This document shows, in pieces, positions 1 through 30,942 of a DNA stretch of 30,942 bases. The notes below the pieces were generated by a model. It saw nothing but the letters and a program-made list of their open reading frames with translations. It was not told the DNA's origin and did no database searches. The stretch is from a virus, in the IMG/VR virus record IMGVR_UViG_3300042924_001078, positions 1-30,942 of that record. One strand, given 5' to 3'. Numbering within the stretch: position 1 is the stretch's first letter; every line of letters begins with the position of its first letter. The translations under genes and the position numbers were made by a program.

Positions 1-61
1 AAGCATCAAGGAACACACGGGCTACTTTACGGGTTACGTTACTACTGAGATTGTTAGCCAT
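1..61 (-). CDS. Major capsid (coat) protein, N-terminal fragment
   Basis: Only the first 20 codons are in the window; the gene runs off the left edge. The peptide begins MANNLSSNVTRKVARVFLDA, which I associate with coat proteins of P22-like podoviruses, and the position directly after a scaffold gene is the standard place for coat. The start is supported by an AGGTG Shine-Dalgarno 6 nt upstream that overlaps the scaffold stop codon (71-73), so translation of coat is probably coupled to scaffold. Identity rests on synteny and a short N-terminus, so it is likely but not proven. Confidence 0.7.
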   Translation of the reverse strand, partial: MANNLSSNVTRKVARVFLDA

Positions 62-70
62 TTAATTCAC

Positions 71-907
71 CTATTCAAATGTTGCTCCCTTCGGCCCTTT
101 CGGTTTGACCTGGACGCCAGATGGCATAGGTCGTCGAACGGGATCAGGAGCGTTAGTGTATTTGGGTTTCAGGGCAACAGCTTTTGACTTGATCAACGTA
201 GCAATCCTAACTGCGGCCATCGTTGGGTGTAGGTGTCTCAGTGCGTCCAATTCAGTGACGTTCTGGGACAGATACTTGGTGATCAGTGGGCCGTGATCAT
301 CCTCAAGGATGTACTGCACCAGCGAATCATCAATTCCAAACTGACCTACAATCGAGCCTGCTGCTTGAAGCTCCTCTGCCTTGACGCCAAGGGTTTTCGC
401 CCTCTGCGCGTAGCTCTGAACCTTCTCGACCAGAATCTCCTGCTGCTTTTGCTCTGCCTCCTGAGCCAGTCGCGCCTGCTGATGATTCAGCATTTGCATC
501 TGGGTGTCATAGGCAGAAGCGGCTATAATTGCCTGCTCCCTGTGCATGATCTGTCGCCTGTATTCCTCATCGGATAAAGCGAACGGGTCAGGCAGAGCTG
601 GCACTTGTGGCCGCGACCGAGTTTGTGGCTGCTCAAGCTCTTCTAGCCGCTTTCGGAGTTGTTCAGCTTCGCGCTCTTTTTCACGGAGCTTGAACACCTT
701 CTTTCCTATTGCGTCATCGAAGACCTTTTGCTGCGCCTCGGTGAAGATCGGTTTATCGTGAGTCTCCCCACTATCCTCTGACGATTCGGAATCATCCTCG
801 CCCTCTGGTTCAAGGTCGGGCTGATCTTCAGCCTCCTGCGTCTCAATTGGCTCCTGATTTTCGTCGTCGGGAGTATCATCAAAATCATAGTCTGCTGGTT
901 GCGTCAT
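71..907 (-). CDS. Capsid scaffolding protein
   Basis: This 278-residue protein is very acidic at the N-terminus (about residues 1-55, rich in D/E/Q). A long charged helical segment follows (about 60-90, KVFKLREKEREAEQLRKRLE), then further Gln/Glu-rich helix (about 120-165) and a basic Pro/Lys-rich C-terminus. Acidic, coiled and basic-tailed architecture directly before coat is typical of podoviral scaffolds, whose basic C-terminus binds coat during procapsid assembly. The open frame continues 27 codons further upstream, but the MTQPADY start is preferred because AAGGG lies 8 nt before it and the upstream residues do not look like scaffold. Function is inferred from composition and position. 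Confidence 0.82.
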   Translation of the reverse strand: MTQPADYDFDDTPDDENQEPIETQEAEDQPDLEPEGEDDSESSEDSGETHDKPIFTEAQQKVFDDAIGKKVFKLREKEREAEQLRKRLEELEQPQTRSRPQVPALPDPFALSDEEYRRQIMHREQAIIAASAYDTQMQMLNHQQARLAQEAEQKQQEILVEKVQSYAQRAKTLGVKAEELQAAGSIVGQFGIDDSLVQYILEDDHGPLITKYLSQNVTELDALRHLHPTMAAVRIATLIKSKAVALKPKYTNAPDPVRRPMPSGVQVKPKGPKGATFE

Positions 908-1004
908 AGTGTTTGCCCTTATAGGTGAGATGCCCAGAATGGTCTGGTGGCCTGTATACAGTGTATCGCTGTTGGTCAAGATGCACAACAGTTGGCGAGA
1001 TTCG

Positions 1005-1844
1005 CTAATCAGGTCTTCGCTTTGACATATCCAGAGTGCCTTCTAGTGGGCTGGGGGCGGCAGAGGCTGGCGCTGGAGAATCCATAAGCGAAAGTGCTTC
1101 TGCTCCTCGCTGCCTTATTCCAGAGCCATAGAATTGGTTGTTTATGGCTGACGCAGCTTCGTCCTCGTCAGCTCTGAGCAGGGTTGCATATGCAATTTCC
1201 ATGTCATCAAAGCCAGCTCCTTTGAGCAGATCATATTCTGCAATATCTATATCAACTGCTGGCAAATTTTGGTTTCTTGAAATAGCAATAGATGCCCTGT
1301 TGTGGCCGTCTAAAATATCCCTTCTGCCATTATTATAAATGGTAACAATGGGCTGAATTTCCTCCCCGCTATCAAACAGCTCAGACGCTTGCTCTAGTCT
1401 ATTCTGCTCTGATTCTCTAAAGAAGAGGCTGTTTGGGTCTAAACTTGTTCTACTTCCAGCAGATATTGTTGGCGCATCCCTTAACGCTCCACGCACAGCC
1501 TTACTCGCAGCATCCCCAACCACCGGCAGCATCCCCAGCATGGTCGCACCGCCCAGCATCGCAGCAGTGCCGTAGTTGCCGCCCCTTGCTGCTTGCACCG
1601 TGTCAGCCACTCCCACAGCGTCACCAATACCCGGCGCGAAGTCCACAGCACCTGTGAGCAGATCAGCCATGCCAGCCCTGTATCGCTGCGTAGGAGTGCC
1701 GCCCATCTCTCGGCCTCCTATAAGCTCGTTGATGCCCGATCGCAACGTATCCCTGAATGCAGGGTTGAACGGGTTGTAGGAGCGCACAAACGGCTCTGCT
1801 GACTGCGTTGGTATCTGTCTGAGTGCCGATTGTGGCGTAGGCAT
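1005..1844 (-). CDS. Late cargo-like protein with ParB/Srx-like domain
   Basis: This 279-residue protein lies between portal and scaffold and appears to have two parts. Residues about 55-122 form a Gly/Ala-rich hydrophobic module (DFAPGIGDAVGVAD at 68-81, LPVVGD at 106-111). It resembles the pre-toxin segments that precede toxin domains in polymorphic toxins. Residues about 162-202 contain the ParB/sulfiredoxin-like signature, a strand, then ILDGHNRASIA (177-187), then a strand; DGHNR would be the nucleotide or phosphate-binding motif. Its N-terminus (MPTPQSALRQ) matches that of the next upstream late gene (MPQSALRALD), so the two share a leader module. The start has GAGG 6 nt upstream. A nuclease or phosphotransfer activity and delivery into the host with phage DNA are inferences; an assembly role is also possible. 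Confidence 0.6.
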   Translation of the reverse strand: MPTPQSALRQIPTQSAEPFVRSYNPFNPAFRDTLRSGINELIGGREMGGTPTQRYRAGMADLLTGAVDFAPGIGDAVGVADTVQAARGGNYGTAAMLGGATMLGMLPVVGDAASKAVRGALRDAPTISAGSRTSLDPNSLFFRESEQNRLEQASELFDSGEEIQPIVTIYNNGRRDILDGHNRASIAISRNQNLPAVDIDIAEYDLLKGAGFDDMEIAYATLLRADEDEAASAINNQFYGSGIRQRGAEALSLMDSPAPASAAPSPLEGTLDMSKRRPD

Positions 1845-1874
1845 GGCTTACCTCAAATATGCATTGTTAATTTG

Positions 1875-1883
1875 TGCTATAAT
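1875..1883 (+). promoter_or_regulatory. Extended -10 promoter for the inserted small gene
   Basis: TGCTATAAT is a perfect extended -10 element (TGn followed by TATAAT at 1878-1883) pointing rightward, against the surrounding late operon. The hexamer at the -35 distance (1855-1860) is poor, as is common for extended -10 promoters. The predicted start (about 1889-1890) coincides with the ATG at 1890, so the message would be leaderless or nearly so. Confidence 0.6.
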
Positions 1884-1889
1884 CACGGC

Positions 1890-2075
1890 ATGAAAAAAAT
1901 TAAAGTCATACCTATTACCGACCACGCAATGTGGGTTGAAGTTATTACTGCTGATCCCGCATCTTGGGACGTAGGCACCCTCCGCGCACACCTTGATATT
2001 GAAGGTGTCACAGGCAAGGCTCAAGAGCGCCTGGTCAAGGTAAGATTAGCCCTAGACGAACCATCTCGTCGATAG
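1890..2075 (+). CDS. Small independently transcribed protein (moron-like)
   Basis: This 61-residue protein, beginning MKKIKVIPITDHAMWVEV, is encoded against the late operon in the gap between two late genes and overlaps the 3' end of the upstream one (2035-2075). I do not recognise its family. A beta-rich N-terminal half (KIKVIPI, MWVEVIT) is followed by a probable helical C-terminal half. The perfect extended -10 seven nucleotides before the ATG, and the lack of any Shine-Dalgarno, argue for a leaderless message made independently of the phage cascade by host RNA polymerase. This is the hallmark of a moron gene. No clear terminator follows; a short GTGT/ACAC hairpin at about 2077-2093 is too weak to call. 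It could act as host modulator, immunity factor or antisense brake on its neighbour; none is shown by sequence. Confidence 0.6.
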   Translation: MKKIKVIPITDHAMWVEVITADPASWDVGTLRAHLDIEGVTGKAQERLVKVRLALDEPSRR

Positions 2076-3489
2076 TGTCTCTTGTAAACACTCCCTGTCC
2101 TCCAGCCTTTAGCGTTGCCTGTATTGATGATCCAGCGCCACCGCCAGCTCCAAAGTCGCCAAAGTCATAACCCTGAAGTGCGCTTTTGGCTGCGCCTATA
2201 CTTCTGCTGTCTCCTGATAGCAGAGCAGCGTCTAGATTCTGCTTTGCAATATCGGCTCGCCTAGTCATCTCATCGTAGAAGTTGACCTCTCCAAGCTGCC
2301 TAGTTCCAATTGATGGGTCCAGATTCAGAATGTTGAAGCCTTCAGATGATGCCCCAAGCGGCCTTCCGAATTTTGCTGCCGCATATGCAGGATGCGAGCT
2401 GTCACCAAATACTTTCGTTCCTTTAGCGTAAAAGTCGGGGTTCATCAGATAAAAGGAATTAACCGCCCCCCACGGCGCATCCATTTGCTGCGGATCAGTA
2501 ACGATGGCTCTGATCTGCGATATGCTTAATGCGCCCGCATCTCTGAATTCGTCTAGCGCGTACAGAACATCCTTGCGCCTGCCGCCAATGGACTTTAGGT
2601 ATTGCGGATTCGCATTATCAATACCGGGCCAATCTGGTATTGGCTCGTACTTTTTCCCTTTTCCCGACCGAATTCTAAGGTCTAGGGCTTGCTTGTCTGC
2701 GCTACTCAACACCTGCTGTGCGTAAGGGACAGCAATGTCTGCTGACTGCGTTGCGAAGTCAGAACTAGAACCAGGGATCATTCCGTGAGGAACAAACACA
2801 ACGCCATCCTTTCTTGGGCTTTTTTCTAGCGCAAGCTCTGCCCTGTTAAGCTGGCCGGCAACCGCTGTCTCCGCAGAAGAAAACGCATGGCCTTTGCCTA
2901 GCTGCTCGTCTTGAAATCCCCAGAAAGTGCCGCCTCTCATTTCAGAGCTTACTGGCACCCCATCGACTGAATTGACAACATCTAATCCCGATCTGCTGGT
3001 ATCTGTAATCCCTGTGTAATACCCTCGATCAATCAAGTCTTCAGCCTTAGCAATAGGAACTTGTCTAAGGGCTGGCTCGCTGAACTCTACAGCCATTGAG
3101 TTGACAGAATTTGCATCTCCAACCCTTGAGAGTATTGGCGAATCTCTGGTCACCTGTGGTATTGGCCCTGCGCCAACCTGCCTAGTCCCCGCAGCATCCC
3201 TGATCGCCTTGGCTCCAGCCGCGCCAGTTATCCAAGGCAACACGCCAACTCCCGACAACAGGTAGTTTGGCAATGTCCTTTCTTCAGGATAGGCAGCGTA
3301 CATAGCAGCGTCAGCAGCCAATCCAGTGAGATCGCCAGCAATCGGAACGGCAGACATTGGCAGAGAGGCAGCGCCAAGAATGTCAGCAGCAGTCTGGCCC
3401 CTAGTTCTGGGCACTCGCGCAGGTGCTGGCCCTTGGCCTATGCCCATCATGTAGGCTTGGTCTAATGCTCTGAGTGCTGACTGTGGCAT
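2035..3489 (-). CDS. Large late cargo-like protein with polyvalent-protein-type domain
   Basis: This 484-residue protein begins MPQSALRALDQAY, where GGAG lies 8 nt upstream; 17 further open codons upstream lack a ribosome site. Residues about 30-115 form an Ala/Gly-rich hydrophobic module (VPIAGDLTGLAADAAMYAA, then LLSGVGVLPWITGAAGAKAI) similar in style to the next late gene. From about residue 240 the pattern WPGID, helix with KDVLYALDEFRD, then IRAIVTDPQQMD resembles a domain I recall from phage large polyvalent proteins (Iyer and colleagues), which are thought to enter the host with the genome. The C-terminus is Gly-rich. The stop falls 37 nt inside the convergent small plus-strand gene. 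No catalytic residues can be assigned; function is unknown and virion delivery is inferred. Confidence 0.6.
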   Translation of the reverse strand: MPQSALRALDQAYMMGIGQGPAPARVPRTRGQTAADILGAASLPMSAVPIAGDLTGLAADAAMYAAYPEERTLPNYLLSGVGVLPWITGAAGAKAIRDAAGTRQVGAGPIPQVTRDSPILSRVGDANSVNSMAVEFSEPALRQVPIAKAEDLIDRGYYTGITDTSRSGLDVVNSVDGVPVSSEMRGGTFWGFQDEQLGKGHAFSSAETAVAGQLNRAELALEKSPRKDGVVFVPHGMIPGSSSDFATQSADIAVPYAQQVLSSADKQALDLRIRSGKGKKYEPIPDWPGIDNANPQYLKSIGGRRKDVLYALDEFRDAGALSISQIRAIVTDPQQMDAPWGAVNSFYLMNPDFYAKGTKVFGDSSHPAYAAAKFGRPLGASSEGFNILNLDPSIGTRQLGEVNFYDEMTRRADIAKQNLDAALLSGDSRSIGAAKSALQGYDFGDFGAGGGAGSSIQATLKAGGQGVFTRDTIDEMVRLGLILP

Positions 3490-3491
3490 GA

Positions 3492-3878
3492 TTAATACTC
3501 CTCGGCCTCTTCCTGTTCTCTGGCCTCCCACGCCTGACACACTCGCAGGTTATGGCAGACGAACTCAAACTTCTCGCAGTAGCCTCGACCACCGCCATCA
3601 GCGTCATAGTCATCTTCTGGGACTACTTCCATCATCTCCAGCTTCTCAGGTGAATTGTTGAAGTATTCGCAGTTGCCACACATCTGCCTGCGAGCCTCTA
3701 CTGGCTTTACGCTCCAAGCCTTCGCCATCATGCGATAGTAGTCAGTGTTGTCGCTGGTGGTCTCTTCAGGGCCGAACTTCCAGTTCTCGATGACGTTGGC
3801 GCGATTGTCTCGGTTAGTCTTCGCAGTGAACGGCTCTTCCTGCTGGATGATAATGGTCATGCCTTCGAGTGGATTCAT
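3492..3878 (-). CDS. Cys-rich protein, HiPIP-like or zinc-binding
   Basis: This 128-residue protein starts in an ATGA overlap with the portal stop, with AGGGG 8 nt upstream. The C-terminal half holds five cysteines: C67-x2-C70 in CGNCEYF, C101 in GYCEKF, C108, and C114 in RVCQAW. The order CxxC, GxC, CxAW recalls high-potential iron-sulfur proteins, which bind a 4Fe-4S cluster. A structural zinc site is the main alternative. The N-terminal part carries TDYYRMMAKAW and the C-terminus is Glu-rich. Such Cys-rich proteins occur beside portal genes in some environmental podoviruses (recalled, not searched). Its role in the particle or the cell is not known. Confidence 0.6.
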   Translation of the reverse strand: MNPLEGMTIIIQQEEPFTAKTNRDNRANVIENWKFGPEETTSDNTDYYRMMAKAWSVKPVEARRQMCGNCEYFNNSPEKLEMMEVVPEDDYDADGGGRGYCEKFEFVCHNLRVCQAWEAREQEEAEEY

Positions 3879-6007
3879 ATCTGGCCCCTGAATGGATTCA
3901 ATGCGCTGGCTATTTTCAATTGGTTGTCGATCTGCTTACCTTGCATATCCACGCCCTCGGATTGGATTCTTGCTCCAGCCTCTTGAGCCTTGATCTGGGT
4001 GTTCATGCGCTGAGTCTGTGCGTTGAACGCATCCAGTTGCTGTTGAGCCTGATCAGCCTGCATCTGCATCTGCACCTTCTGGGCTTCTAGTTGGATTTTA
4101 GCAGTGTCCAACTGGAGCCTCTGAACCTCAACCTGTGCTCTCATCTGCTCTGCTTGGGCCTTCGCCATCTCAGCCTGAGCTAATACCATCGCCGGGTCTT
4201 GCTGCTGCTCCTGACCCTGTGCGCTCTGGGCCATCTGAGCCCTCTCTTCCTCGGTCATTTGGGTCTGTGGGATAAGACCCTGAGCCATCATCTGTAGACG
4301 CTTGCGCTCACCGATCTGGGTAGCCGCACTGGTAGGGATAGCGTTGAGCAGGATGTCACCAGCCATGCCAATGATTGACGGATCGACCTTGGCAATCTCA
4401 ATGATTGTCTCGATGGTCTCCTGCTGACGGTTGCGGAACGATGGTCCAGCTCGACAAGCAACAGAGTATTGGCCCTTAGTCAAATCGTTCAGGGTGATGA
4501 TCTCGCCCGTCTGCTGGTCAATCACAGGCTCGTTGAGTACCTGCATCTCAGTGCTGCCATCCTCGTACAGCAATCTGACTGTGCGCTGGGCATCATAGAC
4601 CTTGGGAATGGCTTTGACCAAGATGTCGCCAGTGGCAGCAATAGCCGCTTCCAGTGCCCTGAAATACTTGATGGTGCCGTTGTCGCCCTTGGCTTGCAGG
4701 CTCTCAATTGCCACGCCTGACTGTAAACCAGGGTTGTCGCCCATGCTCGCAGCGAACATTCCCGCAGTCTGCCCTATGATCTGGCGCATTGACTCGGAGA
4801 TTGTGCGAAGCCCTGGGTTAACTTGCGCTCCACCCTGCTGCATCGGAGCGCCAGGCATCTCAGGATCGACGTTGTAGAACTGGACCGGATCGGAGTTGGT
4901 GTTCAGCGTAGCCAGTGCGTCCTCATGCCCAGCCGCCTGGGTGAGAGTCATCCAATACTTAGCCCTCGGAGCCAGTGCGCCTTCCTCGATCTCGCGTGAC
5001 AAGGAGTAATTCAGGACACGCTGCGGGTCTAATAGCTTCTCGACTACGCCCCAATAGATTGTCTTGTTCTCGACAATCTTGAAGTTGCCGTACAGTGGGA
5101 CTATAGGAATGCGGTCGAAGATGGTCTCTTCCTTCTCTTCCAGCCAATCAGTCTGGTCAAAGAAGCGTGAGCAGACCTTAGTCTTGTAAGCCTTGCGCGT
5201 CCTGACTTCTTCAATGCCCAATGCCGTCAGCTCGTCTCGCACCTTCTTGAAGTCATCGTCAACTGTGTACACGGCACCATTGGTCATCAGAACCAGGTCA
5301 CAGGCCTCCTGTTCGACGTAGAACAACTGCCCTACCACGATAACCTGACCCTTGTCATAGTATGCGTCACCCTCTCTGTCAATCGAGACGGACGCCTGAG
5401 AGCCTTCAGGGTATCGCTTGACGTACTCCTGCACTGACATAGCGTGAAGCAGGAAAGCGTACTGGGCATCAGACTTGTCCTGAAGGTAGGCAGCAGGGTC
5501 AAACCAGACTCGATCAATGAAGTTGGCAACAGGCTCAATCACTAGGTCTTGGTCGAATGATTGCGGGTCAGAATACTTGTGGCTAACCATCCAGCCATCG
5601 TAGCCAGTAGTCACCATGCCTCGACCGGCATTGACGTAGATGTCCTTGGCTCGGCTGATCGACTCGATGTTACGCACCAGGCCATCAATGACCATCGCAG
5701 TCTCTTTAGACGCTGGGCCTGACATTGGCGAGACCTTGATGTCAAAGTCAGCCTGCTCGATCTCAGCAGTCACCTGATCGACAATAGGGTTGACCATGTC
5801 AAACGTGTATCGAGGCTTGCCGACATTGTTCGTCCACCAGTAGGGTTCCCACTGTCCGTCACGTTTGTCGCAGAACAGATGCGCCTCGCGGGCCTTCTCT
5901 CGATTATCGTGGTCAGCCTCTTGTGCTGCCGACATCAGATTCAGCACCGCCTGGTGGTTGTCAAAGTCTATAGCGTAGTCATCACCTGATCCGTACTTAG
6001 CCATCAT
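3875..6007 (-). CDS. Portal protein, P22-like
   Basis: The roughly 710-residue portal forms the dodecameric ring at the capsid vertex through which DNA is packaged and ejected. The N-terminal region (AHLFCDKRDGQWEPYW, then RYTFDMVNPIVDQVTAEIEQ) is characteristic of the P22 gp1 family, and the length fits it. The last quarter (about residues 590-690) is a Gln/Ala-rich helix (MAKAQAEQMRAQVEVQRLQL) comparable to the barrel helix of P22 portal. Three ATGs lie at the start. The one ending at 6007 is preferred: AAAGGA lies 5 nt upstream of it, too close to the first ATG (6013), and it forms a stop/start overlap with terL. It is the third gene of the packaging block. Confidence 0.93.
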   Translation of the reverse strand: MMAKYGSGDDYAIDFDNHQAVLNLMSAAQEADHDNREKAREAHLFCDKRDGQWEPYWWTNNVGKPRYTFDMVNPIVDQVTAEIEQADFDIKVSPMSGPASKETAMVIDGLVRNIESISRAKDIYVNAGRGMVTTGYDGWMVSHKYSDPQSFDQDLVIEPVANFIDRVWFDPAAYLQDKSDAQYAFLLHAMSVQEYVKRYPEGSQASVSIDREGDAYYDKGQVIVVGQLFYVEQEACDLVLMTNGAVYTVDDDFKKVRDELTALGIEEVRTRKAYKTKVCSRFFDQTDWLEEKEETIFDRIPIVPLYGNFKIVENKTIYWGVVEKLLDPQRVLNYSLSREIEEGALAPRAKYWMTLTQAAGHEDALATLNTNSDPVQFYNVDPEMPGAPMQQGGAQVNPGLRTISESMRQIIGQTAGMFAASMGDNPGLQSGVAIESLQAKGDNGTIKYFRALEAAIAATGDILVKAIPKVYDAQRTVRLLYEDGSTEMQVLNEPVIDQQTGEIITLNDLTKGQYSVACRAGPSFRNRQQETIETIIEIAKVDPSIIGMAGDILLNAIPTSAATQIGERKRLQMMAQGLIPQTQMTEEERAQMAQSAQGQEQQQDPAMVLAQAEMAKAQAEQMRAQVEVQRLQLDTAKIQLEAQKVQMQMQADQAQQQLDAFNAQTQRMNTQIKAQEAGARIQSEGVDMQGKQIDNQLKIASALNPFRGQI

Positions 6008-7425
6008 GCCCATCCTTTAAATTTGATCTGCTTGACCGCTCCCAGCTTAGGTTTCGGTCGGTACATTGCCATCATCAGCGCATCAGCCATGTTGGGGCTG
6101 GGTATCTCATACGGCTTCTTCGCCATCTCAATCTTGGACATGATCTGAATCTTGCCAGTGTTAGTACGCTTCAATGGTATTCGGCACACCTCAGAGCGGA
6201 GCTGGTCGATCTTCTCGATCTTGGATGACAAGCTGATCATCTCATCAGGGTTGACGTACTGGCCCTTCGTCACCGCCCGGTAAGTTGCCTCAAACCTGTC
6301 TCTGAGCCTCCAGTAATACTGCGCCCGCTTGTTGGCGAACGTCTCCCGGTTGTTCTTGGCTCGCTGAGTACCGCCGTCAGAGTAGGGTAGCTCTGCATCC
6401 TCTGGCGACTCCGACCCCTTGAACATAACGTAATCAATCTTCTTGTTCTCCAGCGTTGCATCGACCTGGCGCTTGAGACTCACGCCCAGGCCATCACAGT
6501 CCCACACAAAGTAGTCTGCCCTGTCAGCCAGCGCAAGGTCGAGCGCCCAATCCATGCCGTCTGCTGACTCGCCTGTGACCTTCTCGCTGACATTCAATAC
6601 TACGTTGCCATGCCTGACTGCGTAGCCCTTGGAGTCGCCTCCAGTGTCACTGGGATCATGGCTGGCTATGATAGCACCTTCGCCCTTCCAGCCCATCTTC
6701 AGGTGAGAGTCTATCGCAGCCTCAAACCAATCCACCGGGATGATTGTGTCCTCTACTTCGTCGTAGAACTCGCCCAGCCAGATGTGCCGGTAAAGAGCTG
6801 TAGACAGATTGGCCTGGTCATATGCGCGTTCCTGCTCAAGCACTGCCGGGAAGAACGGGTTGTCATTAAAGTTGATCCAGATGATCAGGTGCATATCATC
6901 TTCGTAGAACCCTTCTGACCTGAGAGCCTTCTCAAACGGCTTGATGAACCTCTGGCTGAACGGGTCGGCAATTGATCTTGGGTTGGCCGTCATCCAGATT
7001 TCAGAGTCATCTGATCTGAGCGTAGGCGTCAGAGCCTTCAGAGAGTCTTGGCTGATTGTCTGAGCTTCCTCCACCCAGAACCGCTTGAACCCGTACATCG
7101 ACTTGATGCCTTCCGGGTTTCTCGCCAGCCCCCTGAACTTGAAAGCGTCATCGCCCTTGTACTGAATTGAGTTAGCCTGGACAGTGAACCCTGACAGCTT
7201 CAGCCTTTCGATCTCACCTGACAGCAGCGAGAGAACCGAATCATCCATCGTGATTTGGTACTCTCTGAAGCAGGCTGTCTTGATACCCTTGGTCTGGGCA
7301 TCCATCAGACAGATGTCACCTACCGACTGGCTCTTGCCTGATCCTCTGCCGCCTATAAGGATTTTGAATCGCTTGGGCGTAGTGATCAATGCTCTCAGCT
7401 TTGCCGGCAGCGTCATCTCAGGCAT
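6004..7425 (-). CDS. terL: Terminase large subunit
   Basis: This 473-residue packaging motor has an ATPase domain followed by a nuclease domain. Walker A is GGRGSGKS (25-32), Walker B is FWVEEA (116-121) with the catalytic glutamate E120, and the coupling motif is TANP (146-149). The RNase H-like nuclease has candidate acidic residues at D257 (SHDPSD), D309/D311 (WDCDG) and D448 (NMADAL). It resembles the PBSX/P22-type terminase family (Terminase_3). The start overlaps the end of the small subunit by 8 nt, with GAGG 7 nt upstream. It binds the portal during headful or site-specific packaging; which of these applies cannot be told, though the apparently permuted genome fits headful. Confidence 0.95.
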   Translation of the reverse strand: MPEMTLPAKLRALITTPKRFKILIGGRGSGKSQSVGDICLMDAQTKGIKTACFREYQITMDDSVLSLLSGEIERLKLSGFTVQANSIQYKGDDAFKFRGLARNPEGIKSMYGFKRFWVEEAQTISQDSLKALTPTLRSDDSEIWMTANPRSIADPFSQRFIKPFEKALRSEGFYEDDMHLIIWINFNDNPFFPAVLEQERAYDQANLSTALYRHIWLGEFYDEVEDTIIPVDWFEAAIDSHLKMGWKGEGAIIASHDPSDTGGDSKGYAVRHGNVVLNVSEKVTGESADGMDWALDLALADRADYFVWDCDGLGVSLKRQVDATLENKKIDYVMFKGSESPEDAELPYSDGGTQRAKNNRETFANKRAQYYWRLRDRFEATYRAVTKGQYVNPDEMISLSSKIEKIDQLRSEVCRIPLKRTNTGKIQIMSKIEMAKKPYEIPSPNMADALMMAMYRPKPKLGAVKQIKFKGWA

Positions 7426-7798
7426 TGACTAGCCTCACGGTCCAGTCATGCTCTATCGGACCACCGTTCTCACCCATGTGTTCCTGCTGCACTCGTTCTG
7501 AGTACCCGTGTTTGGTCAGAATCAGCTTGGCAATAGTGGGATTCATCTCGCCTTTTAGACTGCCGTTGAGCAACTTTCTCTCTTGCGCCCTCAAGCATCT
7601 ACCAACAATGTCAGAAAACTCTTGCTTTTCAGGGTCATCGCACCAGTCGTAGATGGTCTCGCGTGAGATACTTAGCTCAATAGCTAGTCCCGCCATTTGG
7701 GGTATAACGTCACCGCACTCGATGTATCCTCCATCCACATAGGCTTTTGCCTTGGATAAGATTTCATCGTTGTACTTAGTCGGTCTGCCGCCTGGCAT
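7418..7798 (-). CDS. terS: Terminase small subunit
   Basis: This 126-residue protein begins MPGGRPTKYNDEILSKAKAYVDGG, typical of the GP3-type DNA-packaging small subunits. An HTH segment (ELSISRETIYDWCDDPEKQEF, about 45-65) should recognise the packaging site. The central helices (FSDIVGRCLRAQERKLLNG) would drive ring assembly. The C-terminal tail likely contacts the large subunit. GAGG lies 8 nt before the ATG. The start overlaps the stop of the preceding small gene by one base (TAATG), and the end overlaps terL, so the three are translationally coupled. Confidence 0.93.
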   Translation of the reverse strand: MPGGRPTKYNDEILSKAKAYVDGGYIECGDVIPQMAGLAIELSISRETIYDWCDDPEKQEFSDIVGRCLRAQERKLLNGSLKGEMNPTIAKLILTKHGYSERVQQEHMGENGGPIEHDWTVRLVNA

Positions 7799-7938
7799 TA
7801 CTCATACCTCGCTGGCTTTGGCTTCTTTGCCATCGACAGAGCAATGGCGATAGCCTGCTTCTGAGGTTTACCTGACTTCATCTCAGCCTTGATGTTGGCC
7901 GACACAGTCTTCTTGCTTGACCCTTTCTTCATTGGCAT
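7798..7938 (-). CDS. Small basic conserved phage protein (DUF6496-like)
   Basis: This 46-residue protein, MPMKKGSSKKTVSANIKAEM followed by KSGKPQKQAIAIALSMAKKP and a short tail, is Lys-rich and helical. The pattern of a basic leader, then N-I-K, then G-x-PQKQA-x-AIAL is a recurrent small phage and metagenome protein that I know as DUF6496; its function is unknown. A near-perfect AGGAGG lies 5 nt before the ATG and the stop shares a base with the terS start. It is the first gene of the late transcription unit. A DNA-binding or packaging-accessory role would fit the charge and position but is not demonstrated. Confidence 0.8.
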   Translation of the reverse strand: MPMKKGSSKKTVSANIKAEMKSGKPQKQAIAIALSMAKKPKPARYE

Positions 7939-7960
7939 AGAGCCTCCTATTGGTTTCTTG

Positions 7961-7990
7961 ATGATACCACAGACGATGAAGCGAGTGAAA
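7961..7990 (-). promoter_or_regulatory. Probable late promoter (extended -10)
   Basis: On the minus strand TGG-TATCAT forms an extended -10 (7961-7969). A weak -35-like TTTCAC lies at 7985-7990 with an 18 bp spacer. It lies 23 bp before the first late gene and after the terminator of the middle operon, where a late promoter is needed. The poor -35 suggests it may need a phage or host activator. Confidence 0.5.
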
Positions 7991-8044
7991 TTGTAGACGA
8001 AATGCGCTTTCTGATCCTTGATCGCGCTATCCAGTCAGCCAAAT

Positions 8045-8067
8045 AAAAAAGCCCCGGCTTATGGGGC
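8045..8067 (-). terminator. Intrinsic terminator ending the middle operon
   Basis: On the minus strand GCCCC, a 7-nt loop and GGGGC are followed by six T residues. This is a textbook Rho-independent terminator about 40 bp after the ninG stop. It separates the middle (replication/recombination) operon from the late operon. Confidence 0.85.
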
Positions 8068-8106
8068 AAAGGCACCGTCGAGGTGCTAAGGGTATTCCGT
8101 AGTGTA

Positions 8107-8670
8107 TCATGCCTTGTCGCGCATGGCCTTGAGTCTTGCTCGGTAGTCATCACGGACCTTCTTGATCTGCTCCACCGTGTACTTCTTGAGGTCATGCGGG
8201 CCTTCCAGGTAGTCAACTCCGTCTTGTCCGATCCGTCTGATTAACTCCACTCTGTAGGGAATCAGATTGCCGGACAAGTGGTTATTGCATGGAGCGCACT
8301 GCTTGTGGATGTTCTTCTCGTCAAACCTCAACTCTGGTGCGCTTCCTGTCGATCTGTAATGCCCTGCGTGATACTGGCCCTCATGGTGCCTGCCGCACGA
8401 TACGCATGGAAGATCGCTGTCTCTTTCTCTCACATAGGCATTAACCGCTGTCTGAGCCTCTTTAAGCCATTCTGAGCGCGTCTTGATACGCTCCCTAGCC
8501 TTCTTGGTCTCTTTGCGTTCTACGGCCCTCTTAGAGCGTTTTAGAGTTATTGTGCGCTTGCCAGCAACGATGAGTCCGCAGTCTGGTGAACACCATGCCA
8601 CTGGCCCTGGGAAGGTTTGCTCAGGCCTGAAGTATTGGCTGCACCCGCCGCACTTACGCTTGCTGTTCAC
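8107..8670 (-). CDS. ninG: NinG/Rap recombination protein
   Basis: This 187-residue protein matches lambda NinG closely in the core: WLKEAQTAVNAYVRERDSD, LPCVSCG, then GHYRSTGSAPELRFDEKNIH, KQCAPCNNHLSGNLIPYR and VELIRRIG. Two Cys pairs at the N-terminus (CGGC, then WCSPDC) form a zinc finger and CVSC/CAPC a second. NinG (Rap) is a structure-specific Holliday-junction nuclease acting with phage recombination. GTG at 8668-8670 is chosen as start because AGGAG lies 8 nt upstream and lambda NinG begins at the equivalent point; the open frame reaches 8706 without a ribosome site. It overlaps the upstream gene by 17 nt and is the last gene before the operon terminator. Confidence 0.93.
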   Translation of the reverse strand: MNSKRKCGGCSQYFRPEQTFPGPVAWCSPDCGLIVAGKRTITLKRSKRAVERKETKKARERIKTRSEWLKEAQTAVNAYVRERDSDLPCVSCGRHHEGQYHAGHYRSTGSAPELRFDEKNIHKQCAPCNNHLSGNLIPYRVELIRRIGQDGVDYLEGPHDLKKYTVEQIKKVRDDYRARLKAMRDKA

Positions 8671-9025
8671 GCGCCTTGCTCCTGAGCTTTGCAATATAGC
8701 AGGCATGGCAGATCATCAGGTTGCCGTACCGGACCTTTGCCTTGCACCCGTTGATGCACTTTCTTGCCTCACGCTCCTTGCGCTGTCTGCGCTCCTCTTG
8801 TGCTGTCTGGCGCATCTCAAAAGTGCGCTCTGTGATCTCAGCCTGAGTCCTTTGCTGGAACGTGGATACTCCGAAAGGTATGACCTTGACGCTGCCGGTA
8901 AATTTCGACAACGCTACTGCTAAGCAGTCCAGAAGCTCTCGCTCTTTTGGATCATCCTTCACTACTGCTGGACCGAAGAAGCGAATTTGAACGCACTCTC
9001 GATTCGTGGATTCAAGAATTGTCAT
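8654..9025 (-). CDS. Hypothetical protein with C-terminal zinc-finger motif
   Basis: This 123-residue protein starts at MTILESTNRECVQIRFFGPA with AAGGAG 7 nt upstream. The N-terminal part looks beta/alpha, followed by a strongly charged helix (ITERTFEMRQTAQEERRQRK) and a C-terminal motif, C-x3-C then C-x2-C (CINGCKAK ... MICHACY). This is probably one zinc site. It sits between ninB and ninG, where lambdoid phages carry small nin-region genes. I do not recognise the family. A nucleic-acid-binding role is plausible from the basic helix and zinc finger. Confidence 0.75.
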   Translation of the reverse strand: MTILESTNRECVQIRFFGPAVVKDDPKERELLDCLAVALSKFTGSVKVIPFGVSTFQQRTQAEITERTFEMRQTAQEERRQRKEREARKCINGCKAKVRYGNLMICHACYIAKLRSKAREQQA

Positions 9026-9173
9026 TGGCTCGCTCCTTGTCCACTTTCACTTTGTATCGGTTCTCGTTTATGGTTTTCCAGTCTTCGCCATCATTGTCAC
9101 GCAGTGCGTTACCTGGCGGAAGCTGCTGAATCTGTCCACCCAGCTTGATAAATTCCTCGACGTAATCTTTCAT
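9012..9173 (-). CDS. Small hypothetical nin-region protein
   Basis: This 53-residue protein (MKDYVEEFIKLGGQIQQLPP at the start, ending KERANDNS) is encoded between ninB and the zinc-finger gene. Its ATG overlaps the ninB stop (ATGA) and its 3' end overlaps the next gene by 14 nt. GGGAGG lies a few bases before the ATG. The sequence looks like a short helix then a charged tail, with no known motif. Tight coupling on both sides supports it as a real gene. Confidence 0.7.
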   Translation of the reverse strand: MKDYVEEFIKLGGQIQQLPPGNALRDNDGEDWKTINENRYKVKVDKERANDNS

Positions 9174-9601
9174 CGCGCCTCCCGATATTCATCAAATGCC
9201 TTCAGTGATGGGTCAGACCACTTTACGGAATGCTCTGCTCCGAAGGCGTAGATTATCTCAATTAACTGACTGAACTCTGGTTTGGTCATCTTAGACGTTC
9301 GCACTCCCATCACAACAAAGCCGCCATTGATCCCAGGCACCACATCTTGCTGCTTCCATGCCGCTGAGAATACTTCTTTCCAATCTTCCTTTTCCAGCTT
9401 TCTGCCGTACCACTCCACTTGTGTTGCTACATCCTGAAGCATAGGCCACAGCTTCGCATTCTGGTCGCTGCTGCGCTTTACTCTGCCCAGAGTGACAACC
9501 ACAGGCCCACCACGCAGACCTTTGAACAGGTTGTCCTGTATCCACTTCAACCCTTCGCCTGCGCCTTGCAGGTCAGATATTGTTCTGCTGATCTCGCTCA
9601 T
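9170..9601 (-). CDS. ninB: NinB recombination mediator
   Basis: This 143-residue protein matches lambda NinB (Orf): VVVTLGRVKRSSDQNAKLWP, DVATQVEWYGRKL, W-K-E-V-F, AAWKQQDVVPG, FVVMGVRTSKM and FGAEHSVKWSDPSL. NinB binds SSB-coated single-stranded DNA and helps load annealing proteins, so it should work with the Sak-type annealase and SSB of the early operon. The start is in an ATGA overlap with the preceding small gene, and its stop overlaps the following small gene. Length agrees with the family. Confidence 0.95.
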   Translation of the reverse strand: MSEISRTISDLQGAGEGLKWIQDNLFKGLRGGPVVVTLGRVKRSSDQNAKLWPMLQDVATQVEWYGRKLEKEDWKEVFSAAWKQQDVVPGINGGFVVMGVRTSKMTKPEFSQLIEIIYAFGAEHSVKWSDPSLKAFDEYREAR

Positions 9602-9729
9602 TCAAGCCTTCCCCGTAAGTGTTTAATCTCAATCTCAAGCCGCACTCGACGCTCAACGTCATCATCACACAAGTCTTTCTCTGCGACCTTTTCAGCAATG
9701 GCGTAGCAGATAAAGTTCTGGTCAATCAT
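9598..9729 (-). CDS. Small hypothetical protein
   Basis: This 43-residue protein (MIDQNFICYAIAEKVAEKDL, then CDDDVERRVRLEIEIKHLRG and a short end) overlaps the methyltransferase stop and the ninB start by ATGA junctions, so it is translated by coupling. It is predicted to be almost entirely helical, with a heptad-like second half (VERRVRLEIEIKHL) that could dimerise. No family is recognised. Confidence 0.65.
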   Translation of the reverse strand: MIDQNFICYAIAEKVAEKDLCDDDVERRVRLEIEIKHLRGRLE

Positions 9730-10579
9730 TTGACTGTTGCTCCTGATAAAATCCTGAATACTGTTGCTGCCACGATTGGAACCTGTCCGTTTCCAATGGC
9801 TTTAAGTCTGTCCACCCTAGCGGCCACCCCATCAGCCACTCGACCCACAGGGGATTCAATGCCCCAGATATGTCCGACACGCTCTGCGAAAGCATGATCT
9901 GTTTCCCCTTCTCTTGCCTCCGCTGGATCGCTCCCGAACCAAGATTGCCCCTGTCCCTGTTGTCGCTGGCTTGTGGTGTCGGCCATTTGCGGGAATACGC
10001 TACCGCCTCGGAAAGGTTGTGGCTGTATCCTCTCTCCAACACTTTCTCCGCTTGCATGGGGTCTGATGTTCCCTTGTGGTCGCAAGCAGTTGGAGTCGGC
10101 CAGAAGCCAGAACCTGTCTCGTTTATGGGGCGCTCCGCAGTCGGATGCTGAAACAATACACCATTCACAGTCATACCCCATCTCGGTAAGGTCACCGATG
10201 ACCATTGCAGCGCCTCGTCCCACAAGCATTGGTGAGTTTTCCACGAATGCGAATCTAGGTCGTATCTCACCGATAATTCGTGCCATGTGCTTCCACATAC
10301 CTGATCGACTGCCTTCAATTCCTGCGCCCCTTCCTGCGCTGCTGATGTCTTGGCATGGAAACCCGCCCGAAACAACGTCAACAATTCCTCGCCACGGCTT
10401 TCCGTCAAAGGTCTGAACGTCATCCCAAATCGGGAAAGGCGGGAGAATGCCGTCATTCTGTCTGGCGGCAAGTACGCAAGCTGGGTATGGTTCCCATTCA
10501 ACTGCACAGACTGTTCGCCATCCAAGTAGCCCCCCCCCAAGTATTCCTCCACCAGCGCCTGCGAAAAGAGCCAACTCAT
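9722..10579 (-). CDS. Overprinted Trp-rich protein inside the methyltransferase gene
   Basis: This 285-residue frame begins 28 nt inside the methyltransferase gene and stays open to 4 nt beyond its stop. It has its own ribosome site, AAGGA 7 nt before ATG, better spaced than chance would suggest. The product begins MSWLFSQALVEEYL and carries MTAFSRLSRFGMTF (42-55). It has two copies of a W-P-T-P-x-A-x-D motif (FWPTPTACD 159-167, KWPTPQASD 198-206) and ends with LNPLWVEWLMGWPLGWTDLK (241-260). I recall free-standing phage proteins with the same PTPxAxD and NPxWVEWLMGWPxGWT signatures, often loosely called methyltransferase-like. That suggests a real family rather than a shadow frame. Function is unknown; a partner or regulator of the methyltransferase is a guess. 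Confidence 0.6.
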   Translation of the reverse strand: MSWLFSQALVEEYLGGGYLDGEQSVQLNGNHTQLAYLPPDRMTAFSRLSRFGMTFRPLTESRGEELLTLFRAGFHAKTSAAQEGAQELKAVDQVCGSTWHELSVRYDLDSHSWKTHQCLWDEALQWSSVTLPRWGMTVNGVLFQHPTAERPINETGSGFWPTPTACDHKGTSDPMQAEKVLERGYSHNLSEAVAYSRKWPTPQASDNRDRGNLGSGAIQRRQEKGKQIMLSQSVSDISGALNPLWVEWLMGWPLGWTDLKPLETDRFQSWQQQYSGFYQEQQSND

Positions 10580-10607
10580 TTAATTTTCCTTGATTAGATT
10601 GCGTCAT
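9726..10607 (-). CDS. DNA cytosine-5 methyltransferase
   Basis: This 293-residue C5 methyltransferase transfers a methyl group from SAM to cytosine in DNA. Conserved motifs are all present: motif I LFAGAGGGILGG (14-25, SAM), motif IV GGFPCQD (81-87, nucleophile C85), motif VI FVENSP (121-126), motif VIII KRDRFWLLA (162-170) and motif X AIGNGQVP near residues 270-280. The segment after motif VIII serves as the target-recognition domain; its site cannot be read from sequence. No restriction endonuclease neighbour is seen, so it is a solitary phage methyltransferase, probably protecting phage DNA from host restriction. GAGG lies 6 nt before the ATG. Almost the whole gene also encodes a second protein in another frame (9722-10579). 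Confidence 0.94.
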   Translation of the reverse strand: MTQSNQGKLNELALFAGAGGGILGGGLLGWRTVCAVEWEPYPACVLAARQNDGILPPFPIWDDVQTFDGKPWRGIVDVVSGGFPCQDISSAGRGAGIEGSRSGMWKHMARIIGEIRPRFAFVENSPMLVGRGAAMVIGDLTEMGYDCEWCIVSASDCGAPHKRDRFWLLADSNCLRPQGNIRPHASGESVGERIQPQPFRGGSVFPQMADTTSQRQQGQGQSWFGSDPAEAREGETDHAFAERVGHIWGIESPVGRVADGVAARVDRLKAIGNGQVPIVAATVFRILSGATVK

Positions 10608-10999
10608 TTCACGCCTCGATAGAAAACGTGATCACTGATCTTCGCCACCCGCTGCCCTGTGTGCGCCCAGCCAGGGTTCACTCGCGTTGCGTGATAGTGC
10701 GTTGCCTCGCCTACTATCGGTGCCGATCTGCCTTCGTACACTGCCCTTGCAATCAACTGGGCTACTCGCCAGGACACATCATCTTCCGGCTGGTCACTCT
10801 TGCCGTCACAGTAGAAACTGAACTGGCACTGGTATCTATCCTCGCCACCATCGTAGACAACTGAACAGGCGTCATCAGGGTATCGAGGATCATGGACACG
10901 GTTAATGACCACCTGAGCAACAGCGTACTGTCCAGCAATAGGCTCGCCCCTAGCCTCGAAATATATCGCAGTAGCTATACACATGATTTCGTACAGCAT
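10604..10999 (-). CDS. SleB-type cell-wall hydrolase
   Basis: This 131-residue protein resembles the hydrolase domain of SleB/CwlJ (Hydrolase_2). Supporting segments are AIYFEARGE with the probable catalytic glutamate, AVAQVVINRV, CSVVY, CQFSFYCDG, ATHYHA and VNPGWA. These enzymes cleave peptidoglycan, probably as lytic transglycosylases. ATG at 10997-10999 shares a base with the upstream stop (TGATG); a GTG one codon earlier is possible. The end overlaps the methyltransferase start (ATGA). No signal peptide is evident. Its position in the middle operon, away from the holin/endolysin pair, is odd; it could remodel the wall early, assist lysis, or be carried in the virion. Confidence 0.85.
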   Translation of the reverse strand: MLYEIMCIATAIYFEARGEPIAGQYAVAQVVINRVHDPRYPDDACSVVYDGGEDRYQCQFSFYCDGKSDQPEDDVSWRVAQLIARAVYEGRSAPIVGEATHYHATRVNPGWAHTGQRVAKISDHVFYRGVK

Positions 11000-11226
11000 C
11001 ACAGACCCACCCTTTCTGACAGAGACTTTTTATCGGTCGCCATGTAGTAGCAAGCGAAGTTCTTTCCGTTCTTTCTCACCGTCACGGTTTCAATTTTGTG
11101 ACCCTGCTCTTTTAGCTCAAATATCCTTGCGCCAAGCCTGAAGCTGCCAAAAAGACTTAGGGCGTCGATAGGTGTCAGTGTGCTGCCTGATTGCAGGTGT
11201 CTAAGTATTTGTACGTTCTGGCTCAT
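10999..11226 (-). CDS. Small helix-turn-helix protein (HTH_39-like)
   Basis: This 75-residue winged-helix protein has the pattern ILRHLQSGSTLTPIDALSLF, then G-S-F-R-L-GARIFELKEQGHKIET, then a beta wing (VTVRKNGKNFACYYM). This matches the small phage HTH_39-type domain seen next to replication genes. It probably binds DNA. A GGGG-rich ribosome site lies 6 nt upstream and overlaps the TAG stop of the preceding gene. Its last base is the first base of the hydrolase ATG. A role in regulating the middle operon or in replication is possible, not shown. Confidence 0.8.
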   Translation of the reverse strand: MSQNVQILRHLQSGSTLTPIDALSLFGSFRLGARIFELKEQGHKIETVTVRKNGKNFACYYMATDKKSLSERVGL

Positions 11227-11235
11227 GGATCACCC

Positions 11236-11958
11236 CTATTTGAAAAGTTGTTTTAGTTGTTCAATGGCTGCTGTATTTCGTTTCTTCGTTTCGTCAAGAT
11301 TTTGACGGACAGGCTCAGGTGCGCTCAGTACACCATTGATTATTTGATTTACTCTCTTAATTCCTTGCGGATTGATTTCACTTTGATGAGCCAGCAAAAG
11401 GTCATTGCGCCCTATTGATTCATAGAATCGTTCGTGACTTTCAACTGGCAATAATTTTATGGCATGGTCAATAGTAATCCTCTGCTTTCTGACCGCCTCG
11501 GAAATAGCAGGCTCTCTTCCCTGCTTGTCAAACCCAAGGCTTACAATCCAGCGAACAGGAACTCTATCCGCCCTTGCTTTTGACACAGTGCGCTCATAGG
11601 TCTCTTTAAACGCCATCCTCGCAGCAATGCTGTCGCCAGCCTCTAACAATGGAGATGCCACAGCAATTGCCTCCTGCATTTCTAGGGTCATTGGCGAGCT
11701 TTCCATTTCGTTCTTTGGAAACAATGCCCAGGCTTCCTCTGCCCCAGGCCGTCCGTCATCAAGTCTAGAAATAATCGAGGCAAGCGTTAGCCGCCCCTGA
11801 TGCTCCCTGCGTAGCCTGGAAAGCGCACCAAGCACAGCATCCTCTGGATATCCTTCCAGTTCAGCGCACATCACTTGAGCCGCTGCTGCGCTCATTTCAG
11901 TGCCGCACAACTCAGCAGTAACAGCCAGCTCCTGTATGATTCGATTGCTTACACTCAT
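11236..11958 (-). CDS. Replication-associated protein, putative helicase loader
   Basis: This 240-residue protein directly follows the replication initiator with an ATGA overlap, the place of lambda P or other helicase loaders. The N-terminal helical domain (AELCGTEMSAAAAQVMCAEL, then EGYPEDAVLGALSRLRREHQ, GRLTLASIISRLDDGRPGAE, EEAWALFP) is a pattern I recall from phage replication-loader proteins, with G39P-like loaders as an analogy. No Walker motif is seen, so it is not an ATPase loader such as DnaC. The C-terminus is charged and helical. The assignment rests mainly on context. Confidence 0.6.
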   Translation of the reverse strand: MSVSNRIIQELAVTAELCGTEMSAAAAQVMCAELEGYPEDAVLGALSRLRREHQGRLTLASIISRLDDGRPGAEEAWALFPKNEMESSPMTLEMQEAIAVASPLLEAGDSIAARMAFKETYERTVSKARADRVPVRWIVSLGFDKQGREPAISEAVRKQRITIDHAIKLLPVESHERFYESIGRNDLLLAHQSEINPQGIKRVNQIINGVLSAPEPVRQNLDETKKRNTAAIEQLKQLFK

Positions 11959-12845
11959 TTCACGCTCCCCTGATTTGTCAACATTGCCGCGAATGGATTG
12001 CTTGCCGTCCTGTCAGTCTGCCTTGCGATTGTCTGGGTTACCTTGCGCCCCGTTGCCCATTCAGTGCGTAGCTTTTCAGCGTCAGCCAACAGGCAGTTAA
12101 CAGAGTGCATCCTTGCCACATAAAATCCGTTGCTATGCTGAACAAAGAACGCAGCAACAGGCGGAGCATCCTCAGACCCAAGGCGGTCAACAAGTTGTGA
12201 AACCTGAGCTGAAGTCTTGGCGTTGCGAACAGGATCAATCCCGTACCTTGCAAAGTAGGCATCTGAGTAAGCCTTCCATGTCTCGCCGCCCTTGGATTGC
12301 GTTTTAACTTTCTTCGCAACTGGCTTGGCTGGCAGCGTCGATAACGAAGTGTCGGCGCAAACCGGCGCAGCCGGAACAAGGGAATCAGCAATCAGTGAAT
12401 CAGGTTTCAGGTATCCGGAATCAGGAATCAGTGAATCAGGAATCAGGGATTCTTTAACGGGTACATTCCAGTTGCTTAACGGTGCTTTAACCGTTATTGC
12501 ACAACTAGCTGAATCCTCTGGTATTTCTGGAAGCTCGCTTTGCTTCTCCGTCTTGTGAGGAGACTGGTGCTTACAGAAGTTAACCACCTGAATAATCGCT
12601 ATTCCGCCAGCTTCGTAACGGTGGATAAAACCTAGTCGTGCAAGCTCCGTTAGGTAACCGTTAAATAACGGTAAATCTCGGTAAGGGAAAATCTCGGCTT
12701 TGATTCTCAACGGCCTGTCCTCAAGCCTTCCTTCGCGGTCAGCCAGGCACCAGAGGCCAGTGAACAAAATAGTCAGCAAGGGATCAGCAACCCCAAGTAA
12801 CTCGTTTTTGTAAATAGATGGTTTAATGTTACGTGCGCGTGCCAT
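11955..12845 (-). CDS. Replication initiator protein (lambda O-like role)
   Basis: This 296-residue protein begins MARARNIKPSIYKNELLGVA with AGGAAG 6 nt upstream. The N-terminal 100 residues (LLTILFTGLWCLADREGRLE, RPLRIKAEIFPY, LTELARLGFIHRY, IIQVVNFCKHQSPH) are a winged-helix domain common to phage replication initiators. A disordered linker (about 100-180), containing the repeated SLIPDS peptide, leads to a C-terminal domain (TWKAYSDAYFARYGIDPVRN, SAQVSQLVDRLG) like those contacting helicase loaders. The linker DNA holds iteron-like repeats (12381-12447), as in lambda O where the origin lies inside the gene. It is the second gene of the middle operon and should recruit the loader encoded next. 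Confidence 0.78.
   Translation of the reverse strand: MARARNIKPSIYKNELLGVADPLLTILFTGLWCLADREGRLEDRPLRIKAEIFPYRDLPLFNGYLTELARLGFIHRYEAGGIAIIQVVNFCKHQSPHKTEKQSELPEIPEDSASCAITVKAPLSNWNVPVKESLIPDSLIPDSGYLKPDSLIADSLVPAAPVCADTSLSTLPAKPVAKKVKTQSKGGETWKAYSDAYFARYGIDPVRNAKTSAQVSQLVDRLGSEDAPPVAAFFVQHSNGFYVARMHSVNCLLADAEKLRTEWATGRKVTQTIARQTDRTASNPFAAMLTNQGSVK
12381..12671. repeat. Iteron-like cluster, candidate replication origin
   Basis: Two 24-bp direct repeats (12381-12404 and 12417-12440, one mismatch) lie 36 bp apart, each built of tandem AATCAG units, and further AATCAG units continue to 12447. To the right are at least seven TAACGG/CCGTTA boxes: 12455-12460, 12477-12482, 12488-12496 (TAACCGTTA, palindromic), 12616-12621, 12647-12652, 12655-12663 (palindromic) and 12666-12671. 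Direct repeats inside an initiator gene parallel the lambda origin in gene O. Origin activity is inferred. Confidence 0.5.
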
Positions 12846-12850
12846 ATAAT
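12822..12850 (+). promoter_or_regulatory. Candidate promoter for antisense RNA
   Basis: A perfect TATAAT (12845-12850) sits 17 bp after a weak TTTAAT (12822-12827) on the plus strand, overlapping the start codon of the initiator gene. Transcription would begin near 12857, just before the terminator at 12872-12918. Confidence 0.4.
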
Positions 12851-12856
12851 CTTCCT

Positions 12857-12918
12857 GTGTATTGATACTCTAAAGCCGCCAATCTCCCCGCGAAGGTGTA
12901 AGGCGGCTTTGTTTTTTC
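12857..12918 (+). ncRNA. Candidate short antisense RNA over the initiator leader (OOP-like)
   Basis: A promoter-like element and a strong intrinsic terminator on the plus strand bracket about 60 nt that contain no gene. All neighbouring genes are on the minus strand, so the terminator needs a plus-strand transcript to end. The RNA would be complementary to the untranslated leader of the initiator mRNA, next to its ribosome site. Lambda OOP RNA (about 77 nt) is a precedent for a small antisense RNA near the replication genes. The start position is approximate. Confidence 0.4.
12872..12918 (+). terminator. Intrinsic terminator, plus strand
   Basis: AAAGCCGCC (12872-12880) pairs perfectly with GGCGGCTTT (12902-12910) around a 21-nt loop and is followed by GTTTTTT. 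The T-run is on the plus strand only, so it terminates rightward transcripts and should not stop the leftward middle operon. Confidence 0.75.
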
Positions 12919-12953
12919 TAGCACTTAATCCCACCAGCCTGCTGCTCACCCAA

Positions 12954-13151
12954 TCACGACCGTGACTGGTCAGGCTGGGGGAAATCTTTCCCTTCCAGGT
13001 AATCAGACAACAGTTTCAACATCTTGTAGCTTCCATCTGTTTTGCCGTTGTACATATTAGATAGGTGCGCTCTCGTAAATCCAATCCTCCTAGCAACCTC
13101 TGCTAAGTTCCTGTCTTGCAGCCTTCTTCTGATCTCCGTTATGTCGAGCAT
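12954..13151 (-). CDS. Small Cro/XRE-like HTH regulator
   Basis: This 65-residue protein has a clear helix-turn-helix (LAEVARRIGFTRAHLSNMYN, residues about 16-35) followed by a third helix pair (YKMLKLLSDYLEG). Length and layout are those of Cro-like repressors. It is the first gene of the leftward middle operon, immediately beside the interlocked divergent promoters, so it most likely binds there and sets the balance between early rightward and leftward transcription, including its own. AAGGA lies 6-7 nt before the ATG. No larger CI-type repressor is present in the window, so this may be the only transcriptional switch protein. Confidence 0.8.
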   Translation of the reverse strand: MLDITEIRRRLQDRNLAEVARRIGFTRAHLSNMYNGKTDGSYKMLKLLSDYLEGKDFPQPDQSRS

Positions 13152-13178
13152 TATTTATCCTTTTACGCTAACTTGCTG

Positions 13179-13219
13179 TTGACAGGGCGTATAATCCCAC
13201 CTAGTATGCTCCTTGTCAA
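13179..13219. promoter_or_regulatory. Interlocked divergent promoters (early/middle switch)
   Basis: Rightward: TTGACA (13179-13184), 17 bp, TAGTAT (13202-13207). Leftward: TTGACA on the minus strand (13214-13219), 17 bp, GATTAT (13191-13196). Each -35 sits at the start site of the other promoter, so RNA polymerase cannot occupy both at once. The outer ends form an inverted repeat, TTGACA followed by RGG. The first serves the plus early operon, the second the regulator and middle operon. Confidence 0.7.
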
Positions 13220-13242
13220 TAACAAAACGAGAGCGAAAGAAA

Positions 13243-13458
13243 ATGACACCAAAGCAGACAGACCTGCAATTCTGGATTGACAGCTACCAGTTCTGGCGCA
13301 AAGCAATAGGAACTCGAAACGGCTTTGCGTCAATGTATCGCTTGAACATTGCTCGAAAGAATCTGGCAAAAGCCATCCGCGAAGCTGAGAAGAAAATAGG
13401 CCGCGAGCCTCGCACACTGCCGCGCCTTGGCTGCGTACAGTACATAGGAGCTAAATAA
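13243..13458 (+). CDS. First early protein, hypothetical
   Basis: This 71-residue protein (MTPKQTDLQFWIDSYQFWRK at the start) is basic and mostly helical, with an aromatic-rich first helix and an amphipathic Lys/Arg/Ala second helix (IARKNLAKAIREAEKKIG). A TTG ten codons upstream keeps the frame open, but it lies at the predicted transcription start, so the ATG is preferred even though its ribosome site is only a purine-rich GAGAGCGAAAG. As the first gene after the rightward promoter it is the earliest expressed product and may act on the host. No family is recognised. Confidence 0.7.
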   Translation: MTPKQTDLQFWIDSYQFWRKAIGTRNGFASMYRLNIARKNLAKAIREAEKKIGREPRTLPRLGCVQYIGAK

Positions 13459-13700
13459 TGAACGAGAATCGAGTGTTTGCAGACCACCGCGAGTGGGTGG
13501 TCCAGTGGGAAACAGGGTATTGGAATAATGGTGGATGCGACTTCCCAGTGATTGAAGTTGTAAGCATCCACAGCACAGACGAAGAAACTTTCGAGATTGT
13601 TGCTGATGTCACCGACGAAATTGACGGGACAAAGTTGAGCAATCAAATATACAGGGCTTTAGAGCTAGACTTGGCACTGGAGCGAGCTAATGAACGCTGA
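13458..13700 (+). CDS. Early hypothetical protein
   Basis: This 80-residue acidic protein (MNENRVFADHREWVVQWETG at the start) has AGGAG upstream and shares one base with the preceding stop (TAATG). The N-terminal half looks like a beta sheet with many aromatic residues (EWVVQWETGYW, FPVIEVVSIHS, FEIVADVT), the C-terminal half is a helix (QIYRALELDLALERA). The pattern suggests a small alpha/beta fold. Function is unknown. It lies in the early operon before the nucleotide and recombination genes. Confidence 0.75.
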   Translation: MNENRVFADHREWVVQWETGYWNNGGCDFPVIEVVSIHSTDEETFEIVADVTDEIDGTKLSNQIYRALELDLALERANER

Positions 13701-13815
13701 ACAGTGGTGCGTAGTAACCGTATTGGCAGTGCCAGCACAGGAGCAGGTAAGCGCCACGGCGCGGGAGGTGGGAGATGAAACTGACATTTGCCAACAGAAT
13801 AAAGATTGCCGTTGA
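13690..13815 (+). CDS. Possible small overlapping early protein
   Basis: A 41-codon frame (MNAEQWCVVTVLAVPAQEQV at the start, ending NKDCR) begins with GGAG 7 nt before its ATG, overlaps the previous gene by 11 nt and fills the 74-nt gap before the next start. Its last 41 nt lie inside the next gene. The chain of overlaps typical of this operon supports it, but the codon content is unremarkable and no family is recognised, so it may be spurious. Confidence 0.4.
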   Translation: MNAEQWCVVTVLAVPAQEQVSATAREVGDETDICQQNKDCR

Positions 13816-14092
13816 AGTGCTCACCACTACAAGCGGGCACAGCCATCCATCGGATGAAAAACAACTATCCACTTTCCAGCGCGGCTATGACGCAGGAATG
13901 AAAGATGCGCGGCTCATGCAGAATAGCGGGGAGATGACTGCGGGCGAAGACTTTGACGAGGCTGCAAGGAGCATGATGGGGTGGATGCACAGGCACTGCC
14001 ATCCCCACCACACTGTCGTCATTACCAGCGAATTTGCGGAGCTGTCAGAAGGGCGGCGTGTTATTAACAGGGAGGATGTATGCAAGAGCTGA
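13775..14092 (+). CDS. Early hypothetical protein
   Basis: This 105-residue protein has an Arg/Lys-rich first helix (MKLTFANRIKIAVEVL). A central stretch reads STFQRGYDAGMKDARLMQNS, then a His-rich segment (MGWMHRHCHPHH) precedes VVITSEFAELSEGRRV. The HRHCHPHH cluster could bind a metal. A strong GGAGGTGGGAG precedes the ATG. The 3' end overlaps the next gene by 13 nt. Family and function are not recognised. Confidence 0.7.
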   Translation: MKLTFANRIKIAVEVLTTTSGHSHPSDEKQLSTFQRGYDAGMKDARLMQNSGEMTAGEDFDEAARSMMGWMHRHCHPHHTVVITSEFAELSEGRRVINREDVCKS

Positions 14093-14334
14093 AGCCGGTG
14101 GCGTGGATGTACCAGCACAAAGAAACAGGGGTAACAGGCTTTGCAGACGAACAGCAAATTGAATGGGGCTTTGAAAAGAATAACCCGCGATTGCAGAGGG
14201 TTTGTGCGCTCTACCCCATCCCCGACACACACAGGATTGTCAGTGTGGAGTTGCTGAAAAGTGTCGCAAACGAGACCATCAATCCGTACATTAAAAAAGA
14301 ACTACGCGCCATCATCGACAAGGAGAACACATGA
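14080..14334 (+). CDS. Early hypothetical protein (PVAWMY type)
   Basis: This 84-residue protein begins MQELKPVAWMYQHKETGVTG and contains QIEWGFEKNNPR followed by ALYPIP. Proteins of the form PVAWMY...TG...LYP are frequent in phage early regions; the pattern is familiar but its function is unknown. The fold looks like a short beta meander followed by a helix (VELLKSVANETINPYIKKEL). GGGAGG lies 4 nt before the ATG. Its end overlaps the dut start by 4 nt (ATGA). Confidence 0.78.
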   Translation: MQELKPVAWMYQHKETGVTGFADEQQIEWGFEKNNPRLQRVCALYPIPDTHRIVSVELLKSVANETINPYIKKELRAIIDKENT

Positions 14335-14753
14335 GATTCAAAAAACTGACTGATACGGCCATTGCGCCGACAAGAGGAACCCCAGGCTCTGCCGGGATTG
14401 ACTTGTACGCAGACCATGACGTTCTGGTGTCCTGTGGGTCGTCTGTAATGCTGGGGACGGGGATAGCAGTTGAAGTGCCTGAAGGTTATGTCGGGCTGCT
14501 GATGGTGCGCTCCAGTGTCGGCAAGGCCGGGGTGTCTCTGGCTAATGCCGTAGGGGTAATAGACTCAGACTACCGGGGGGAGATCAAGCTCTGCCTGGCC
14601 TACACTGCCGGTAATGGCGGGTATTACATACTCAAGGGCGACAAAGTAGCGCAGCTTGTGGTGATCCCAGCGCCTTGGTTTGATCTGATTGAAGTAGACG
14701 CCCTTTCATCCACGGATCGGGGTGATGGCGGGTTCGGGAGTACCGGAGCATGA
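14331..14753 (+). CDS. dut: dUTP diphosphatase
   Basis: This 140-residue trimeric-type dUTPase hydrolyses dUTP to dUMP, keeping uracil out of phage DNA and feeding dTMP synthesis. All five family motifs are present: AGIDLYA (21-27), RSSVGKAG (61-68), NAVGVIDSDYRGEI (72-85), KGDKVAQLVV (102-111) and the C-terminal P-loop-like RGDGGFGSTG (130-139) that closes over the phosphates. Length matches the family. It overlaps both neighbours by ATGA. It is the metabolic gene of the early operon and acts in the host cytoplasm just before replication. Confidence 0.95.
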   Translation: MRFKKLTDTAIAPTRGTPGSAGIDLYADHDVLVSCGSSVMLGTGIAVEVPEGYVGLLMVRSSVGKAGVSLANAVGVIDSDYRGEIKLCLAYTAGNGGYYILKGDKVAQLVVIPAPWFDLIEVDALSSTDRGDGGFGSTGA

Positions 14754-14842
14754 GCATCGAGACTAAAGAGAAGCTGGCCTGTTTACTTACACTAATGTGC
14801 GCTGTTTTTATTGGGTTCATGGTAGGAATGGGGTGGATGTGA
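14750..14842 (+). CDS. Small single-span membrane protein
   Basis: This 30-residue protein has a short charged leader (MSIETKEK) then one hydrophobic span (LACLLTLMCAVFIGFMVGMG), ending at W-M. It overlaps dut by ATGA and shares a base with the next start (TGATG), so it is well embedded in the coupled operon. A tiny early membrane protein could target host membrane functions or superinfection. No family is recognised. Confidence 0.6.
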   Translation: MSIETKEKLACLLTLMCAVFIGFMVGMGWM

Positions 14843-15018
14843 TGATTTCAATTCGTCGTTTATTCTGGCCGTCTGATCGCATATCAGATGACGTTCCGCA
14901 GATACAAAAGGATATTGACGCAGAGCATGGAGTAAAGCCTTCCGCGATTTATAAGCAGGACAGCTATCACAGGCTTTCTGAGGTGCCTAACTTAACTAAC
15001 CAGTGGGAGGAATGGTGA
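14842..15018 (+). CDS. Early hypothetical protein
   Basis: This 58-residue protein (MISIRRLFWPSDRISDDVPQ at the start, ending NQWEEW) starts in a TGATG overlap with the membrane peptide gene, with a GGGGTGG ribosome site upstream. A basic hydrophobic N-terminus precedes a polar helix and a Trp/Glu C-terminus. Nothing identifies a family. The start further upstream in the same open frame was rejected because it lies inside the preceding gene and lacks a ribosome site. Confidence 0.6.
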   Translation: MISIRRLFWPSDRISDDVPQIQKDIDAEHGVKPSAIYKQDSYHRLSEVPNLTNQWEEW

Positions 15019-15197
15019 TGGATTCTATCGTTGATTTCTTTCGCAGACTGTTCTGCAAGCATCAATGGGAAGTGTACGGGAGGAATTTGTCTGATGGAAT
15101 AATGGACAGGCTTGGCGTAAATGCAGAGCCAAAAGAAAGGATTAGAGTTTGCAAGAAATGCCACGAAGTTCAAACAGTCATAATAAAAGGAAACTGA
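15018..15197 (+). CDS. Small zinc-ribbon-like protein
   Basis: This 59-residue protein begins MDSIVDFFRRLFCKHQWEVY, with GGAGG 7 nt upstream and a TGATG overlap with the previous gene. A metal site is suggested by C-x-H (CKHQWE, about 13-18) and C-x2-C (VCKKCHEVQ, about 46-54). CxH...RVCKKC proteins are common in phage accessory regions. The N-terminal helix is amphipathic. Binding of zinc is likely; nucleic-acid or protein interaction is unproven. Confidence 0.72.
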   Translation: MDSIVDFFRRLFCKHQWEVYGRNLSDGIMDRLGVNAEPKERIRVCKKCHEVQTVIIKGN

Positions 15198-15200
15198 GAA

Positions 15201-15731
15201 ATGAAAGAAATATGGGCAACACTGAGCAAGATTGATTGTGCAGCGCACGTTGAGAAGAAAAACGGGTTGTCATACTTGAGCTGGGCATGGGCCTGGGGAG
15301 TATTGATGGAGCATTACCCTGATGCCACGTTTGAGTTTGACGAGCCGAAAAGCCAGCCAGATGGAACCATGATGGTGTTCTGCACCGTTCGCATAGGTGA
15401 GAGCAGCCGAAGAATGTGGTTGCCGGTCATGGACTATAAGAACAAGGCCATCAGCAATCCTGATGCGTTTGCCATCAACACGGCTATGATGCGCTGCCTA
15501 GTGAAGTGCTTGGCTCTTTACGGGATAGGACATTACATTTATGCGGGAGAAGATTTGCCAGTAGCAGCGGCTCAAGAAAAGAAACCTGCTCAGATCGAGG
15601 CGGCAATCAGCCAGGCTCTCCACGCTTGCGTTGATATTGATGGGCTTCGTGGGGTCTGGAAAACGCTGTCGGTTGAGCAACGCGATGCTCACATGGACAT
15701 CCTGAACGAAGTAAAAGAGCGTCTATCTTGA
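15201..15731 (+). CDS. Sak-type single-strand annealing protein (DUF1071)
   Basis: This 176-residue protein matches the DUF1071 family of Rad52-like phage annealases: the N-terminal HVEKKNGLSYLSWAWAWGVL, then YPDATFEF, V-R-I-G and LPVMDYKNKAISNPDAFAIN, and TAMMRCLVKCLALYGIGHYI followed by YAGEDLP. The protein forms rings on single-stranded DNA and anneals complementary strands during recombination-dependent repair and replication. The C-terminus is a helical, variable tail. The exonuclease gene follows by a TTGA overlap and SSB comes next, so the three form a complete recombination set. Confidence 0.9.
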   Translation: MKEIWATLSKIDCAAHVEKKNGLSYLSWAWAWGVLMEHYPDATFEFDEPKSQPDGTMMVFCTVRIGESSRRMWLPVMDYKNKAISNPDAFAINTAMMRCLVKCLALYGIGHYIYAGEDLPVAAAQEKKPAQIEAAISQALHACVDIDGLRGVWKTLSVEQRDAHMDILNEVKERLS

Positions 15732-16324
15732 GCCTATCACCTGAACGCGCTGGGAGGCTCACTGCCAGCGTTTTTGCCAATGCCATAGGGATAGGCTATG
15801 ACTCCAGACAAAAGCTCTGGAGGCAACTCACAGAGCGCGAGGAACGCTTTCAGGGCAATGCTGCAACTGAGTGGGGTTCAGCTAACGAAAAGAACGCTAT
15901 CCAGAAGTATGAGATAGTCACTGGAGAGATTGTCGAATCAGCAGGAGGCAGACAAGGCTTTGTAATCCATCCAGAACACGATTGGCTGGGATGTACTCCT
16001 GACGGTTTTATTGGTCAGACAGTCATCGAAGCAAAGTGCCCAGCCTCCTTGCAGGTGTACGGCAAGGTCCCTGATCACTATATGCCACAGCTACAGGGTC
16101 AGATGGCAATCACCGGCAAGAGCCTGGCGCACTTTATCTGCTGGACACCAGAAGAGTTTGAGGTCTGGGAAGTGCCTGCTGATAACGAGTATTGGACAAT
16201 GTGCTTTGAATTATTGACCGACTTCTGGAGCTGTGTGAAGAACGACGAAGAGCCAAAGAAACGTAAGAAGCCTACATTACCGACAATAACCACAAAGAGG
16301 ATTTACCATGCCACAATTGATTGA
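15728..16324 (+). CDS. YqaJ-type phage recombination exonuclease
   Basis: This 198-residue protein is a lambda-exonuclease-like (YqaJ) nuclease that resects double-stranded ends 5' to 3' to supply single strands to the annealase. Key motifs are RAGRLTASVFANAIG (N-terminal), GNAATEWGSANEKNAI (about 42-57), the metal-binding CTPDGF (about 86-91) and VIEAKCP (about 96-102), and HYMPQLQGQMAITG. The start is a rare TTG in a TTGA overlap with the annealase stop; no in-frame ATG precedes the conserved RLTAS, and the ribosome site is weak, so translation depends on coupling. The 3' end overlaps ssb by 17 nt. Confidence 0.92.
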   Translation: MSLSPERAGRLTASVFANAIGIGYDSRQKLWRQLTEREERFQGNAATEWGSANEKNAIQKYEIVTGEIVESAGGRQGFVIHPEHDWLGCTPDGFIGQTVIEAKCPASLQVYGKVPDHYMPQLQGQMAITGKSLAHFICWTPEEFEVWEVPADNEYWTMCFELLTDFWSCVKNDEEPKKRKKPTLPTITTKRIYHATID

Positions 16325-16709
16325 TGCCGCACGAATAGCTAACGAGCCTGTTCTGCGATACACCAGTAGCAATACGCCTGTGCTTGGCCTATCACTGCCA
16401 TGCGAATATGGCCGCAAAGGTCAGGATGGCAAACGTCCTACACAGTGGGTTGACGCTGCTATATTTGGTAAGCAGGCTGAAGCATTGGCCCCGTATCTGG
16501 TCAAGGGTCAATGGGTTGCCTTCACGATTGATGATGTGCATATCGAGGAATATCAAAGTGGAGGTACAACACGCTCGAAGCTGTCTGGGTCGGTGTCCAA
16601 CATCAAGTTGATTGGTAGCCGACCAGAAGCAAAGCAGCCAGTTCAGCAGGAGCACAATGCACCGCCTAGGCTTCCTGTTGATGACTTCGATGATGATTTG
16701 CCGTTTTAA
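16308..16709 (+). CDS. ssb: Single-stranded DNA-binding protein
   Basis: This 133-residue protein has an OB-fold (VLGLSLPCEYGRKGQDG, TQWVDAAIFGKQAEALAPYL, KGQWVAFTIDDVHIEEYQ, KLSGSVSNIKLIG), a short Gln/Pro linker and the acidic tip DDFDDDLPF. This tip is the hallmark of bacterial-type SSB and recruits partner proteins. AGAGGA lies 6 nt before ATG. It coats single strands made by the exonuclease and the replication fork and should interact with the annealase and NinB. It is the last early gene; its TAA stop shares bases with the stop of the convergent endolysin gene (TTAA). Confidence 0.93.
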   Translation: MPQLIDAARIANEPVLRYTSSNTPVLGLSLPCEYGRKGQDGKRPTQWVDAAIFGKQAEALAPYLVKGQWVAFTIDDVHIEEYQSGGTTRSKLSGSVSNIKLIGSRPEAKQPVQQEHNAPPRLPVDDFDDDLPF

Positions 16710-17188
16710 GACAAGAACAAAGCTCTCTCAGCAGATCGTCGGCGGGTCAGTCCAGCTAAAACTTTCCCGCCAGCTTTGTTCCATTTCAGGAACTCGTCTG
16801 CTGCTGCCTCGATCTCACCACGGTTGTACTTCATTCGCAGGGTTGATGACTGAAGGTTGCCTAGTCCCAGGTTGAAAGCAAAGCTGACCATTGCGTCAAA
16901 CTGAGACTGGCTATCAGCAGCAGCAGCAGGACATAGTCGAAGTACGCCAGCCTCAAATCTCTCCAAATCCTTTTCAAGTATCGAATCAATTTCGTCATAC
17001 TCAAAAGTCCTGTTGTGTTCATCCTTTATCCCGTATAACGCTCTCTCAGGCGTTTTGAGACGCGCTTGGTCTGGGTACAGTACATGACCATACCCAATCG
17101 TCCAAAGCGCAGCAGGACATCTGTAGGGTGTATTGTGGCAACCCTCGAAAGACTTGATAAGATGGATGCCAGCCTCAGAGATTTTCAC
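16706..17188 (-). CDS. Endolysin, GH24 lysozyme
   Basis: This 160-residue muramidase of the T4/P22 lysozyme family cleaves the MurNAc-GlcNAc bond. The catalytic pattern E15-x8-C24-x5-T30 is intact (SFEGCHNTPYRCPA, then WTIGYGH), with Cys in the position often taken by Asp. Other family blocks are FDAMVSFAFNLGLGNL, FLKWNKAGGKVLAGL and TRRRSAERALF. There is no signal peptide or signal-anchor, so release needs the holin encoded directly upstream (ATGA overlap). It is the last gene of the late operon. Confidence 0.95.
   Translation of the reverse strand: MKISEAGIHLIKSFEGCHNTPYRCPAALWTIGYGHVLYPDQARLKTPERALYGIKDEHNRTFEYDEIDSILEKDLERFEAGVLRLCPAAAADSQSQFDAMVSFAFNLGLGNLQSSTLRMKYNRGEIEAAADEFLKWNKAGGKVLAGLTRRRSAERALFLS
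16715..16781. repeat. Nested inverted repeat at the convergent operon ends
   Basis: A perfect 10-bp inverted repeat (16715-16724 with 16772-16781) encloses a second perfect one, GGCGGG (16741-16746) with CCCGCC (16766-16771). Both lie inside the endolysin 3' end, just past the ssb stop. The RNA of either strand could fold it. No long T-run follows, so it is not a standard terminator, but it could slow colliding polymerases or protect 3' ends. Confidence 0.45.
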
Positions 17189-17670
17189 TTTTTACTGAAC
17201 GCCTGGGAGCCAAACCAAAAGGCAATGATTGCGGCCAGGATGCTCATCTCATCGTCGCTAAAAACCATGTCCATCGCCATAGCAAATGGAACACCAGTGC
17301 TGTAGGCGTACCAGATTCCCGCTACATCCACGACCACCAGCAGCAGCACAAAGATGTACGTCACGATGGGGCGGACGCTGGCTCGCAGGTTAATTACCCA
17401 CGTGCTGGCACCCTCACCAATCTTCATGTCGTGCTTCCACATCGCCAGCTTTTCCTGAGCCTGTGTTTGCATTGCAATCTGCTCAGTCTTGATTTCTTCC
17501 ACCGCTGCCTGTGCGATAAAGCCTTCTTTTGCCAGAGCAATCTCACGCTCACGATTAGCGGCCATCAGCGCCAGTTCGTGTTTCTTGTCGCCACGGTCTT
17601 GAACGAAGTCCAGCACTTTAGGTAGACCGCCAGAGGCAAAGCCCAGCAGCGTAGAGATCAGGGTCATCAT
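17185..17670 (-). CDS. Holin with C-terminal membrane spans (GTA-type 3TM family)
   Basis: This 161-residue protein has a weakly hydrophobic N-terminus (MMTLISTLLGFASGGLP), a long charged helix (about 24-88, KKHELALMAANREREIALAK) and two strong spans: SVRPIVTYIFVLLLVVVDVA (about 98-120) and MSILAAIIAFWFGSQAF (about 142-158). This layout matches the holins of three transmembrane segments from gene transfer agents and many phages. It forms the inner-membrane hole that lets the endolysin reach the wall. It overlaps the endolysin start by ATGA. Confidence 0.85.
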   Translation of the reverse strand: MMTLISTLLGFASGGLPKVLDFVQDRGDKKHELALMAANREREIALAKEGFIAQAAVEEIKTEQIAMQTQAQEKLAMWKHDMKIGEGASTWVINLRASVRPIVTYIFVLLLVVVDVAGIWYAYSTGVPFAMAMDMVFSDDEMSILAAIIAFWFGSQAFSKK

Positions 17671-17676
17671 TGTTTG

Positions 17677-18153
17677 TTACCTCAAGTTTTTAAAGATGCC
17701 GACAATAAATGCAATGAGCGTTCCAGTCAGGGCAATTATGGCGGCAACAGTCGCGCTGTTCATAATCAGGTGACGAATCTTGCGCTTCTGGTTTAACTCG
17801 GCAAGTGTGCGGGTGTCTTTGATTTTCATCCTGTCGCGGATCATGTCTTTGTACGCATCAACGCCGTAGCGGTAGACAATTAGCTCGCGCAGCTCCTTCT
17901 CTTGCTGTTCGATCTTCTTCCGGCGCATCAGGTTCTGCATCGCTTCTTGCTCGACCGAGCCTTTGTACAGCAGCTTTTTAAAAAGAGGCGGGTTCTTCGC
18001 TTCCTCCTCCGCTGCCTTTACGTCTGCTACGGCACCAAACCAAGTGCCCAACTGACCGCCCATGTCCTCGATCTCGCGCCCCATCTCAATGCCACGTTTA
18101 ATGGCGTTGTACGCACCAGTGGCTATCGCAAAGGCTGAGACCGGATCAATCAT
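17677..18153 (-). CDS. Phage membrane protein of unknown function
   Basis: This 158-residue protein begins MIDPVSAFAIATGAYNAIKR and contains AEEEAKNPPLFKKLLYKGSV followed by EQEAMQNLMRRKKIEQQEKE, then a C-terminal span (LIMNSATVAAIIALTGTLIA). The MIDP-SAFA-ATGA-NAIK-G-E start and the NPPLFKKL motif recur in fibre-to-lysis regions of aquatic podoviruses, where the protein is unassigned. A charged helical body with a membrane anchor is compatible with a lysis accessory role, but no spanin lipobox or signal sequence is seen. Overlap with the upstream gene is ATGA. Confidence 0.7.
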   Translation of the reverse strand: MIDPVSAFAIATGAYNAIKRGIEMGREIEDMGGQLGTWFGAVADVKAAEEEAKNPPLFKKLLYKGSVEQEAMQNLMRRKKIEQQEKELRELIVYRYGVDAYKDMIRDRMKIKDTRTLAELNQKRKIRHLIMNSATVAAIIALTGTLIAFIVGIFKNLR

Positions 18154-18398
18154 TCAGGGCTATCCCCGCCGTTAATCTTTGACCACGCCCCCAGCATCAG
18201 TATGCCAAGAACGAACAAGGTGCCCGCACGCGCAATGGTCTGCCAGATGGTCTTTTTGATCCCACGCCAGTCGGTAATCAGGGAGCGCAAATCACGGACA
18301 TCGTTGCCAGCGTCATCGTCGTGTAACCCGACTTCTTTGAGGACTGACTTTAGCTCTTCGCGGACGATTTGGCGCAGTGATTTTTCATCGATGTTCAT
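18150..18398 (-). CDS. Small one-span membrane protein (DUF6127-like)
   Basis: This 82-residue protein has a polar helical N-terminus (MNIDEKSLRQIVREELKSVL), the motif GLHDDDAGNDVRDLRSLI, then DWRGIKKTIWQTIARAG and one membrane span (TLFVLGILMLGAW). The sequence GLxDDDA-xDxRDLRSL-xDWR-xxKKTxWQT matches a small phage family I know as DUF6127, usually beside lysis genes. It may be an accessory holin or antiholin. It lies first in the four-gene membrane/lysis cluster. Confidence 0.72.
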   Translation of the reverse strand: MNIDEKSLRQIVREELKSVLKEVGLHDDDAGNDVRDLRSLITDWRGIKKTIWQTIARAGTLFVLGILMLGAWSKINGGDSPE

Positions 18399-18407
18399 GG
18401 ATTACCT

Positions 18408-18806
18408 CTACAGGATGGCAATAATCGCAGACTCTAAATCAGCCGCAGTGGTCGAGGTTGTGAACACAAACGTAATAGCGCAGTCGCCTGCATATGGCCC
18501 GTTAACCCAGCGGAACTGGAGAAGATCGTTGTCCATGTCCTGACCAGTAACCTCGGCCTGTGGGTGAGTAGCAGAGCCTGTGTTAAACATTAATCCTGTT
18601 GCGTTTGTCTGGACAGCGATACTAGGGTCGGCAATGTAAGCGTCAATACCAGCAATGACATCAGCCTCAGTCGTTCCTATGACCCACAGGAAAGGAATTA
18701 CCGCATCGCCGGTATCTGGCAAGGTCGCAGTGATGGTGTCCTGCACGAAGTCCACCTGGTGAACAAACGCCTCGCCTGTTGATACTGTAAGCTCAAGTGC
18801 TGCCAT
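18408..18806 (-). CDS. Hypothetical protein following the fibre genes
   Basis: This 132-residue acidic protein lacks long helices and appears beta-rich (ELTVSTGEAFVHQVDFVQDT, FLWVIGTTEADVIAGID, TGLMFNTGSA, DCAITFVFTTSTTAAD). It is encoded immediately after the second fibre gene, only one base apart. Position and beta content suggest a small virion or fibre-associated protein or chaperone. No family is recognised. Confidence 0.65.
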   Translation of the reverse strand: MAALELTVSTGEAFVHQVDFVQDTITATLPDTGDAVIPFLWVIGTTEADVIAGIDAYIADPSIAVQTNATGLMFNTGSATHPQAEVTGQDMDNDLLQFRWVNGPYAGDCAITFVFTTSTTAADLESAIIAIL

Positions 18807-18807
18807 T

Positions 18808-20379
18808 TTAGCTCTCCAAAGTCTTGTATGAAATTACCCAAGCAATGCTCATAGTCGCATCGGTATCGGGATCGACCGTAAGTTTAAGGTTCGTGCCGTC
18901 TGTCGTCCGACTAGCCAACGTGAATGTCGTTGTGCCAGCAGCAAGCCCTGTAGTAATTGTCACGTATCGATCTGTGTCCGACCCATCTCCCACTATGATG
19001 TCGTGAGGAGTAGCGCCTGATACTGTGCCTACGATTGAGTCGATGTACGCATTAGCCGGCAGAATCGCTTGGTTGACACCGCCAATGTACTGAAGTTCGT
19101 TAGTGCCAGCCCATGTGTTAGTCCAGCGCACCTCACGGGTTTGTGATACAGGGCGACCAACGACGGTTGCACCATCGGCGGGGAGCATTGCGTGGTTCTT
19201 GTTGCCGCTTGTGTCAAAGATTTGGCCTGTGTTTGATTGGGCGTTGCTGGCTATGAGTTCGGAGGTGATGCCGGTTTGTTTTGATGTTATGTCCTTAATG
19301 TAAACAAACTGGCCGGATGCCACGTTTAAAACTACCCCGCTTGCGTCTACGGCCCTTAACACAATGTTGCTTGTTGATCTCTGGTTTTGCACATATAAAC
19401 TCAAAACCGTGGATGCTCCGGCAGGAGCAGAGATAAAGCCATCTACCACTGTACCTTGCCCAGAGAGTGTTTTTGCCGACAATCCTATGTGCGTTATCAG
19501 GCTACCACTAGGGTTATTGATTTTAACGGTTATAAACCCGCTTTTAGAAAATGCCACAAATGGAATAACAGCCCCAATCCCGTCAGTACTGGAAACGTCC
19601 TCAACTTTTAACCAGTTATCTTCTCCTCCAATTCCGTCCTGATTCGCAGTCCCTGTAACGCCTGTGCCAAAAGTAACGCCGTTTGCATCGACACTAAAAT
19701 CAGATGTATAAACAGCAGTCTGACTCGCCCCCATATCCGCCAGCGCAGGGCCGTTGATACACAGCGAAGCCACTTCAGCAGCGGAGAGGGCGCGGTTGTA
19801 GAGGTAGCAGGCGCGGGTGGTGGAGGCTGTTCGTATTGCGCTACTCCCAGAAATGTACGCAGTGAGCGAATTGGATAATGAAAATGGGGTCGCAGCAGTT
19901 ATCGTCGCAGGAGCGCCAACTGGTTGCCCGTTTGCGTATATGGTCACGCTCCCGGCAGCAGAGGCAGATTCACGAACACACACCGCTGTTATTTGCTGCA
20001 AAGCATTGTCCACCCCGCCAACCGGAGTGACAGAGCTATAAGCTGTTGATGAGACTCCGCCATTTATTAAGTAGAGCGCAGCCGCCCCAGTGGTAAGAAT
20101 GTTAAGCACAACCCCGGTAGTCGTAGAGTCTGTGTTTTTCCTAAACAGTCTTGTCTCAGAAGCCGGCGTCCAATCCGGCAGCGCCCCCTCCCAATGAATG
20201 CTGAAATTCCCCGTGCCGAAATCAATGTCATCATCATCAGCAACAGTAATGCCGCTGCTACCACTTGCGGCACCGGTCATCGACACCACCGGAGTCCTAG
20301 CAAGCGCCTGTATGCCCCCACCACTGATCGTGCCTGTGATCTTCAGGTTGTTGATTCTATCGTCACGAATATCGCTCAT
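18808..20379 (-). CDS. Second tail-fibre-like protein, paralogue of the fibre C-terminal half
   Basis: This 523-residue protein has a short unique N-terminus (MSDIRDDRINNLKITGTISG). A LamG/concanavalin-like region follows (FGTGNFSIHWEGALPDWTPA, GSVTIYANGQPVG, TRACYLYNRALSAAEV). The C-terminal domain (SELIASNAQSNTGQIFDTSG, EVRWTNTWAGTNELQYIGGV, SRTTDGTNLKLTV) is shared. Both parts are clearly homologous to residues about 450-1099 of the upstream fibre. It lacks the head-binding and heptad parts, so it may attach to the first fibre or be a separate receptor-binding protein. The start overlaps the upstream stop by one base. LamG-like domains suggest glycan binding. Confidence 0.75.
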   Translation of the reverse strand: MSDIRDDRINNLKITGTISGGGIQALARTPVVSMTGAASGSSGITVADDDDIDFGTGNFSIHWEGALPDWTPASETRLFRKNTDSTTTGVVLNILTTGAAALYLINGGVSSTAYSSVTPVGGVDNALQQITAVCVRESASAAGSVTIYANGQPVGAPATITAATPFSLSNSLTAYISGSSAIRTASTTRACYLYNRALSAAEVASLCINGPALADMGASQTAVYTSDFSVDANGVTFGTGVTGTANQDGIGGEDNWLKVEDVSSTDGIGAVIPFVAFSKSGFITVKINNPSGSLITHIGLSAKTLSGQGTVVDGFISAPAGASTVLSLYVQNQRSTSNIVLRAVDASGVVLNVASGQFVYIKDITSKQTGITSELIASNAQSNTGQIFDTSGNKNHAMLPADGATVVGRPVSQTREVRWTNTWAGTNELQYIGGVNQAILPANAYIDSIVGTVSGATPHDIIVGDGSDTDRYVTITTGLAAGTTTFTLASRTTDGTNLKLTVDPDTDATMSIAWVISYKTLES

Positions 20380-23300
20380 TATCTGCGCTCCAGTTCTGTA
20401 CCAACCAAGGTGGTGTTGATGTTGCCAGTGAAAGCGCCCATAGGCGTGATGGTCAGTTTTAGGTTAGTACCGTCTGTCACTCGTCTATCAAGTTGGACGT
20501 AGATCGCCACGCCGGAGGTAATCGTGCCATTCACTGTTGCGTAATAGGAGGCGTTCGAGCCGTTGCCAATGGTGAAGCCAGTCAGCGTTGCACCTTCTGG
20601 GATAACAATAAGCGAGTCGATGTACTGGTTAGTGGGGAAAATCGCCTGATTGACGCCGCCTACATACTGTAGCTCAGAGGTAGCCGACCACGTGTTAGTC
20701 CAGCGCACCTCTCTGCGTCTTGCTGAGATAGCTCCCATGATCGAAGCACCAGCGGCAGGGAGCAGAGCGTGCTGCTTGTTGCCTGATGAGTCCAAGACTT
20801 GGCCTGTGTCGCTCTGTGCGTTACTGGCTAGAAGCTCGGAGGTGATGCCGATCTGAACAACGCTAAACTTAACATAGGCTATATCGCCAATCTGCAATCC
20901 ATTTACGGTGATCCTAAAATCGTCCTCGTTTGTAGATTTTGCAGATACCGATCCGACGACTGAGCACACAGCGTCTTCAGTTGGGGTTAGATCGGTCGTT
21001 GTAAAAAAGTTGCCCGTTCCGTTTGTAGTAACCGCAGAGACGTTAGTGAGACGCCTTGAATCCGCTGTCGATGCAGTGTCTGTGGTGTGCCTGCAAGTCA
21101 CTGTTCCAACATTGGATGACGGGATGTAGAACCTAGCATTCATGCCAAAACGCAAGCCTTTTGCAAAAGCTGTTGCAAAGTTATAAAAAGCCGTTCGGGT
21201 AACTGTCGTGGCAGTCGTACTTGTTGCTGTAAGTTGCAGCCACCCTGTTTCCCCGCCTATTGTCTGTCCAAATGCGGCGGTTGAATTTGCAATTGTGTAG
21301 CCATCAGCCCCAGAGACAAAACTGGGCGCAACAGGTGCAACATTGCTCGCCCCCACATCCGCAGCAGCCACGCCATTCACGAACATCCCCAAGTTTTCGG
21401 CAACAGTCTTCGCCCGGTTGAACAGCCGATGAGAGAACCACTGAGAGGCAGAGCGCACTGCTGAAGTGCCGCAGACGTAGAGGCTGGAGGTGTTGTCTAC
21501 TGTGGCGCTGTCGAGAGAGGTTACTGTGTCGAAGTCGTAGACGGCGGTCGATATATTGACTCGCAGATGCACATAAACAGTTGCGGCGGCGGCGGAGTAG
21601 TAAGAAACCTGCAGCGTCCCAGACGCGCTGCTGGAGACTGAGCTGGATACAAGCGAGGTTGAGTTGACCTCCGGGCCTGATCTAATAACCAGCGAAGCCC
21701 CCGCAGAGCTGCCTGACACATAAGTTGCTACACAAGAAACAAACAATGTTTCACCAGCAGCCAGCGATACCGCCTGATAGCCAGAAGTATCTCCATTGCG
21801 AGTGGCTCGCAGGCTTCCAGCACTCCACGCAATAGTGCCGCCAGAACCAGTTGCCAGCGTCCACCCAGTAATATCAGTATCAAAATTCCCGTTCGTGATC
21901 TTCTCAACTCGCGCACTGATAACCAGCGTAGTGCCAAGCTGCACACCGTTGAGCGTAAACACAACAGACCCTGCTGCCGTAGTAGTCGCAGCAGTGATGT
22001 CCACATCAATCATGGCGACATAGTTGTCAGTCATGCCTGTCACAACAGTGGAATCAAAGTTGGTTGCATTGATTGTCAGCCGCAGGAATCCGGTAGTCAG
22101 CAGCGTAAGAATGTAGCCATTCGTCCCATCGTGCTTGTTGAGCAGGATGACGTTAGCAGCAGGCGTCCAATCAGGCACAGAGCCGCGCCACTGGAGTGCA
22201 AAGTTACCAGTGCCAAAGTTGTTCTGAGTGTTCGTCAGTTGCTGGATGCCGTTACTTGCAGAGGTTGCGGCAGTGATTGCTACCTGTACTGCGCGAGCAA
22301 GGGGATTGGTGAACGTAGTCACGCTGCTGATGTTAACAATCTCAGCAGCAGAGGCAGCACTGGCAGATGCAGCGTTGGCCTGTGTCGTAGCGTTGTTGGC
22401 GCTAGTCAGTGCGCTTGATGCAGACGTTGATGCATTAGATGCGCTAGTCGAAGCAGCAGAGGCTGAAGAGCTTGCAGCAGAGGCAGAGTTGGAGGCATTT
22501 GTCGCACTTGTTGATGCAGAGCTTGCAGAGGCAGATGCAGCAGTAGCCTGAGTAGTCGCTGTGGACGCACTCGCAGCAGCATTGGTCTCACTTGTCGCTG
22601 CATTGCTGGCACTCGTCGCCGCGTTGCTGGCACTCGTTGATGCGTTAGATGCTTGAGTGGTAGCAGTAGAAGCTGAAGCAGTTGCAGAGGTAGCACTTGC
22701 TGCCGCATTTGTCGCACTGGTAGATGCGTTGCTTGCCTGGGTGGATGCTGTACTAGCAGATGCAGCAGCATTCGTTTCGCTTGTTGCTGCGTTACTTGCT
22801 GATGTGCTTGCGTTGCTCGCTTGGGTTGTTGCAGTCGCAGCACTGGCCGCAGCGTTAGTTGCTTGCGTAGAGGCCGTAGACGCGCTTGTGGCCGCATTGG
22901 TTGCCGAGGTACTGGCAGCACTTGCACTAGCAGCAGCAGCAGTCGCAGAAGCAGCAGCAGCCGTTGCAGAAGCCGCAGCAGCAGCACTTGTTCCTACCCA
23001 GTCGCTTGGCGAGGATGCAGGAGTGTCGCCAATCGTTGTTCGCAGAGCCGTGTAGAACACACCATCAGGGCCGACTACGTTCTGGCCTGCCGTGTAGGTA
23101 GTGGTCGATACATACGCTAGGCTAATCAGCACCCAGTACGTGGGTTCTGTAAGCGGGTTCTTGTTGATGTTTGAGTCCTGCAAAGATTGATACAGCAGGT
23201 TCTGATATGTAATCACCGAACCTTCTTTGTAGGTTGTGCCCGCGCTCCACTCAACTGAATACAGGAACGTCCAGTTTCCAGTGGTCGTTACAGGATTGTT

Positions 23301-23678
23301 GTTCACGTTGCCGTTAATCAAGGAGACGTAGTATTGGCCGTCTGAGCCTTGGACAACGTCATTGGCACTGTATCGCTTTGATGCTATCCAAGGGTTCCCA
23401 AAGCTCTCAGCAGTGTCTCCAACAGGGTCCCTGACAAGTATCTGCGTACCGGCTGAAGTCGCCAGGATAGCCTTTGCAACGCCATCGAAGAAGATATTAG
23501 GCTGTCTGCCAGCAGCAGTCAGGATGACCGGGTTGGTGTTGGGAATAGCGAAGTCTACGTCAGCGTAGGTTGTCTTGAGCGTAGTTGTTCCCGTCTCATA
23601 GAAGAAGACCTTGCCGTTGACAAGCGGATCGCCAGCGTCATCGAAGTATTGTGTGCCCAGGTCGCCGTAACGTGCCAT
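20379..23678 (-). CDS. Tail fibre / receptor-binding protein
   Basis: This 1099-residue protein is modular. Residues 1-95 (MARYGDLGTQYFDDAGDPLV, NGKVFFYETGTTTLKTTYAD) are a common head- or tail-binding domain. Residues about 97-228 hold three CBM5/12-like repeats (YSANDVVQGSDGQYYVSL; YKEGSVITYQNLLYQSL; YTAGQNVVGPDGVFYTAL). Residues 237-446 are 30 perfect heptads, a presumed Ala-core trimeric coiled coil. From about 470 a LamG-like region (FGTGNFALQWRGSVPDWTPA) and further beta domains lead to a C-terminal domain (EVRWTNTWSATSELQYVGGV) shared with the next gene. The fibre should bind the host surface glycan. The start shares a base with the upstream stop (TAATG). Confidence 0.85.
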   Translation of the reverse strand: MARYGDLGTQYFDDAGDPLVNGKVFFYETGTTTLKTTYADVDFAIPNTNPVILTAAGRQPNIFFDGVAKAILATSAGTQILVRDPVGDTAESFGNPWIASKRYSANDVVQGSDGQYYVSLINGNVNNNPVTTTGNWTFLYSVEWSAGTTYKEGSVITYQNLLYQSLQDSNINKNPLTEPTYWVLISLAYVSTTTYTAGQNVVGPDGVFYTALRTTIGDTPASSPSDWVGTSAAAAASATAAAASATAAAASASAASTSATNAATSASTASTQATNAAASAATATTQASNASTSASNAATSETNAAASASTASTQASNASTSATNAAASATSATASASTATTQASNASTSASNAATSASNAATSETNAAASASTATTQATAASASASSASTSATNASNSASAASSSASAASTSASNASTSASSALTSANNATTQANAASASAASAAEIVNISSVTTFTNPLARAVQVAITAATSASNGIQQLTNTQNNFGTGNFALQWRGSVPDWTPAANVILLNKHDGTNGYILTLLTTGFLRLTINATNFDSTVVTGMTDNYVAMIDVDITAATTTAAGSVVFTLNGVQLGTTLVISARVEKITNGNFDTDITGWTLATGSGGTIAWSAGSLRATRNGDTSGYQAVSLAAGETLFVSCVATYVSGSSAGASLVIRSGPEVNSTSLVSSSVSSSASGTLQVSYYSAAAATVYVHLRVNISTAVYDFDTVTSLDSATVDNTSSLYVCGTSAVRSASQWFSHRLFNRAKTVAENLGMFVNGVAAADVGASNVAPVAPSFVSGADGYTIANSTAAFGQTIGGETGWLQLTATSTTATTVTRTAFYNFATAFAKGLRFGMNARFYIPSSNVGTVTCRHTTDTASTADSRRLTNVSAVTTNGTGNFFTTTDLTPTEDAVCSVVGSVSAKSTNEDDFRITVNGLQIGDIAYVKFSVVQIGITSELLASNAQSDTGQVLDSSGNKQHALLPAAGASIMGAISARRREVRWTNTWSATSELQYVGGVNQAIFPTNQYIDSLIVIPEGATLTGFTIGNGSNASYYATVNGTITSGVAIYVQLDRRVTDGTNLKLTITPMGAFTGNINTTLVGTELERR
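22341..22970 (-). repeat. Tandem 21-nt heptad repeat in the fibre gene
   Basis: Thirty consecutive 7-residue units follow the form [S/Q]-A-x-x-A-x-x (for example SATNAAT, QASNAST, SETNAAA, SASTATT), 630 nt with no interruption. Several units recur in the same order (QASNAST-SASNAAT, then SETNAAA), pointing to internal duplication. The encoded rod is likely a long coiled coil, and the DNA can change length by slippage or recombination. Confidence 0.9.
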
Positions 23679-25819
23679 TATTGTTGCTCCTGCGCCTGCG
23701 CGCCTGTGTAAGCCGAAACACCTCTAGTCGCGCCTGATACCTGGCGAGCTGTTGCCGAAGTATTTGCCGCCCTTGTAAGCGCCTGCATCGTTGCTGACGC
23801 AGGGTTTAGCGTTTGACTTGTTGCTAACTTGTCTGCGCGGATTATGCCTAGATTTTTGAAGAAGTCGTAAAACTGTCCTACAACCGGAATCCTTGAGACG
23901 ATTGATCGCTCCAACTGCTCAATGGCTTGTGCGCTTGGCCCTCTGCCAAGAGCAGTCCCTCTTACGGGCTCCCTCAGTGCGGCAAGTTTTCTCATATCAT
24001 TAAGAAACTTAACTTCGTTTTGTGTAAATATTACGCTTAGTTTTTCTGCGCCGATCTTGTCTAAGGCGCGATCAAGCCCTGCCCTTGTTACAGCCTGAAA
24101 TCCATTTTCGTCCAATGGGCCGGTAAATGCTGTGCTTTTTATCCAGTCCAGCGTCTGTGCGCGTAAGGAATTTAATGCGCGAGCGCCCTGTTCAATCTGC
24201 TCTGAACTTCCTGTAGTTAAATAACGCTTAAGCTGCACAAGGTCTGAAGGCTTTGCTTGCGCGCTTAATATCAATTTGTCGAATACATCATCGGCCTTGA
24301 TTGTGTTGTCCATTATATCTTCAATAAAGCTGCGCTCGTTGATGTCAAACTTGCTGACTTTATCCGGCCTTAACTGCGCGCTAAAGTCTGCCCTAGCAGC
24401 CCGCGCCTGTCTAAATATATCATTTCCAGCAGTTGAAATCACATCATCATCGAGCTGCTCTTTTAGCTCTCTAATAATGGTTTTTCCAAAAGCATTTGTT
24501 GAATCATATCTTTGGTTTAAAACCTGTCTAACCGTCTCTGCCGTATCAACGTTAACCAGCCCGACAACCTTGAAGTTTTTGTCGATTATACCGCGCTCCA
24601 TTAAATCGCCACGGATTGATCTTATTAGCCCGCCGGTCAACTCATTGTCAGGCGCTCGTCGTCTCAATGTCTCGGCATAGCGATTAAGCCTTACATTCTG
24701 CGCGCCAGGCGCTGCCTCCCTTGCCGCTTTGTAGAAGCTTGATATTTGTGAATCAAGATCAGTGGCTTTTCTTACTACCGCATCAGAGATAGGCGAGCCG
24801 GTAGTTGCGCCTCCTGTTCCAATAACGCGATCATCAAACGCTCTGGCAATAACTGCCTCCTGCCCTTCTAGCGCGCTTCTGACCTCGCCTGATCGCTTTG
24901 CAAGCTCTTGCTGTGTTTGGAAGTCGGAGGCTGTGCGCGTGATCTGTGCTGCGGTAGGCTCAATGCCCATGCCTTTCATGAAATTAAATCGTTCAGCTTG
25001 CGCCTCTGTAAGAACGCCTGTTCGCTTAAGTGCGTTTGTTTCTTCTGCCATTGCTCTGGAAACTTCATCAGTAGTTGCCCCTGCCTCACGCAACATCTTT
25101 ACCGCATCGTCGGTTAGCGTTCCATCTGGATTCACTATGCGGAAAGTAGGGCGAGAACCAAGAATTTTGCTGATTGCAGGAGCAGCCACGCTATAAGCCA
25201 AGCGACCAACCGCATCGCCAACCATAGCAAAAATGGGCGTAGTTGCCAGTCTTGACCATTCAACCGAATCTCCTTGTGCCGCCCGTACTGCTTGCTGAAT
25301 TGATTCTTGAGCAAGCCCAATCCCACCTTGCGCTAGTGTTTGAAAACCTGCTTTTAGTGGCGCAGTAACTACGCCTCCAGCAAGGTATGGCGCGACCTCT
25401 TGAGCTGTTCTTTCCACCCCACGAATCGCCCCGCTGATGTCGTTGACCGACAACCCAGGCCTGTTGATGTATTGCTGCCCTCTACCGGCAGTCGTAATAG
25501 TGGGGTTCCCGTATATATCAGTGCCAAGCGATGCAGTTGTGTCGCCCATCTGCCGTGCGTAAGCCAGCGCATCCTCAGGAGAACCACCCCCCATAAATTC
25601 TGGGAAGTTTTCTTTAGGAGGATTGATTGCAGAAGAAATTCTTTGAAATATAGATGGCCTTTCCTGCGGCATAGGTTGTTGTTGCGCCATTGCTGGAGGA
25701 GACGCAACTTGCCCTGCGCGCAGAATTTTATACCCTTCTACCACTGTGTTATATTCTTTAGTGCCCTGCTTATCTTGGTTATTAACGATCCATTGTGCGT
25801 ACTCATTTACGTCAGCCAT
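23678..25819 (-). CDS. Large ejection-type internal virion protein
   Basis: This 713-residue protein is the last of three large proteins before the fibres, the slot of P22 gp20/gp16. It starts with a short alpha-helical domain (MADVNEYAQWIVNNQDKQGT) and a Gln/Pro-rich linker. It has a hydrophobic Gly/Ala-rich segment (about 140-215, YLAGGVVTAPLKAGFQTLAQ; TPIFAMVGDAVGRLAYSVAA) that could insert in the host membrane. The rest is a long helical body (TDDAVKMLREAGATTDEVSR; ELAKRSGEVRSALEGQEAVI). Such proteins are ejected ahead of the DNA to form a channel. The assignment is by position, size and helical character. Confidence 0.7.
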   Translation of the reverse strand: MADVNEYAQWIVNNQDKQGTKEYNTVVEGYKILRAGQVASPPAMAQQQPMPQERPSIFQRISSAINPPKENFPEFMGGGSPEDALAYARQMGDTTASLGTDIYGNPTITTAGRGQQYINRPGLSVNDISGAIRGVERTAQEVAPYLAGGVVTAPLKAGFQTLAQGGIGLAQESIQQAVRAAQGDSVEWSRLATTPIFAMVGDAVGRLAYSVAAPAISKILGSRPTFRIVNPDGTLTDDAVKMLREAGATTDEVSRAMAEETNALKRTGVLTEAQAERFNFMKGMGIEPTAAQITRTASDFQTQQELAKRSGEVRSALEGQEAVIARAFDDRVIGTGGATTGSPISDAVVRKATDLDSQISSFYKAAREAAPGAQNVRLNRYAETLRRRAPDNELTGGLIRSIRGDLMERGIIDKNFKVVGLVNVDTAETVRQVLNQRYDSTNAFGKTIIRELKEQLDDDVISTAGNDIFRQARAARADFSAQLRPDKVSKFDINERSFIEDIMDNTIKADDVFDKLILSAQAKPSDLVQLKRYLTTGSSEQIEQGARALNSLRAQTLDWIKSTAFTGPLDENGFQAVTRAGLDRALDKIGAEKLSVIFTQNEVKFLNDMRKLAALREPVRGTALGRGPSAQAIEQLERSIVSRIPVVGQFYDFFKNLGIIRADKLATSQTLNPASATMQALTRAANTSATARQVSGATRGVSAYTGAQAQEQQ

Positions 25820-27120
25820 TATCTCCCACTCCTGCCAACAATAGCATCGGCCTCATTTAATACGCTTTGATCTGATAACACACTGCTCGGCAAACCTTGC
25901 CCGCCGTCTCTTATTACCATACCTCGAATGGGATTTTCTTGGCTTCCTAATGGTGCTTGCCCGCCGCCTTCGATCATGGGACTTAATTGAGTAGGAGGTA
26001 AGGCAATGGCTGGCATTACAACTCCAAGCTGGTTTGACTGTTGAGCTGCTTTTAGTTGTTGAAACTCGTTTTCCGCAGCCGTTTGTTGGCGAATGAAATC
26101 CTCCAGCAGCCTCATATTGACAGCCTCATCTCGGCCAATGCCAAACATGGACTCCTTCATCCCTTTTACATCGGCATCAGTTGGCCTAGTCTCTCCGGTT
26201 GCCTTAAGCTGCTCTCTTGCCGCCACTTCAGCAAATGCGTTGAACGCTTCATCGAATTTGCCCTGAGCAGTAAATGTAGGTAAATACCCAGCCAAAGCCC
26301 TGCCTCTGCCTGACCTGGCTCCTTGATTTACAAATGCGTCCAAAAACTCTGTTGCTTTTTCTATATTTGCCGTTCTGCTTACTGCCGCCTCACTTAGTCT
26401 TTTGAGCCTAGCAAGGTTCATTTCAACATTTTGTGCGCTTGCGGCAGTTTGCGGAGCTATTAAGGCTTGGTCTGCCGCTCTTTGTGCCGCATCAATTTGT
26501 AACTGCCGCAGCTCATCTACAGGTGCTTCCATAAGGTTTCTAGGTGTTGATGCCACGAAATTTCCACTACTGTCTCTGGTAATTATTTGCCCATCCGTAA
26601 CAGAGGAGCTTGGAATAATTTCTGCCGCTTGTGGCTGTCCTTCGTACATAACTCTGCCGGTCGTTTGACCAACAAGTTTTCCATCAACAACAACACCGCG
26701 CTCTTGCTCCTGCTGTGGCGCATATCGCTGCTTATAGATTTGATAAGCTGGGGCTAGTATTTTTGCCAGCCTGGTCACCGCTGTAGGGTCAGTGCCTTCT
26801 CTCATCTGGTTGGCAAGATCAAGCACTTGCAGGGTGTCGCTTGGGTCTGCGTCTGGGTAGTTTGATAATGCATCCAAACGGTCTTCAGCAAGGCGAATGA
26901 TGTTATCTGCTCGCTGCTCATAGTTAAGCTCTGGGTTCGACAAGAAACCAAACGCCGTGTTTGCGTCCTCGTACATCGCTCGCTGTCGAGCCTCAAGCTC
27001 CATGCGCTTGCGCTCTGTCAGTCCCTGCTCACGCTGCTGGATGCCCTGAGCGTACTCTTGCGCTCTGCCGCCGTAAGCAGCACCAAGACCGCCGAGAATG
27101 TCACCGAAATTGATTGCCAT
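25819..27120 (-). CDS. Ejection-type internal virion protein
   Basis: This 433-residue protein begins MAINFGDILGGLGAAYGGRA followed by a Gln/Glu/Arg-rich helix (QEYAQGIQQREQGLTERKRM). This is a pattern seen in podoviral DNA-transfer proteins. It is mostly helical throughout, with a Gly/Pro-rich end. It sits between the gp7-like and the largest ejection protein; its stop shares a base with the next ATG. No enzymatic motif is apparent. It probably takes part in the ejection conduit or internal core. Confidence 0.65.
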   Translation of the reverse strand: MAINFGDILGGLGAAYGGRAQEYAQGIQQREQGLTERKRMELEARQRAMYEDANTAFGFLSNPELNYEQRADNIIRLAEDRLDALSNYPDADPSDTLQVLDLANQMREGTDPTAVTRLAKILAPAYQIYKQRYAPQQEQERGVVVDGKLVGQTTGRVMYEGQPQAAEIIPSSSVTDGQIITRDSSGNFVASTPRNLMEAPVDELRQLQIDAAQRAADQALIAPQTAASAQNVEMNLARLKRLSEAAVSRTANIEKATEFLDAFVNQGARSGRGRALAGYLPTFTAQGKFDEAFNAFAEVAAREQLKATGETRPTDADVKGMKESMFGIGRDEAVNMRLLEDFIRQQTAAENEFQQLKAAQQSNQLGVVMPAIALPPTQLSPMIEGGGQAPLGSQENPIRGMVIRDGGQGLPSSVLSDQSVLNEADAIVGRSGR

Positions 27121-27137
27121 TGTGAGATGTCCTGATG

Positions 27138-28799
27138 TTATGGGCCAAAGCTTCTGAAGTTAGGGACGTTGAATGGGTTATTGTCCGGAAATCTGTACCC
27201 ACCACGGTCGTCGTATGGGCCGGTTCGTCGCGTCGAAACCCCTCTGCTTTCGGACACCGGAGCAAGCCCGCCCTGTCTTTGCTGATAGATTATGTCGTTG
27301 CCAAGCATATAGCCGCCCGCCGCCGAACCAAGCGCCTCCTCGTAATCAAACGAAGGTGAGTTGATTCGCTCCGCTCCGCCGTAGGCTGCAATCTGATCTC
27401 TGGCAAGACCAGTTTGCAGACCGGACACATCTCTGGACAAACCAGTTGCCAAGTTTGACGCCCTCGTAGCCGCATCGCCGCCCATGTCGATAAGGTCGCT
27501 CGCCTGCCGGTCAATCATGTTAGCGCGATAGGTGCCAAGGCCCGAAAGAAGGTTTGATTGGTTGGCGTAGAAGTTCTCAAGCTGGTTGGCCTGAATCTCG
27601 CCAGCCCTTGTTCTTCCAGAGGCAAGGTCTTGTCCTGTGCCGTACTGCATATCGGCAATGTTCTGGCCGGTATTCTGCCTAATGTTCGCACGATTAAGTC
27701 CGGCAGTACCCTGGGCGCTGGCTTGGTTGGTGCGCTGTCCTGCGATGTTTCCAGCAGTGTTCATGGTAATGTCACCCAATGCGCCTGCTGCCTGCATCCC
27801 GTACCCAGACAAAGTATTGAGGTTCCCGATCTGCTGTTGCAAGCCTTGAGAAGCCATGCCCTGACCGAATCTCGTTAACTCCCTCTGGACATTGCCGCCA
27901 CCCAGCCCGCCAGTAGCAGCAGCACCAGCCAGGTTGCCTCTCATGCCTTGTTCAAACAGGAACTTCTCGTAGGGTGATTCTACTCTCGCCTGATTGAATG
28001 CGTCCTGACCTAGTGCGCCAGACAAGGCAAGCTGAGTATTGAATGCCGTTGTCCCGCCTTGTTGATACGGCTGGAAGTAAGTTGAAGCAGTAGTGCCCGC
28101 TGCTCTCAGGTCATCAATGTTGAGGCCGTACAGATCGACCATCCTTTGCAAGGCAGCATCAATGTCTGAGATAGATGTAGTCTCAGCACCGCGCAGTGTT
28201 CCTGTGGCGTCAGCAAGACCCTTTTCCAGTGCCTCCTCTGATCCAATCAACCCGGTAGGAGTGGCGTTGAGCCGCTGCTCTCTGAATCGGTTCTGAGCCT
28301 GATCCAGCGGAATGCCAAGTGCGCGAGACACCTGTTCTGGGGATACCTGATACTGCCGCAACTGTGCAAAGTTTTCGCTGTCAGACCGGCCTGGGTTTGC
28401 TGCGAAGTAGTCTATCAACTGCTGGTCGGTTATCTGGCCGGGAATGTATGCTGTCCCCGCGCCGGTTGCTGCCGTCCCTGTGCTGGATGCCCTTGTAACA
28501 GTGGCAGGCGTATTTGCTTGGACCTGTTGTTGAGTGCCTGTGCTGGCTACAGTAGCATTCTGAGTGCCCGCGGGAGCAACAGGAGCCGCAGGAGCAACAG
28601 CAGCAACAGGAGCCGCTTGATACGCATTCGCCACATCATCATAGCTGGCACCCTGAAACCTGCTGCCCTCAGTGTTCAGTGCTTGGAATAGAACATCAGC
28701 CCCAACCCCATTACTCTGAGCGAGACTTAGAATCTCATCAGGACTCAACTGTGGATTGGCCGCAATGAATGCAGCAACTTCTTGCGCTGAATAGGCCAT
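27138..28799 (-). CDS. Ejection-type / DNA-transfer protein (gp7-like slot)
   Basis: This 553-residue protein has an N-terminal helical domain (MAYSAQEVAAFIAANPQLSP), an Ala/Pro/Thr linker (about 65-120), then a second related helical repeat (ITDQQLIDYFAANPGRSDSE). A long Gln/Gly/Ala-rich body follows (SPYEKFLFEQGMRGNLAGAA, ELTRFGQGMASQGLQQQIGN). The FAANP/FIAANP duplicates look like repeated peptide-binding or UBA-like modules. The QGMRG-L-G-A-AAGG-GGGN motif is common in phage internal proteins of this locus. AGAGG lies upstream. Function in ejection is inferred from order. Confidence 0.68.
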   Translation of the reverse strand: MAYSAQEVAAFIAANPQLSPDEILSLAQSNGVGADVLFQALNTEGSRFQGASYDDVANAYQAAPVAAVAPAAPVAPAGTQNATVASTGTQQQVQANTPATVTRASSTGTAATGAGTAYIPGQITDQQLIDYFAANPGRSDSENFAQLRQYQVSPEQVSRALGIPLDQAQNRFREQRLNATPTGLIGSEEALEKGLADATGTLRGAETTSISDIDAALQRMVDLYGLNIDDLRAAGTTASTYFQPYQQGGTTAFNTQLALSGALGQDAFNQARVESPYEKFLFEQGMRGNLAGAAATGGLGGGNVQRELTRFGQGMASQGLQQQIGNLNTLSGYGMQAAGALGDITMNTAGNIAGQRTNQASAQGTAGLNRANIRQNTGQNIADMQYGTGQDLASGRTRAGEIQANQLENFYANQSNLLSGLGTYRANMIDRQASDLIDMGGDAATRASNLATGLSRDVSGLQTGLARDQIAAYGGAERINSPSFDYEEALGSAAGGYMLGNDIIYQQRQGGLAPVSESRGVSTRRTGPYDDRGGYRFPDNNPFNVPNFRSFGP

Positions 28800-28801
28800 A
28801 A

Positions 28802-29317
28802 TTACCTCTGGAACGGACGCATCGGTTGGAATTGCTGCTGACCTGGGAACTGTTGTGCTTGCGGGTTCATCAGCCCAGCCAGTGCTGCTTGATCCATTGG
28901 TAATGACTGAGCTTGCGGCATCTCAGGAATGCGCCCGCCAAGGATCGCCGCCCGCATCGCAGGTATGGAAGCAAGGTTCATGTTCTGAGCCGCCATGTTG
29001 CCCGCCTCATACGCCTGCATCCTTGGCATGAACGATTGACCGCGCATCTGGTAGGCACGATTCAAAGCCTCTTGATTGATCTGACCAGCCTGACCATAGC
29101 CGCCCGTCACCGTGTCTTGAGCCTGCTGGTAGGCTGGCATGAGGTTAGCCATCTTAGTGTTAGCCATCGCCATCGAGCGCCTGTTGGCCTTGCTGATGTC
29201 TTTCTTTCGTGATCGCTGACTGAGCATATTGGCTCCAAGCGCCAATGCTGCCCCGGCTGCTCCTGCTGGTCCTGCTGCCGCCCCTGATGCCCCCATCGTT
29301 GCCGGGTCCATGCCCAT
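28802..29317 (-). CDS. Small internal virion-like protein
   Basis: This 171-residue protein starts MGMDPATMGASGAAAGPAGA with GAGG 7 nt upstream. The hydrophobic Gly/Ala-rich N-terminus (about 8-35) may be membrane-active. A basic segment (SQRSRKKDISKANRRSMAMA) follows, then a Met/Gln-rich helical and disordered end. It occupies the gp14/gp7-like position at the head of the ejection protein cluster. Its first 158 nt are also the 3' end of the upstream gene in another frame. The same frame is open upstream to 29410, but those codons are antisense to no ribosome site and look non-coding. Confidence 0.65.
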   Translation of the reverse strand: MGMDPATMGASGAAAGPAGAAGAALALGANMLSQRSRKKDISKANRRSMAMANTKMANLMPAYQQAQDTVTGGYGQAGQINQEALNRAYQMRGQSFMPRMQAYEAGNMAAQNMNLASIPAMRAAILGGRIPEMPQAQSLPMDQAALAGLMNPQAQQFPGQQQFQPMRPFQR

Positions 29318-29714
29318 ATATCCACCTCGCATTTTTTTCAGTGAAGCCCAGATTACTGAGCATATTCCGTAGAGCCGCCCTGTCATCAGGGGCCGTTGTG
29401 TAAATTTCATTCCAGTTATACGCGCTTACCCACTTCAACATCCTGACAAGCACTTCCTTGATTCCTGCCCTGTCGCGCAGCTTGCAGCAAATGTGTACTT
29501 CTAAATCGTTTTGCTTTTGGATCAGTTGCACAAGCACCTTGTCGTTAACCAGCAGAAGACCGGCTGTGGTCTGTATGTCATCAACGTATATCCCCCAAGG
29601 AATGCTCACTGTGGGGTCTTGCAAAATATCTAGCACCTGAGCCTTGCTTGGTCTGACTGCTATATTCGGCTTATCCCGCATCATCATTTTGAGTTTTGTT
29701 ATACGAGAATCCAT
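29160..29714 (-). CDS. GNAT-like accessory protein
   Basis: This 184-residue protein shows a GNAT-like pattern: GIYVDDIQTTAGLLLVNDKV, LEVHICCKLRDRAGIKEVLV, RMLKWVSAYNWNEIYTTAPD, then DRAALRNMLSNLGF. The helix after HICC and the final N-x-x-AL-NMLSNLGF resemble the acetyl-CoA site and C-terminal strand of phage acetyltransferases found in head-tail gene clusters. No clear Q/R-x-x-G-x-G/A motif is present, so it may be degenerate. Residues after about 133 are Gly/Ser/Arg/Gln low-complexity and overlap the next gene by 158 nt. The start overlaps the upstream gene by 16 nt. Confidence 0.55.
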   Translation of the reverse strand: MDSRITKLKMMMRDKPNIAVRPSKAQVLDILQDPTVSIPWGIYVDDIQTTAGLLLVNDKVLVQLIQKQNDLEVHICCKLRDRAGIKEVLVRMLKWVSAYNWNEIYTTAPDDRAALRNMLSNLGFTEKNARWIYGHGPGNDGGIRGGSRTSRSSRGSIGAWSQYAQSAITKERHQQGQQALDGDG

Positions 29715-29953
29715 CCCTGAGTCCTGTCGCCACCGATCTGTGAGAGCATTTTACGGTATTCAATTGATCCCGCTGTGCCTGCTGAGTTGATGTACAGTTG
29801 ATACTGTCTCGCCTCAACTACGCCCTCTGGTGAGCCTGTGCCGACAATGGGAATACTCAGAGAAGCATCAAGCGTCCACGTTCTAAAGGCTTGGGCCATT
29901 TTACCAGATTCATCAACAATTGGCTGTCCAGCATTGAGGATTGGAGTAGTCAT
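29699..29953 (-). CDS. Small conserved head-tail region protein
   Basis: This 84-residue protein (MTTPILNAGQPIVDESGKMA at the start) contains FRTWTLDASLSIPIVGTGSP, then EGVVEARQYQLYINSAGTAG and GGDRTQGWILV. The pattern of LNAGQPIVD, F-x-W, PI-GTGSPEGVVEA-Q-QLY-SAG, GGD-xQGW is a frequent podoviral structural accessory protein next to the stabilization protein. It may trimerise, as the short beta-rich end resembles a fibre or needle tip. It overlaps the gp10-like stop by ATGA. Confidence 0.75.
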   Translation of the reverse strand: MTTPILNAGQPIVDESGKMAQAFRTWTLDASLSIPIVGTGSPEGVVEARQYQLYINSAGTAGSIEYRKMLSQIGGDRTQGWILV

Positions 29954-30942
29954 TTAGCGCCCCCTATGATCTCAGCGTTGAGCTGTATTATTACCGGCTT
30001 GACCGCATCAGTCAGGGTAAACCGGAATATCTCAAAGCGTGATACTCGCCCGTTCTTGCGCCAGATCGCTCGCTTGTCATACTCGCCTACTTTACCGATT
30101 GATCTGGACCGCGCATCTTCCCACGTTTTCCCATCATTGCTTCTATCCATCGTAATCACTGGTTCAATCACAGCAGCGTTGCCCACGCCGGATTCAACAG
30201 TTAACTCAATGGATGGAACGAATATAGACTTGAGGTTATTCTGAAACGGCTGAGTCGCAGCCCTGCGAATAATTGTCTGCCCGTACTCTGTGTAGACAAG
30301 AGGATCAATCCTACCAATGCGCCCGTCAACAAAGTCTCCGCACAGTATCTGGTTGTATGCCTTGCAGATAGCAGTCACCCGGCACACGCTCAACTCTCCT
30401 TCCAGCAGAGACCTGCGCTCATGCCATCGCTTTGCAGTAAGGTCGAACACCAGAGTAGTTGTTGGCAGCGTGAAGCCAATGAAGTAAGCACCGTTCTGCG
30501 AATAGGCCCAGGCGTAGATAGATTGAAGCTGGGCAAGCGTTAGAGCTTGCAGCAGGTTATCTATAGGGGTGCTGCTGATCTTCGCTGTATCGTTGCCAGA
30601 GAGCGCCCAGATGGATGGCCCCTCGTTCTCTCCGCCGCCTACCCACACGAAGGTGTCCTGGGCGTTGATCAAGCTGTATGGAGCGTACACGCCCTTCTGC
30701 AAGAACAACCCTGTCCTCTGGAAAGGGAAGTCAGTCCCGCCGACATTCTGAAAAGCCTCGATGGTCTGTGATCCACTGATGAACAACTGGTTCTTGAACA
30801 CAATAGGCGCAACAGTCACATCTGGGTCTGACTCAGCAGTTCCAAAGTCCAGAGCGTCATAGCTCAGGCCGTCATTGGGAGCCGAACAGATAAACTTCTT
30901 CGTGTCAGTTGTGCAGACAAAGTAGGAGTCAATAAACACCAC
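29950..30942 (-). CDS. Packaged DNA stabilization protein (P22 gp10-like), 5' end missing
   Basis: The 330 residues in the window are the C-terminal two thirds or more of a protein entering from the right edge. Repeated beta-propeller-like blades are visible (FIDSYFVCTTDTKKFICSAP, APIVFKNQLFISGSQTIEAF, NGAYFIGFTLPTTTLVFDLT, KRWHERRS). The terminal domain follows (SNDGKTWEDARSRSIGKVGE, RVSRFEIFRFTLTDA). These match the P22 gp10 stabilization family, which plugs the portal tail and retains the packaged genome. No internal start is proposed; the reading frame is open at the window edge. Confidence 0.85.
   Translation of the reverse strand: MVFIDSYFVCTTDTKKFICSAPNDGLSYDALDFGTAESDPDVTVAPIVFKNQLFISGSQTIEAFQNVGGTDFPFQRTGLFLQKGVYAPYSLINAQDTFVWVGGGENEGPSIWALSGNDTAKISSTPIDNLLQALTLAQLQSIYAWAYSQNGAYFIGFTLPTTTLVFDLTAKRWHERRSLLEGELSVCRVTAICKAYNQILCGDFVDGRIGRIDPLVYTEYGQTIIRRAATQPFQNNLKSIFVPSIELTVESGVGNAAVIEPVITMDRSNDGKTWEDARSRSIGKVGEYDKRAIWRKNGRVSRFEIFRFTLTDAVKPVIIQLNAEIIGGAK

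Follow-up and report, generated by a model that had tools for sequence, protein, structure and literature searches.

The window analysed here, a virus record of 30,942 bases with NinB- and NinG-like, terminase, portal, and replication-initiator genes, contains two overlapping genes that, with a probability of about 85%, encode the two chains of one C5 cytosine DNA methyltransferase. The product of the second gene (beta) is very probably, judging from sequence comparisons, the motif IX chain of the enzyme whose remaining motifs are encoded by the first (alpha). Codon-level selection, the division of the motifs between the two frames, a series of differently organised relatives, the AlphaFold model of alpha, and the precedent of M.EcoHK31I all speak for this reading. 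In our view, the locus belongs to a known two-chain kind, whose phage branch is very large and largely unrecognised.

Both full-length frames that an earlier note had recognised in the bare sequence are present exactly as claimed (Table 1), and so are a Shine-Dalgarno-like motif for each of them and the ordered repeats of beta, which comprise two WPTP copies and NPLWVEWLMGWPLGWTDLK. The two genes share 854 nt of DNA. The start of alpha lies 28 nt upstream of that of beta in the window; among the relatives, an in-frame alpha start codon is found 4 nt upstream of the beta ATG in 148 of 207 loci, typically in the form ATGAATGAGTTGGC. With starts 4 nt apart, both chains can thus begin almost together, which would suit production in equal amounts. 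An endolysin-like gene (10604-11002, minus strand) shares the 4 nt at its 3' end with the alpha start, which suggests translational coupling into alpha.

Table 1. Features of the methyltransferase locus (positions in the window).
Feature	Position	Strand	Basis or remark
alpha, C5 cytosine methyltransferase large-domain chain, motifs I-VIII and X	9726..10607	-	293 aa, ATG, stop included
beta, second chain with motif IX segment, +1 frame	9722..10579	-	285 aa, ATG, stop included
GAGG, Shine-Dalgarno-like, 6 nt upstream of alpha ATG	10614..10617	-	sequence
AAGGA, Shine-Dalgarno-like, 7 nt upstream of beta ATG, within alpha	10587..10591	-	sequence
alpha motif IV (GGFPCQDIS.., catalytic Cys)	10338..10367	-	alignment A3, invariant columns G81-S89
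alpha motif VIII (GAPHKRDRFWL)	10104..10136	-	alignment A3
beta WPTPTACD, first copy	10079..10102	-	translation, alignment A1
beta WPTPQASD, second copy	9962..9985	-	translation, alignment A1
beta motif IX-like segment LNPLWVEWLMGWPLGWTD	9806..9859	-	strongest constraint within beta; matches VIII-X segment of single-chain relatives
alpha motif X (KAIGNGQVP)	9777..9803	-	alignment A3, invariant G272 N273 G274 Q275

The membership of alpha in PF00145 is evident from the profile match (E 5e-29; 102 bits against a cut-off of 22), which covers only residues 13-175, and from the presence of motifs I, IV (PCQ), VI (EN), VIII, and X; the protein also matches phrog_363 (E 1e-64). Its catalytic motifs are invariant or nearly so across the 47 alphas of alignment A3. 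Motif IX is absent from alpha, which carries motifs I-VIII and X. The score against TIGR00675 (dcm) remains below the whole-protein cut-off (75.9 versus 100.65 bits) and the match ends at residue 170, as expected for a chain that lacks motif IX. The AlphaFold model of alpha is ordered at residues 10-175 and about 275-288 but disordered at residues 177-274, and aligns with M.HhaI over residues 3-290 (Z 19.1, 189 residues, rmsd 2.9).

Beta matches a PHROG labelled 'DNA methyltransferase' (phrog_1008; E 1.7e-25) but nothing in Pfam or NCBIfam in profile searches. A tblastn search with beta retrieved 45 phage records, with 29-48% identity among near full-length matches, and at least 600 viral stretches as well as 80 bacterial or archaeal contigs contain beta. 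Its frame relative to alpha is the same (+1) in all 336 loci where both were located. In the window, beta runs through 285 codons without a stop, whereas permutation of the synonymous codons of alpha creates 4.9 stops on average, in line with the impression of the earlier note that beta is unlike a random shadow frame; among 200 shuffles of a locus identical to the window (L097), none left the frame open.

Because the earlier searches had selected largely on beta, the test was repeated on loci picked by alpha alone. In this window-family set, which comprises 74 distinct loci found with the alpha of the window as query, the core of the beta frame is free of stops in 64 loci, with a mean of 0.16 stops per locus versus 5.06 expected from synonymous codon permutation and 16.5 in the third frame. 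More distant relatives were collected with the methyltransferases of a Paenibacillus phage (set B) and a Synechococcus phage (set C) as queries; here, nearly all beta-frame stops fall before codon 60 or so or past the motif NPxxVExxMGxPxxWT, and the frame stays open for as many as 457 codons, at 43% GC. The overlap of L333 (480-1820) is longer than any other seen: beta has 447 open codons, counted from its first start, within an alpha of 524 codons, again at 43% GC. The open beta frame is absent from one relative at 44% identity (L252). A member of the window family (L069, 3001-3872) has one TAG halfway through beta and an intact alpha, which reflects either decay of beta or an error in the sequence. 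Among five loci with a short alpha in the first ORF search, L355 proved intact on inspection; the other four (L347, L364, L374, and L381) have a stop in alpha and were left out of the interpretation.

Selection on beta is also evident at the synonymous sites of alpha. In sets B and C, the third-base identity at fourfold sites is 0.57-0.62 under the beta overlap but only 0.289 (shuffled, 0.275) and 0.337 (0.274) in the N-terminal part of alpha outside beta. Likewise, the similarity in the beta frame exceeds the null by z-values of 66 to 96 where beta overlaps and is at or near the null in the same N-terminal part; the z-values are inflated because the null ignores shared ancestry, which does not affect the internal control. 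As an external control, 40 ordinary C5 methyltransferases contain 13.0 alternative-frame stops versus 15.6 expected, and not one of them has the frame open. In a lead-frame test, where one protein was held fixed while the codons of the other were shuffled, excess conservation is larger for alpha over motifs I-VIII and X, whereas beta leads at NPxWVEWLMGWPxGWT (5.29 versus 1.81 for alpha). Both chains are weakly conserved between motifs VIII and IX, as would be the pattern of a target-recognition region. The overlap between alpha and beta is almost certainly real and under selection, and the overprinted pair proposed in the earlier note withstood both checks named there beforehand, namely that for stops or start loss in homologous methyltransferase loci and that for constraint at synonymous sites.

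The role of beta is best seen in relatives that encode the same motifs in other arrangements. Gp45 of Propionibacterium phage PFR1 is a single ORF with motifs I-VIII followed by LPTPTARD, FVEWMMGLPDG, and LGNGAVPQQA; PF00145 spans this protein from profile position 20 to 312 of 324, the beta-like part included, and phrog_1008 matches both beta and PFR1 residues 185-342. The Mycobacterium phages Druantia, RedBird, and Dylan have the enzyme split in two: motif VIII is the last motif of the first ORF, and the PTP and WMMG motifs and motif X belong to another ORF, read in the +1 frame. A search with the PFR1 protein returned single-chain (L504-L509, L511, and L512), split two-ORF (L510 and L515), and overprinted loci (L516-L529). 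Wherever the motifs were found, all three types share the order IV-VIII-PTP-IX-X on the DNA; therefore, the conserved segment of beta sits at the position of motif IX. A profile comparison of beta with the single-chain relatives (hhalign) aligned only the 17 columns of motif IX (probability 74%, E 2.7e-5), and none with ordinary C5 methyltransferases gave a match; the IX-X tail of the single-chain relatives is only weakly similar to the tails of the ordinary enzymes. Searches of PDB sequences with the beta profile returned no significant match, and a PDB fold search with the low-confidence AlphaFold model of beta alone (pLDDT 57, lowest in residues 1-100) found none; the poor solo prediction is compatible with a beta that folds only within a complex.

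A 722-aa single chain from an Actinomycetota MAG (L421, 2909-5074) has several PTP repeats and WVEWLMGWPVGWT ahead of motif X and may represent a tandem fusion of an overprinted pair. The actinophage pairs L337, L338, L339, L086, and L087 each consist of two genes labelled 'DNA methylase' or 'DNA methyltransferase'; these encode the parts of a split enzyme, with the catalytic one first and motifs IX-X second.

Two-chain enzymes of this class have precedents. Both M.EcoHK31I and M.EaeI are two-polypeptide C5 methyltransferases that recognise YGGCCR; the small gene of M.EcoHK31I is nested in the large gene in another frame and encodes a chain of 176 aa. The larger polypeptide of M.EcoHK31I comprises motifs I-VIII and X and the predicted target-recognition domain, the smaller one only motif IX, whereas in M.AquI motifs IX-X reside in the smaller chain (PMC3404938). 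The window locus resembles M.EcoHK31I in this described motif partition, with I-VIII and X in alpha and IX in beta; by its position and sequence relative to the single-chain relatives, with which it is collinear, beta carries motif IX as the small chain does, and its gene likewise lies in a different (+1) frame of the larger gene. It differs in that beta covers 854 of the 882 nt of alpha, is 285 aa long, and is phage-borne, and in that the recognition region is in the beta frame of the single-chain and split relatives rather than in the large chain as predicted for M.EcoHK31I. With M.AquI, it shares the two chains with the catalytic half first, but motif X of the window (KAIGNGQVP) is in alpha; the split enzymes of Druantia, RedBird, and Dylan resemble M.AquI. 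PFR1 gp45 has the motif order and the beta-like PTP/IX segment in common with the window, but all of its motifs are in one frame. A prophage-encoded orphan C5 methyltransferase has been predicted to share its target with M.EaeI (PMC4722110). Another out-of-frame gene inside a phage DNA methylase gene is the ShiLan domain, a hidden HNH endonuclease encoded by an inserted homing element (PMC11855218); by contrast, the locus described here has no insertion, and its hidden product would be part of the enzyme itself.

We infer that alpha forms the large catalytic domain (motifs I-VIII, then X), with residues 177-274 serving only as a linker, and that beta, presumably made from a +1-frame start of its own, contributes the part of the small domain that holds motif IX and probably target recognition as well. 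Together, the chains would form a heterodimer, one active enzyme that would methylate the DNA of the phage itself, most likely allowing it to escape host restriction.

A genuine overlapping gene could also encode an independent protein, such as an anti-restriction factor, an inhibitor, or a regulator. The N-terminal 100 residues of beta, which lie over motifs I-V of alpha, would be consistent with this, as they are conserved beyond the alpha-given null in the window family and nothing comparable was seen in the single-chain enzymes; however, beta is always accompanied by alpha, alpha is without motif IX, and the beta-like segment of the single-chain relatives sits between motifs VIII and X, which makes an independent role improbable. 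Of the functions suggested in the earlier note, that of a partner agrees with these results, whereas there is no need to invoke an inhibitor or unrelated antirestriction factor, since beta supplies the motif IX region. A second function in addition to the first is conceivable but rather doubtful: if overprinting went both ways, the motif IX region would have originated as ordinary methyltransferase sequence in the beta frame, with the alpha linker written over it later, and the N-terminal 100 residues of beta would have been newly written over motifs I-V of alpha and have acquired their own function, for example by binding a host restriction factor. Such a locus would combine a methyltransferase with a second anti-defence protein.

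It is very unlikely that a single enzyme is produced by ribosomal frameshifting instead of from two starts. Although the split ORFs of the actinophages resemble a frameshifted single chain, motif X of the window is back in the alpha frame, so that two opposite shifts would be needed; moreover, beta has its own conserved start, with the in-frame alpha start 4 nt upstream in the 148 loci mentioned above. Least probable of all is a non-coding shadow of the conserved codons and composition of alpha, which is refuted by the codon tests and the internal and external controls. Part of the resemblance is indeed of this kind, as ordinary methyltransferases reach 28-41 bits on the beta profile over positions 40-160, but a shadow should not be free of stops where 5-13 are expected, nor should synonymous sites be frozen only under beta; the constraint on beta peaks at motif IX, where that on alpha is weak, and the pattern is absent from all 40 controls.

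A free-standing family of beta proteins, which the earlier note had suggested for other phages, is not supported: in each of the 426 fetched loci with a beta up to motif IX, alpha is present on the same DNA or chain. The overlap is in the +1 frame in 419 of these loci (by at least 400 nt in 410), five were scored as single chains, and two have another frame relation. In Pseudomonas phage phPA-G and Vibrio phage 1.291, beta alone is annotated and an open, unannotated alpha frame lies underneath; the annotation of Acinetobacter phage ABMM1, whose two starts lie 4 nt apart, gives alpha alone. Hundreds of 'orphan' C5 methyltransferases of phages and prophages appear to be half annotated, with gene callers reporting either alpha or beta but not both. 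A single ORF, if cloned, would probably yield no active enzyme, a point of importance to surveys of phage modification and anti-restriction. In the open-access literature, we found no report of phage-wide overprinted C5 methyltransferases. The loci form a rare natural series (single chain, split, and overprinted) for studying both the origin of overlapping genes and the freedom to change that is left to a protein whose DNA also encodes another.

The 28-41 bit matches of ordinary methyltransferases to the beta profile imply that some 'second methyltransferase' annotations are codon shadows. In Paenibacillus phage Shelly, gp56 carries the annotation 'g55 internal gene'. In Streptococcus phage P0092 (L342, 1460-1879), the C5 methyltransferase is of the ordinary kind, and the ORF in its +1 frame bears the label of a second 'DNA methyltransferase'.
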